Of a stretch of DNA of 47,333 nt, positions 1 to 47,333 are shown one piece after another. The translations under genes and the position numbers were made by a program. Source of the DNA: an uncultured Burkholderiales bacterium (GTDB lineage Bacteria > Pseudomonadota > Gammaproteobacteria > Burkholderiales > Burkholderiaceae_C); contig CAJCDH010000032.1 of assembly GCA_903961095.1 (NCBI GenBank), positions 1 to 47,333 on the forward strand, written 5' to 3'. How positions within the stretch are numbered: the stretch's first letter is position 1; every line of letters starts with the position of its first letter. The notes beneath the pieces were generated by a model that was given only the letters and a program-made list of their open reading frames with translations, was not told the origin of the DNA and searched no databases.

Positions 1-49
1 GGGACAGACTCACATTTTCAGTTCACCCTCAGCGCAGGCATGTTGGTAG

Positions 50-559
50 TCACTTACCCGCCGCCCAATGCCCAGACTTACCACCTTGCTTTTCTAACAG
101 CTTCACATCGGTCATCACCATGCCGCGGTCGGCCGCCTTGCACATGTCATAAATGTTGAGCAGAGCCACTTGTACGGCGGTGAGGGCTTCCATTTCAACG
201 CCTGTTGGGCCCACGGTTTCTGCGGTGGCTGTGCAAACCACGCTTGGTATTTGCTCTTCAGACATCACTTGAAATTCGACAGCAACTCGCGTGAGGGCCA
301 AGGGGTGGCACAAAGGAATCAAGTCTGACGTTCTCTTTGCACCTTGAATACCCGCAATCCGTGCAATGCCCAAAACGTCGCCCTTTTTGGCTGTGCCTGA
401 TTGAATCAAGGCCAAGGTACTGGCCAGCATTTGAATGCGGCCTGTGGCCACCGCCACACGATGGGTAGACGCTTTAGCGCCCACGTCCACCATATGGGCT
501 TGGCCTTGGGCATCAAAATGGGTTAATGGGGATGGCGTGTTTGGCAGAGAATGGGGCAT
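50..559 (-). CDS. moaC: Cyclic pyranopterin monophosphate synthase MoaC
   Basis: MoaC converts (8S)-3',8-cyclo-7,8-dihydroguanosine 5'-triphosphate, made by MoaA, into cyclic pyranopterin monophosphate in cytosolic molybdenum cofactor synthesis. The 169-residue product has the usual family length and its signature segments: LCHPL at residues 83-87, MEALTA at 123-128 and DMCKA at 138-142, plus the closing GGKSG run. The start is the ATG at 559; no strong Shine-Dalgarno sequence precedes it. The gene is divergent from the M48 protease gene, with about 100 bp between the two starts. No other moa gene lies nearby in this window. The first 49 bases of the window hold nothing recognisable. Confidence 0.96.
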
Positions 560-660
560 GGTTGTTGGCTAAAAAACTGGTAAAAACCATTTACAAAGGG
601 TTGACGTAGTTCGAGCATGATAAGGTTTTCATATGGCCCATAGAAATCGGTACAAATACA

Positions 661-2250
661 TTGAAGCGCGCTTCTCCAAAATCTAAGCCTCTGCTGGCGT
701 TGCTGGCCGTGTCTCTGTGGATCACCCCGGTGTGGTCTCAGCGGCCAGAATCAGCCGCCGCAAACAGCCTTCCTGCTTTGGGCGATGGCTCAGACATTAC
801 CCTGAGCGCAGAGCGGCAGTTGGGCGATCGAATTGCACGCGAGTTGTTCAGAGACCCTGACTATTTAGAAGATCCCATCCTAGACGAGTATCTACAAAAT
901 ATCTGGCAACCCCTGGTGAAGGGTGCGCGGGCTCGAGGCGAAATGTCGCCAGAATTGCTAGAACGGTTTGCTTGGAGAATTTTGATTGGCCGCGATCGTT
1001 CAGTGAATGCTTTTGCCTTGCCGGGAGGCTATCTTGGAATTCACTTGGGGCTCATTGGCGTGGTCAGTACGCGAGATGAATTGGCTTCTGTGATGGCGCA
1101 TGAACTAAGCCATGTCACTCAAAGGCACATCTCAAGGTCAATGGGAGAACAAGCACGCATGACGCCATTCCTGTTAGGTGCCATGATTTTGGGCATGTTG
1201 GCTGCGAGCAAAAGTACTCAAGGCGCACAAGCAATGATCATGGGAGGGCAAGCCATGGCTGCGCAATCTCAGCTGAACTTTTCGCGAGACATGGAGCGAG
1301 AGGCCGATCGAATTGGCTATGGTGTGATGGCGGAAGCAGGCTTTGACACGCAAGGTTTTGTCACCATGTTTGGCAAATTGCAACAAGCTGCTGGTTTGAA
1401 CGACAACGGCGCCTTCCCCTATCTGCGAAGCCACCCATTAAGCAGCGAGCGCATGGCCGACATGCAAGCACGTCAACAACTTCAAACGCGCCGCCCTTCA
1501 AATCAAGATAAGGATTTGGTGCAAGGGGTGATGTCTGCTAGAGCTCGCGTCTTGGCGCAGCCTGGCGTTGACGCACTGAGAGCTTGGGCGAATGAGGCAA
1601 CTGACACGAACATCGACAAACAAAGCGTCAGCAAACGAATGGGTATTTTGTATGGCGCCGCTTTGTCTTTGATGCAATTGAGAGATATGTCTACCGCGCG
1701 CGCATTGCTGCCCCGCTTGCAAAAAGCTGCTGTAGATCATGCGCCCGCCCTGCGTCTCACGCGTTTGTTAGAAGCGGAGATGGCCTTCAAAGAAGATGAC
1801 ATGGGGGGCGTTTTGCGCGCATTGAATGCCGTCACACATGTGCCTTCAAACCAGTGGCTACGGCCTGAGCTCATTGCGATCACACAAGCTGTTGCTAGGT
1901 TGCAAACGACCACGCCATCGGCAGAAACCTCTCAGATATTGGCCAAGAGTGTTTCTGCGTTGCAAGCTCTTTTATTGCAATCGCCTCAGGATGCGCAAGC
2001 ATGGCAAATATTGGCCACTGCATTGGCTGCGCAAGGCCGCAGCTTGGCCTCATTGCGCGCCGAGGGAGAGGCGCAATTGGCACGCATGGACATTGGTGCT
2101 GCCGTCGACAGATTCAGGGCTGCTCAAGACGCCTCCAGAAAAATACCGCCTCAAATGGGCGATCACATCGAGGCTTCTATTGTGGATTCCCGCTTGCGGT
2201 TTGCTCAAGGTATTTTGCGTGAACAACTTTTAGAACGGCAGATGCGCTAA
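661..2250 (+). CDS. Secreted M48-family metalloprotease, BepA/YfgC-like
   Basis: A periplasmic zinc metalloprotease of the BepA type, which in E. coli degrades or chaperones misassembled outer-membrane proteins such as LptD. The 529-residue product starts with a clear signal peptide (charged start, then a hydrophobic run ending near Ser26-Gln27). The zinc motif HELSH is at residues 147-151, and the third ligand lies in the segment EADRIGYGV at about residue 214. The C-terminal 200 residues look helical and TPR-like, as in BepA. The start is a TTG at 661: an in-frame stop lies at 607, no in-frame ATG precedes the signal peptide, and the ATG at 633 is in another frame. BepA itself, rather than another M48 protease, is an inference from architecture. 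Confidence 0.88.
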   Translation: MKRASPKSKPLLALLAVSLWITPVWSQRPESAAANSLPALGDGSDITLSAERQLGDRIARELFRDPDYLEDPILDEYLQNIWQPLVKGARARGEMSPELLERFAWRILIGRDRSVNAFALPGGYLGIHLGLIGVVSTRDELASVMAHELSHVTQRHISRSMGEQARMTPFLLGAMILGMLAASKSTQGAQAMIMGGQAMAAQSQLNFSRDMEREADRIGYGVMAEAGFDTQGFVTMFGKLQQAAGLNDNGAFPYLRSHPLSSERMADMQARQQLQTRRPSNQDKDLVQGVMSARARVLAQPGVDALRAWANEATDTNIDKQSVSKRMGILYGAALSLMQLRDMSTARALLPRLQKAAVDHAPALRLTRLLEAEMAFKEDDMGGVLRALNAVTHVPSNQWLRPELIAITQAVARLQTTTPSAETSQILAKSVSALQALLLQSPQDAQAWQILATALAAQGRSLASLRAEGEAQLARMDIGAAVDRFRAAQDASRKIPPQMGDHIEASIVDSRLRFAQGILREQLLERQMR

Positions 2251-2314
2251 GCATCGCGGCTTGCAAGTCGGCAAGTCTGCAAGACTGTCGTTTTAGGCGG
2301 TTTTGAGCTTCGCC

Positions 2315-2911
2315 TTATTTGACCAAGCTAAGTGGTTGGCACTGGCGCCATCCTTGCTTGTTTTTTTCACACTGCAGAAGCCCTTCGGCTTGTGCTTGAG
2401 CATGCCGTTCAAAACCCCATTTTTGTTGGCGTTTTTGAAAAACATAGTTGTCTCTGAAAAATACAAAATGGCCATCAGGGCCGGTGTAAAAATAGTCTGT
2501 CGTGAATTGAATTTGGCCTTCGATGACTTGCCAATTTTGGAGAGTTTTGACGGCCAGGAAAGTGTGTTGATCGATGTGTTGCAGTTGTCGGATACTTCTC
2601 ACTTTGTGATTCAATTGAATTGCCGCAGATGACCTGGTGTTGTTTGCAAGCACCGCATTTGTGAACGCAGCTATGTCTGGCATGGCATCTGCAATTTGTT
2701 GAAGTTGCCACGGACTCAAGTTTTCATGCCTTAACTTAAAGGCTTTTTTTTCATTGAGATAAGGCGGCTTGATTTCGAATGCAACACCGTCTATGGAGTC
2801 TACATGTCCTTTGTCGACAAAATATTCTGAACTGCAGCCTGAGGAGAGCAACAAGCAAAACCACGACACAAAAATAATCACTGCTTTGTAGCATTCTTGA
2901 AAATGACTCAC
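2315..2911 (-). CDS. Putative lipoprotein of unknown function, paired with a PLA2-like gene
   Basis: A 198-residue protein that I do not recognise. It has an N-terminal hydrophobic segment ending in a lipobox (LSSGC, residues 22-26), so it is probably lipid-anchored on the periplasmic side of a membrane. The start is a GTG at 2911, supported by a perfect AAGGAGG seven bases upstream. It lies 26 bp downstream of the phospholipase A2-like gene on the same strand and is probably co-transcribed with it. The pairing of a small lipase-like protein with a following lipoprotein resembles effector/immunity pairs of type VI lipase effectors, whose immunity proteins are often periplasmic lipoproteins, but this is inference. 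The region is visibly AT-richer than its neighbours, which fits horizontal acquisition. Confidence 0.75.
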   Translation of the reverse strand: MSHFQECYKAVIIFVSWFCLLLSSGCSSEYFVDKGHVDSIDGVAFEIKPPYLNEKKAFKLRHENLSPWQLQQIADAMPDIAAFTNAVLANNTRSSAAIQLNHKVRSIRQLQHIDQHTFLAVKTLQNWQVIEGQIQFTTDYFYTGPDGHFVFFRDNYVFQKRQQKWGFERHAQAQAEGLLQCEKNKQGWRQCQPLSLVK

Positions 2912-2937
2912 TTGTTGTCCTCCTTGACAGCGCTTGA

Positions 2938-3333
2938 TTAAGTACAGCTAAGCTCTTGTGCTTCTTTGAATGCGCGCGCACCAAACAAAGAAACACTGAT
3001 GCCATAAGCAGCGGCAATGATGTTGCACGTCAGTGCATTTCCGCCTTGCGCGCTGCAGTCGTTCAAAATGTTGTTGGTTAAGTTGGTATCGGCCGTGCTG
3101 CGGCTAAAACCACAAGTTAAATAACTCTGGTCGTGCTGATAACAAGCTTGTGAGACATCGATGCCAAATAGCACATCGGGCACAAATGCATCGCTTTTGA
3201 CGGTTCCACAACCTGCACCCAACGCATTGCCATCATTTCTGATGCCGCTGGAAGTGCCCGAATTGAAATTTAAAAAATCCCAAAATCCGCCGCCATGAAC
3301 TTGCCGTGTGAGTTCAATATTGCAATCTTGCAT
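2938..3333 (-). CDS. Small phospholipase A2-like protein
   Basis: A 131-residue cysteine-rich protein with a PLA2 active-site signature. A segment beginning GCG at residue 41 and running through SDAFVPD leads into C64-Y65-Q66-H67-D68 and then Y71 and C74-G75. This matches the secreted-PLA2 pattern of calcium loop, catalytic His-Asp dyad and conserved Tyr. D82 and C93 sit where a second Asp and a disulfide partner are expected. Such enzymes hydrolyse the sn-2 ester of phospholipids with calcium. No signal peptide is visible, so export, if any, would need another route. The ATG at 3333 has AAGGA nine bases upstream. The gene heads a two-gene unit with the lipoprotein gene. The family assignment comes from the motif only; activity and target are unknown. 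Confidence 0.7.
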   Translation of the reverse strand: MQDCNIELTRQVHGGGFWDFLNFNSGTSSGIRNDGNALGAGCGTVKSDAFVPDVLFGIDVSQACYQHDQSYLTCGFSRSTADTNLTNNILNDCSAQGGNALTCNIIAAAYGISVSLFGARAFKEAQELSCT

Positions 3334-3564
3334 GTTATTTTTCCTTAATTTGTTAGAAATCTAGAAACCTAGGTTGGTGATGTTTGCATGTATATAAGTA
3401 GATCTTTTGTATGATTAAAATTGATTTATGAATACCAAACTCATATTCATGTGCTGATCTTAATCTCACGCCGAACGGGGCGTGCTTTCAAGCACTTGCA
3501 GCCACACCCTGATAAGGTTGGAACTCACAAACCGCTATGATCTCGATCCCTCTTCAAAGAACCT

Positions 3565-4026
3565 ATGGCTGGCATCCACATCACCGACATCGAAGCAGCC
3601 ATCAACTACTGGCGCGAAAAAAACCCATCTCCCGACGGTGTGGCCTTGCCGCGCGAGTTAAGAGCGCTTGCCGAGGTCTATGCGCTGATGGTTTATTTCA
3701 AAGAGGAAGAGGCCGATGAGTTCAGCTTGCCTTTGGCAGCAGCAGAGGCATGGCAAGCTTGGTACGCCAGCACACCCGATACGCCCTGCATTGCCATCTG
3801 CTCAACTTTTCAAGGCGACCCATCTTGCAAAGGGTGTGGCCGTACTTTTGAAGAAGTTCAACTGTGGACCGAAATGAGCCCAGGCGAGAAGCGAACGGTT
3901 TGGCGGCGCATCACGGTCGATGGCACTTCATGGCGATTCAATCGCTATGCCGAACGTGCCGCAGAGGATCGCAGCTTGGCGCGGGCTGCGGCAGATGCCC
4001 AAGTTCCCTTGGGTTTTGGCCGCTGA
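3565..4026 (+). CDS. DUF3717-DUF1289 fusion protein
   Basis: A 153-residue cytosolic protein with two domains of unknown function. Residues 1-45 match DUF3717, starting GIHITDIEAAINYWR. Residues 71-115 match DUF1289, with four cysteines at 75, 79, 88 and 91 spaced as a likely metal or Fe-S knuckle, followed by the typical LWTEMSPGEK segment. The combination is known to me from Burkholderiales. The gene ends one base before the stop of the convergent yaeQ gene at 4028. The start at 3565 has only a weak ribosome binding site. The 230 bp upstream is AT-rich and contains a small hairpin at 3482-3495 but no clear promoter. Confidence 0.85.
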   Translation: MAGIHITDIEAAINYWREKNPSPDGVALPRELRALAEVYALMVYFKEEEADEFSLPLAAAEAWQAWYASTPDTPCIAICSTFQGDPSCKGCGRTFEEVQLWTEMSPGEKRTVWRRITVDGTSWRFNRYAERAAEDRSLARAAADAQVPLGFGR

Positions 4027-4027
4027 G

Positions 4028-4588
4028 TTATTTCCAGCGCACCACCTCAAGGTGCACACTGTCTTTTGAATTGCTCAAGGTGAGCGCACCCTCTTGGACG
4101 GTGGCTTGCAATTGCATACTGCGCTCTGCCAACTTGGCCAGTGCCTGACTGGCCTCTGTGGGGACACGCCACACCTGGAGCTTTTCCATGCGGCTGAGCT
4201 TGCTTTCTATGCCGCGCCACCAAACTTCTGCGGCGTGGTTAAAACAGTAAACCATGACGGCCTCTGCTTTTTGACACGCCTTGTTCAAGGGCTTGTCCTC
4301 AGGTTGACCCACTTCTACCCACAAGCGTGTTTGACCTGTGAAGTCGCGCAGTGACAAGTCGGGGTCATCGGGGTCGGATAAGCCGGAACCAAATGCCAGC
4401 ACGCCGTCGCCATTCAAGTCGGCTTGGAGTTTGTAGGCGTTAAGCGCCAAGGCCAGCAAACGAATCATCATGCGCTCGTCTGTTTCACTGGGGTGCCGAG
4501 CTAGTGTGAGCGCATGATCTGCGTAATAGCTGTTGTCAATGTCGGCGATGGAAAGATTGACTTTGTAGATGGTGGACTTGAGGGCCAT
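4028..4588 (-). CDS. yaeQ: YaeQ family protein
   Basis: A 186-residue member of the YaeQ family, which has a PD-(D/E)XK nuclease-like fold but no established cellular role; E. coli YaeQ, of similar length, was once linked to suppression of rfaH defects. The N-terminus MALKSTIYKVNLSIADID and the segment SETDERMMIRLL are typical. I placed the start at the ATG at 4588, because it matches the family start and lies 25 bp after the purB stop. A reading frame open to 4648 would run into purB and adds residues that do not fit the family. It is probably co-transcribed with purB. It ends tail to tail with the DUF3717/DUF1289 gene with one base between. Confidence 0.9.
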   Translation of the reverse strand: MALKSTIYKVNLSIADIDNSYYADHALTLARHPSETDERMMIRLLALALNAYKLQADLNGDGVLAFGSGLSDPDDPDLSLRDFTGQTRLWVEVGQPEDKPLNKACQKAEAVMVYCFNHAAEVWWRGIESKLSRMEKLQVWRVPTEASQALAKLAERSMQLQATVQEGALTLSNSKDSVHLEVVRWK

Positions 4589-4613
4589 TGTGTGAGGACT
4601 CGGTGTGGCCTGT

Positions 4614-6020
4614 TTAAACGCGCTGCGCCAGCTCAATGGCTTTGCCAATGTAGCTTGCAGGCGTCATTGCCAAGAGTCGGTCTTTTTCCGTCTGCGGTAT
4701 TTCAAGTTCGCGAATGAGTCCGTGCAATGCTTCTGCTGTCACGGTTTTTCCACGCGTCACTTCTTTCAGTTTTTCGTAGGCTCCCTGCACGCCATAGCGA
4801 CGCATGACAGTCTGAATGGGCTCGGCTAAAACCTCCCAAGATGCGTCAAGATCTTGGGCCAATGCTTCTTCGTTTAACTCTAGCTTTTTAAGGCCTGTCA
4901 TGAGGGACGAATAGGCCAAAGCGGTATAACCAAGGGCCACACCCATGTTGCGCAATACAGTGGAGTCGGAGAGGTCGCGTTGCCAACGACTGACTGGTAG
5001 TTTTTCGGATAAATGTTTGAGCACAGCATTGGCCAAGCCCAGGTTGCCTTCTGCGTTTTCAAAGTCGATGGGGTTGACTTTGTGAGGCATGGTGGAGGAG
5101 CCAATCTCTCCTGCTTTCAGGCGCTGCTTGAAATAGCCCAAACTCACATAACCCCAGATGTCACGTGACAAATCGATCAGGATGGTGTTGGTACGGGCAA
5201 CGGCATCAAACAATTCCGCCATGTAATCATGTGACTCAATTTGAATGCTGTAGGGCTGGAATGACAAACCCAAGCCCCAATGTTCTGCAGAGCCGCCAGC
5301 TTCATTGGACTCGGGTGTTTCAACGACTGATTTTGAAAACGCTTCCCAATCAAAGTCTGGCCATGCTGACAAGTGCGCGTTGTAATTGCCCACTGCGCCA
5401 TTCATTTTGGCTTTGAGCGAGACGCTGGCAATCTTCTCGCGCGTATTGCTCAATCGGACCACAACATTGGCAAACTCTTTACCCACCGTGGTTGGGCTGG
5501 CGGTCTGGCCATGCGTGCGGCTTAACATGGGGACAGCAGCATAGCCATGCGCCATGCTGCGCAGCTGGGCAATGACTTCATCCAATGCTGGCAAGATCAC
5601 TTGGCGCCTTGCCCCTTTGAGTTGCAATGCGTGGCTGGTGTTGTTGATGTCTTCGCTGGTGCACGCAAAATGGACAAACTCTGATGCCTGCTCTAATTCA
5701 GGGCGATCTTTGAATTTGGATTTGATCCAATACTCAACGGCCTTGACATCGTGGTTGGTGACCTTCTCAATGTCTTTGATGGCCAAGGCATCTTGCTCTG
5801 AAAATTGCGTGACCAAGCCAGTGAGATAGCGCCTGGCTCCTAAAGACAAAGGTTTGAACTCATCAAAGCCCGCATCAGACAAGGCAATGAACCAAGCAAT
5901 CTCCACTTGGACTCGGCGGTGCATATAGCCTTGCTCACTCATCAGAGGTCGCAGAGCATTGAGTTTGTTGGCGTAACGGCCGTCCAACGGAGACAAGGCG
6001 GAGATTGGAGAAGAAGTCAT
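4614..6020 (-). CDS. purB: Adenylosuccinate lyase PurB
   Basis: PurB acts twice in purine synthesis: it splits SAICAR to AICAR and fumarate, and adenylosuccinate to AMP and fumarate, in the cytosol. The 468-residue product matches the proteobacterial form (E. coli about 456). Key segments are SPLDGRY near the N-terminus, the TSEDINNTSHALQ region, SRTHGQTASPTT, and the flexible signature loop GSSTMPHKVNPIDFENAEGN that holds the catalytic Ser. I chose the ATG at 6020 because the protein there starts MTSSPISALSPLDGRY, as usual. The frame stays open to 6053 but the extra 11 residues are atypical. The gene is divergent from the glutathione S-transferase gene and is followed by yaeQ. Confidence 0.97.
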   Translation of the reverse strand: MTSSPISALSPLDGRYANKLNALRPLMSEQGYMHRRVQVEIAWFIALSDAGFDEFKPLSLGARRYLTGLVTQFSEQDALAIKDIEKVTNHDVKAVEYWIKSKFKDRPELEQASEFVHFACTSEDINNTSHALQLKGARRQVILPALDEVIAQLRSMAHGYAAVPMLSRTHGQTASPTTVGKEFANVVVRLSNTREKIASVSLKAKMNGAVGNYNAHLSAWPDFDWEAFSKSVVETPESNEAGGSAEHWGLGLSFQPYSIQIESHDYMAELFDAVARTNTILIDLSRDIWGYVSLGYFKQRLKAGEIGSSTMPHKVNPIDFENAEGNLGLANAVLKHLSEKLPVSRWQRDLSDSTVLRNMGVALGYTALAYSSLMTGLKKLELNEEALAQDLDASWEVLAEPIQTVMRRYGVQGAYEKLKEVTRGKTVTAEALHGLIRELEIPQTEKDRLLAMTPASYIGKAIELAQRV

Positions 6021-6125
6021 ACCCGCATTGTAAGTTCTAGCCTTAAAAAGCAATCAGTATTTGAATTCCTCTAGAATGCACCGCAGTGATAATTGCATTT
6101 TGACTCTTTTTGATACTTACAAACC

Positions 6126-6740
6126 ATGAAACTGATCGGTTCACCTACCAGCCCCTACGTCCGCAAAGTCTGCATCGTGATGGCAGAAAAAAAGCTGGAC
6201 TACCGCATGGAGGCCGAAGACGTATGGTCTGCCAACACCACCATCAATGCCTCCAACCCTCTTGGCAAGGTGCCTTGTTTGGTGCTTGAAGGGGGGGAGT
6301 CTATTTATGACTCTCGCGTCATCGTGGAGTATTTGGACACTCTTTCACCCGTTGGCAAGTTAATTCCAACCAACGGCCGTGAGCGCGCAGAAGTGAAAAC
6401 TTGGGAAGCCTTGGCCGATGGGTTGCTGGATGCCTCTATCTTGGCTCGCCTAGAGGCGGGCTGGGCACATCGGCTACCTGAACAACGCAGTCAGGCTTGG
6501 ATTGATCGTCAACTTGCCAAAATTTCTGAAGCCCTTCGGGCCATGTCAACCGGCTTGGGAGACAAGCCTTATTGCTCAGGCGCACACCTGAGCCTGTCTG
6601 ACATCGCCGTGGGTTGTGCTTTGGGTTATCTGGACTTCCGCTTTCCAGACATTCAATGGCGCAGTGCTCACCCCAACCTTGACAAACTGCACGAAAAGCT
6701 CATGCAGCGTCAAAGCTTCATCGATAGCCTGCCCAAATAA
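6126..6740 (+). CDS. Glutathione S-transferase family protein, YibF-like
   Basis: A 204-residue cytosolic protein with an N-terminal thioredoxin-like GST domain and a C-terminal all-alpha domain. The N-terminus MKLIGSPTSPYVRKV carries the Ser/Thr-rich active-site loop, NPLGKVPCL holds the cis-proline, and ESIYDSRVIVEYLD is the usual glutathione-binding segment. The C-terminal half contains LSLSDIAVGCALGYLDFRFPD, the N-capping box region. The family resembles E. coli YibF. Substrate is unknown; many such proteins conjugate or reduce electrophiles. It is divergent from purB with about 105 bp between the starts, and convergent with the NTF2-like gene at the end of the lipid operon. Confidence 0.9.
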   Translation: MKLIGSPTSPYVRKVCIVMAEKKLDYRMEAEDVWSANTTINASNPLGKVPCLVLEGGESIYDSRVIVEYLDTLSPVGKLIPTNGRERAEVKTWEALADGLLDASILARLEAGWAHRLPEQRSQAWIDRQLAKISEALRAMSTGLGDKPYCSGAHLSLSDIAVGCALGYLDFRFPDIQWRSAHPNLDKLHEKLMQRQSFIDSLPK

Positions 6741-6777
6741 TCAGCTGCGTCATCTGGCCAATTTCAAAGGACCTTGG

Positions 6778-7212
6778 CTATGAGTTGGCGCGTTTTTTAA
6801 GCCAGCGCATCAAGCCGCCCACCCAAGGCAGTTTTTCGTAAAGCTCTTCCGCTGCATCCCAATAATCTCGGTGCAGCGTGATGAGCATTTGATCGTCCAA
6901 TACCAAATGTGTCGTGCCACGAACCACCTGCTGGGTGGTGGTATCAAAACGCTTAAAGCGAAATTTGAAATCCCAAGTGAGAAAAGCTTGATGACCGTCC
7001 ACCACCTGACCCGTGATCACAAAGTGTGGGTTATCAAGCGATTCATACATGTGAAGAAAAATTTGCTCAATGGCACTGACTCCCTGAACAGCGTTGAAAG
7101 GGTCCTTAAATCGAGCCTGCGGGCTGTACCAATTGTTCAATTGCCCCAAGCTCTGCGGTTGCAGGGTTTCAAAGTAATGGGCAATTTCTGTGAATCTCTG
7201 GCGGTTGCTCAT
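6778..7212 (-). CDS. SnoaL/NTF2-like protein, last gene of lipid-remodelling operon
   Basis: A 144-residue protein of the NTF2-like fold, with the segments FETLQPQSLGQLNNWYSP, FKDPFNAVQGV and a C-terminal DYWDAAEELYEKLPWVG that mark the SnoaL-like family. Members are cone-shaped pockets that act as isomerases, hydrolases or binding proteins. The start is the ATG at 7212, which follows the TGA of the SDR gene by two bases (TGA-TC-ATG); an open frame up to 7287 overlaps that gene and is not needed. The same protein type accompanies CFA-synthase-like, DUF1365 and SDR genes in other proteobacteria, so it probably serves the same lipid pathway. Specific activity is unknown. Confidence 0.82.
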   Translation of the reverse strand: MSNRQRFTEIAHYFETLQPQSLGQLNNWYSPQARFKDPFNAVQGVSAIEQIFLHMYESLDNPHFVITGQVVDGHQAFLTWDFKFRFKRFDTTTQQVVRGTTHLVLDDQMLITLHRDYWDAAEELYEKLPWVGGLMRWLKKRANS

Positions 7213-7214
7213 GA

Positions 7215-8078
7215 TCAAAGTCCGGTAAATCGACGCACCACTGCAAAATATGTGCGGTATGGCAATAAGCGCAACAACTTCAACCAAGCCGTAAATCGCT
7301 TGGGAAAATGAATATCAAACAAGCCTTCAGACCAACCTGCCAGCATGTCTTTGGCGGCCTGCTCTGGCGAAATGAGTGCTGGCATTTGAAAGTTGTTTTG
7401 TGCGGTCAACGGTGTTGCCACAAAGCCTGGGTTGACCACACTCACACCTATGCCCTTGTCTTGCAAGTCCATGTACAAGGTTTCTGCAAGGTGCGTGACG
7501 GCGGCCTTGGTCGGGCCATAGGCCAAACCATTTGGCAAACCTCGCCAACCCGCCACACTGCTCACCACACTGATGTGGCCAGCGCCTTGTTGTAAGAACA
7601 TCGGCAACACCGCATCCAAAACTCGCAACAGACCGTTGTAATTCACATCCTGGTGTCGCAGCATGTCTGCCAAGTCAAACTCTGTTGCGCGTTGTGCCCG
7701 ATAGTGGCCTGCACAATACAACAAGAAATCTAATTTGCCGCCTGCAGCAACTTGCCGCGCAACATATTTCACTTGCAAGGCATCGGTCACATCCAATGAC
7801 AGCAACTCCAGCGGCAAGCCTTCGCTTTTGCACGATGCCGCCCACTCAGACAACATGCCCAAATCTCGGGCCGACACAATCACATGCGCGCCGGCGGCAT
7901 GCAGGGCTTTGGCACAGGCCAAGCCAATGCCACTTGATGCACCCACCAACCAAACACGGCGGCCTCGCCAGTCTTGCATGGGCGCATTCAAGGGTGCACC
8001 CCATCGGCGCTTTAACGGTGCCAACGGTTTGAGTGTTGCGGTATCGGGCGCCGCCATTTTGGCGGCCTGAAGGCTCAC
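7215..8078 (-). CDS. Short-chain dehydrogenase/reductase in lipid operon
   Basis: A 287-residue SDR. The nucleotide-binding Gly motif VGASSGIG is at residues 45-52, the catalytic Ser at 173-174, and YGPTK with Tyr187 and Lys191 completes the active site. It should oxidise or reduce a hydroxyl or carbonyl group with NAD(P)(H). About 35 extra residues precede the Rossmann fold. The start is a GTG at 8078: it has GGAGG six bases upstream and forms a GTGA overlap with the stop of the DUF3833 gene. An ATG at 8057 is possible but lacks this context. The substrate is inferred to be a lipid intermediate from the operon. Confidence 0.88.
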   Translation of the reverse strand: MSLQAAKMAAPDTATLKPLAPLKRRWGAPLNAPMQDWRGRRVWLVGASSGIGLACAKALHAAGAHVIVSARDLGMLSEWAASCKSEGLPLELLSLDVTDALQVKYVARQVAAGGKLDFLLYCAGHYRAQRATEFDLADMLRHQDVNYNGLLRVLDAVLPMFLQQGAGHISVVSSVAGWRGLPNGLAYGPTKAAVTHLAETLYMDLQDKGIGVSVVNPGFVATPLTAQNNFQMPALISPEQAAKDMLAGWSEGLFDIHFPKRFTAWLKLLRLLPYRTYFAVVRRFTGL

Positions 8079-8686
8079 GACTTGCCTCCGGTAGTGGCTT
8101 CACGCCGAGTAAAGGACAAGGTCACTTCACCCAAGGTCACACCCAATTTGCTCATCACAGCTTTGTTCAACATCACGCGGTCGTTCATCAGATACATCCA
8201 GTCGTCAAATTGGACGTGCCAGACAGAGCCATCTACAGGCAAGGCCAAGGTGTATTGCCATTGAAAGGCATTGCCTTTTGTTTGGCCTGAAGCCATGCCC
8301 ACCACATCGTCTGCGCGGCCCTCGTAGCGGCCATTGGGCAAGGCCTTTAAACGCCAAATTCTGCGTTGCAAGCTGCCATCCGAGTAGGTGAATGCCTCAT
8401 CTAGCACGCCTTCATCGCCTTGCCATTGGCAATCCATGACGACGGTGAATCGTTTCACGACACGGCCACTTCGGTCTGTGAAAATACCCCATGCGTCCAC
8501 CGTTCCTGTGAAGTAAGTGCGCAAATCCAAAACAGGTGTTTCAGATGCATAGTCCGAAATTTGAGGCCCCGCACAAGCCGATAAGGCGAGCGCACCGCTG
8601 GTTGCCAAGCCAATCGTGCTTGCGCGAGCCAGTAAAGGTGCACTGAAAGTTTGAGTCAAGTTTTGTAACCACAGACGTCGATTCAT
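8075..8686 (-). CDS. DUF3833 family lipoprotein
   Basis: A 203-residue protein with a signal peptide and lipobox (LSAC, residues 35-38), so probably anchored in a membrane facing the periplasm. The body, from LDLRTYFTGTVDAWGIFTD on, matches DUF3833, a beta-rich lipocalin-like domain of unknown function. The ATG at 8686 shares a base with the TGA of the transporter gene (TGATG), which argues for translational coupling and for this start over the in-frame TTG at 8689. DUF3833 proteins recur next to CFA-like methyltransferases and DUF1365. A role in binding or handling modified lipids at the membrane is plausible but unproven. Confidence 0.85.
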   Translation of the reverse strand: MNRRLWLQNLTQTFSAPLLARASTIGLATSGALALSACAGPQISDYASETPVLDLRTYFTGTVDAWGIFTDRSGRVVKRFTVVMDCQWQGDEGVLDEAFTYSDGSLQRRIWRLKALPNGRYEGRADDVVGMASGQTKGNAFQWQYTLALPVDGSVWHVQFDDWMYLMNDRVMLNKAVMSKLGVTLGEVTLSFTRREATTGGKS

Positions 8687-9996
8687 CAATCACTCCTAGA
8701 GGCCGGTTGAAGCGCCGGCGGTTGAATCCAAAATACAAACAATGTGAACAAGGCCATGAGTTTCAACACACACGGCAGCACGCCATAGGCCAAGGACAAG
8801 GCCCTTAAACCTTCTGTCGTTTGTGTGCCGGGTGTGTAACCCCAGTAAGAGAGCAAGGGCAAGCAAAGGCCTGCGGCCAAAGCCAAATTCAATTTGCTGG
8901 CCAAGTTCCACCAGCCCAAATAAAGGCCTTCAGCTCGGCCGCGATGACCCAGCGTGTCAATCACCCGATTGAGCAAGGCACTGGGCACCACCAAGTCGGC
9001 ACCCAAAGCAATGCCAGAAACAATACAAACGGTAAGGAAGGCCATCTCATCGCCAGGGCCTAAGAAAACAACAAAGCCAAAACTCAAGATGGCCAATGCC
9101 ATACCTAAAAACCAAGTCTTCGGCAAACCGTGCACACGCACAAGCTTGAGCCACAAAGGCAGAGACAAAGTGCCCGCCAAAAAGTACGCGCCTAAGAACC
9201 ACGGTGACATTGATGCTGAAGCCTGAATTTGGTCTTCGACAAAAAACATGACCAAGCCTGCAGGCACAGCACTGGCGATGCCGTTGAGTAAAAAGACGGC
9301 TAACAGTTTTCGAAAGCTGATTTGGCGCAGTGGCAAGTAGTTATCAACGACGGTGGTGCTGATGTTCTTGCCTATGCTGTCCTTGTCTGAAACGATGCGC
9401 GCCCGATCTAAGACCAAAGACCACAGACAGAGTCCCAAGAAAAGCATCACGCCCAAGAAAATAGATGTTGAAGTCCACCCAGCCATGACCGGCAGGGCAG
9501 ATGCTGTGACGACACCGACCAGGCCTGCCCCTTCGCGCCACGCAAGCACACGGCTTTGCTGGCTAGCCCCACCGCCCAAGCGCGAAGCCCAAGCTTGGTG
9601 AAGGATGCTCAAGCCGCTGAAAGTGAGGTGGCAAAAAGTGACACAAACAGCAACCCACATCACATAAGAAAAGGCATTAGAAAAACTGGGCGGGAAAAAA
9701 AGTGCCACAAAAGAAAGCAACAAACCCACGGCATAGGCAAACGCAACGCCCACGACTTGCGCTGTAGATCTAGCGTAAAGCGCATCGCTGAAGCGTCCTA
9801 AGAACGGGTCAATCAAGGCATCGACCAGCCGACTCAATAACAGCACTGCACCCAAACTGGCCAAGGGCACTGCAAATTGGGTGGCATAAAAATGCGGCAA
9901 ATTGACATACATGGGCAAAGCCACAAATGCCAATGGCAAAGCCAACAAGCCGTAGCGCATGCTGAGGCTGTGGGAGGCTTGGGGATGTGTGCTCAT
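8686..9996 (-). CDS. GPH/MelB-type MFS transporter in lipid operon
   Basis: A 436-residue polytopic membrane protein with about 12 hydrophobic segments. The N-terminal part, with LPLAFVALPMYVNLPHFYATQF and SRLVDALIDPFLGRFSD, is typical of the glycoside-pentoside-hexuronide:cation symporter family (MelB-like). I set the start at the ATG at 9996 because it overlaps the previous stop as ATGA; the open frame to 10053 overlaps that gene further and is unlikely. Similar GPH-type carriers sit in the sigmaE/ChrR-regulated lipid operon of Rhodobacter sphaeroides, as I recall it. The cargo is unknown; a sugar is not implied by the context, and a lipid-related compound is possible. Confidence 0.86.
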   Translation of the reverse strand: MSTHPQASHSLSMRYGLLALPLAFVALPMYVNLPHFYATQFAVPLASLGAVLLLSRLVDALIDPFLGRFSDALYARSTAQVVGVAFAYAVGLLLSFVALFFPPSFSNAFSYVMWVAVCVTFCHLTFSGLSILHQAWASRLGGGASQQSRVLAWREGAGLVGVVTASALPVMAGWTSTSIFLGVMLFLGLCLWSLVLDRARIVSDKDSIGKNISTTVVDNYLPLRQISFRKLLAVFLLNGIASAVPAGLVMFFVEDQIQASASMSPWFLGAYFLAGTLSLPLWLKLVRVHGLPKTWFLGMALAILSFGFVVFLGPGDEMAFLTVCIVSGIALGADLVVPSALLNRVIDTLGHRGRAEGLYLGWWNLASKLNLALAAGLCLPLLSYWGYTPGTQTTEGLRALSLAYGVLPCVLKLMALFTLFVFWIQPPALQPASRSD

Positions 9997-10532
9997 AAGC
10001 CCTTCATCCACGCTTGGCGAATGGCTGGCGCTGAAGTTGATTCGTGCATCCAAATACCAAAAAACAACTGAGCAAACCGTGGATCCTGAACTCGACCAAT
10101 CAACTTGTCGTTCAACAAAAATTCTGCCCCTACATTGGGCACATACAGCCCCTGCAGGCGGTCACCCTTTTGTACATTGGGGAAAATGTCCTGCATGGCT
10201 TTGAGCCAATTGTTTTCTTGATCGCGCGAGACGCTGCCTACTTTTCGCATTTCTTCCATCGAGCGTTTTGCAATGGCCCCGCCTTCCAAGCTTCTCAAGT
10301 AGGACAGCTCCAAAACAAAAGAATGGTCAGCGTATTTGAGTATTGAAAAATCTGGGCGAACCCACAGGCGTGCGTCGTAAACATCAAAGCCCCAAACACT
10401 CAAACGTTGTTGGCTTGAGGGCTTGGCGCCAGGCAGCAAAACTTGCGATGCCAGCACTGGCAAACAAGCCCAAAGGGCAGCAACCAGAATAGCCCGGCTT
10501 GACACACGTCGCAGACGCAGCGTTGTGTGCAT
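9993..10532 (-). CDS. Exported chalcone isomerase-like domain protein
   Basis: A 179-residue protein with an N-terminal signal peptide (hydrophobic run ending near residue 29) and a chalcone_isomerase-like domain, seen in SVWGFDVYDARLWV, SFVLELSYLRSLEGGAIAKRS and the closing FFGIWMHESTSAP. Bacterial members have the fold of fatty-acid-binding chalcone isomerases, but catalytic activity is generally not shown. In the periplasm it could bind a fatty acid. The ATG at 10532 lies one base after the stop of the methyltransferase gene (TGA-C-ATG), and its own stop overlaps the transporter start. The tight coupling supports a shared pathway. Confidence 0.85.
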   Translation of the reverse strand: MHTTLRLRRVSSRAILVAALWACLPVLASQVLLPGAKPSSQQRLSVWGFDVYDARLWVRPDFSILKYADHSFVLELSYLRSLEGGAIAKRSMEEMRKVGSVSRDQENNWLKAMQDIFPNVQKGDRLQGLYVPNVGAEFLLNDKLIGRVQDPRFAQLFFGIWMHESTSAPAIRQAWMKGL

Positions 10533-10533
10533 G

Positions 10534-11757
10534 TCAGGCTCGTTTCTGCAAAGTAAACTGCATCACGTCGGTGTTGGCCTCGTCAAATGCGGCCTCACAA
10601 TAGGCCAGGTAAAACTCCCACAAGCGCACAAATTTGGCATCAAAGCCAAGCTGCAAAACCTGGGCCTCTTGCGCCATGAAGTCATGACGCCAACGCCTTA
10701 AGGTCTCTGCGTAATCAGGGCCAAAGCTCAGCTCATCAATCACCTCTAGGCCCGCCATGCGCGCTTGCCTTCTAAATTCTGAGGGGCACGGTAAGCATCC
10801 TCCTGGAAAGATGTACTGCTGAATGAAGTCTGTCGATTTCAAATAACGCTCAAAGAGTGCGTCGTCAATCACGATGCTTTGAATGCAAGCCTTGCCTCCG
10901 GGTTTGAGCATTTTGGCGATGGTTTGAAAATAGGTGGGCCAATATTCTTTGCCCACCGCTTCAATCATCTCAATTGAACACACGGCGTCGTAAGGGCCGT
11001 CATCAATGTCGCGGTAGTCTTGTAAACGCAAATCTGTTTTTTCGGCTTTTCCGTTCCATTTCATCCGCGCATTGGCAAACGCCAATTGCTCGGTTGACAA
11101 GGTCACGCCGGTCAAACTAGCACCGAAGTCCAAGGTGGCCATTTCGGCCAAGGCACCCCAGCCACATCCAATTTCCAATACGCGAGAACCCACACCCACA
11201 TCGGTCATTCGCAAAGCACGACGAACCTTTGCACGCTGAGCTTCGGCCATGCTTTGATCAAAGTCACCTTCAAACAATGCCGAGGAGTAGTTCATGGTGC
11301 CGTCTAGCCACAACTCATAAAAAGCATTGCCTAAGTCGTAGTGCGCATGAATATTTTTTCGGCTGTTGGCTTTGTGATTTCGATTGAGCAAGTGCTTGAT
11401 GCGATAGGCCATGCGGCCCCACCAAGAGCCATAAATCAAGTCCTCCACCACGCGTCTGTTTTGAATCATGACGCGCAGCAAATCACTCAAGGATGGCGTG
11501 CTCCAGTCACCTGCAATGTACGACTCTGCAAAGCCAATGTCACCAGACTTCATGCTCGCGGTAAAGACATTCCAGTTTTGTAAACTGATAGCAGCATGGT
11601 GATTGGAGGATTGGCCATAGACTTTGGTGCTGCGATCCGGAAACTGAACGGTCAAGGTGCCGTGCTCAATTTTTTCAAGCAATTGCAAAACTCGGCGAAC
11701 CGCCACTGGGGCAGATTGAATTTCGGAGGATGGCCTGCTAGAGGTGCTAGTGTTCAT
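10534..11757 (-). CDS. Cyclopropane-fatty-acyl-phospholipid synthase-like methyltransferase
   Basis: A 407-residue SAM-dependent enzyme of the CFA synthase family, which adds a methyl or methylene group to unsaturated acyl chains of membrane phospholipids. The SAM-binding motif VLEIGCGWG is at residues 193-201, preceded by HYDLGNAFYELWLD at about 139-152. The conserved bicarbonate/active-site region includes the EMIEAVG segment and YIFPGGCLPCPSE. The typical two-part layout is present: a lipid-facing N-terminal domain and a Rossmann methyltransferase domain. It starts two bases after the DUF1365 stop. The neighbours (FAD oxidase, DUF1365, SDR) are those of pathways that go beyond cyclopropanation, such as furan fatty acids, so the name CFA synthase may be too narrow. 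Confidence 0.9.
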   Translation of the reverse strand: MNTSTSSRPSSEIQSAPVAVRRVLQLLEKIEHGTLTVQFPDRSTKVYGQSSNHHAAISLQNWNVFTASMKSGDIGFAESYIAGDWSTPSLSDLLRVMIQNRRVVEDLIYGSWWGRMAYRIKHLLNRNHKANSRKNIHAHYDLGNAFYELWLDGTMNYSSALFEGDFDQSMAEAQRAKVRRALRMTDVGVGSRVLEIGCGWGALAEMATLDFGASLTGVTLSTEQLAFANARMKWNGKAEKTDLRLQDYRDIDDGPYDAVCSIEMIEAVGKEYWPTYFQTIAKMLKPGGKACIQSIVIDDALFERYLKSTDFIQQYIFPGGCLPCPSEFRRQARMAGLEVIDELSFGPDYAETLRRWRHDFMAQEAQVLQLGFDAKFVRLWEFYLAYCEAAFDEANTDVMQFTLQKRA

Positions 11758-11759
11758 GA

Positions 11760-12617
11760 TCAGCTAGTTTTGGAAATGACTGTTGAAGAAGCTTGCGCGC
11801 GTGAAACACCTTGTTGTGGCGGTTCTGGCTTGGTGAAAAAAGGCACGCGTTTAAGCCACAGAAGCAAGGCATGCCAGTGAATTCGAAACATCACGGCAAG
11901 TGTAAAAAGGGGATAGCGCCAAAGCGTACGGCGAATTTCTTTGCGCGTAGCGGGCACCAAGGTGCCGCTGATGCTGGTTTGAATCAAGGGGCCATTCACA
12001 TCGTCGTGATCTACTCTGGCCACGAGTCGCTGCAGGTTGATGCCTTTTCCTAGCGCATCAGCATCCGTTTGCGGTGAGCGCATGAAGCGAAAACGATAAT
12101 TTCCCGCAACATCACAAAAGGGTGAAACGTGAAAAATTTTGTGCGCACTTTCAGTGCGTCCATATTTGGGCTGGGGCAACAAATAGCAATGTCGCTCTCC
12201 AAAGGTATTGTGTACTTCAGCCAAGATAGCGGCCAATGAATTGTCTGTTCGATGGCAATACCAAAAGCTCACCGGCTTGAAGGTATAACCAAAAACTCTT
12301 GGGAAAGTTTGAAGCCAAATTTCACCTTGCGCGTCCTGAATGTTTTCTGCTTTAAGCAACTCTTCAATCCATGCCAGTGCTCCGCCTTGCGCAGCTTGCC
12401 GGCCATCGCCATGGTCGGCGTCATAAAACGAAAGCATTCCAACTTTGTTGATTGATAAATCGGTTTGCTGGCGTTTGTCTGCGCTTAAATGGCGTGCATG
12501 CAAAGCTCTCATGGGCAACATCAAAAAGTAAGCGCTGTAATCAAACGCGTGATGAGCCGGTCGAAGGCGAACGTGTCGCACCTGACCATGCCCAATTAGC
12601 ACGCCTCCCGTGGTCAT
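11760..12617 (-). CDS. DUF1365 domain-containing protein
   Basis: A 285-residue protein that matches DUF1365: the start GHGQVRHVRLRPAHHAFDYSAYF, the central LQTFPRVFGYTFKPVSFWYCHR, and AEVHNTFGERHCYLL are characteristic. The biochemical role is unsettled; the family almost always sits between an FAD amine-oxidase-like gene and a CFA-synthase-like gene, and some members are named as lipid-modifying or cyclopropane-associated proteins. The ATG at 12617 overlaps the previous stop as ATGA. A hydrophobic stretch near residues 240-258 could touch the membrane. Confidence 0.9.
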   Translation of the reverse strand: MTTGGVLIGHGQVRHVRLRPAHHAFDYSAYFLMLPMRALHARHLSADKRQQTDLSINKVGMLSFYDADHGDGRQAAQGGALAWIEELLKAENIQDAQGEIWLQTFPRVFGYTFKPVSFWYCHRTDNSLAAILAEVHNTFGERHCYLLPQPKYGRTESAHKIFHVSPFCDVAGNYRFRFMRSPQTDADALGKGINLQRLVARVDHDDVNGPLIQTSISGTLVPATRKEIRRTLWRYPLFTLAVMFRIHWHALLLWLKRVPFFTKPEPPQQGVSRAQASSTVISKTS

Positions 12618-13954
12618 GCATGAACCCTTTTGAGCAGCTCTCTGGCGACAGACAAGCCGGACTTCAAGCCATCCTCATGAAAACCATAACCCAGCCATGC
12701 GCCTGCATACCACGTATTTTGTTGGCCTTGAATGAGGTGCATGTTTTGTTGCGCATCAATGGCCGCCAAGTCAAACACAGGGTGTGCATATTGGATGGTT
12801 TGAATGGTCTTTTGTGCGTCAATCGCTTGTGTGGGGTTAAGCGACACCACCACGGCTTGCGCAAAGGGCAAGGGTTGTAGTTTGTTCAACAAGTAATGTA
12901 AGCAAACCCGCGTGCTTTCTAATTGATCACTTTCAGCACGTGCGTAATTCCAAGCTGCCCAGGCTTTTCGCCTGCTTGGCAAAACTTTTTCATCGGTATG
13001 CAAAACAGCCACATTGTCTTGGTATCGAATGGCCGATAAATTCTTCACCTCGGCTTGACTAGGCTCTCTAAGGAGACGCAATGCTTGGTCAGAATGCGTA
13101 CACAAGACCACCTCGTCAAATCGCTCTGCGTGACCCTCTGTGATCACACGCACACCTTGTGCGTCTCGCTCGATCAATTGCACAGGGGTGTTCAAGCGTT
13201 TGTCTGTGATCTTGCTGACTATTTTTTCAACATAGTTGCGCGAGCCACCTTTGACTGTGAACCAGCGCGGTCGATTGCTCACTTGAATGAGTCCGTGGTT
13301 GTGACAAAAGCGGATCATGGTGGCCACGGGAAAGGCCAACATTTGATCGGTTGGGCAGCTCCATATACAGCCCATCATTGGTAGAAAGTACCAATTCTTA
13401 AATGCATCACCAAAGCCATGCTGTTTTAAGAATTTGGAAAGTGGCTGACGCATTTCACTTTCGGATTGTTGTTCGGCTATTTGTGTGCACAGCTTGTTAA
13501 AGCGCATCACATCGAGCAACATTTTGAGAAATTTAGGTCGAGTTAAGTTACGTCGCTGGGCAAAGACGGTGTCTAAATTGCTGCCACTCCACTCCAATGT
13601 TTCATGACCCCAAGCATTCGGGGCTTGAACTGAAAAGGACATGTCAGACAATGCGGTTTCAACACCTAACTCGGCAAATAAATTGATCAAATGAGGATAC
13701 GTTCTTTCGTTAAAGACCAAGAATCCAGTATCTACGCCATGTGTCACCAAGCCACTTTCGGTTGGCAAACTAATGTCCACTGTGTTGGCGTGCCCCCCAA
13801 AATAAGCCCCCGCCTCAAACAAAGTGATCTCGGCTTGGCCTTGCAAACTGTGTGCAACGCCCAAGCCCGAGATACCCGAACCCACAATGGCAATCTTTTT
13901 GTAATTCAAAGTTTCAATCTTTCTGTCTAGCCGTGTTGATGCTGCGGGGCGCAC
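12614..13954 (-). CDS. FAD-dependent amine-oxidase-like oxidoreductase of CFA cluster
   Basis: A 446-residue flavoprotein. The dinucleotide-binding motif IVGSGISGLGVAHSL is at residues 23-37, followed by the acidic end of beta-2 (TLFEAGAYFGGHANTV). The long body fits the NAD(P)/FAD-binding amine oxidase family typical of CFA/DUF1365 gene clusters. It probably oxidises a methylated or unsaturated acyl chain; in alphaproteobacteria a related flavoprotein gene belongs to the furan fatty acid locus. The start is a GTG at 13954, only three bases after the glutathione peroxidase stop and without its own clear Shine-Dalgarno, so translation may depend on coupling. A shorter start near Tyr18 cannot be excluded. 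Confidence 0.87.
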   Translation of the reverse strand: MRPAASTRLDRKIETLNYKKIAIVGSGISGLGVAHSLQGQAEITLFEAGAYFGGHANTVDISLPTESGLVTHGVDTGFLVFNERTYPHLINLFAELGVETALSDMSFSVQAPNAWGHETLEWSGSNLDTVFAQRRNLTRPKFLKMLLDVMRFNKLCTQIAEQQSESEMRQPLSKFLKQHGFGDAFKNWYFLPMMGCIWSCPTDQMLAFPVATMIRFCHNHGLIQVSNRPRWFTVKGGSRNYVEKIVSKITDKRLNTPVQLIERDAQGVRVITEGHAERFDEVVLCTHSDQALRLLREPSQAEVKNLSAIRYQDNVAVLHTDEKVLPSRRKAWAAWNYARAESDQLESTRVCLHYLLNKLQPLPFAQAVVVSLNPTQAIDAQKTIQTIQYAHPVFDLAAIDAQQNMHLIQGQQNTWYAGAWLGYGFHEDGLKSGLSVARELLKRVHA

Positions 13955-13957
13955 TCA

Positions 13958-14563
13958 TTAAGAGGCTTTTTGTCCCAAACCTTTTTCAATCGCCTGCGTC
14001 AAACCTTTGCTATCGGGATTCGTGAGGCTGTTGTAGCTGTCAATCAAACGACCATCTCGACCGATCAAGTATTTGTAAAAGTTCCACTTGGGTCTTTGGC
14101 CAGGATCTTTGGCAAGTTGTTTGAAAAAAGGCGCAGCAGAGTCGCCCGTCACGGAGGTTTTGGTGAACATGGGAAACTTCACGCCAAACGTGCTTTCACA
14201 AAAGTCTGCAATTTCTTGATTGTTGGCTTTTTCTTGGGCGAAGTCGTTTGAAGGAAAGCCCAACACCACCAAACCTTTGTCTTTGTATTTGTTGTGCAGT
14301 GCTTCAAGCCCTTTGTATTGCGGCGTAAAACCGCAATAGCTAGCGGTGTTGACCACCAAAATGACCTTGCCACTGTATTGACAAAGAGACTGTGGTTTTT
14401 CGTCTTGTAGTCTTGGAAAAGTATGATTCAGCAAAACAGGGCACGCCGCTGATGAGACTTCAGAGGCGGGCGCTGTCTGTGCCCAAGCAGAAGACATGGC
14501 CAAACAGCCGAGCAACACGGCCAATGATTTGAAAGACTGAAAGCTGGTCATTGAACTGTCCAT
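13958..14563 (-). CDS. Exported glutathione peroxidase-family thiol peroxidase
   Basis: A 201-residue protein with an N-terminal signal peptide (cleavage near AWAQ, residues 26-29), so it is probably periplasmic. The GPx fold is clear: VNTASYCGFTPQY with the peroxidatic Cys77, FPSNDF at 103-108, and WNFYKY with Trp160. Cys122 in EIADFCES is a likely resolving cysteine, which suggests a thioredoxin-type non-seleno enzyme reducing hydrogen peroxide or lipid hydroperoxides. It heads the nine-gene lipid operon, which fits protection of oxidisable membrane lipids. A second in-frame ATG at 14551 would remove four residues and gives a longer leader after the predicted promoter. Confidence 0.88.
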   Translation of the reverse strand: MDSSMTSFQSFKSLAVLLGCLAMSSAWAQTAPASEVSSAACPVLLNHTFPRLQDEKPQSLCQYSGKVILVVNTASYCGFTPQYKGLEALHNKYKDKGLVVLGFPSNDFAQEKANNQEIADFCESTFGVKFPMFTKTSVTGDSAAPFFKQLAKDPGQRPKWNFYKYLIGRDGRLIDSYNSLTNPDSKGLTQAIEKGLGQKAS

Positions 14564-14581
14564 TCTGTTTTGTGACTGGAC

Positions 14582-14610
14582 AGTTTACTTTTATTTTTTT
14601 AACTTGTCAC
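14582..14610 (-). promoter_or_regulatory. Candidate sigma70-like promoter for the gpx-lipid operon
   Basis: On the minus strand GTGACA (14610-14605) is followed after exactly 17 bases by TAAACT (14587-14582). The spacer is A-rich. The -35 hexamer overlaps the glnE stop codon. Transcription would begin near 14575, just upstream of the glutathione peroxidase start. The match is by eye, and no obvious ECF-type promoter was seen, so the operon could also be read from glnE. Confidence 0.4.
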
Positions 14611-17369
14611 GAACTGTTTAATGGCTTATTTGTTTGGGGAAATACCGCCGCCCAAAGTCCCAAAATAACTTCCCTTTCAGCCTGCAAAGCGTCTTGAGAA
14701 ACCTGTGTGGGCTCTTCATTCAGCCTTGCTTTGTGCTGCACACGACGCAACTCTCGGTAGGCGGCGGCGGCCTTGAACCCCACGCCATTGGGCAACAAGC
14801 CTGCAGTTTCTGCACGTTGCAGCAGCGCAATGTTGCCAACGTTGTGCGCCATTTGAGGATGGTCTGCTGTGTGCATCAAGACCAAAAACTGTACGGCAAA
14901 CTCAGCATCAACCATGCCACCAGGGCTGTGCTTCACATCAAACAACGCCGGCTTGATGGCGTGTGCCGATCGGACTCGATTTCGCATGGCCACAATTTCC
15001 GACTGCAATGCCAGGCCATCGCGAGGGGCGCTGATCACGGCCAGTTGAACTTGCTTGAAGAGCTCGGCCAGATGCTCATCACCCATCACAAAACGCGCCC
15101 GCGTCATGGCCTGATGCTCCCATGTCCAGGCCGTATTGCTACCTCTTTGTTGTTGATAATCCGAGTATGCGGCGAAAGTGGTTACCAACAAACCTGAGCT
15201 TCCATTGGGTCGCAGCGCTGTGTCAATTTCAAACAAGTCGCCTTCCGAGGTTTTGACGGTGAACCAATTGATGAGCTTTCGAACAAAGGCGCCATAGACC
15301 TCTTGGGCCATTTCGTGGGCGTCTTCATAAACAAAAACTATGTCCAAATCACTGCCATAACCAAGCTCTTTGCCGCCTAATTTGCCATAGGCAATGATGC
15401 CAAACTGCGGCACATCCCGATGCCGGTTTTTCAAACAGGACCAACACCATTGCGCCGTCACGCGCAAAACAGCATCGGCCATGGCGCTTAAATCATCTGC
15501 CACTTCCTCGACCGTGAGCCGGCCTTCGACATCGCGCGCCAATGTTCTAAAAACCTCTGCATGATGGGCTCGGCGCAGCAAATTCAACAAGTTCTCCTCG
15601 TCATCTTCGCCGGTTCTTTTTAAGGCCGCTCGCCGCGCTTGGAGTTCGGCCTCAAAGTCTTGCGCAACAAACCTTTGTTGCAACACGTCGCCGTTGGCCA
15701 ACTCGTCAATCACGCCTGGGTGTTGCACCAAATAACGTGCAGGCCATTTCGCGGCCCCCAAGAGTCGCAGCAAGCGTTCATGCACGGCGGGGCGCTCAAG
15801 CATCATGGCGAGGTAGCTTTCGCGGCGCATCAATGGCTCCATCCAATCTGCCATTCGCACCACAGCATCAACCCCCACTCGACCTTCTTGAAGCCACTGG
15901 GCTGTGCGCTGCAAAAGTCGCATCAAGCGGGCTCTGGCGTCGTCCCTCAAACTTTTAACTTTGGGACTGTCTTGCCAGTGCGCCAAGCGGGCTCGCGCTT
16001 CGCCCTGAAACAAATCCAAAACCGCTTCAAGTTCGGGGCGCTCACGGCCAGTTTGGGTCTGACAGGATTTGCATTCCCGATCACCCCCCAACAGAATGTC
16101 AAATTCGTGGGCGACCACTTCGCGGTGGGCATCTAGGTCTGTCAGGAAGTCACAGCCTTCCGTATACCCCATGGTGTTGGCAATCCACTGCAAATCGGCA
16201 TCTTGCGTCGGTAGAACATGCGTTTGCTGATCGTCCAAGTACTGAATTCGATGCTCCACCTTGCGAAGGAAGATATAAGCTTGCGTCAAGGCCTGTGCCG
16301 TTTCTAAGGGCATCAATCCGGCTTTGGCAATGCGCGTTAGCGCATCCAAGCTTGGGCGCGTGCGAAGCTCTGGGAATTGCCCACCCCGCACCACTTGCAA
16401 AAGTTGCACTGTGAATTCAATTTCCCGAATACCGCCGCGCGAAAGCTTGACGTCGTTGGCGCGCTCGGGATGACCGGCGCTTCTTTTGGCTGCGTGATCG
16501 CGAATTTGTTGGTGCAGTGTTCTTAAAGACTCAAACACGTTGTAGTCTAGATAACGTCTGAAGACAAAGGGCAACACGACACTTCGAAGCTTGGCAGCAG
16601 AGCCATTTTGAACCGCGCTTCGGGGCGCAATGACCCGACTCTTCATCCAAGCAAAGCGCTCCCACTCGCGGCCTTGAACCAACAAGTACTCCTCCAATGC
16701 GCCCAATGAGACAACACTAGGCCCAGAGTTGCCATTGGGCCGAAGTGCTAAGTCCATTCGAAACACAAAACCATGCTCGGTGGTGTCGCCCACCAAAGTA
16801 AAGATGGCTTTGACGGCTCGGCTGAAGTATTCCTGAACTGAAATCTTGCCTAAACCTTGGCCGTTGCCAGCTGTCTCGCCATCCTCGTCGTAAACATAAA
16901 TAAGGTCGATGTCGCTTGAGACATTGAGTTCTCGCGCACCCAGTTTGCCCATGCCCACCACCCAAAATTGGGCTTGATCGCCATTGGCCAACAAGGGGGG
17001 GCCATGTCGCGCATCGAGATCATGAAATGCCTGCTGACAAGCCTCGTCTAGCGCGAGTTCTGCCAAATGAGTGACCGCTGCGGTAATGACGTCAAGGTCT
17101 GCCCCTTGCTCGCAGTCCAAAGTGATCAAGCGCGCCATGGTCCATTGGCGCAAGATGCGCAAGGCAGGTCCTACTTCGTGACCCTGCGTGCGCAATTGTT
17201 GATAGGCTTGTAACAACAATTCTCGCTGCGGTACACCAACAGGCAGGCTGGCAAAGGCATCTGCATATCGCCTTTGTAGCCTTTGGAAAAACCGCGATCC
17301 TTCGGCGAGCGGCGGTGGACGCTTTGAAACCATGGGTTTGGCTGTCTCAAATGGGCTTGTGGCGGTCAT
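14607..17369 (-). CDS. glnE: Bifunctional glutamine synthetase adenylyltransferase/deadenylylase GlnE
   Basis: GlnE attaches AMP to a tyrosine of glutamine synthetase and removes it by phosphorolysis, under control of PII proteins, to tune ammonium assimilation. The 920-residue product is close to the E. coli length (946). Two nucleotidyltransferase domains are visible: the N-terminal one with GMGKLGARELNVSSDIDLIYVYD near residues 135-158, and the C-terminal one with AYGKLGGKELGYGSDLDIVFVYED near 670-690. Each has the G-S/D-x-D-x-D catalytic pattern. The start at 17369 gives the usual N-terminus. The gene is divergent from yhdP with about 40 bp between the chosen starts. Confidence 0.97.
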   Translation of the reverse strand: MTATSPFETAKPMVSKRPPPLAEGSRFFQRLQRRYADAFASLPVGVPQRELLLQAYQQLRTQGHEVGPALRILRQWTMARLITLDCEQGADLDVITAAVTHLAELALDEACQQAFHDLDARHGPPLLANGDQAQFWVVGMGKLGARELNVSSDIDLIYVYDEDGETAGNGQGLGKISVQEYFSRAVKAIFTLVGDTTEHGFVFRMDLALRPNGNSGPSVVSLGALEEYLLVQGREWERFAWMKSRVIAPRSAVQNGSAAKLRSVVLPFVFRRYLDYNVFESLRTLHQQIRDHAAKRSAGHPERANDVKLSRGGIREIEFTVQLLQVVRGGQFPELRTRPSLDALTRIAKAGLMPLETAQALTQAYIFLRKVEHRIQYLDDQQTHVLPTQDADLQWIANTMGYTEGCDFLTDLDAHREVVAHEFDILLGGDRECKSCQTQTGRERPELEAVLDLFQGEARARLAHWQDSPKVKSLRDDARARLMRLLQRTAQWLQEGRVGVDAVVRMADWMEPLMRRESYLAMMLERPAVHERLLRLLGAAKWPARYLVQHPGVIDELANGDVLQQRFVAQDFEAELQARRAALKRTGEDDEENLLNLLRRAHHAEVFRTLARDVEGRLTVEEVADDLSAMADAVLRVTAQWCWSCLKNRHRDVPQFGIIAYGKLGGKELGYGSDLDIVFVYEDAHEMAQEVYGAFVRKLINWFTVKTSEGDLFEIDTALRPNGSSGLLVTTFAAYSDYQQQRGSNTAWTWEHQAMTRARFVMGDEHLAELFKQVQLAVISAPRDGLALQSEIVAMRNRVRSAHAIKPALFDVKHSPGGMVDAEFAVQFLVLMHTADHPQMAHNVGNIALLQRAETAGLLPNGVGFKAAAAYRELRRVQHKARLNEEPTQVSQDALQAEREVILGLWAAVFPQTNKPLNSS

Positions 17370-17409
17370 AATTCCCTGCTTAGGTCATTATGTCCGTCAT
17401 GTCATTCGA

Positions 17410-20400
17410 ATGTTGAAGTTTTCTGCCATCACCCAAATTACAAGCTTTGCTGTGCGTTTTGCCGCATGGCTCTTGTTGGTGGGCGGCTTTGTCTTGGGCA
17501 TGGCTTGGAGTGCGCTTCATTTTTGGATTGTGCCCCGAATTGAAGATTTTCGGCCCAAACTTGAAAACATGGCCACTCAAGCCATCGGGGTTCCAGTTCA
17601 AATGGGCAAGTTGATGGCTGTGTCCTCTGGTTGGATGCCAACTTTTGAAATCCACGACCTCACACTCCTTGACCCCGAAGGAAGACGTGCGCTCACATTG
17701 CCCAAAGTTGTTTTTGCCATCAGCGTTCGGTCGGTTCTGAGCTTAGGGGTAGAGCAGCTGGTCATCGACTCGCCCACACTGGACATTCGCCGTACCATCA
17801 GCGGCGAGTGGCGTGTTGCAGGACTTGCACTCAAAAAAGAAAACTCACCCGACTCAGCGGCCGCCGACTGGGTTTTTTCACAAAAAGAAATCCTTGTTCA
17901 AAATGGCTCGGTGATCTGGACTGATGAGTTCAATCCGCTCCAAAAAGAAAAGGCGGCTTTGAATTTGAACCAAGTCTCTTGGGTCTTGCGCAATACCGCA
18001 CGCCATCATTTGTGGCGCCTAGAGGCCACACCCCCAGAGGGCTTTGGCGCACCCTTCACCCTGATGGGCGATTTACGCCGAGGGCTTTTATCGACGCATG
18101 CTGGGCGAGTCAAAGATTGGCATGGTCAAGTTCATGCCGAGTTTTCAGATGTGAACTTGGCGCAACTAGGCCCGCACTTACCGTGGAAAGTTAACACCTC
18201 GCAAGGGCAAGGCGCTTTGCGCATGTGGTTAGATTTAAGACACGGCAACATTCAGCAAGCCACCGCAGATTTGGTTTTAGAAAACGCCCGGGCCCAACTC
18301 AGCCCCGAGCTTGAGGCCTTGTCATTCAAGTACATTGCTGGGCGCGTTTCGGCCAAAGCCAAGCCAAATGGTTTTGATTTTTCAACAGCAGGTTTGCGCT
18401 TTGACACAGCCGACGGCTTGCATTGGCCGGGTGGCAATGTCAGCCTGTCTTATTTAGAAACTGACACGGCAGAAAGTGCACAAGGGCGTTTTCAGGGTGA
18501 CGCTTTAGATTTACTTGCGCTTCGAAACATTGCCCTTCAATTGCCGCTGCCACCATCGGCGCGGCAAACACTGGAAGCGCACAAAGTGAGTGGCTTGGTC
18601 AACACCTTGAGCCTGGAGTGGACTGAAAACAATACCGGCCCAGAAAAAACATTTGAAGTTAAAGCCGCCAACGGCCGTTTTGACAACTTTTATTTTGAAG
18701 CAGGCAAAAGCGGCTCAGCCTCCGAATATTGGCCGGGCATTGAGAATGCCAATATCAGTTTTGACATGACGGCCGATGGTGGTCAAGTCAAGACAAGCAT
18801 CGAAAAGGGCGCGCTGCAAATCAATCGGCTGTTTGAAGACTCGAGAATCCCATTGGACAAAATGCAAGCCTCAGTCAAATGGCAGTATGAAAAAAATAAG
18901 CTGCTGGTCCCCGACTGGCAATTAAGCTTGAAGAACGCTGATATTTCCGCAGACCTTAAAGGCAGCTGGAAACCCAGCCAGCTTGCAGACAGTAGGGGTC
19001 TGTTAGATTTGCAAGGCAACATCCAACAAGTTGATGCCACACGTGTTCACAGATACTTGCCTTTGAGCCTGCCGCAAAACGTTCGCCACTACGTCAGGGA
19101 CGCCATTTTGAAGGGCTCCGTACAAGGCGTTGCCGTGAAAGTCAAAGGTGATCTCAAGCTACTGCCCTTTGCCAATCCAAAAGACGGTGAATTCAGGTTT
19201 GCGGGCAAAGTCAAAGACGTCTTGTATGCCTACGTTCCAGCCACCAACCTCAATCTTGCAGAGCGCAACAACAACCCTGAAAGTATTTGGCCGCCGATGA
19301 GTGAAGTGACTGGCGATGTTGTGTTCGACAGGCTTAACTTCAAAGTCAATGGCGCATCTGGCAAATGGGGGAACACACCCTTCACGCAAATCAAAGCGGA
19401 AATTCCCAGCCTCAACGGGCCGGTGGTGGTGAATGTTCAGGGCGAGTCCAAGGCCAATGCCAATGTTGTCTTGAATGATCTGCGTCTCTCGCCGGTGAAC
19501 AACATGCTAAGCGGCGCCATTTCACAAGCCAGCAGCACGGGTACCTTGACTTCACGGCTCAGGTTGTCATTGCCGCTTGCCAGTCTTGATAAAACAAACG
19601 TTCAAGGCAGCGTCCTTTTGAATGGCAATGATGTTCGCATTCAATCGTCACTGCCCACCATTGAAAAGGCGCAAGGCACCATTCAATTCAGCGAAGCCGG
19701 ATTTAGTTTGCTTGGCGTGAATGCTCAGTTTTTGGGCGGCCCCATCAAACTAGAAGGTGGGTCTCAAAGGCAAGCGCCGCGCAGCACGGAGGCCAACCCG
19801 CTTTTTCGCATTCAAGGCCAAGTGACGGCCAGCGGCCTTCGACAGGCCAAAGAGTTCTCCAGCCTGAGCCTGCTGGCTCAGCATGCAACAGGCTCCAGCA
19901 ACTACACCGCCAGCTTAGGCTTTAAAGGCGGCCAAACTGAGCTGAGCATTCAATCCCAACTACAAGGCTTGGCCCTCAACTTGCCAGCACCTCTTGGCAA
20001 ACGCACCGAAGAAACAAGCGCCTTTAAATATGAGAGCTTGGTCCAAAGCGTCAGCAACGTCGCGCCTTACAAAGCTCAACGCGATCAAATTCAAATGTCA
20101 TGGGGGCGTGGTTTGTCTGCTTCTTATTTGCGCGACCTGACTGGCACAGAGCCACGCGTCATTCAAGGCCGCATTCAAGTTGATGAGGCCATCGCTGCAC
20201 CCTCCCTCAACTCAAGCGACTTAGGGGTCACGGCGGTTATCAGCCTTCCCTCGATTTCAATTGACGAGTGGCTTTCTGTGATCTCACCCGCCAAATCAAG
20301 TCCTGCCTTGACGTCTATCCAAAACGCGCCCATCACACCCGCCACTCAGACCTACCTTCCCACGCGCATGACACTGAAAGCCAACGAGGTCACCGTACAG

Positions 20401-21468
20401 GGTCGTCAATTGCACAACGTCTTCATTAACGGCTCCCGTGAGGGGCCTTTGTGGCGCACCAATTTGGATGCCAGAGAGTTCAGTGGTTATCTAGAGTACC
20501 GTCAATCTAACAGCCAAAATGCGGGCCGTATTTATGCCCGCTTAGCCCGCCTTAACTTGCCGCCATCGGCTGATCAAACTGTGGAGTCTTTGCTTGAAGA
20601 CTCGCCAGTCAGTATTCCCGCACTGGACATCGTGGTGGATGAGTTGGAGTTGCGTGGAAAGAAGATGGGCCGCGTCGAAATCGAGGCCGTCAATGCAGAG
20701 TCCGCCTTGCCAAGACAAACGCCGGGGCGAGAGTGGCGTTTGAACAAGCTCAACATCACCACACCAGAGGCCAGCTTTAAAGCCAGCGGCAAATGGGTCA
20801 CCACGCGCGAGGGCACTCAGCAAGCCAATTCAGAAATGAATTTTCGTTTGGACATTTCTGATGCGGGAGAGTTGTTAAATCGTTTGGGCACCAAAGACGC
20901 GCTTCGTGGTGGGGCAGGCAAGTTAGAAGGCCAGGTGCAATGGCAGGGCTCGCCCATGACCCTTCATTACCCCAGCATGGGCGGCCGCTTCAATGTGAAC
21001 ATGGGCCGGGGCCAGTTTTTGCAAGCTGACCCAGGCGTTGCCAAGTTATTGGGCGTCTTAAGTTTGCAGGCTTTGCCGCGTCGGCTTCTACTTGATTTCA
21101 GAGACGTCTTTAGCGCTGGCTTTTCTTTTGACACCATTCGAGGCGATGTCTTGATTCAGCAAGGCATTGCCAGTACACGCAACCTTCAAATGAAGGGGGT
21201 CAATGCGGTGGTGCAGATGGATGGTAGCTCTGACATTGCACGAGAAACACAAAACTTGCGCGTCTTAATTTTGCCTGAAGTAGATGCAGGCACCGCATCT
21301 TTGTTGGCCGGCATTGCCCTTAACCCGGCCATCGGTTTGAGTACCTTTTTGGCACAGTTAATTCTCAAACAGCCGCTAAGTCGAGTCAACACCCAAGAGT
21401 TTTTGATTGATGGCACGTGGACCGATCCGAGGGTGACCAAGGTGACAAACAGCGCTGTGGCCCCGTAG
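17410..21468 (+). CDS. yhdP: YhdP family protein (AsmA-like, inter-membrane lipid transport)
   Basis: A 1352-residue envelope protein of the YhdP/AsmA-like family. In E. coli YhdP and its paralogues TamB and YdbH form bridges that carry phospholipids from the inner to the outer membrane. One N-terminal transmembrane helix spans about residues 13-38, followed by the DUF3971-like region (VPRIEDFRPKLENMATQAIGVPVQMG) and long beta-rich repeats; the end contains the AsmA-like C-terminal domain with GKLEGQVQWQGSP and LGVLSLQALPRRLLLDFRDVF. I took the ATG at 17410 as the start: it places the membrane helix near the N-terminus and avoids the overlap with glnE that the open frame from 17332 would need. 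It is slightly longer than E. coli YhdP. Confidence 0.93.
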   Translation: MLKFSAITQITSFAVRFAAWLLLVGGFVLGMAWSALHFWIVPRIEDFRPKLENMATQAIGVPVQMGKLMAVSSGWMPTFEIHDLTLLDPEGRRALTLPKVVFAISVRSVLSLGVEQLVIDSPTLDIRRTISGEWRVAGLALKKENSPDSAAADWVFSQKEILVQNGSVIWTDEFNPLQKEKAALNLNQVSWVLRNTARHHLWRLEATPPEGFGAPFTLMGDLRRGLLSTHAGRVKDWHGQVHAEFSDVNLAQLGPHLPWKVNTSQGQGALRMWLDLRHGNIQQATADLVLENARAQLSPELEALSFKYIAGRVSAKAKPNGFDFSTAGLRFDTADGLHWPGGNVSLSYLETDTAESAQGRFQGDALDLLALRNIALQLPLPPSARQTLEAHKVSGLVNTLSLEWTENNTGPEKTFEVKAANGRFDNFYFEAGKSGSASEYWPGIENANISFDMTADGGQVKTSIEKGALQINRLFEDSRIPLDKMQASVKWQYEKNKLLVPDWQLSLKNADISADLKGSWKPSQLADSRGLLDLQGNIQQVDATRVHRYLPLSLPQNVRHYVRDAILKGSVQGVAVKVKGDLKLLPFANPKDGEFRFAGKVKDVLYAYVPATNLNLAERNNNPESIWPPMSEVTGDVVFDRLNFKVNGASGKWGNTPFTQIKAEIPSLNGPVVVNVQGESKANANVVLNDLRLSPVNNMLSGAISQASSTGTLTSRLRLSLPLASLDKTNVQGSVLLNGNDVRIQSSLPTIEKAQGTIQFSEAGFSLLGVNAQFLGGPIKLEGGSQRQAPRSTEANPLFRIQGQVTASGLRQAKEFSSLSLLAQHATGSSNYTASLGFKGGQTELSIQSQLQGLALNLPAPLGKRTEETSAFKYESLVQSVSNVAPYKAQRDQIQMSWGRGLSASYLRDLTGTEPRVIQGRIQVDEAIAAPSLNSSDLGVTAVISLPSISIDEWLSVISPAKSSPALTSIQNAPITPATQTYLPTRMTLKANEVTVQGRQLHNVFINGSREGPLWRTNLDAREFSGYLEYRQSNSQNAGRIYARLARLNLPPSADQTVESLLEDSPVSIPALDIVVDELELRGKKMGRVEIEAVNAESALPRQTPGREWRLNKLNITTPEASFKASGKWVTTREGTQQANSEMNFRLDISDAGELLNRLGTKDALRGGAGKLEGQVQWQGSPMTLHYPSMGGRFNVNMGRGQFLQADPGVAKLLGVLSLQALPRRLLLDFRDVFSAGFSFDTIRGDVLIQQGIASTRNLQMKGVNAVVQMDGSSDIARETQNLRVLILPEVDAGTASLLAGIALNPAIGLSTFLAQLILKQPLSRVNTQEFLIDGTWTDPRVTKVTNSAVAP

Positions 21469-21489
21469 GCTTGACAGGCACTTTTGCAA

Positions 21490-23550
21490 ATGACGCAAGC
21501 AGAACCAAGCTCTTTGCAAAAGACACACATCTTGTGGCTGTTACTTAAGCAAGTCACGCGCTCTTTCACCGACCGCAGATTTTCGTTGTGGATTGCGCTG
21601 GTAGGGCTTGTGCTTGCGCTGCTGGTGACCTTGGTTTGGCTTGCGGGAAGGTATGAAGCCAGTCAATACCAAGCGGAGCTTGATCGCGATACGGCAGATG
21701 CCGTGAGTGACATTCGAAATGGTTTTGGTCGGCATATTTTGATTTTGCAAAATCTACACGCAAAGTCTCTTTCACAAAAGATATGGCAAGCAGAAGTTGA
21801 GGAACTACTGAGTCAAAACAGAGACTGGCTTCGCCTTGAAAAAAGAGACTTGCAAGGCATCAGTTTGGGCGCTGTGCCCTCGCCGCTGAAGCCTGAATTG
21901 TTCAACGATAAAACACGCATGAATGAGCAAGCGGAAATTTTGCAGACTTGTTTGCGCGCTCGCCGACTGAATGGCCCAGCTTACTCTCGCAGCTACTTTG
22001 TTCCGCAATCGAACGGCTTGGGTTTAGAAGTGATGGAGATGTGTTTGCCCACCATCGAGCGCGGAACAACCGTTGGATTTACACTTTTAACGTATGGCCT
22101 GCAAGAAATCTTGGCCACCAAATTGGGCGAGACTTACGGCCAACGCAATGAAATTTCTTTCATTGAACCAGACGGAACGCGTCTGGCGATTCATGGCAAT
22201 TTGCCACGCGCCAAACGCTTGTTCACGGCCACGCAGTTACTCGATTTACCAGGCACAACACTGGTGCTGCGCATGGATGGTCGCCGCGCTGCTCCCAACT
22301 TACTTCCAAATATCTTGCCCGCTTTGGTGACAGCCATGTCAATTGCGCTGGTTTCGGTTTTGGTTTTGCTGGTCAAGGATTCGCGCCGCCGTCTCAAGGC
22401 CGAGCGAGACCTGGCCGACGCCCTTGCATTTCGCAAAGCCATGGAAGACTCTTTGGTGACAGGCCTGCGGGCGCGCGACCTCAAAGGTCGGATCACTTAT
22501 GTCAACCCCGCTTTTTGTCAGATGGTCGACTTTGACGCCGAAGATTTGTTGGGAATGTCTGCGCCCATGCCCTATTGGCCGCCAGAAATGGTGGGCGAAT
22601 ATCAACAACGCCAAGCGGTCAGGTTGGCGGGCAATGCGCCACCCAGAGAAGGCTTCGAGTCGGTGTTTGTGAGAAAAGATGGTTCGCGTTTCCCAGTGCT
22701 CATTTTTGAGGCCCCTCTGATCAACGTGCTGGGCCAACAAACTGGTTGGATGAGTGCATTTTTAGACATTAGCGAGCAACGACGCATTGAAGAGCTTTCG
22801 CGCTCTAGTCAGGAACGCTTACAAGCAACGGCCAGGTTGGCCACTGTGGGTGAAATGGCCTCTTTACTCAGCCACGAATTGAATCAACCCTTGTCAGCTA
22901 TTTCTAGTTATGCCACCGGTTCTTTGAATCTACTACGGCAGCCTGAAGAAGGTCAAGGTTCGCCCAATTTGAGTGAACTCCAAATGGCTTTTGAGCGAAT
23001 TTCTGAGCAGGCAAGTCGAGCCGGAAAAGTGATTAACAGCGTGCACGATTTTGTGCGACGTCGAGATCAAGACAAAGAGGTCGTCAAGCCCCAATCGATC
23101 ATTGATGCCGTCATGCCTTTGGTGCAACTGCAAGCACACAAACTTCAGGTTCGCATTCAAACCAAACTCGACAACAGCTTATTGCCTGTTCTTTGCGACC
23201 GCACGATGGTTGAGCAGGTTCTCTTGAATCTTGCTCGCAATGGCATGCAAGCCATGGATCACCCTGAATGTCGTCAACGTGTTCTAACTTTACAAGTGAA
23301 ACGCGCAGCTTCCAGCCAATCTCATGGTTGGGTTGAGTTTTCGGTTGTTGACTTGGGAAAGGGCATTTCAGCAGATGTTGCACAAAGCTTGTTCACGCCT
23401 TTTTTCACAACCAAGGCTGAAGGCATGGGTTTGGGTTTGAGTCTTTGCCGAACCGTGGTAGAGCAACATGGCGGTCACTTAGAGTTTGAAGCCAATGAGC
23501 CTTGCGGCACACTCTTTCGGTTTACCCTGCCTACGGCCCCTGAAATTTAA
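21490..23550 (+). CDS. PAS-containing sensor histidine kinase, DctS/FixL-like
   Basis: A 686-residue inner-membrane sensor kinase. A first transmembrane helix lies near residues 33-55, a periplasmic sensing region follows to about 270, and a second helix lies at about 272-296. A PAS domain (LRARDLKGRITYVNPAFCQMV to the C-terminal DISEQRRIEEL) covers about 320-430. The phosphoacceptor is His462 in LLSHELNQPLSAIS, and the ATPase domain has an N box (NLARNGMQAM) and VDLGKGIS and GMGLGLSLCRTVVEQHGG. The layout matches DctS, which senses C4-dicarboxylates, but no dicarboxylate transporter gene is nearby, so the signal is unknown. The ATG at 21490 was preferred over an in-frame TTG two codons earlier. 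Confidence 0.9.
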   Translation: MTQAEPSSLQKTHILWLLLKQVTRSFTDRRFSLWIALVGLVLALLVTLVWLAGRYEASQYQAELDRDTADAVSDIRNGFGRHILILQNLHAKSLSQKIWQAEVEELLSQNRDWLRLEKRDLQGISLGAVPSPLKPELFNDKTRMNEQAEILQTCLRARRLNGPAYSRSYFVPQSNGLGLEVMEMCLPTIERGTTVGFTLLTYGLQEILATKLGETYGQRNEISFIEPDGTRLAIHGNLPRAKRLFTATQLLDLPGTTLVLRMDGRRAAPNLLPNILPALVTAMSIALVSVLVLLVKDSRRRLKAERDLADALAFRKAMEDSLVTGLRARDLKGRITYVNPAFCQMVDFDAEDLLGMSAPMPYWPPEMVGEYQQRQAVRLAGNAPPREGFESVFVRKDGSRFPVLIFEAPLINVLGQQTGWMSAFLDISEQRRIEELSRSSQERLQATARLATVGEMASLLSHELNQPLSAISSYATGSLNLLRQPEEGQGSPNLSELQMAFERISEQASRAGKVINSVHDFVRRRDQDKEVVKPQSIIDAVMPLVQLQAHKLQVRIQTKLDNSLLPVLCDRTMVEQVLLNLARNGMQAMDHPECRQRVLTLQVKRAASSQSHGWVEFSVVDLGKGISADVAQSLFTPFFTTKAEGMGLGLSLCRTVVEQHGGHLEFEANEPCGTLFRFTLPTAPEI

Positions 23551-23569
23551 GCACCACTAAAATCCAAGC

Positions 23570-24214
23570 ATGCAACCCACTCTCAACGCCTGTGTATACA
23601 TTGTGGACGACGACGCTAGCGTGCGCGATGCGATGGCTTGGCTGCTTCGCTCAAGGCGCTTGATGAGTGAGTCATTTGCGAGTGCCGATGAGTTTGAGCG
23701 CGCACTACAAGAAAAGTTTCCTGGGCCCAACACCCCCGTCCCCACACAAGCTGGCTGCATCTTGTTAGACGTTCGAATGCCCGGCCAGAGTGGTTTGGCT
23801 CTTTTTGAAACGCTGATCGGCAACGGCCTTGCACACACTTGGCCCGTGATTTTCCTGACGGGGCATGCCGATGTGCCGACGGCCGTTGACAGCGTCAAGA
23901 GGGGCGCCTTTGATTTTTGTGAAAAACCCTTTTCAGACAACGCCTTGGTTGACCGCGTTGAGCAAGCCTTGGCTTTGTCGCAGGAGCGCTTCGCTGTTCA
24001 CCAGCAAAGCGCTGGTTTGGTCTCGCGCCTCGATGAACTAACCGAGCGAGAGCGCGATGTCATGCGCTTGGTTGTGGCGGGCTTGCCCAATAAGCTCATT
24101 GCCGACCAGCTTGATATCAGCGTGCGCACGGTTGAAGTTCATCGTTCGCGAGTTTTCGAAAAGATGGCGGTGAAGTCTGCCGTTGAATTGGCCAACTTAC
24201 TTCGAGAGGTTTAA
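23570..24214 (+). CDS. FixJ/DctR-type response regulator (REC-LuxR HTH)
   Basis: A 214-residue transcription regulator. The receiver domain (1-130) has the acidic pocket at VDDDAS, the phosphoacceptor Asp67 in ILLDVRMPG, a conserved Thr in FLTGHADV and the Lys in FCEKPFS. The C-terminal LuxR/GerE helix-turn-helix runs from LTERERDVMRLVVAG through ISVRTVEVHRSRVFEKM. It lies 19 bp after the sensor kinase gene, so the two form a cognate pair. FixJ, DctR and TtrR share this layout, and the target genes cannot be told from this window. Confidence 0.93.
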   Translation: MQPTLNACVYIVDDDASVRDAMAWLLRSRRLMSESFASADEFERALQEKFPGPNTPVPTQAGCILLDVRMPGQSGLALFETLIGNGLAHTWPVIFLTGHADVPTAVDSVKRGAFDFCEKPFSDNALVDRVEQALALSQERFAVHQQSAGLVSRLDELTERERDVMRLVVAGLPNKLIADQLDISVRTVEVHRSRVFEKMAVKSAVELANLLREV

Positions 24215-24243
24215 ATGCCAACACCCGTCAACAAGGCTTGCAT

Positions 24244-24390
24244 TCAATTCTTGTCTGATGGTTTGTTGGCGTGTTCTTCTTTCTCCTCCGGCTTCAGCTC
24301 GCCCTTGTCTCGACCCGAAAACATGGTCCACCAAACAATCAGCAGTAGCAGTACCAGTGCCAGTAGCGCCTCTAACAGTATCAAGCCCAT
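24244..24390 (-). CDS. Small single-pass membrane protein (48 residues)
   Basis: A 48-residue ORF on the minus strand that fills the gap between the response regulator gene and mltA. It starts MGLILLEALLALVLLLLIVWW, one hydrophobic helix over about residues 2-21, and ends in a charged Lys/Glu-rich tail. The ATG at 24390 has AAGGAG seven bases upstream, one of the best ribosome binding sites in the window. Its start codon overlaps the mltA start codon on the other strand, the two sharing CATG at 24388-24391. I do not know a function; short membrane ORFs of this look occur in Comamonadaceae as hypotheticals. The frame stays open upstream to 24471, but that part overlaps mltA and lacks such a site. 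Confidence 0.65.
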   Translation of the reverse strand: MGLILLEALLALVLLLLIVWWTMFSGRDKGELKPEEKEEHANKPSDKN

Positions 24391-25561
24391 GCAAAAACTC
24401 CTTCGAACATGGATTGTAGGGAGCATCTGCCTGGCCGTGTGTTGGCTTTTCACGGCTTGTTCTTCTACCAAGAAAAAACCACCGCCGCCTCAAGCACCCG
24501 TTGCGGCTGTCGTGCCTGTTGCACCCCAACAAGCAACGCTTAGCGAGACTGCGCCCAAGGAGTTGACAAAGGCGAAAAGCAAATGGGTTTTGGCCTCTTG
24601 GGCCGATTTGCCGGGCTTCAACTCTGACAACTTTAACGAAGCTTGGGTGGCTTGGCGGCAAAACTGCTCACGCACCTTGCCCCATTCGCAACAGCTTTGT
24701 GCCGACGTCAACCGTTTGAATGGGCAGGCTTCAGAGGCCCAAAGAAAGTGGTTGGTGGAAAACTTTCAACCCTACCGGGTTGAGAGCTTGAGCGCATCAA
24801 CGGCACCCGCAACGGGGCTTTTAACCGCCTATTACGAGCCTATTTTTGAGGCCTCTCGAAGTGCAAAAGCTGGTTTTTCAGTCCCTTTGTACAGCCTGCC
24901 TGCCAAGCCTAAATCAAGCGCGCCTTGGTACAGCCGAGAAGAAATAGACCGGCTGCCAGCCGCTAAAGCGGCTCTCAAGGGCAAAGAGATTGCCTACCTT
25001 GCTGATCCCGTTGATGCCATGGTGCTCCATATTCAAGGTTCTGGCCGGTTGTGGGTGACGCAAAACGATGGCAGCCGAAAACAAATTCGATTGGCATTTG
25101 CCGGCACCAATGACCACCCCTATCAAAGCATTGGCAGGTGGCTTCTTGACCAAAACCTCACCAAAGACGCTACTTGGCCAGGCATTAAAGCTTGGCTTGC
25201 ACAAAACCCTAGAAGAACCCAGGAGTTGATGTGGCGCAATCCGCGCTTTGTTTTCTTCAAAGAAGAGGCCCTCAACGGCCCAGAAGTCCATTTAGGCCCC
25301 AAGGGCGCCATGGGTGTTCCGCTCACGGCTGGTCGCTCTATTGCCGTTGACCCTGGCAGTATTCCTTACGGCTCTGCCATCTGGCTATCGAGCAATGGTC
25401 CGCAAACGCCTTTAAACCGCCTGGTTTTTGCGCAAGATACGGGCAGCGCTATTGTGGGTGCTGTGCGAGCTGACTTTTTTGCTGGGACCGGGGACGCTGC
25501 AGGAGAGTTGGCCGGTCGTCTCAAACAAGACATGAAAGCATGGGTTTTGCTTCCAAGATAA
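24389..25561 (+). CDS. mltA: Membrane-bound lytic murein transglycosylase A (MltA)
   Basis: A 390-residue lipoprotein that cleaves the MurNAc-GlcNAc bond of peptidoglycan, making 1,6-anhydro ends, during wall growth and recycling. The signal peptide ends in a lipobox (LFTAC, residues 20-24). The MltA domain follows, with LLTAYYEP and the QGSGRL segment, and the C-terminal 3D domain carries the catalytic Asp in FAQDTGSAI (E. coli MltA uses Asp308). I placed the start at the ATG at 24389, because the frame upstream to 24215 is low-complexity Ser/Thr sequence antisense to the small membrane ORF. That start has no clear Shine-Dalgarno, which is odd. Confidence 0.93.
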   Translation: MQKLLRTWIVGSICLAVCWLFTACSSTKKKPPPPQAPVAAVVPVAPQQATLSETAPKELTKAKSKWVLASWADLPGFNSDNFNEAWVAWRQNCSRTLPHSQQLCADVNRLNGQASEAQRKWLVENFQPYRVESLSASTAPATGLLTAYYEPIFEASRSAKAGFSVPLYSLPAKPKSSAPWYSREEIDRLPAAKAALKGKEIAYLADPVDAMVLHIQGSGRLWVTQNDGSRKQIRLAFAGTNDHPYQSIGRWLLDQNLTKDATWPGIKAWLAQNPRRTQELMWRNPRFVFFKEEALNGPEVHLGPKGAMGVPLTAGRSIAVDPGSIPYGSAIWLSSNGPQTPLNRLVFAQDTGSAIVGAVRADFFAGTGDAAGELAGRLKQDMKAWVLLPR

Positions 25562-25609
25562 GCCTTGTCGCTCTACACTGTGGCTTCATGCCGATGAAAG
25601 TGAAATACC

Positions 25610-28600
25610 ATGAACGCTCCTTTGCCTGATCACTTGCGCCAAGCGCTAGCCACTGTCACCCTTGATGACAAATACAGCTTGAAATCGGGTCGGGCTTTTA
25701 TGAGTGGTGTTCAAGCCTTGGTGCGCTTGCCCATGCTGATACAAGAGCGCGATGCTTTGGCAGGAAAGAATACGGGCGCATTGATCAGCGGCTATCGCGG
25801 GTCGCCCTTGGGTGGTTATGACCAAGCGCTTTGGAAAGCCAAGACTTACTTAGAAAAACACAACATTGTTTTTCAGCCGGGGGTCAACGAAGAGTTGGCA
25901 GCCACCGCTCTTTGGGGCACCCAACAAATGGGCTTTGCACCACCAGGAACTCAAAAGTTTGATGGCGTGTTTGGTATTTGGTACGGCAAAGGGCCAGGTG
26001 TCGATCGTTGCTCAGATGTGTTCAAACACGCCAACATGGCGGGCACGACCCCTTGGGGCGGTGTGCTAGCTGTTGCAGGCGATGACCATGTTGCCAAAAG
26101 CTCTACTGCTGCCCACCAAAGTGACCACATTTTTAAAGCTTGTGGCCTGCCGGTTTTCTTTCCTTCTTCAGTCCAAGAGGTTTTAGATTTGGGTGTGCAT
26201 GCCATCGCCATGAGCCGGTATGCGGGTGTTTGGTCTGGCATGAAAACCATTCAAGAGGTTGTTGAATCAAGCGCCACCGCCGATATCAACGCCGATCGTG
26301 TGAAGATCGTTTTGCCTGAGTTTGAAATGCCTCCAGGGGGTGTGCACATTCGCTGGCCAGATGCTGCACTTGATCAAGAAGCACGTTTGTTTGATTACAA
26401 ATGGTATGCAGCGCTTGCTTACATTCGTGCCAATCGATTGAATCACAACGTCATCGAAGGCCCCAACGATCGCTACGGCATCATGGCCAGCGGCAAAGCC
26501 TATAACGACACACGTCAAGCTTTGCTAGATCTGGGTTTAGACGTTGAAACCTGCCAGCGCCTTGGCATTCGTGTTCACAAGGTTGCTGTCGTTTGGCCCT
26601 TAGAGGCGCAAAGCACGCGCGAGTTTGCAAAGGGTTTGAAAGAGATTTTGGTTGTGGAGGAAAAACGCCAAATCATTGAATACCAACTGAAAGAAGAGTT
26701 GTACAACTGGCCAGACTCACAGCGGCCACGAATTGTAGGCAAGTTCGATGAGCTCGAAGGCAACGACTCAGGCGGCGAATGGTCTGTGCCCAACCCAATG
26801 GCTTACCGATTGTTAAGAGCCAATGCAGATCTCACGCCCACACTCATTGCCAAGGCTTTGGCCAAGCGTTTGCAAAAATTAGACTTGCCAGCTGATGTCT
26901 TGGCACGCATGAATGCTCAATTGAGCATCATTGATGCCAAGGAGCGCGCGCAAAATAGTTTGGTCTTCAACCCCTCTGCAGATCGCATGCCATGGTTCTG
27001 TTCTGGCTGCCCTCACAACACCAGCACCAAGGTTCCAGAGGGCTCACGTGCCATGGCCGGTATTGGTTGTCACTTCATGAGTGTCTGGATGGACCGCAGC
27101 ACGGTGGGCTTTACGCAAATGGGTGGTGAAGGCACACCATGGATTGGGCAACAGCATTTCAGCCACGAAAAACATGTGTTTGCCAACATTGGCGATGGCA
27201 CCTATTTTCACAGCGGTATCTTGGCCATCAGGCAGAGCATTGCGGCTGGCGTCAACATCACCTACAAAATTTTGTACAACGATGCTGTCGCCATGACCGG
27301 TGGGCAACGCGTGGGTGAGCGAGCTGAAGGTCATTCAGTGGTTCAAATTGCTCAAAGCATGCGCGCTGAAGGTGCTGTGGTCATCAAAGTCGTGACAGAT
27401 GAGCCTGAAAAGTACAACGGTGTTGCGCTTGCCGATGGTGTTTTGGTTCATCACCGTGATGAACTTGATGCAATTCAGCGCGAATTGCGTGAGGTCAAGG
27501 GTTGTACCGTTATCATTTACGATCAAACTTGCGCCACTGAAAAGCGCCGTCGTCGCAAGCGTGGCACCATGGTCGATCCCGCTGTGCGTGTCATGATCAA
27601 TGAATTGGTTTGCGAAGGATGTGGTGATTGCGGCGTACAGTCTAATTGCTTGTCTGTTGAACCACTTGAAACAGAGTTTGGTCGCAAACGCACGATCAAT
27701 CAAAATACTTGCAACAAAGACACCAGCTGTCTGAAAGGCTTTTGCCCAAGTTTTGTTTCAATTGAAGGTGGTCAACTTAAAAAGAAATCGAAGCTTCAAA
27801 AATTTAGCTTGGATGCTTTGCCTTCATTGCCATTGCCTTTGATTCCAAATTTATCTAATGCAAGCCAGGCTTATGGCATTGTTGTTGCAGGTGTTGGCGG
27901 CACCGGTGTCATTACCATTGGTCAGCTTTTGGGCATGGCAGCACATCTAGATGGTCTTGGCATTGTGACCCAAGATTCAGCTGGCTTGGCTCAAAAAGGG
28001 GGCGCCACTTGGAGCCATGTGTTGTTGGCAAAAGATCAAACTCAAATTCAAACGACACGTGTCAGCATGGCAGCTGCCGATTTGATTTTGGGATGCGATC
28101 CCATTGTGAGTGCAGGCAAAGAAACTTTGTCTCGCATGATTGCAGGCAGAACGCGCGTCGCACTGAACTCACACAGCACACCAACCGCTGCGTTTGTTAA
28201 AAATACCCTATGGCAAAACCCTGCTGACAGTTGCGCAGCAGACATTGCAGAAGCTGTGGGCGTCAGTGGGCTGGCAGCCTTTGATGCCGATCATCTTTCT
28301 GCTCAGTTGATGGGCGATACGATTTACATCAACCCAATGATCTTGGGCTATGCATGGCAAAAGGGTTGGGTTCCTTTGAGCCTTGATGCTTTAAAAAGAG
28401 CCATTGAACTCAATGAAGTTGCTGTTGCACAAAACTTAGCTGCTTTTGAGTGGGGTCGTCATGCGGCACATCAATTGGCTTCCGTTCAGGCACTCATCAC
28501 GCCTGTTCAAGTGATTTCTTTGAAAAAGCGTGAAAAGTTAGAAGAACTTGTCACAACACGCGTCGAGTTTTTGACCGCTTATCAAAATGCAAGTTATGCC

Positions 28601-29164
28601 AAACAGTACGAAAACTTTGTATTCAAGGTCAGAGCCAAAGAAAGCACGCTGGGCCTCAGCTTGCTTTCAGAAACTGTAGCGCGCCAGTTGTTCAAACTGA
28701 TGGCTTACAAAGATGAGTATGAAGTGGCTCGCTTGCACACCGATAAACAGTTCCTAGAACGCGTTAAATCGCAGTTTGAGGGTGATTTCAAGGTTTTCTA
28801 CCACTTAGCCCCACCCCTCCTTGCAAAACGCACTGAGAAGGGCCAGCTCCTCAAACAAAAAATGAGCCCTCACATGCTTTTGGCGTTTAAGTTGCTAGCA
28901 CCTTTGAAATTTTTACGCGGTACATCTCTTGATATCTTTGGTCGTACAGAAGAGCGTCAAACAGAGCGTGCCTTGATTCAAGAATACAAAGATGCCATTG
29001 ATGAGTTGTTGATTTCCTTGAATTTAGAAAATCACAGCCTCGCTGTCAAAATGGCCAATGTCACTGAGCAAATTAAAGGCTTTGGTCATGTGAAAGAAAA
29101 ACACTTGGCTGCAGTCATGGTTCAGTGGCAAAACTGCATGAGCGAGTTCAGAAAAACAATTTAA
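25610..29164 (+). CDS. Fused indolepyruvate:ferredoxin oxidoreductase (IorA-IorB type)
   Basis: A 1184-residue fusion enzyme that oxidatively decarboxylates aryl (indole- or phenyl-) pyruvates to acyl-CoA with thiamine diphosphate, passing electrons to a ferredoxin-like acceptor. In order: an N-terminal pyrimidine-binding domain starting LDDKYSLKSGRAFMSG; a thiamine-diphosphate domain with CSGCPHN near 464 and GDGTYFHSG near 527; a ferredoxin domain near 667-705 with the Cys-rich CEGCGDCGVQSNC and CNKDTSCLKGFCP; the gamma domain with GVGGTGVITIGQ near 761; and a C-terminal DUF6537 region. In Burkholderiales it serves aromatic amino acid breakdown. It stands alone, 48 bp after mltA, and ends at the origin-like intergenic region. 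Confidence 0.94.
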   Translation: MNAPLPDHLRQALATVTLDDKYSLKSGRAFMSGVQALVRLPMLIQERDALAGKNTGALISGYRGSPLGGYDQALWKAKTYLEKHNIVFQPGVNEELAATALWGTQQMGFAPPGTQKFDGVFGIWYGKGPGVDRCSDVFKHANMAGTTPWGGVLAVAGDDHVAKSSTAAHQSDHIFKACGLPVFFPSSVQEVLDLGVHAIAMSRYAGVWSGMKTIQEVVESSATADINADRVKIVLPEFEMPPGGVHIRWPDAALDQEARLFDYKWYAALAYIRANRLNHNVIEGPNDRYGIMASGKAYNDTRQALLDLGLDVETCQRLGIRVHKVAVVWPLEAQSTREFAKGLKEILVVEEKRQIIEYQLKEELYNWPDSQRPRIVGKFDELEGNDSGGEWSVPNPMAYRLLRANADLTPTLIAKALAKRLQKLDLPADVLARMNAQLSIIDAKERAQNSLVFNPSADRMPWFCSGCPHNTSTKVPEGSRAMAGIGCHFMSVWMDRSTVGFTQMGGEGTPWIGQQHFSHEKHVFANIGDGTYFHSGILAIRQSIAAGVNITYKILYNDAVAMTGGQRVGERAEGHSVVQIAQSMRAEGAVVIKVVTDEPEKYNGVALADGVLVHHRDELDAIQRELREVKGCTVIIYDQTCATEKRRRRKRGTMVDPAVRVMINELVCEGCGDCGVQSNCLSVEPLETEFGRKRTINQNTCNKDTSCLKGFCPSFVSIEGGQLKKKSKLQKFSLDALPSLPLPLIPNLSNASQAYGIVVAGVGGTGVITIGQLLGMAAHLDGLGIVTQDSAGLAQKGGATWSHVLLAKDQTQIQTTRVSMAAADLILGCDPIVSAGKETLSRMIAGRTRVALNSHSTPTAAFVKNTLWQNPADSCAADIAEAVGVSGLAAFDADHLSAQLMGDTIYINPMILGYAWQKGWVPLSLDALKRAIELNEVAVAQNLAAFEWGRHAAHQLASVQALITPVQVISLKKREKLEELVTTRVEFLTAYQNASYAKQYENFVFKVRAKESTLGLSLLSETVARQLFKLMAYKDEYEVARLHTDKQFLERVKSQFEGDFKVFYHLAPPLLAKRTEKGQLLKQKMSPHMLLAFKLLAPLKFLRGTSLDIFGRTEERQTERALIQEYKDAIDELLISLNLENHSLAVKMANVTEQIKGFGHVKEKHLAAVMVQWQNCMSEFRKTI

Positions 29165-29214
29165 TTTGAATTCTGACTTTGTCTTTGTATTCTTCTTTTA
29201 TATAGATTAATACA

Positions 29215-29226
29215 TAGTAGTAGTAG
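29215..29226 (+). other. DnaA-trio-like TAG repeat
   Basis: Four consecutive TAG triplets between the AT-rich stretch and the G-rich spacer next to the first DnaA box. Read from the box outward the strand is 3'-GAT-5' repeated, the published polarity of the DnaA-trio that guides DnaA onto single-stranded DNA. Confidence 0.5.
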
Positions 29227-29244
29227 ATAAGGGGAGGCTTGTTC

Positions 29245-29253
29245 TGTGGACAA
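29245..29253 (-). other. DnaA box, one mismatch
   Basis: TGTGGACAA on the plus strand reads TTGTCCACA on the minus strand, one base from the consensus TTATCCACA. It lies 18 bases from the TAG repeat. Confidence 0.5.
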
Positions 29254-29362
29254 GTCTCTTTTTTCTTTATAGATCAATGTATTGAATCATTTTGAAGCAT
29301 GTGCACGAGTGTGCTTTTGTGCTGTCTTCAAACCATGAACAACTTTCAAAAATCAATTTTTC

Positions 29363-29371
29363 TGTGGATAA
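29363..29371 (-). other. DnaA box, perfect
   Basis: TGTGGATAA, the exact reverse complement of the consensus TTATCCACA. Confidence 0.7.
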
Positions 29372-29379
29372 CTAAGGTG

Positions 29380-29388
29380 TTATCCAAA
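29380..29388 (+). other. DnaA box, one mismatch
   Basis: TTATCCAAA, one base from consensus, between two perfect boxes. Confidence 0.5.
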
Positions 29389-29390
29389 AA

Positions 29391-29399
29391 TTATCCACA
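29391..29399 (+). other. DnaA box, perfect
   Basis: TTATCCACA, an exact consensus match, two bases after the preceding imperfect box. Confidence 0.7.
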
Positions 29400-29448
29400 T
29401 CTTTGTACATTGACAAATGACCCCATCTGGTCTTGAGTCATTTTCAAA

Positions 29449-30018
29449 TTATGGGCGCATTTTTGGATGGTGATCCATTGGCTTGTGTGCAAACAAATTT
29501 TGGGTATGTGTATCAAATACTTTTTGTTGGCTTGGCGTTAAGCTGCCATAGAAAGTTTTGCTTGCAAGCATTCGGTTTGTCATTTCTATATCCCTCTCTG
29601 TCTTCAGAGCCATCATTTTGTCAATCCGTTCGGGTGTGGTCATTTTTTCCAATTCCGAGGTGTTGATGGGTGTAGGGCGTTTCATGGGTGTTTTCATTGC
29701 ACCCGAAAAAGCTTGCCAAGCTGCTTCTTGATTGGCTTGAAGTTGCAAATAGACTTTCATTTCATTCAGATATTTTTGATGCCGCTCGGCTCGCTTAGCT
29801 TCTCGACGTTCTTGCATTTTTGGATTGTTCATCATGCCTGGCATGCGATCCTGTCCCATCATGTGTGGGTGCATTCCCATGCCCATGGGAGATGGCGTAC
29901 TTTGCATGCCTTGCTGGCTTGGCGAACTTGGTGAGGGTGCTTGAGCAAAGCTATGGGTGCTAAGAAAAGAACCTAACAGGAGTGCGGATGAGACAGCAAA
30001 TTGAGAAAATGAAGTCAT
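29449..30018 (-). CDS. Spy/CpxP-like periplasmic LTXXQ protein with Met/His-rich segment
   Basis: A 189-residue exported protein. The signal peptide ends near SFAQ (residue 26). A Met/His/Pro-rich stretch at about 38-67 (PMGMGMHPHMMGQDRMPGMM) could bind copper or another soft metal. The helical C-terminal part has the repeated LQANQEAAWQAF and LTPSQQKVFD segments of the LTXXQ family, which includes the periplasmic chaperone Spy and the stress regulator CpxP. The ATG at 30018 has AAGGA seven bases upstream. The gene stands alone. A role as a metal-responsive periplasmic chaperone is inferred. Confidence 0.8.
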   Translation of the reverse strand: MTSFSQFAVSSALLLGSFLSTHSFAQAPSPSSPSQQGMQSTPSPMGMGMHPHMMGQDRMPGMMNNPKMQERREAKRAERHQKYLNEMKVYLQLQANQEAAWQAFSGAMKTPMKRPTPINTSELEKMTTPERIDKMMALKTERDIEMTNRMLASKTFYGSLTPSQQKVFDTHTQNLFAHKPMDHHPKMRP

Positions 30019-30083
30019 TTGAAATTCCTTGGTCTAAAAACCTCAGTTTGCCAATGGCGTGTGTCTGCTCTTTGCAAGTTTTG

Positions 30084-30965
30084 TCATGAATTGTAAAGAC
30101 CAGCCCTAAAATCATCAACAGCCTTGATCAATTCTTCTCTGGTGTTCATTACAAAAGGGCCGTATTGAGCAATGGGCTCGTTCAGTGGTTGGCCTGCAAT
30201 TAACAATACTTTAGCGCCAGGAGAGCCTTGAATGACCACACCATCGCCTTCGTTTTTCAGAATGGCCATTCTGTGCAAGCCGACTTCGGTTTTTTGATTT
30301 TCACTGAGCACAGAAATAGCACCTCGATAGACAAAAATAAAAGCGTTGTGACTTGAACTTAAGGTTTGCTCAAAACAAGTTTCTTGATCAAAGTGAATAT
30401 CCAAATAGAGCGCTTGTGTTGGAAAGTTTTCTGGCGGCCTTTGCACCGCACCCAAAACACCGCTTGACACACCTGCAATGACACGCACCGTGATGGACTC
30501 ATGGGGTCGGTATTCTGGAATGGCGTCGCTTGGAATATCTTGATAAGCGGGTTTGCACATTTTTTGCTGTGAGGGCAAATTCAACCAAAGTTGGAAGCCT
30601 TCCATCACACCGTCCTCTTGTTCAGGCATTTCGCTGTGCACAACACCTCTGCCAGCCGTCATCCACTGAACACCACCATTTTGTAAAAGTCCCTCATTGC
30701 CTGCGCTGTCTTTGTGCCTCATTCGCCCTGCAATCATGTAAGTCACCGTTTCAAAACCACGGTGCGGATGGTCTGGAAAACCACCGCCATAGTCGTTGGG
30801 GTCATCGCTGCCAAAATTATCGAGCATCAAGAAGGGGTCGAGGCGATGTTGATGGGCTTGTGTGAGTACACGTGTGAGCTTGACACCATCTCCGTCGTGG
30901 GTGGCTTGGCCGATCACTTGCTGTTCAACACGGCGTCCGATAAGTGGCATTTTTAAGGTGTTCAT
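30084..30965 (-). CDS. Pirin family protein
   Basis: A 293-residue bicupin of the pirin family. The N-terminal cupin has DPFLMLDNFG, then GGGFPDHPHRGFETVTYMIAGRMRHKDSAGNEG with the His residues that bind the metal, and GRGVVHSEMP. The C-terminal cupin region ends IAQYGPFVMNTREELIKAVDDF, a typical pirin tail. Some bacterial pirins are quercetin dioxygenases, others bind partner proteins; the role here is open. I used the ATG at 30965 (MNTLKMPLIGRRVEQQ), as the frame upstream to 31106 is antisense to the hemerythrin gene and does not fit the family. It is divergent from that gene. Confidence 0.92.
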   Translation of the reverse strand: MNTLKMPLIGRRVEQQVIGQATHDGDGVKLTRVLTQAHQHRLDPFLMLDNFGSDDPNDYGGGFPDHPHRGFETVTYMIAGRMRHKDSAGNEGLLQNGGVQWMTAGRGVVHSEMPEQEDGVMEGFQLWLNLPSQQKMCKPAYQDIPSDAIPEYRPHESITVRVIAGVSSGVLGAVQRPPENFPTQALYLDIHFDQETCFEQTLSSSHNAFIFVYRGAISVLSENQKTEVGLHRMAILKNEGDGVVIQGSPGAKVLLIAGQPLNEPIAQYGPFVMNTREELIKAVDDFRAGLYNS

Positions 30966-31038
30966 GGTTTGTGATTTTGCATCGGTTTCTTGATTTGAAT
31001 CATGCTTTGAGAGTGTTAATTCATGCAGACTGAAGGGC

Positions 31039-31617
31039 ATGAAAAAACAAAGCTTGCACATTATTCGCGATGAACACGCGTCGCTGGCAGCCATGCTGCA
31101 GGCCATGATGCAGCTTTTAGAAAGAGGGCCTGCTCAAGACGCGCAAAACTTCTTTGATGTGATGCGTGCCATGCTGTTCTATATAGACGAGTTTCCTGAA
31201 CGCTTGCACCACCCCAAAGAGTCTAACTTGCTGTTTCCAAAAGTTGTTAAAAAAGCACCTGAAGTGATGGGCGCAATCGACCGCTTAGAAAGAGATCATC
31301 TGCAAAGTGAAAAAGCAGTTCGTGAATTGCTGCATTTGTTGCTGGCGTGGGAGCTGTTGGGCATGACGCGCAGGCCAGCGTTTGTAGAGGCCTTAGGGCC
31401 CTACGTAGAGGCTTATTTGGAACACATGCGCTTAGAAGAGACCGTCATTTTGCCCGCTGCAGAGATGGCGTTGACTGACGAGGACTGGTCTTCCTTGGAT
31501 GCGGCATTTGCGGAGAACGCCGACCCACTCACGGGCAAGCATTTACCTGGGCCCATGTTTGAAAAGTTGTTTAGTCGAATTGTCGCGACCGCGCCGGCAC
31601 CTATCGGGCTAGGATAA
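31039..31617 (+). CDS. Hemerythrin domain-containing protein
   Basis: A 192-residue cytosolic four-helix protein expected to bind a non-heme di-iron centre. Likely ligands are His13 (RDEH), His57 or His58 with Glu61 (RLHHPKESNLLFP), His87 (ERDH) and His129 with Glu133 (YLEHMRLEE), the pattern of the HHE cation-binding family. Members sense or scavenge oxygen, nitric oxide or peroxide, or repair Fe-S centres. It is divergent from the pirin gene across 73 bp, which may hold shared control signals, though I see no clear operator. It is convergent with the flavin oxidoreductase gene. Confidence 0.92.
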   Translation: MKKQSLHIIRDEHASLAAMLQAMMQLLERGPAQDAQNFFDVMRAMLFYIDEFPERLHHPKESNLLFPKVVKKAPEVMGAIDRLERDHLQSEKAVRELLHLLLAWELLGMTRRPAFVEALGPYVEAYLEHMRLEETVILPAAEMALTDEDWSSLDAAFAENADPLTGKHLPGPMFEKLFSRIVATAPAPIGLG

Positions 31618-31660
31618 AAGGAGTTGATTGACCAGGCTCTTGTGTTGCTAACATGAAGAG

Positions 31661-32776
31661 TTAGAGGCTCGGGTAATCGGTATAGCCCTTTGCGCCACCC
31701 CCGTAGAAGGTGGCTCTGTCGGGCGTGTTGTAAGGGCCCTTGCTTTTTAACCTGACCGCCAAATCTGGATTGGCGATGAAGGCTTTTCCAAAAGCGATTA
31801 AGTCGGCACCCGCATTCAAAGCCTGATCGGCAAGATCGTGCTCATAGCCGTTGTTAAGCATCCATGCGCCTTGGCCACCGGCTTGTCGATATGCACTTTT
31901 CAATGCCGCATAGTCAAAGGCTTTTTCTCCTTGCTGGTAATCTCGCGCTGCACCGGTTGAGCCCTCTATGGTGTGGACATAGGCCAAGCACAAGGTGCCC
32001 AAGAAACTCGCGACATGTTCAAACAGGGCTTGCGGCGAAGCGTCGCTGGCATCATTTGCGGGGGTGACGGGCGAGATTCGAATGCCACAACGGGCACTGC
32101 CAATTTCTTGGCACACGGCGAGCATCACTTCTTTCAAAAGACGCGAGCGATTCTCTGTACTGCCACCATACATGTCAGAGCGATGATTGCTGTCGGCTCT
32201 TAAAAATTGATCGATCAAATAACCGTTGGCCGCGTGTATTTCAATGCCATCAAAGCCGGCCGCAATCGCATTTTTTGCAGCGTTTTGATAATCAGCAACG
32301 ATGCCTGGAATTTCAGCCAACTCGAGTGCGCGAGGCTCTGACGTTGGTACAAAGCTAGGAACGCCATCAAGCATCAGCACTGTTTTTGATTTGGCAACAA
32401 TGGCAGAAGGTGCAACAGGGGCTTGCCCATTGGGTTGGAGGCTGTTGTGTGAGATGCGACCAACGTGCCAAAGCTGCACCACAATTTTCCCGCCCTTGGC
32501 ATGCACAGCTTGCGTGACGGCTTGCCATGCGCGCACTTGCTGGTCAGACCAAATGCCTGGCACATCAGCATAGCCCTGGCCTTGATGGCTGATGGCGGTT
32601 GCCTCTGTGATGATGAGGCCAGCACCCGTTGCGGGGTTGGCGCGTTGCGCATAGTATTCAGCCATCAGTGCATTCGCTAACGCATGAGGCGCCCGATTGC
32701 GAGTAAGGGGGGCCATCACAATGCGTGAGGCCAGTTGCAGTTGGCCGGCCTGACAGGGTTCAAATAAGTTTTTCAT
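31661..32776 (-). CDS. Old Yellow Enzyme family NADH:flavin oxidoreductase (NemA-like)
   Basis: A 371-residue FMN-dependent ene-reductase that reduces activated C=C bonds or nitro groups. Visible marks are LASRIVMAPLTRNRA with the FMN-binding Thr near residue 25, QLWHVGRISHNSLQPNGQAPVAPS, and GFDGIEIHAANGYLIDQFLR. Length fits NemA and related OYEs. I chose the ATG at 32776, giving MKNLFEP as in relatives; another ATG at 32788 is four codons upstream. At 32776 the start overlaps the start codon of the divergent MFS gene (shared CATG). Confidence 0.93.
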   Translation of the reverse strand: MKNLFEPCQAGQLQLASRIVMAPLTRNRAPHALANALMAEYYAQRANPATGAGLIITEATAISHQGQGYADVPGIWSDQQVRAWQAVTQAVHAKGGKIVVQLWHVGRISHNSLQPNGQAPVAPSAIVAKSKTVLMLDGVPSFVPTSEPRALELAEIPGIVADYQNAAKNAIAAGFDGIEIHAANGYLIDQFLRADSNHRSDMYGGSTENRSRLLKEVMLAVCQEIGSARCGIRISPVTPANDASDASPQALFEHVASFLGTLCLAYVHTIEGSTGAARDYQQGEKAFDYAALKSAYRQAGGQGAWMLNNGYEHDLADQALNAGADLIAFGKAFIANPDLAVRLKSKGPYNTPDRATFYGGGAKGYTDYPSL

Positions 32777-34022
32777 GACGCAAAGCATAAGGTTTTTTTC
32801 CGCAATTGGCTTGGCCGTTTGTATTTCTATGGCCGCCGCGGTTTCTTTGGGCTTGACACGTTTTGCTTATGCGCTGCTGCTGCCGCCCATGCGCGATGAC
32901 TTGTCTTGGACCTACACCTTGGCTGGGAGCATGAACACCTTCAACGCCCTTGGTTATTTAATGGGCGCCTTGATGACGCCGCGCATTTTGAAGCTTTGGG
33001 GCGCTGTACCGGTCTTGATTGGCGGCTCCTTGGTGGCGTCTTTGCTGATGGCCATGACAGGGTTTTTTTCTGAAACCAGCCTCCTTTTGGCACAGCGTTT
33101 GTTAGCAGGAATGGCCAGTGCAGCGGTGTTTGTTGCTGGCGGCTTGCTGGCTGCCAGGCTGGGCGCCCACGTGCCCGCGCAGTCCGGCTTGTTGTTAGGC
33201 CTTTATTACGGCGGTACTGGCTTGGGCATTTCTTTGTCTGCGGTTCTGGTCCCAGTGGCATTGACATCAGCAAGCCAATATGGCCAAGCACACCCTTGGG
33301 CGTGGGCGTGGTGGGTCTTGGCGCTTGCTTGCTTCATCATGACGATCATGTTGTTCCTCGTTCGGCGTCCAATGATGCGCTTTATGCCGGAGGTGAGCGC
33401 ATTGACAACAAGTGACCAGCACACCGATGCAGGTGTGCTCAAAATGCATTGGCCGCAATGGGTCTTTGGCCTTGCGGGTTACGGCCTTTTTGGCGTGGGC
33501 TATATCGGGTACATGACCTTTGTGGTGGCTGTGTTGCGCGAGCAGGGCGCAAGTGCATCCGAGATCACCTTGTTTTATGCCTTGCTGGGCTTGGCTGTCC
33601 TTGCTTCTTCCAGAGTTTGGGCGGGTTTACTCAATCGCTATCAAGGCGGCCAAGCGCTGTCTATTTTGAACGCTTTACTGAGCGTTGCCACTGTCATACC
33701 CGCCATCACATCGGCTTGGCCCATGATGGTGCTTTCGGGGGTTTTGTTTGGCGGTGTCTTTTTGTCGGTGGTTGCTTCTACCACGGCCATGGTGAAACAC
33801 AATTTAGCCCCGCCGCAGTGGGCAGCGGGCATCAGTGTGTTCACCATTATTTTTGCCATCGGACAAATCGTGGGGCCAACCGTGGTGGGCTGGATTGCCG
33901 ATGGTCCTGGTGGCCTTCAGCGGGGGCTGGTTTTCTCAGCCGCAGCCTTGTTGCTCGGGGCCTTGTTGGCGTGGCAACAAAAACCAATTCAAGCCAATTT
34001 GAAGGCAACTCAAACGTCGTAG
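32775..34022 (+). CDS. MFS transporter, YbfB/YjiJ family
   Basis: A 415-residue inner-membrane carrier with 12 predicted hydrophobic helices. The N-terminus has SLGLTRFAYALLLPPMRDDLSW and SMNTFNALGYLMGAL, which mark the YbfB/YjiJ (DUF1228-type) branch of the major facilitator superfamily. Substrate is unknown. No Shine-Dalgarno precedes the ATG at 32775, and its start codon overlaps that of the divergent Old Yellow Enzyme gene. Its 3' end overlaps the convergent class II aldolase gene by 13 bases. Confidence 0.9.
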   Translation: MTQSIRFFSAIGLAVCISMAAAVSLGLTRFAYALLLPPMRDDLSWTYTLAGSMNTFNALGYLMGALMTPRILKLWGAVPVLIGGSLVASLLMAMTGFFSETSLLLAQRLLAGMASAAVFVAGGLLAARLGAHVPAQSGLLLGLYYGGTGLGISLSAVLVPVALTSASQYGQAHPWAWAWWVLALACFIMTIMLFLVRRPMMRFMPEVSALTTSDQHTDAGVLKMHWPQWVFGLAGYGLFGVGYIGYMTFVVAVLREQGASASEITLFYALLGLAVLASSRVWAGLLNRYQGGQALSILNALLSVATVIPAITSAWPMMVLSGVLFGGVFLSVVASTTAMVKHNLAPPQWAAGISVFTIIFAIGQIVGPTVVGWIADGPGGLQRGLVFSAAALLLGALLAWQQKPIQANLKATQTS

Positions 34023-34795
34023 CCTGGGTTTTCTCGATGGAGCTTTCGCAGGAGTGAAGGCCAAACAAAATTGCCACCCAAGCCGCCGGTTTGTACCTTC
34101 ATCGCGTGTGCAACGCCCGTCAAAACTTGGGGGTCAATGGCGGTCAGATCGGAGGCGCCTGTCTGGCCGGCCAAGGCATCAACTTGAATGCGGCACGTAT
34201 TTTCAAATGTGTACATTTGCAAAAAAGCATCTGCAATTGTTTTGCCCACGGTGAGCAGGCCATGGTTGCGCAACATCAAATAATTGGCGTCCCCCAAGTC
34301 TTTTTGCAGGCGCAGCTTTTCATCGTCACGAATAGCAACGCCTTCATAGGCATGATAGGCCAAAGAGGCGAGGACAAAGGTGCTTTGCTGGCTGATCGGC
34401 AGGACCCCCTCTTTTTGCGCGCTCACGGCCACGCCAGCTCTTGTGTGTGTGTGAAGAACGCAGTTGGCGTCATGTCGAGCCTCATGCACGGCACTGTGAA
34501 TCACAAAGCCTGCAGGATTAACCGGGTGTGGATTTTCTGCGTCAAGCTTGTTGCATTGCATGTCAACTTTGACGAGGCTTGACGCGGTGATCTCGTCAAA
34601 CATCAGGCCATAGGGGTTGATTAAAAACTGATGATCTTCACCACTCACCGTGGCAGGCAATTTGGCGCTGATGTGGGTGAAAACCAAGTCGCTCCACCCA
34701 TACAAGGCGACCAAACGGTAACAGGCGGCCAGGTCCACTCGCAATGCCCATTCGTCAGGGTGCATACGGCTTGCTTGTGTTTGGCTTGTGTTCAT
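34010..34795 (-). CDS. Class II aldolase/adducin family protein
   Basis: A 261-residue protein of the class II aldolase/adducin superfamily. Zinc ligands are likely His115 and His117 (VLHTHT) and His178 (LRNHGLLTVG). The N-terminal segment LYGWSDLVFTHISAKLP, and INPYGLMFDEITASSLVKVD, fit the subgroup common in proteobacteria that is not tied to a known sugar phosphate. Aldol cleavage or a related lyase reaction is possible; the substrate is unknown. The ATG at 34795 has AAGGAG five bases upstream. It overlaps the MFS gene tail to tail by 13 bases. Confidence 0.9.
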   Translation of the reverse strand: MNTSQTQASRMHPDEWALRVDLAACYRLVALYGWSDLVFTHISAKLPATVSGEDHQFLINPYGLMFDEITASSLVKVDMQCNKLDAENPHPVNPAGFVIHSAVHEARHDANCVLHTHTRAGVAVSAQKEGVLPISQQSTFVLASLAYHAYEGVAIRDDEKLRLQKDLGDANYLMLRNHGLLTVGKTIADAFLQMYTFENTCRIQVDALAGQTGASDLTAIDPQVLTGVAHAMKVQTGGLGGNFVWPSLLRKLHRENPGYDV

Positions 34796-34950
34796 GGCGG
34801 CTCCTTGTGATCTTGGCGAAGCTTAGCTTGTGAAGGGTTCTGACATCAGTCGCGCATGGAACACCTGATGCAGATAAAATCGAGCCCTTTGGCCATGGGC
34901 CTCTCGCGGCGCGAGCAGCGCCGGCCTTCAGGTAACAGACTGGTGATTTG

Positions 34951-36996
34951 ATGCTTTACCCACAAGAATTTGATGTGATCGTTGTCGGTGGCGGCCATGC
35001 TGGCACCGAAGCCGCGCTGGCGTCTGCTCGCATGGGTTGTCAAACGCTTTTGCTGTCTCACAACATCGAAACCCTGGGCCAGATGAGCTGCAACCCGTCT
35101 ATTGGCGGCATTGGCAAGGGCCATCTGGTGAAAGAGATCGACGCGATGGGCGGCGCGATGGGCATCGCGACAGATGAAGGCGGCATACAGTTTCGAATTT
35201 TGAACAGCTCCAAAGGCCCCGCCGTTCGTGCAACACGGGCTCAGGCCGACCGTATTTTGTACAAAGCGGCCATTCGAAGTCGCCTTGAAAACCAAGAAAA
35301 CCTGTGGCTGTTTCAACAGGCTGTTGATGACCTCATGGTGGAGTCTAGTGGAGGAGAAGACCGTGTGGTGGGCGCCATAACGCAAGTGGGTGTTCGCTTC
35401 CGCGCCAAAACGGTGGTCCTAACCGCCGGCACCTTCCTCGATGGCAAAATTCATGTGGGGCTAGAAAACTATGCCGCTGGAAGGGCGGGAGATCCACCGG
35501 CGCTCAGTTTGTCAGCCCGCTTGAAAGAGCTTAAATTGCCGCAAGGACGATTGAAAACAGGGACGCCGCCGCGCCTAGACGGCCGAAGCATTGACTTTTC
35601 AAAATGCCAAGAGCAGCCCGGTGACGGAATGCCAGGCGGCTTGAATCCAGAAGCGGGCGTGCCGGTTTTTAGTTTCATGGGCCGTGCTGATATGCACCCA
35701 GCCCAAATGCCTTGCTGGGTCACCCACACCAATGAGAGAACGCACGACATCATCCGATCTGGATTCGACCGAAGTCCGATGTTCACTGGGAAAATTGAAG
35801 GTGTTGGGCCAAGGTATTGCCCCAGCGTGGAAGACAAGGTCAATCGCTTTGCCGACAAAGACAGCCATCAAATTTTCTTGGAGCCCGAAGGCCTGACAAC
35901 CCACGAGTTTTACCCCAATGGTATTTCTACCAGTCTGCCATTTGACATTCAGTACGCTTTGGTAAGGTCAATGAAGGGGCTGGAAAACGCGCACATACTG
36001 CGACCCGGCTATGCCATTGAATATGATTACTTTGACCCACGATCCTTGAAAAGCAACTTTGAAACCCGTCAAATTGGGGGCTTGTTTTTTGCGGGTCAAA
36101 TTAACGGCACCACGGGTTATGAAGAGGCCGCAGCGCAGGGCTTGTTTGCTGGCATCAATGCAGCACTCCAGTGCCGCAGCATGTCTGGACTGGCCAACGA
36201 CTTAGGCGGCGCTTGGCTGCCCAGTCGCGATCAGGCCTATTTGGGCGTGCTTGTAGACGACCTCATTACCAAAGGCGTTACCGAGCCATATCGCATGTTT
36301 ACCAGCAGGGCAGAGTTTCGCTTACAACTTAGAGAAGACAACGCCGACATGCGCCTGACCGAGATGGGCCGCCAGTTGGGATTGGTCGACGATGAGAGGT
36401 GGGTGTCTTTTTGTACAAAACGCGAAGCTGTTTCACGTGAAACAGAGCGACTGAAATCAACCTGGGTCAACCCGCGAAACTTGCCTGCTGCAGAGTCGCA
36501 GCGAGTTCTTGGGAAAGCCATTGAGCACGAGCACAACTTGTTTGATTTGTTGCGTCGCCCTGGTGTTGGCTACGCAAGCCTGATGTCTTTAGATTCCGAC
36601 CGATTTGTGGCCGACGCTGTTTCACGTGAAACACTTGGCGATATTTCGTGTGCTGTGATTGAGCAGGTTGAGATCGCGGCCAAGTATTCGGGCTACATTG
36701 ACCGGCAAAAGGTCGAAGTAGAGCGTGCTGCGCATTTTGAAAACCTCAGGCTGCCAGCAAAGCTTGACTATCTTCTGGTGTCCTCCTTGTCGATAGAGGC
36801 GAGGCAAAAACTGTCAAAGCATCGGCCAGAAACCTTGGGCATGGCCTCGCGAATCTCGGGCATTACCCCTGCCACCATCTCCTTGCTTTTGATTTACCTT
36901 AAGCGGGGTGGTTTTAAGGAGTTCATGACGCTCAAGCCGGAGCAGCTTGATGTTGAGGAGGCCGTGTTAGAGGGTGCGGCACACGTGAAGTCATGA
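34951..36996 (+). CDS. mnmG: tRNA uridine-5-carboxymethylaminomethyl modification enzyme MnmG (GidA)
   Basis: MnmG works with MnmE (GTPase) to install the cmnm5 group on U34 of certain tRNAs, using FAD, NADH, glycine and methylene-THF. The 681-residue product has the FAD motif [19 protein letters not shown] at the N-terminus, [21 protein letters not shown] and the C-terminal [19 protein letters not shown] region. I preferred the ATG at 34951 over the TTG one codon earlier. The next gene, rsmG, overlaps its stop as ATGA. Two perfect parS sites lie inside the coding sequence, each encoding Ala-Val-Ser-Arg-Glu-Thr. The 155 bp upstream is GC-rich and has no DnaA boxes. Confidence 0.98.
36429..36444. 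other. parS: parS site 1, perfect, in mnmG
   Basis: TGTTTCACGTGAAACA, the full 16-bp palindrome to which ParB binds. It lies in the mnmG reading frame, about 3.3 kb from parB. Confidence 0.93.
36618..36633. other. parS: parS site 2, perfect, in mnmG
   Basis: TGTTTCACGTGAAACA again, 173 bp after the first site and in the same reading phase, so both encode Val-Ser-Arg-Glu-Thr. Confidence 0.93.
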
Positions 36997-37697
36997 CTGA
37001 TCAGCCGACAGAGGCAAATGTTCTTCAAGATCTTGCTCGTGGCGTTGATGCCTTGGGCCTCTTGTTGACGCAACAGCAGCAGCAGCAGTTGTTGGCCTAC
37101 ATGGCCCTGATTCAAAAATGGAACAAGGTTTACAACCTGACCGCACTGAGAAAACCGCAGGAAATTCTGACCCATCATGTGTTGGACAGCTTGTCTGCCA
37201 TCACGCCCTTGCTGCGACATCTTGGCCAAGCATCCGACGCATTGGCGTCTGAACCGAAATTGTTGGATGTTGGCTCAGGCGGTGGCTTGCCGGGCGTTGT
37301 CATTGCAATTTGTTGCCCTGCTATTCAAGTGACATGTGTCGACACCGTTTCAAAAAAGGCGGCATTCGTACAGCAAGTGGCCGCCAGTTTAAGGCTATCT
37401 AACTTGCAAGGCGTTCATGCGCGCGTTGAAAGCTTGACGGGCCCGTTTGATGTGATTTGTTCTCGGGCGTTTGCGTCATTGCCTGACTTTGTTCGTTGGT
37501 CGTCAGCTGCGTTGGCTCGTCACGGCATTTGGATGGCCATGAAAGGCAAGCTTCCCGAGGAGGAAATGGCGACTTTGCCTTCTTTTGCAGAAGTGTTTCA
37601 CGTGGAACAACTCAAAGTTCCTGGTCTGAATGCAGATCGCTGCATGATATGGATGAGAAATTCACAAACTTTGTCTGCCGCGGTTCGCGTGACTTGA
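36993..37697 (+). CDS. rsmG: 16S rRNA m7G527 methyltransferase RsmG (GidB)
   Basis: RsmG methylates N7 of G527 in 16S rRNA with SAM; its loss gives low-level streptomycin resistance in many bacteria. The 234-residue product has [22 protein letters not shown], the SAM-binding [17 protein letters not shown], and [15 protein letters not shown]. The ATG overlaps the mnmG stop (ATGA), so the two are translationally coupled. A short CAA(CAG)5 run at 37071-37088 encodes six Gln near residue 30. A parS site lies near its 3' end and encodes the segment VFHVEQ. Confidence 0.97.
37594..37609. other. parS: parS site 3, in rsmG
   Basis: TGTTTCACGTGGAACA differs by one base from the perfect palindrome. 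Its reverse complement, TGTTCCACGTGAAACA, fits the degenerate consensus TGTTNCACGTGAAACA known from Bacillus, so it is probably functional. Confidence 0.8.
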
Positions 37698-37737
37698 GTT
37701 TCGCCCATTACACTTGGGCTAAATATGAAGGCCTTTG

Positions 37738-38352
37738 ATGTTTGGAATTTCTGATTACGGTGCTTTTGTGGCGGCTTTTGTGTTGCTTTTGTTCCTGCCT
37801 GGTCCTGGAAATCTGGCCCTTATCACCTCTACCTCTCAAGGGGGTATGAAGGGCGGCTTTGCGTCGGTCATGGGCTTGATCTTGGGTGATCAAATCTTGT
37901 TGTGGATGACAGTAGCGGGCGTGGCAGCACTTTTGCAAACCTATCCTCATTTGTTCATGGCATTGCAGTGGGCGGGTGCAGCATACCTTGCGTGGCTTGG
38001 CGCCAAAATGGTTTTTGCCAAACCAGGTGAAGGGCCATCGATCAAAATTACACCAGGCAAGTACTTCAAAGAAACCATGTTCATTACCTTGCTGAACCCA
38101 AAGGCCATCATGTTCTATTTTGCGTTTTTTCCGCAATTCATAGACCCAGAGCTTCACCAAGGAATGATTACTTTTTCATTCATGGCTGCCACCATTGCCA
38201 TTTTGGGATTTTTGTACTGTTTTGGTGTGGTGCTAATCACTCACAATATGGCTGAACGCATCAGAGCCAACCCCAAAGTTTCTGGGCTCCTGCAAAAAGT
38301 TGCCGGCTTGTTCTTGATTGGTTTCGGCATTAAATTGGCCCTAGGCAAATGA
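37738..38352 (+). CDS. LysE family translocator
   Basis: A 204-residue membrane protein of the LysE/RhtB family, which exports amino acids or related small molecules by proton-motive force. The N-terminal FLPGPGNLALITSTSQGGMKGGFAS is the family signature, and five to six hydrophobic segments follow; TLLNPKAIMFYFAFFPQF is the second conserved region. Substrate is unknown. I used the ATG at 37738, with GAAGG nearby upstream, instead of the TTG one codon earlier. It sits inside the mnmG-parB block and its stop overlaps an in-frame ATG of parA (ATGA at 38349). Confidence 0.92.
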   Translation: MFGISDYGAFVAAFVLLLFLPGPGNLALITSTSQGGMKGGFASVMGLILGDQILLWMTVAGVAALLQTYPHLFMALQWAGAAYLAWLGAKMVFAKPGEGPSIKITPGKYFKETMFITLLNPKAIMFYFAFFPQFIDPELHQGMITFSFMAATIAILGFLYCFGVVLITHNMAERIRANPKVSGLLQKVAGLFLIGFGIKLALGK

Positions 38353-38381
38353 ACGCATTCGCTGAAAAAAGAAGTTTAAAA

Positions 38382-39152
38382 ATGGCAAAAATTTTCTGTG
38401 TTGCAAACCAAAAAGGTGGCGTTGGTAAAACCACATCAGCCGTAAACTTGGCCGCCGGATTGGCCAAGGTGGGCCAGCGCGTTTTATTGGTTGACCTTGA
38501 TCCGCAGGGCAATGCCACCATGGGCTCGGGTGTTGACAAGCGGCAGTTAGAACTCAGTGTCTATGACGTTTTGTTAGAGTCAGCCAGCATTCAAGAGGCC
38601 GCTATTTTTTCAGAAAAATGTGGCTATCACGTGTTGGGTGCCAACCGTGAATTGGCCGGAGCCGAAGTTGAACTGGTTGATCTTGAAAGGCGTGATCAGC
38701 GCCTGAAGGCTGCGTTGGAAGTGGCTGACAAGAACTTTGACTTTGTCTTAATTGACTGCCCGCCCTCTTTGTCCATGCTCACCTTGAATGGTTTGTGTGC
38801 AGCCCATGGCGTCATTGTGCCAATGCAGTGCGAATATTTCGCCCTTGAAGGTTTGACAGATTTGGTCAATACCATCAAGCAAGTTCATGCCAACTTGAAC
38901 CCCGATTTGAAGATCATCGGCCTGCTGCGAGTGATGTTCGATCCGCGAATTACCTTGCAACAGCAAGTGAGCGAGCAGCTGAAATCGCACTTTGGCGACA
39001 AAGTGTTTAACACCGTGATTCCCCGAAATGTGCGCTTGGCAGAAGCCCCTAGCTACGGTTTACCTGGCGTTGTGTTTGACCCTTCGGCCAAAGGCAGTCA
39101 AGCTTTTGTCGAGTTTGCCAAGGAGTTGGTACAGCGCATACCAACACTCTGA
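38382..39152 (+). CDS. parA: Chromosome-partitioning ATPase ParA (Soj)
   Basis: ParA is a DNA-binding ATPase that, with ParB and parS, moves newly copied origins apart. The 256-residue product has the deviant Walker A KGGVGKTT at residues 11-18, the switch I segment VDLDPQGNATMG, and Walker B VLIDCPPSLSMLT. The start at 38382 (MAKIFCVANQKGG) agrees with chromosomal ParA proteins and has AAGAAG upstream. A longer start at 38349, coupled to the lysE-like stop by ATGA, would add 11 residues and cannot be excluded. Confidence 0.96.
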   Translation: MAKIFCVANQKGGVGKTTSAVNLAAGLAKVGQRVLLVDLDPQGNATMGSGVDKRQLELSVYDVLLESASIQEAAIFSEKCGYHVLGANRELAGAEVELVDLERRDQRLKAALEVADKNFDFVLIDCPPSLSMLTLNGLCAAHGVIVPMQCEYFALEGLTDLVNTIKQVHANLNPDLKIIGLLRVMFDPRITLQQQVSEQLKSHFGDKVFNTVIPRNVRLAEAPSYGLPGVVFDPSAKGSQAFVEFAKELVQRIPTL

Positions 39153-39169
39153 CGACTCAAGCACTCATC

Positions 39170-39724
39170 ATGGGAAATCCAAAAGTCCTCATTTTACCTG
39201 GTTGGCAAGGAAGTGGGCCCTCACATTGGCAAATGCGCTGGGTGAGTCAATGGGCTTACCAGGTGCTTGAACAACACGACTGGATGCGCCCGCTTCGAGG
39301 CGATTGGCTAGCACGCCTTGAAGATGTCGTGTCTGAACTGGAGGAGCCTGTTTATTTGGTGGCACACAGTTTGGGCTGCATTCAAATCGCTGCTTGGGCA
39401 CAAATTTCTAAACAATGCCACAAAGTCAAAGGCGCTTTTTTGGTCGCCCCCGGCGACGTTGAGGCCTCTCACCTGCAAGATGTGTTTTCAACTTGGCGGC
39501 CGATTGCATTGACGGCACTGCCCTTCAAATCAAGCTTGATTGGCAGTCAAAACGATCCTTTTTGCAGCCCTGCACGCGCAGAATTCTTTGCAAAGGCATG
39601 GGGTTCCCAGTTCGTGAACTTGGGCGAGATGGGGCATGTGAATGCTGAATCAAATTTGGGTGATTGGCCAGAAGGCCACGCATTGTTGAATGAATTGATG
39701 AAAGATACAGAACATGGTCACTAA
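39170..39724 (+). CDS. RBBP9/YdeN-family serine hydrolase between parA and parB
   Basis: A 184-residue alpha/beta hydrolase of the RBBP9/YdeN family. The N-terminus VLILPGWQGSGPSHWQ is typical. The catalytic triad is likely Ser67 in VAHSLGC, Asp129 in GSQNDPF and His156 in GEMGHVNAES. Substrate is unknown; human RBBP9 is a serine hydrolase. It lies 17 bp after parA and its last 11 bases overlap the parB start, so it is co-transcribed with the partition genes. Whether it has any role in chromosome segregation is not known. Confidence 0.9.
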   Translation: MGNPKVLILPGWQGSGPSHWQMRWVSQWAYQVLEQHDWMRPLRGDWLARLEDVVSELEEPVYLVAHSLGCIQIAAWAQISKQCHKVKGAFLVAPGDVEASHLQDVFSTWRPIALTALPFKSSLIGSQNDPFCSPARAEFFAKAWGSQFVNLGEMGHVNAESNLGDWPEGHALLNELMKDTEHGH

Positions 39725-40640
39725 AAAACCAAAGGGCTTAGGACGAGGGTTGGAGGCTTTGTTGGGGCCGAAGGTTCAGAACGAACCCAGTTCGCCTCAA
39801 GCCGTTGAAGCGGCAGCCAATCGAACCCCCAACACCTTGGCTTTGAGCGACTTGGTGCCAGGCATGTACCAACCGCGAACCCGAATGGACGAAGGCGCAC
39901 TCTACGAGTTGGCAGAGTCTATCAAGGCGCAAGGCATCATGCAGCCCATCTTGGTTCGCAAATTAAGTGACGGCCCCAATGCGGGCAAATATGAAATCAT
40001 TGCCGGAGAACGTCGTTTTCGCGCATCCCGACTGGCCGGCTTGAACGAAGTGCCGGTCTTGGTTCGGGATGTACCCAACGAGGCGGCAGCGGCCATGGCC
40101 TTGATTGAGAACATTCAACGCGAAGACCTCAACCCACTGGAAGAGGCGCTTGGCTTACAGCGCCTAATCAAAGAGTTTGGCCTGACCCATGAAACTGCAG
40201 CGCAAGCCGTGGGCCGCTCGCGAAGTGCCGCCAGCAATTTGCTTCGCTTGTTGAATTTGGCAGAGCCCGTGCAAACCATGCTCATTGCAGGTGACATCGA
40301 CATGGGACATGCACGCGCCTTGTTGGGCTTAGACAAGGCGACGCAAATTACAGCGGCCAATCAAATTAGCGCTAAAAAAATGTCGGTGCGCGAAGCAGAG
40401 AGCTTGGTGAAAAAACTTAGCGCAGAGTTTTCTTTGGTTCAACAAAAGCCGAAAAAAGAAAAGTCACGCGATATCAAACGCGTAGAGGAAGAACTCTCCG
40501 ACTTGCTCACAGCGCAGGTGGAAGTGCGAATCAAAAAGCGAGTGAAGCGGCATGGCCGATTTGAAGAAATGGGTGAGTTGTCAATTCAGTTTGGATCCAT
40601 GGATGAGCTCAATGGTCTGATTGAAAAATTACGCGCCTAA
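39714..40640 (+). CDS. parB: Chromosome-partitioning protein ParB (Spo0J)
   Basis: ParB is a CTP-dependent DNA clamp that loads at parS, slides along DNA, and recruits ParA and SMC. The 308-residue product starts MVTKKPKGLGRGLEALLG. The ParB/Srx CTPase domain includes VPGMYQPRTRMDEGALYELAESI and the GERRFRA motif at residues 98-104. The ENIQREDLNPLEEA motif and the helix-turn-helix around ETAAQAVGRSRSAASNLLRLL follow, then a linker and a C-terminal dimerisation domain. The start codon overlaps the hydrolase gene by 11 bases. An intrinsic terminator follows at 40709. Confidence 0.97.
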   Translation: MVTKKPKGLGRGLEALLGPKVQNEPSSPQAVEAAANRTPNTLALSDLVPGMYQPRTRMDEGALYELAESIKAQGIMQPILVRKLSDGPNAGKYEIIAGERRFRASRLAGLNEVPVLVRDVPNEAAAAMALIENIQREDLNPLEEALGLQRLIKEFGLTHETAAQAVGRSRSAASNLLRLLNLAEPVQTMLIAGDIDMGHARALLGLDKATQITAANQISAKKMSVREAESLVKKLSAEFSLVQQKPKKEKSRDIKRVEEELSDLLTAQVEVRIKKRVKRHGRFEEMGELSIQFGSMDELNGLIEKLRA

Positions 40641-40658
40641 AGTAGCCAGGCCATGACT

Positions 40659-40680
40659 AAAACTTGACCAAAACTTGACC
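40659..40680 (+). repeat. Two tandem 11-bp repeats after parB
   Basis: AAAACTTGACC occurs twice without a gap, 18 bases after the parB stop. It runs into a 6-bp inverted repeat (CCAGAC / GTCTGG, 40679-40697). No function is known to me; it could be a leftover duplication. Confidence 0.6.
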
Positions 40681-40708
40681 AGACCTTGCCAGTCTGGATG
40701 CAATGAAG

Positions 40709-40734
40709 AAAGGGCCAATTCAGGCCCTTTTTTT
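40709..40734 (+). terminator. Intrinsic terminator after parB
   Basis: An 8-bp perfect stem (AAAGGGCC / GGCCCTTT) with the loop AATTCA, followed by a run of seven T to 40734. It ends the mnmG-to-parB transcript. The last bases overlap the stop codon of the convergent FAD-linked oxidase gene. Confidence 0.85.
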
Positions 40735-42157
40735 AGCGGAAGATTTTTCCGGGATTCATGATGTTGTGAGGGTCAAGTGCCTGCTTCAAGGTGCGCATCA
40801 TGTTGACTGCGCCGATGCCAGCTTCTGTCACTAAGAAGTCCATTTTGTGCAGGCCAATGCCGTGCTCGCCAGTGCATGTGCCGCCTAGGCGCAAGGCACG
40901 GCTGACGAGTTTGTGATTCAGATCTTCTGCAATTTCACGCTCACTTGGAATTTCGGGGTCGATCAGATAGCCAAAGTGGAAGTTGCCATCACCCACGTGA
41001 CCCACCAAAAAGTAGGGCAAACCACTGGCTTCAGTTTCAGCCACAGAGTCAAGCAGGCAATCTGCCAATTTGCTGATCGGGACACACGTGTCGGTGCTAA
41101 TGGCTCGGCAGCCTGGTCTGCTTTGAAGCGCCGCAAAATAAGCGTTGTGTCTCGCCGTCCAAAGGCGTGTGCGCTCTTCGGGTGTGGTGGCCCATTCGAA
41201 AGCGTTGCCGCCATGGTCGCTGGCAATTTCTTGAACGGTTTCGGCTTGCTCTTTCACACCAGCAGGCGAGCCATGAAACTCCATCAACAACATGGGCTCT
41301 TCACGCAAGCTTAACTTGGCATATGCATTGACCATGCGCACCGAGTTGTGATCGATCAACTCGACCCGCGCAATGGGGACACCCAATTGGATGACTTGAA
41401 TCACCGTTTGCACAGCAGCCTCAATGCTGGGAAAGGAGCAGATCGCTGCTGAAATGGCCTCAGGCAAAGGGTAGAGACGAACCGTCACTTCGGTCATCAC
41501 GCCCAAGGTGCCTTCGCTGCCTACAAACAAACGTGTGAGGTCATAGCCTGCGCTCGATTTTTTGGCGCGTGTGCCAGTCCGTATGACTTCGCCTGAAGCG
41601 GTGACCACTTCAAGGGCCAACACGTTTTCACGCATGGTGCCGTAGCGAACGGCATTGGTGCCGCTAGCGCGTGTAGCACTCATGCCGCCAAGGGTGGCAT
41701 CTGCGCCAGGGTCGATAGGGAAAAACAAGCCCGTTGACTTGATTTCTTCATTCAATTGTTTGCGCGTGACGCCGGGCTGAACGGTCACGGTCAGGTCTTC
41801 TGCATTCACTGACAAAACTTGATTCATCCGCGTCAGGTCAATGCTGATGCCGCCTTGAACGGCCAGCAGATGGCCCTCTAAAGATGAGCCAACGCCAAAA
41901 GGAATGACCGGTACTTTGTATTCGCTGGCCAATTTGACGGCATCGGACACATCTTGTGTGCACTCGGCGAATACCACGGCGGAGGGTGGGGGAACTGGCG
42001 CAAATGCCGACTCATCGCGGCCGTGTTGTTCTCGAATGACCAGTGCGGTTGAGCAGTTGGCACCAAAACGAGCCTTCAAAGCATCTAGAAAGACCTGCGG
42101 AACAGCGCGTGCTGTGACAACGGGCGCTAAATGGGCTGCTGGGGTCGGTGCGTTCAT
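40733..42157 (-). CDS. FAD-linked oxidase, D-lactate/glycolate dehydrogenase (GlcD/Dld) type
   Basis: A 474-residue flavoprotein of the VAO/PCMH superfamily that oxidises a 2-hydroxy acid such as D-lactate or glycolate. The FAD domain has VPVIPFGVGSSLEGH near residues 90-105 and DPGADATLGGMSATRASGTNAVRYGTM, and the C-terminal cap has VGHVGDGNFHFG and TCTGEHGIGLHKMDFL. I set the start at the ATG at 42157 (MNAPTPAAHL), which has GGAG eight bases upstream; the open frame to 42247 is not supported. No Fe-S partner gene (glcE/glcF) is adjacent, so a single-subunit D-lactate dehydrogenase is more likely than glycolate oxidase. Confidence 0.92.
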   Translation of the reverse strand: MNAPTPAAHLAPVVTARAVPQVFLDALKARFGANCSTALVIREQHGRDESAFAPVPPPSAVVFAECTQDVSDAVKLASEYKVPVIPFGVGSSLEGHLLAVQGGISIDLTRMNQVLSVNAEDLTVTVQPGVTRKQLNEEIKSTGLFFPIDPGADATLGGMSATRASGTNAVRYGTMRENVLALEVVTASGEVIRTGTRAKKSSAGYDLTRLFVGSEGTLGVMTEVTVRLYPLPEAISAAICSFPSIEAAVQTVIQVIQLGVPIARVELIDHNSVRMVNAYAKLSLREEPMLLMEFHGSPAGVKEQAETVQEIASDHGGNAFEWATTPEERTRLWTARHNAYFAALQSRPGCRAISTDTCVPISKLADCLLDSVAETEASGLPYFLVGHVGDGNFHFGYLIDPEIPSEREIAEDLNHKLVSRALRLGGTCTGEHGIGLHKMDFLVTEAGIGAVNMMRTLKQALDPHNIMNPGKIFR

Positions 42158-42306
42158 GGTGCGGCTCCAAGTTGAAGGGCAGTCAAAATTTAAGGTGTGA
42201 CAATGCACATTGACCATGCTTGGAGAAATGTTCCCAAACTCGGTCAAAATCAGAGTTTACGCTGAGACCCGCATTTTTGCAGACCACCATGCACAGGGAA
42301 AACACC

Positions 42307-42861
42307 ATGGGAAACAGACTGACACAAATTGCCACCCGAACAGGTGACGAAGGCACCACCGGCTTGGGCAACAACCAGCGGGTGTCCAAAAACAGCTTGC
42401 GTGTTCATGCCATGGGCGATGTGGATGAGTTGAATTCGCACATAGGCTTGTTGCTCTGCGAAAACATGCCGGAAGACGTGCGCAACTTGTTGATTGAAGT
42501 GCAGCATCAGCTGTTTAACTTGGGTGGTGAATTGTCCATTCCCGGCTTTGAGTTGTTGAAGGTCGAAGCCGTGCTGGTTTTAGATGAAGCGCTCGAGCAA
42601 TACAACTCGCAACTGCCCAAGCTGGAGGAGTTCATTTTGCCCGCTGGCAACCGTGCTGCAGCCCAAGCGCATATTTGTCGCACAGTGGCCAGACGCGCAG
42701 AGCGGGCCACTGTGGCACTTGGCAATGAGGAGGCGCTGAACGAGGCTCCACGCCAATACTTAAACCGAATTTCCGATTTGATGTTTGTCCTCTCAAGGGT
42801 CTTAAACCGAATGGACGGCGGAACCGATGTGTATTGGAAAAGTGAGCGCATGAAAAAGTGA
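42307..42861 (+). CDS. PduO-type ATP:cob(I)alamin adenosyltransferase
   Basis: A 184-residue enzyme that transfers adenosyl from ATP to cob(I)alamin to make adenosylcobalamin. The N-terminal RTGDEGTTGLGNNQRVSK is the ATP-binding segment of the PduO/MMAB type; GDVDELNSHIG, the central ELSIPG region and RTVARRAERA with YLNRISDLMFVLSR complete the trimer-forming helical bundle. The start at 42307 has AGGGA upstream and gives the family N-terminus. It suggests use of B12 coenzyme, for example by methylmalonyl-CoA mutase, though no such gene lies here. No cobalamin riboswitch was recognised upstream. Confidence 0.95.
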   Translation: MGNRLTQIATRTGDEGTTGLGNNQRVSKNSLRVHAMGDVDELNSHIGLLLCENMPEDVRNLLIEVQHQLFNLGGELSIPGFELLKVEAVLVLDEALEQYNSQLPKLEEFILPAGNRAAAQAHICRTVARRAERATVALGNEEALNEAPRQYLNRISDLMFVLSRVLNRMDGGTDVYWKSERMKK

Positions 42862-42920
42862 GCGCACGAAAAATAAACCCGCCCTGAAATAAAAGGCTTG
42901 CGAGCTAAGCTCTGACGAAA

Positions 42921-42962
42921 CTGTCACCAAAGCGCAAGCATTGGGGGTTTTCAGGGTGACAG
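42921..42962. repeat. 8-bp inverted repeat upstream of acetoacetyl-CoA synthetase
   Basis: CTGTCACC (42921-42928) and GGTGACAG (42955-42962) are perfect inverted copies 26 bp apart, ending 22 bp before the start of the synthetase gene. It has no T run, so it is not a terminator. It could be an operator or a leader hairpin. Confidence 0.45.
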
Positions 42963-42984
42963 CAAGCATGGCGCAGGCTAGGCT

Positions 42985-45195
42985 ATGGCCATGAACGCAA
43001 GCACCCCCAAACCATTCTTATCGCCGTTTCGCAGCTCGCTTGCAGACTTGCCCAAGTCTGCGCCGCAAGCGCCGCATGCCTACCTGCCGCAAATTCGTCT
43101 TTATCAAGACTGGTTGCAACACAACCGAGGCATTGCATTTGAAGAGTACAAAGACCTCTGGCAATGGTCAATCACGGAGCTCGATGCATTTTGGCAAAGT
43201 ATTTGGGACTACTTTGACATTCAATCGCCCACGCCGCACGAGAGCGTGTTGGCCAACAATGCCATGCCAGGCGCCATCTGGTTTCCTGGCGCACAAGTTA
43301 ACTATGCAAGCCAAGTCTTAAGGCATGTTGACCAGGCCCACGCAGCAGGCTTTCCGGCCGTGATTGCGCAAAACGAAAAAGGTCAGCATCAAGAAATCTC
43401 ATGGCCCGAACTACAGCGCCAAGTAGCCTCCATGGCCTTGCATTTAAAAGCACTGGGCCTTCAACCTGGCGATCGGGTGGCGGCTTACTTGCCCAATATT
43501 CCTGAGGCCATCGTGGCATTCTTGGCCACCGTGAGTGTGGGCGGTGTGTGGAGCATTTGCGCACCCGACATGGGAACCTTGGCGGTATTGGATCGCTTTA
43601 GACAGATAGAGCCAAAGATACTGATTGCCTGTGATGGCGTGACGTATGGTGCCAAGGATTACGACCGCATGAGCGTGGTGCAAGAACTCAAGGATGCATT
43701 GCCCTCGGTGCAGCATGTGATTTTGCATGACAACTTGGGCGTTGCAGATTTGGCCAGCAATGAGGTGGCGTCTGCCATTCGCATGTCTCAAACCACCTCA
43801 AAGCATGGGCCGCAGGTCGATGCTTTCAAGCCGATGTCATTGCCGTTCGATCATCCACTTTGGATTGTTTATTCAAGCGGCACCACGGGCTTGCCAAAGC
43901 CCATTGTGCATGGCCATGGCGGCACCCTGATTGTGGCCTTGGCGCTTAAAATTCTGCACAACGATGTTGGCTGCAGTTATCACCGCAACAGCTGGGGTGA
44001 GCGTTTTCATTGGTACAGCTCAACAGGTTGGGTCATGTGGAATGCGCAAGTGGGCGGGCTGATGAATGGCACCACATGCGTCATTTATGACGGCAACCCA
44101 GGCGGCAGCAAAGACAATCCAGATTGGAGCACGCTGTGGCGTTTTGCGGCAGAAAACAAAGTGACATTTTTTGGTGCTGGCGCTGCATTTTTTGCCAACT
44201 GCCAGAAGTCCGGCATTGATCTCACGCAGTGTGGCGACTTGTCTCGTGTGCGCGCATTGGGCACCACAGGCTCACCGCTTTCGCCAGAGACGCAAAACTG
44301 GGGCAACGCGCAATTTCAACGCATCAAAGCGCAGCACGCACAGTCACCTTACCTTCACCGTGAAACAGACGGCGACATTTGGTGGTGCAATATTTCGGGC
44401 GGTACAGACTTTTGCGGCGCCTTCATTGGTGGCAATCGTGAATTGCCGCAAGAGGCTGGCGTCATGCAATGCCGCTTGTTGGGCTGCGCCGTGGAGGCCT
44501 GGAATGAAGCGGGTGAGCCCGTGCATGGCGAGGTGGGCGAACTGGTGTGCGCGCAGCCTATTCCTTCGATGCCTTTGTATTTTTGGAACGATCAAAACAA
44601 CGCACGCTACTTAGCCAGTTATTTTGAAATGTACCCCGCTGGCCATGGCCGAAAACCAGGTGGTGGTGATGCAGATGCCGCTTTTGGGGGTGTTTGGCGA
44701 CACGGCGATTGGTTGAGAATTGGCGCCGCTGAGCAAGGCCAAAACGGCGGTGAAGGCTGTGTTATTTTTGGCCGCAGTGATGCCACCATCAATCGCCACG
44801 GCTTGCGCATGGGCACCAGTGAACTTTACAGCGCGGTTGAGGCTTTGCCTGAAGTGATCGACAGCATGGTGGTTGATTTGGAATACTTAGGCCGCGAAAG
44901 TTATATGCCCTTGTTTGTGGTCTTAAGAGACGGACTGACTTTGGACGACGCCTTAAAAGGCACTTTGAACAACGCCATCAAAACCGCCTTGAGCCCGCGT
45001 TTTATTCCCAATGAAATTTTTCAAGTGTCTGAAATCCCGCGCACCTTGTCTGGCAAAAAACAAGAGTTGCCCATCAAAAAACTCATGCTGGGGCAAGCCT
45101 TAGAAAAAGTCGTCAACAAAGATGCAATGGCCAATCCGGCATGCTTAGATTGGTATGTTGATTTGGCAAAAAAACATTTGGCCAAAACGGCATGA
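42985..45195 (+). CDS. Acetoacetyl-CoA synthetase (acetoacetate-CoA ligase)
   Basis: A 736-residue ANL-superfamily ligase that joins acetoacetate and CoA using ATP. This lets the cell use acetoacetate from polyhydroxybutyrate or leucine breakdown. The N-terminal ACAS-type region contains ESVLANNAMPGAIWFPGAQVNYA, the P-loop is YSSGTTGLPKPIVHGHGG, and the acetoacetyl-CoA synthetase-type core has WYSSTGWVMWN and ISGGTDFCGAF. The catalytic Lys lies in PRTLSGKKQELP near the end. It is longer than the common 650-residue form. ATGs at 42985 and 42991 are both possible starts. Confidence 0.93.
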   Translation: MAMNASTPKPFLSPFRSSLADLPKSAPQAPHAYLPQIRLYQDWLQHNRGIAFEEYKDLWQWSITELDAFWQSIWDYFDIQSPTPHESVLANNAMPGAIWFPGAQVNYASQVLRHVDQAHAAGFPAVIAQNEKGQHQEISWPELQRQVASMALHLKALGLQPGDRVAAYLPNIPEAIVAFLATVSVGGVWSICAPDMGTLAVLDRFRQIEPKILIACDGVTYGAKDYDRMSVVQELKDALPSVQHVILHDNLGVADLASNEVASAIRMSQTTSKHGPQVDAFKPMSLPFDHPLWIVYSSGTTGLPKPIVHGHGGTLIVALALKILHNDVGCSYHRNSWGERFHWYSSTGWVMWNAQVGGLMNGTTCVIYDGNPGGSKDNPDWSTLWRFAAENKVTFFGAGAAFFANCQKSGIDLTQCGDLSRVRALGTTGSPLSPETQNWGNAQFQRIKAQHAQSPYLHRETDGDIWWCNISGGTDFCGAFIGGNRELPQEAGVMQCRLLGCAVEAWNEAGEPVHGEVGELVCAQPIPSMPLYFWNDQNNARYLASYFEMYPAGHGRKPGGGDADAAFGGVWRHGDWLRIGAAEQGQNGGEGCVIFGRSDATINRHGLRMGTSELYSAVEALPEVIDSMVVDLEYLGRESYMPLFVVLRDGLTLDDALKGTLNNAIKTALSPRFIPNEIFQVSEIPRTLSGKKQELPIKKLMLGQALEKVVNKDAMANPACLDWYVDLAKKHLAKTA

Positions 45196-45199
45196 CAAG

Positions 45200-45230
45200 A
45201 AAAAAGCCAGTGTGAAAACACACTGGCTTT
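45200..45230 (-). terminator. Strong terminator between convergent genes
   Basis: A 12-bp perfect stem (AAAGCCAGTGTG, 45203-45214, with CACACTGGCTTT, 45219-45230) and an AAAA loop. On the minus strand the stem runs into a row of T (45205-45200), so it ends dapD transcription; it may also stop the synthetase transcript, though the plus strand has only three T. Confidence 0.85.
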
Positions 45231-45268
45231 GTAGCCTGAATAAATGCGCAGCAAGCGCAATTTCAAAA

Positions 45269-46252
45269 TCAGTTCTTGTGCAAATCTGCGTTCAAGCTAC
45301 CCCAGCTCTCGGTGCGAGGAATAGCCTGCACGGCGCCTGATTGTGAATCGCGGCGGAACAAGATGCCATTGCGGCCAGACAACTCACGCGCCTTGACCAC
45401 ACTGCCATCGGGCATTTTGACGCGCGTACCACCCGTGATGTAGCAGCCCGCTTCCACCACGCAATCGTCACCCAATGAAATGCCAATGCCAGAGTTGGCA
45501 CCCAGCAAACAACGCTTGCCCACTGAGATCACTTCTTTGCCACCACCCGACAAAGTGCCCATGATGGAAGCACCGCCGCCCACATCGCTTTGATCGTCGA
45601 CCAACACGCCCGCACTGATGCGGCCCTCAACCATGGAGGCGCCCAAGGTGCCTGCGTTGAAGTTGCAAAAGCCTTCGTGCATCACGGTAGTGCCAGAGGC
45701 CAAGTGTGCACCCAAGCGCACGCGGTCGACGTTGGCAATGCGCACACCGGAGGGCACCACGTAGTCGGTCATGTAAGGGAATTTGTCGACCGCCTTCACA
45801 TCGAACACCACACGGGCTGCGCGTGCACGCAGTCGAGCGTCTTGCAATTGGTCTAAGGGGCAAGGGCCCATGGAGGTCCATGCCACATTGGCCAACATGC
45901 CAAAAATACCTGCCAAGTTGGCTTGATGTGGTTTGACCAAACGGTGGCTCAACAAGTGCAAACGCAAGAACACGTCGTGTGTGTCTTTTGCCGGCTCTGC
46001 CAAAGTGGCAATGCTGGTTTTGACGGCCACCACATTGACACCGCGCAATTCGCAAGGGCCGAGTGTTTTGACAAAGGCCGCACCCAAATGGGTGCGGGCA
46101 TCAGCCTCGCTGAGAACGTGACTGCCGCTCTCTTGCACGCCTTCAGCCAGTTGCGGTGCTGGGTACCATGTGTCTAACACGGTGCCGTCTTTGGCGATGG
46201 TGGCTAAGCCGAAGGCGATAGCGCCACTTTGAATCATGGGAGGGGTTTGCAT
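45269..46252 (-). CDS. dapD: 2,3,4,5-tetrahydropyridine-2,6-dicarboxylate N-succinyltransferase (DapD)
   Basis: DapD transfers succinyl from succinyl-CoA to tetrahydrodipicolinate in the succinylase route to meso-diaminopimelate and lysine, needed for peptidoglycan. The 327-residue product is the long form seen in Pseudomonas and Actinobacteria rather than the 274-residue E. coli form. The left-handed beta-helix with hexapeptide repeats runs through [41 protein letters not shown] and [21 protein letters not shown]. The N-terminal third is the alpha/beta domain of this form. It stands alone with a terminator downstream. Confidence 0.94.
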
Positions 46253-46308
46253 GGAGGTGTCTAAAAAATCAAAAAAGAGATTATCGGGCTTTGTGAGGCA
46301 GTTTGTCT

Positions 46309-47333
46309 TTAGCGCAATTCAGACAAGGCAATGGTTTGTTTTTTGAGCCATTCGCCGCGTGTATTTTGGAAGCCCAATTGAATTTGTTGTTTGGACCAAT
46401 CCATTTCAATCAGACCAAAGTGATTTTGCGTAATGAGTTCACCCAAACGATTGGGGCCGTCTTCTTTGGCCGTCGCCCAAGCATGTGTCATGCCGCTAGA
46501 GGTGATTTCGTACAAGGGATAGCCTTCTGTGCCACTGCTTTTGTAGATGGCGCCAATGTGCCGGTCACCGGATAAAAGCACGACACCTTTTGCACCTGTT
46601 TTTTGAATGAGTCGCTTTAACTTCTCTTGTTCGCGAGGGAAGTTGCCCCAGCCCTCCCAACCATGGCCTTCCACGATCACTTGAACACCTGAGACGATCA
46701 AGCGGACTTCCGCAGGCTCTTTCAATTGCGTTTCAAGCCAGGCCCATTGAGCCTCTCCCAACATGGTTTTTTGGGGATCTGAGTCTGGCACATACCGTTC
46801 TTTGCCTGGCGCATTGCGTTGATCGGTGACGCGTAGCTTGGACCTGAACCAACGGGTGTCCAACAAAACAACTTGGACGCGCTGCCCCGGCGGGCCAAAA
46901 ACATGTGCGTGATAAAGCCCGGGGCGTGTTTTGCGGGGGTCGTCAGACGGCAGTTGCCAGAAGTCGACAAAAGCATTTTTAGCGTCTTGCTTGTGAGGAA
47001 ACTCAACACCGCCATCGTTCAAGCCCATGTCGTGATCGTCCCAAATGGCCAAGTGAGGGATGCTGGCACGCAATGCGGCAAATCCGGGCTGCGCTGCTTG
47101 GGCCGCATAGGCATTTTCTAAATTCTGCAACTGCCAAGGCTGGCTGCTCGCGTAAACATTGTCGCCGCCAAAAATAAACAGATCGGGCTTTGTGGCCAAA
47201 ATGGTTTCCCAAATGGGCTGAGGTTTATGTTGATCAATGCAAGAGCCAAAAATAATCTTTTGAACGTGAGTGGGCCAGGCTGGCAAACCCTTGGCGTTGC
47301 CTGAAGCCATACTGCTGACTTGTGCGCCTGCAC
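46309..47333 (-). CDS. PhoD-like alkaline phosphatase/metallophosphatase, 5' end outside the window
   Basis: A metallophosphatase of the PhoD type with about 340 visible residues. Motifs are FGSC and GGDNVY, then [10 protein letters not shown], and GDRHIGA near the C-terminus, which together hold the metal ligands. Relatives are exported and hydrolyse phosphodiesters or phosphate esters. An ATG at 47310 exists, but the frame stays open to the window edge and the codons before it read like the end of a signal peptide (AGAQVSS), so the true start is probably beyond 47333. The gene is 56 bp downstream of, and on the same strand as, nothing in view; dapD follows it on the same strand. Confidence 0.88.

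What the first reader, a model, noticed from the sequence alone, without database searches (positions are those of the whole stretch)
29165..29448. Origin-like region with a DnaA-box cluster in a convergent gap
Two perfect TTATCCACA boxes and two one-mismatch boxes occur within 155 bp of AT-rich intergenic DNA. This gap sits 5.5 kb left of mnmG and 9-11 kb from parA/parB with three parS sites. In many bacteria oriC lies near this block; in Bordetella, as I recall, numbering starts at gidA. An origin between an indolepyruvate oxidoreductase gene and a Spy-like gene, without dnaA in view, would be unusual.
Basis: partly seen in the sequence, partly recalled or inferred. Interest (0 to 1): 0.85.

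Follow-up and report, generated by a model that had tools for sequence, protein, structure and literature searches.

The report
Replication origin doubling as transcription terminator
This gap is very probably where a freshwater Limnohabitans bacterium starts copying its chromosome, far from its dnaA gene, and the DNA site that should recruit the starter protein also looks built into a stop signal for the neighbouring gene.

Summary
The box cluster is real, at the stated coordinates, and far above chance. Relatives make the gap the chromosomal oriC of this Limnohabitans genome. In one-contig relative G006 the GC-skew change point has a bootstrap interval of 317.7-349.7 kb, which contains the orthologous gap (343.4 kb) and excludes dnaA (260 kb); the sampled skew maximum lies at the gap's antipode. 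Parts: AT-rich stretch, DnaA-trios, an R1-like DnaA box, an IHF-like site at the E. coli offset, three more boxes.

A dnaA-distant origin near mnmG is not unusual (E. coli; Cupriavidus metallidurans). The unusual part came from comparison. In 8 of 8 sister loci minC flanks the unwinding side. In the window's group MinE was not found (0 of 7 genomes, against 11 of 11 others) and an oxidoreductase gene reads into the origin instead. There the R1 box supplies the loop and part of the 3' arm of a 15-16-pair hairpin followed by a T-tract: 8 of 8 origins of this group, 0 of 8 sisters. Genome G066 shows a second, separate case. Binding, opening and termination are inferred; no experiment was available.

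The parts
29165..29448 (.). oriC, whole convergent gap
   Evidence: box cluster; skew switch at the orthologous gap in G006 and G001; aligned with 15 relatives
29180..29214 (.). AT-rich candidate DNA unwinding element (about 80% AT)
   Evidence: unwinding itself is inferred
29215..29226 (+). four DnaA-trios (TAG x4; 3'-GAT-5' read away from the box)
   Evidence: consensus from PMC8287927
29245..29253 (-). DnaA box 1 (TTGTCCACA), R1-like; TGT is the hairpin loop and GGACAA lies in its 3' arm
   Evidence: present in 16 of 16 genus loci aligned, but it was also the anchor used to cut them out
29229..29263 (+). terminator-like hairpin, 16 pairs and 3-nt loop, with T-rich tail; oriented to stop transcription coming from the 25610-29164 gene
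29272..29284 (+). IHF-like site GATCAATGTATTG (one mismatch), 27 bp from the start of box 1, the offset seen in E. coli oriC
   Evidence: IHF binding inferred
29336..29343 (+). conserved TGAACAAC, also upstream of the right-end box of E. coli oriC; role unknown
29363..29371 (-). DnaA box 2 (TTATCCACA), 118-119 bp from box 1 in 19 of 19 loci measured
29380..29388 (+). DnaA box 3 (TTATCCAAA)
   Evidence: less conserved
29391..29399 (+). DnaA box 4 (TTATCCACA)
25610..29164 (+). indolepyruvate-oxidoreductase-type gene reading into the origin; stop codon 50 bp from the trios
29449..30018 (-). LTXXQ/Spy-like gene, right neighbour
34948..36996 (+). mnmG (gidA)
36429..36444 (.). parS-like site 1
36618..36633 (.). 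parS-like site 2
37594..37609 (.). parS-like site 3
38349..39152 (+). parA-like ATPase gene
39714..40640 (+). parB

Best explanation
The gap is the chromosomal oriC of a Limnohabitans species. DnaA would bind box 1 and, with IHF bending the DNA just beyond it, work together with boxes 2-4. A DnaA filament would then run from box 1 onto the DnaA-trios and open the AT-rich stretch at 29180-29226. Nearby parS sites and ParAB would move the new origins apart. In the window's group the Min genes that flank the unwinding side in sister species are not found, and a gene reads straight into it. The spacer between trios and box 1 is complementary to box 1, so the transcript would end in a hairpin with a T-tract. 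Box 1 would thus be both the unwinding anchor and half of an intrinsic terminator that keeps RNA polymerase out of the IHF and box array. Shown here: position, conservation, skew in relatives, anatomy, predicted hairpin, genes not found. Inferred: DnaA and IHF binding, opening, and actual termination. The confidence covers origin plus terminator-like hairpin, not an effect of the hairpin on initiation.
For: Skew: in one-contig G006 (2,948,795 bp) the cumulative G-C minimum of a contiguous 462-kb stretch is at 335,177 and the change point at 334,720 (bootstrap 317,720-349,720). The gap is at 343,305-343,556 and dnaA at 260 kb (0 of 2000 resamples reach it). The sampled genome-wide maximum lies between 1.806 and 1.843 Mb; the gap's antipode is 1.818 Mb. 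G001: change point 263,001 (246,001-278,001), gap 267.3 kb, dnaA 184 kb. The gap is the top DnaA-box cluster in the 1,802,320 of 2,948,795 bases of G006 examined. Anatomy: trios, box 1, box 2 and box 4 less its first base are invariant at 33 of 38 positions against 31 of 202 outside, 16 loci; without box 1, the anchor, 24 of 29. Best IHF-like match at +27 from box 1 in 18 of 19 loci and +28 in one (0 mismatches in 3, one in 9, two in 7), the +27 of E. coli R1 to GATCAACAACCTG, itself two mismatches off. Terminator: -17.8 to -22.4 kcal/mol, z -5.5 to -7.0 (300 mononucleotide shuffles each) in 8 of 8 origins of the group; z -2.1 to 1.4 in 8 of 8 minC-type origins that share box 1. 0 of 177 distinct boxes without trios reach -17 kcal/mol, against 8 of 51 with trios. 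99% of pair cells hold and one pair changed on both sides, A-U to G-C. G066, another genus, has a different stem on the same box (-23.9 kcal/mol, z -5.5) with an LTXXQ gene ending 67 bp from its trios. Gene change; MinC 0 of 4 and MinE 0 of 7, MinE in 11 of 11 others.
Against: No binding, unwinding, depth or transcript data. The skew minimum is 4-8 kb off the gap in G001 and G006 (inside the intervals) and 8.6 kb off, at 20,623, within the window itself. In G013 the deepest minimum of the stretch read is 49 kb from the gap, with a second minimum beside it. The spacer between the last TAG trio and box 1 is 18 bp; the published search used at most 16 unless a second box intervenes. Weak IHF-like matches are common in such AT-rich DNA: 77 of 1000 shuffles had as many with at most one mismatch. 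The eight hairpins of the group probably go back to one event, so there are two independent cases. The shuffle control of the covariation is weak (score reached by 18 of 500, pairs changed on both sides by 437 of 500). Other origins have an ORF pointing at the unwinding side without such a hairpin, though further off or not verified as genes. The group was defined by its neighbour gene and identity; no tree was built.
Confidence: 0.85

Rival explanations
1. The true origin is the rpmH-dnaA intergenic region, as in many bacteria, and the gap is only a DnaA-binding site.
For: One perfect TTATCCACA is conserved in the dnaA region of 17 of 18 distinct regions examined; rpmH and rnpA, read by eye, lie beside it in the own genome. 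In some related families a box cluster does sit at dnaA (L085, L089, L131, genes read by eye).
Against: Skew keeps falling from dnaA down to the gap in G006 and G001, and the bootstrap excludes dnaA. No trio-box pattern at dnaA in the Limnohabitans loci.
Confidence: 0.03
2. The gap is a DnaA-titration or DnaA-inactivating site of the datA type (DnaA boxes, IHF site, read-through transcription), not an origin.
For: Boxes plus an IHF-like site plus a terminator overlapping a box resemble E. coli datA, where a DnaA box partly overlaps an operon terminator (PMC10950094, passages).
Against: DnaA-trios and an AT-rich stretch; skew switch; parS and mnmG neighbourhood; no better cluster in the 61% of G006 scanned.
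Confidence: 0.04
3. The gap is oriC, but the hairpin is an ordinary gene-end terminator that merely happens to overlap box 1, with no effect on initiation.
For: Position and polarity fit an ordinary intrinsic terminator of the 25610-29164 gene.
Against: The overlap with the box is exact in 8 of 8 members of the group and recurs with another stem in another genus. This does not show any effect on initiation.
Confidence: 0.5
4. The inverted repeat acts as DNA: a cruciform beside the unwinding element helps opening or orients DnaA.
For: Nearly perfect arms directly beside the trios; folding of the gap as single-stranded DNA z = -3.5, 0 of 200 shuffles as good.
Against: The T-tract follows only the arm that lies downstream in the direction of the incoming gene, and the hairpin is absent in the minC-type origins, where the neighbour reads away, which points to RNA.
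Confidence: 0.1

Closest known systems
Escherichia coli oriC (between mnmG and mioC)
   Same: Beside mnmG; AT-rich part, then R1-type box as TGTGGAYAA, IHF-type site 27 bp from the start of R1, TGAACAAC upstream of a right-hand box. That dnaA is elsewhere in E. coli is recalled.
   Different: TAG trios and an 18-bp spacer instead of the E. coli 13-mers (name recalled); extra + strand boxes on the right; neighbours differ; R1 inside a terminator-like hairpin, which E. coli R1 is not (z 0.3).
Cupriavidus metallidurans CH34 chromosome 1 origin region (PMC2864759, passages)
   Same: Order Burkholderiales; skew switch about 90 kb from dnaA at a 213-nt stretch with three perfect DnaA boxes, while the region upstream of dnaA has one perfect and three putative boxes.
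   Different: No trios, hairpin or neighbour change described in the passages read.
Basal unwinding system, BUS (PMC8287927, passages and section 14 part 1)
   Same: DnaA box, spacer, repeated 3'-GAT-5' trios in the same order.
   Different: Spacer 18 bp from the last TAG; activity not tested.
Escherichia coli datA with the glyV-X-Y terminator (PMC10950094, passages)
   Same: A DnaA box partly overlapping a transcription terminator near an IHF site.
   Different: datA inactivates DnaA and is not an origin.

Membership tests
chromosomal oriC | located at the GC-skew switch with terminus opposite | tested here: met
   in relatives G006 and G001; the window's own genome is in 350 contigs
chromosomal oriC | cluster of DnaA boxes beyond chance, conserved in relatives | tested here: met
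chromosomal oriC | AT-rich unwinding element beside the boxes | tested here: met
   about 80% AT at 29180-29224; opening itself not testable
chromosomal oriC | replication starts there in cells | not testable with these tools
   no depth or initiation data
BUS | three or more DnaA-trios next to a DnaA box | tested here: met
   four TAG trios, box TTGTCCACA
BUS | spacer of at most 16 bp in the published search, longer only with a second box between | tested here: inconclusive
   18 bp from the last TAG; 14 bp in sister G016 counting TAA as a trio
intrinsic transcription terminator | G+C-bearing stem-loop followed by a T-tract, downstream of a gene in its direction | tested here: met
intrinsic transcription terminator | RNA ends there | not testable with these tools
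   no transcript data
dnaA-linked origin | box cluster adjacent to dnaA | tested here: not met
   dnaA about 83 kb away in G001 and G006, 184 kb in G013; one perfect box at dnaA

The most novel reading that the evidence does not exclude
In this group R1 is a two-state switch: when DnaA is off box 1, polymerase from the incoming gene crosses the unwinding element and stops at the hairpin; when DnaA is on, it blocks polymerase and starts opening. The nascent hairpin RNA carries the box sequence and could itself bind DnaA, so that transcription of a metabolic gene feeds into initiation timing. The switch arose after the Min genes beside oriC were lost, and arose separately in another genus of the family (G066).
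Probability: 0.15. Interest if true: 0.8.

Novelty: new variant of a known kind. Interest (0 to 1): 0.5.

Why it matters
It places the origin of a common freshwater genus and shows that dnaA is a poor origin marker there. The overlap of the R1 DnaA box with a terminator-like hairpin, seen here only where a gene reads closely into the unwinding element, is a natural experiment on how origins cope with incoming transcription. The apparent absence of MinE in the same group raises the question of how these cells place their division site.

Tried and rejected
Rejected: origin at dnaA (skew, single perfect box); motif enrichment genome-wide (13 against 10 for the reversed control); known RNA family in the window (0 matches at gathering score).

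Led nowhere: a dif-like pattern recalled from E. coli gave one three-mismatch match in G006, not at the skew maximum, so the terminus rests on the skew maximum alone. Sampled skew in G292 (16 stretches of 5 kb) did not separate left from right of its trio-box site (means -0.006 and 0.004, p = 0.54). G024, another family, has two trio-box copies near mnmG, but the skew minimum of the stretch read lies at 21.7 kb, nearer dnaA, so I do not generalise the dnaA-distant origin to all Burkholderiales. The order-wide pattern search hit 23 of 300 genomes, while the reversed control pattern hit 15 of 300, so single hits there prove little. First alignment had locus L062 on the wrong strand; it was redone. 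G002, G014 and G015 of the 17 genus genomes are not in that alignment (no or only a weak DNA match). The toward/away ORF calls include spurious ORFs in G+C-rich genomes; I rely only on neighbours checked by Pfam or tblastn. In L064 (Limnohabitans sp. Hippo3) the oxidoreductase gene is near mnmG with no trios in the stretch held, unexplained. Paper searches for Limnohabitans oriC, oriC with minC in Betaproteobacteria, Burkholderia with mnmG, and Bordetella with gidA listed 7 papers in all; of these I saw passages of one (PMC2099444) and only listings of the rest, none on this locus by title or abstract start. For DnaA-trios and for a DnaA box with transcription termination I saw listings of 20 of 40 and 10 of 45 papers.

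Full report
Setting. The window is the whole contig C32 of a 3.03-Mb genome in 350 contigs. By 'the window's group' I mean G000, G001, G003, G005, G006, G009, G012 and AF21: MnmG 90-93% identical, gap 80-90% identical where matched, oxidoreductase gene beside the gap. No tree was built.

Observation. Two perfect and two one-mismatch DnaA boxes lie within 155 bp of a 33% GC convergent gap. 0 of 5000 shuffles of the gap matched either count. The genome has only 13 TTATCCACA, about the background level, and only these two share a contig.

Is it the origin? The window's own genome is too fragmented for genome-wide skew, so I used relatives with long contigs. In G006 (one contig, 2,948,795 bp) I read 80 evenly spaced 20-kb stretches plus 12 filling stretches, 1,802,320 bases in all. 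The cumulative G-C minimum of the contiguous 73.7-536.0 kb part is at 335,177; a step fit gives 334,720 with bootstrap interval 317,720-349,720. The orthologous gap is at 343.3-343.6 kb, mnmG at 349 kb, dnaA at 260 kb. Skew goes on falling from dnaA to the gap region, and the sampled maximum lies between 1.806 and 1.843 Mb, where the gap's antipode (1.818 Mb) is. In G001 the fit gives 263,001 (246,001-278,001), with gap at 267.3 kb and dnaA at 184 kb. Within the window the minimum is at 20,623, 8.6 kb left of the gap. G013 agrees less sharply: a minimum beside the gap, but a deeper one 49 kb away; the 40 kb read around its dnaA have net positive skew. In G006 the gap is the best DnaA-box cluster of all bases read. 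Around dnaA, 17 of 18 distinct regions had one perfect box and at most one further one-mismatch box in the best 300 bp; the eighteenth is a truncated contig.

Anatomy. From left to right: an AT-rich stretch (about 80% AT), TAGTAGTAGTAG, an 18-bp spacer, box 1 (TGTGGACAA on the + strand), an IHF-like GATCAATGTATTG, TGAACAAC, box 2, box 3, box 4. Across 16 genus loci, 33 of 38 positions of trios, box 1, box 2 and box 4 (less its first base) are invariant against 31 of 202 others. Box 1 was the anchor when these loci were cut out, so its invariance is partly by construction; without it the count is 24 of 29. The loci themselves were found by DNA similarity to the whole gap, or by MnmG for L062; three of the 17 genus genomes (G002, G014, G015) are not in the set. 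Box 2 lies 118-119 bp from box 1 in all 19 loci measured, and the best IHF-like match within offsets 15-44 is at +27 in 18 and +28 in one (0 mismatches in 3, one in 9, two in 7). E. coli oriC, fetched for comparison, has GATCAACAACCTG at the same +27 from R1 (that this is its IHF site is recalled) and also a TGAACAAC before its right-hand box. The trio order and orientation match the basal unwinding system (PMC8287927, passages and section 14 part 1). A strict trio-box pattern, run over 4,201,341 fetched bases (overlapping loci counted more than once), hit only gap orthologues and sites upstream of mnmG; it missed two gap orthologues, L018 and L022, with interrupted trios.

Neighbourhood. In all 8 sister loci examined, minC reads away from the unwinding side; the same holds in two further Comamonadaceae-type MAGs (L069, L076) and in a Methylobacillus MAG (L105). 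In the 8 loci of the window's group the 3' end of the oxidoreductase gene is there instead (95 loci examined, 75 with neither gene). MinC was not found in 4 of 4 genomes of the group tested (G000, G001, G006, G012) but was in G013. MinE was not found in 7 of 7 genomes of the group and was found in the 11 of 11 others. AF21 was not tested. G001 and G006 are rated 100% complete, so there missing sequence is an unlikely reason; G003, G005 and G009 are 73-81% complete.

The hairpin. A terminator scan flagged 29229-29263 (2 such sites in 600 bases against 0.4 in shuffles). The spacer's bases pair with box 1 and what follows: 16 pairs, loop TGT (the first three bases of box 1), then a T-rich tail in the direction of the incoming gene. 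It is present in 8 of 8 origins of the group (15-16 pairs, z -5.5 to -7.0 against 300 mononucleotide shuffles) and in 0 of 8 minC-type origins with the same box (z -2.1 to 1.4). 99% of pair cells hold; one pair changed on both sides, but the shuffle control is weak. Among 228 distinct boxes in everything fetched, none of 177 without trios reaches -17 kcal/mol, while 8 of 51 with trios do. Seven of those eight are from this group. The eighth is G066, a different genus of the same family: another stem sequence on the same box, T-tract after it, and an LTXXQ gene reading in and ending 67 bp before the trios. I read this as a terminator that uses the DnaA box as part of its 3' arm, arisen twice where a gene runs into the unwinding element with little room for a terminator before it. 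A DnaA box partly overlapping a terminator is described at E. coli datA, and the same paper cites work on DnaA binding an RNA box in transcription termination (PMC10950094, passages).

How usual is it? An origin near mnmG is known from E. coli and, away from dnaA within Burkholderiales, from C. metallidurans (PMC2864759, passages). [quoted passage not shown] A looser trio-box pattern hit 23 of 300 genomes of the order, own included, but its reversed control hit 15 of 300. Of the 22 other genomes, 11 have a hit on the same contig within 30 kb of mnmG; in 8 of these 11 dnaA is 50-346 kb away, in 3 within 9 kb (distances across record ends assume circular records). The origin as such is a new member of a known kind; the box-terminator overlap is a variant for which I saw no earlier oriC example in the listings named in Tried and rejected.

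Limits. No depth, transcript, binding or replication data. The hairpin's link with incoming transcription rests on two independent cases.

Noticed in passing
G000, G001, G003, G005, G006, G009, G012 (whole genomes): MinE (and MinC in the 4 tested) not found in the window's group, while the other 11 genus genomes have MinE. How division-site placement works there is unknown.
   Followed up: partly
L272 (G066) 1480-1540, - strand: Second, separate case of a terminator-like hairpin built on the trio-side DnaA box, with an LTXXQ/Spy-like gene reading into the origin.
   Followed up: partly
L249 11233 and 11624 (G024); L276, L280, L282; L094 6884 and 7244: Some other Burkholderiales have two trio-box copies a few hundred bases apart near mnmG.
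   Followed up: no
G013, G007, G011, G010, G004 against the window's group: The orientation of oriC relative to mnmG differs: mnmG is on the unwinding side in these five, on the box-2 to box-4 side in the window's group where both share a contig; inversions next to the origin are likely.
   Followed up: no
L069 about 4030; L076 about 1946: In two Comamonadaceae-type MAGs the trios are intact but box 1 has degenerated (GGTTGACAA, TTGTTGAAA).
   Followed up: no
G024, G066, G292 contig 1: Records begin at dnaA although the trio-box site lies about 50, 101 and 274 kb away; skew support was ambiguous (G024), inconclusive (G292) or not obtained (G066).
   Followed up: partly
L064 261-977: In Limnohabitans sp. 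Hippo3 the same oxidoreductase gene lies near mnmG, with no trios in the stretch held.
   Followed up: no
window 36429-36444, 36618-36633, 37594-37609: The three parS-like sites lie inside coding sequence, two in mnmG and one in rsmG.
   Followed up: no
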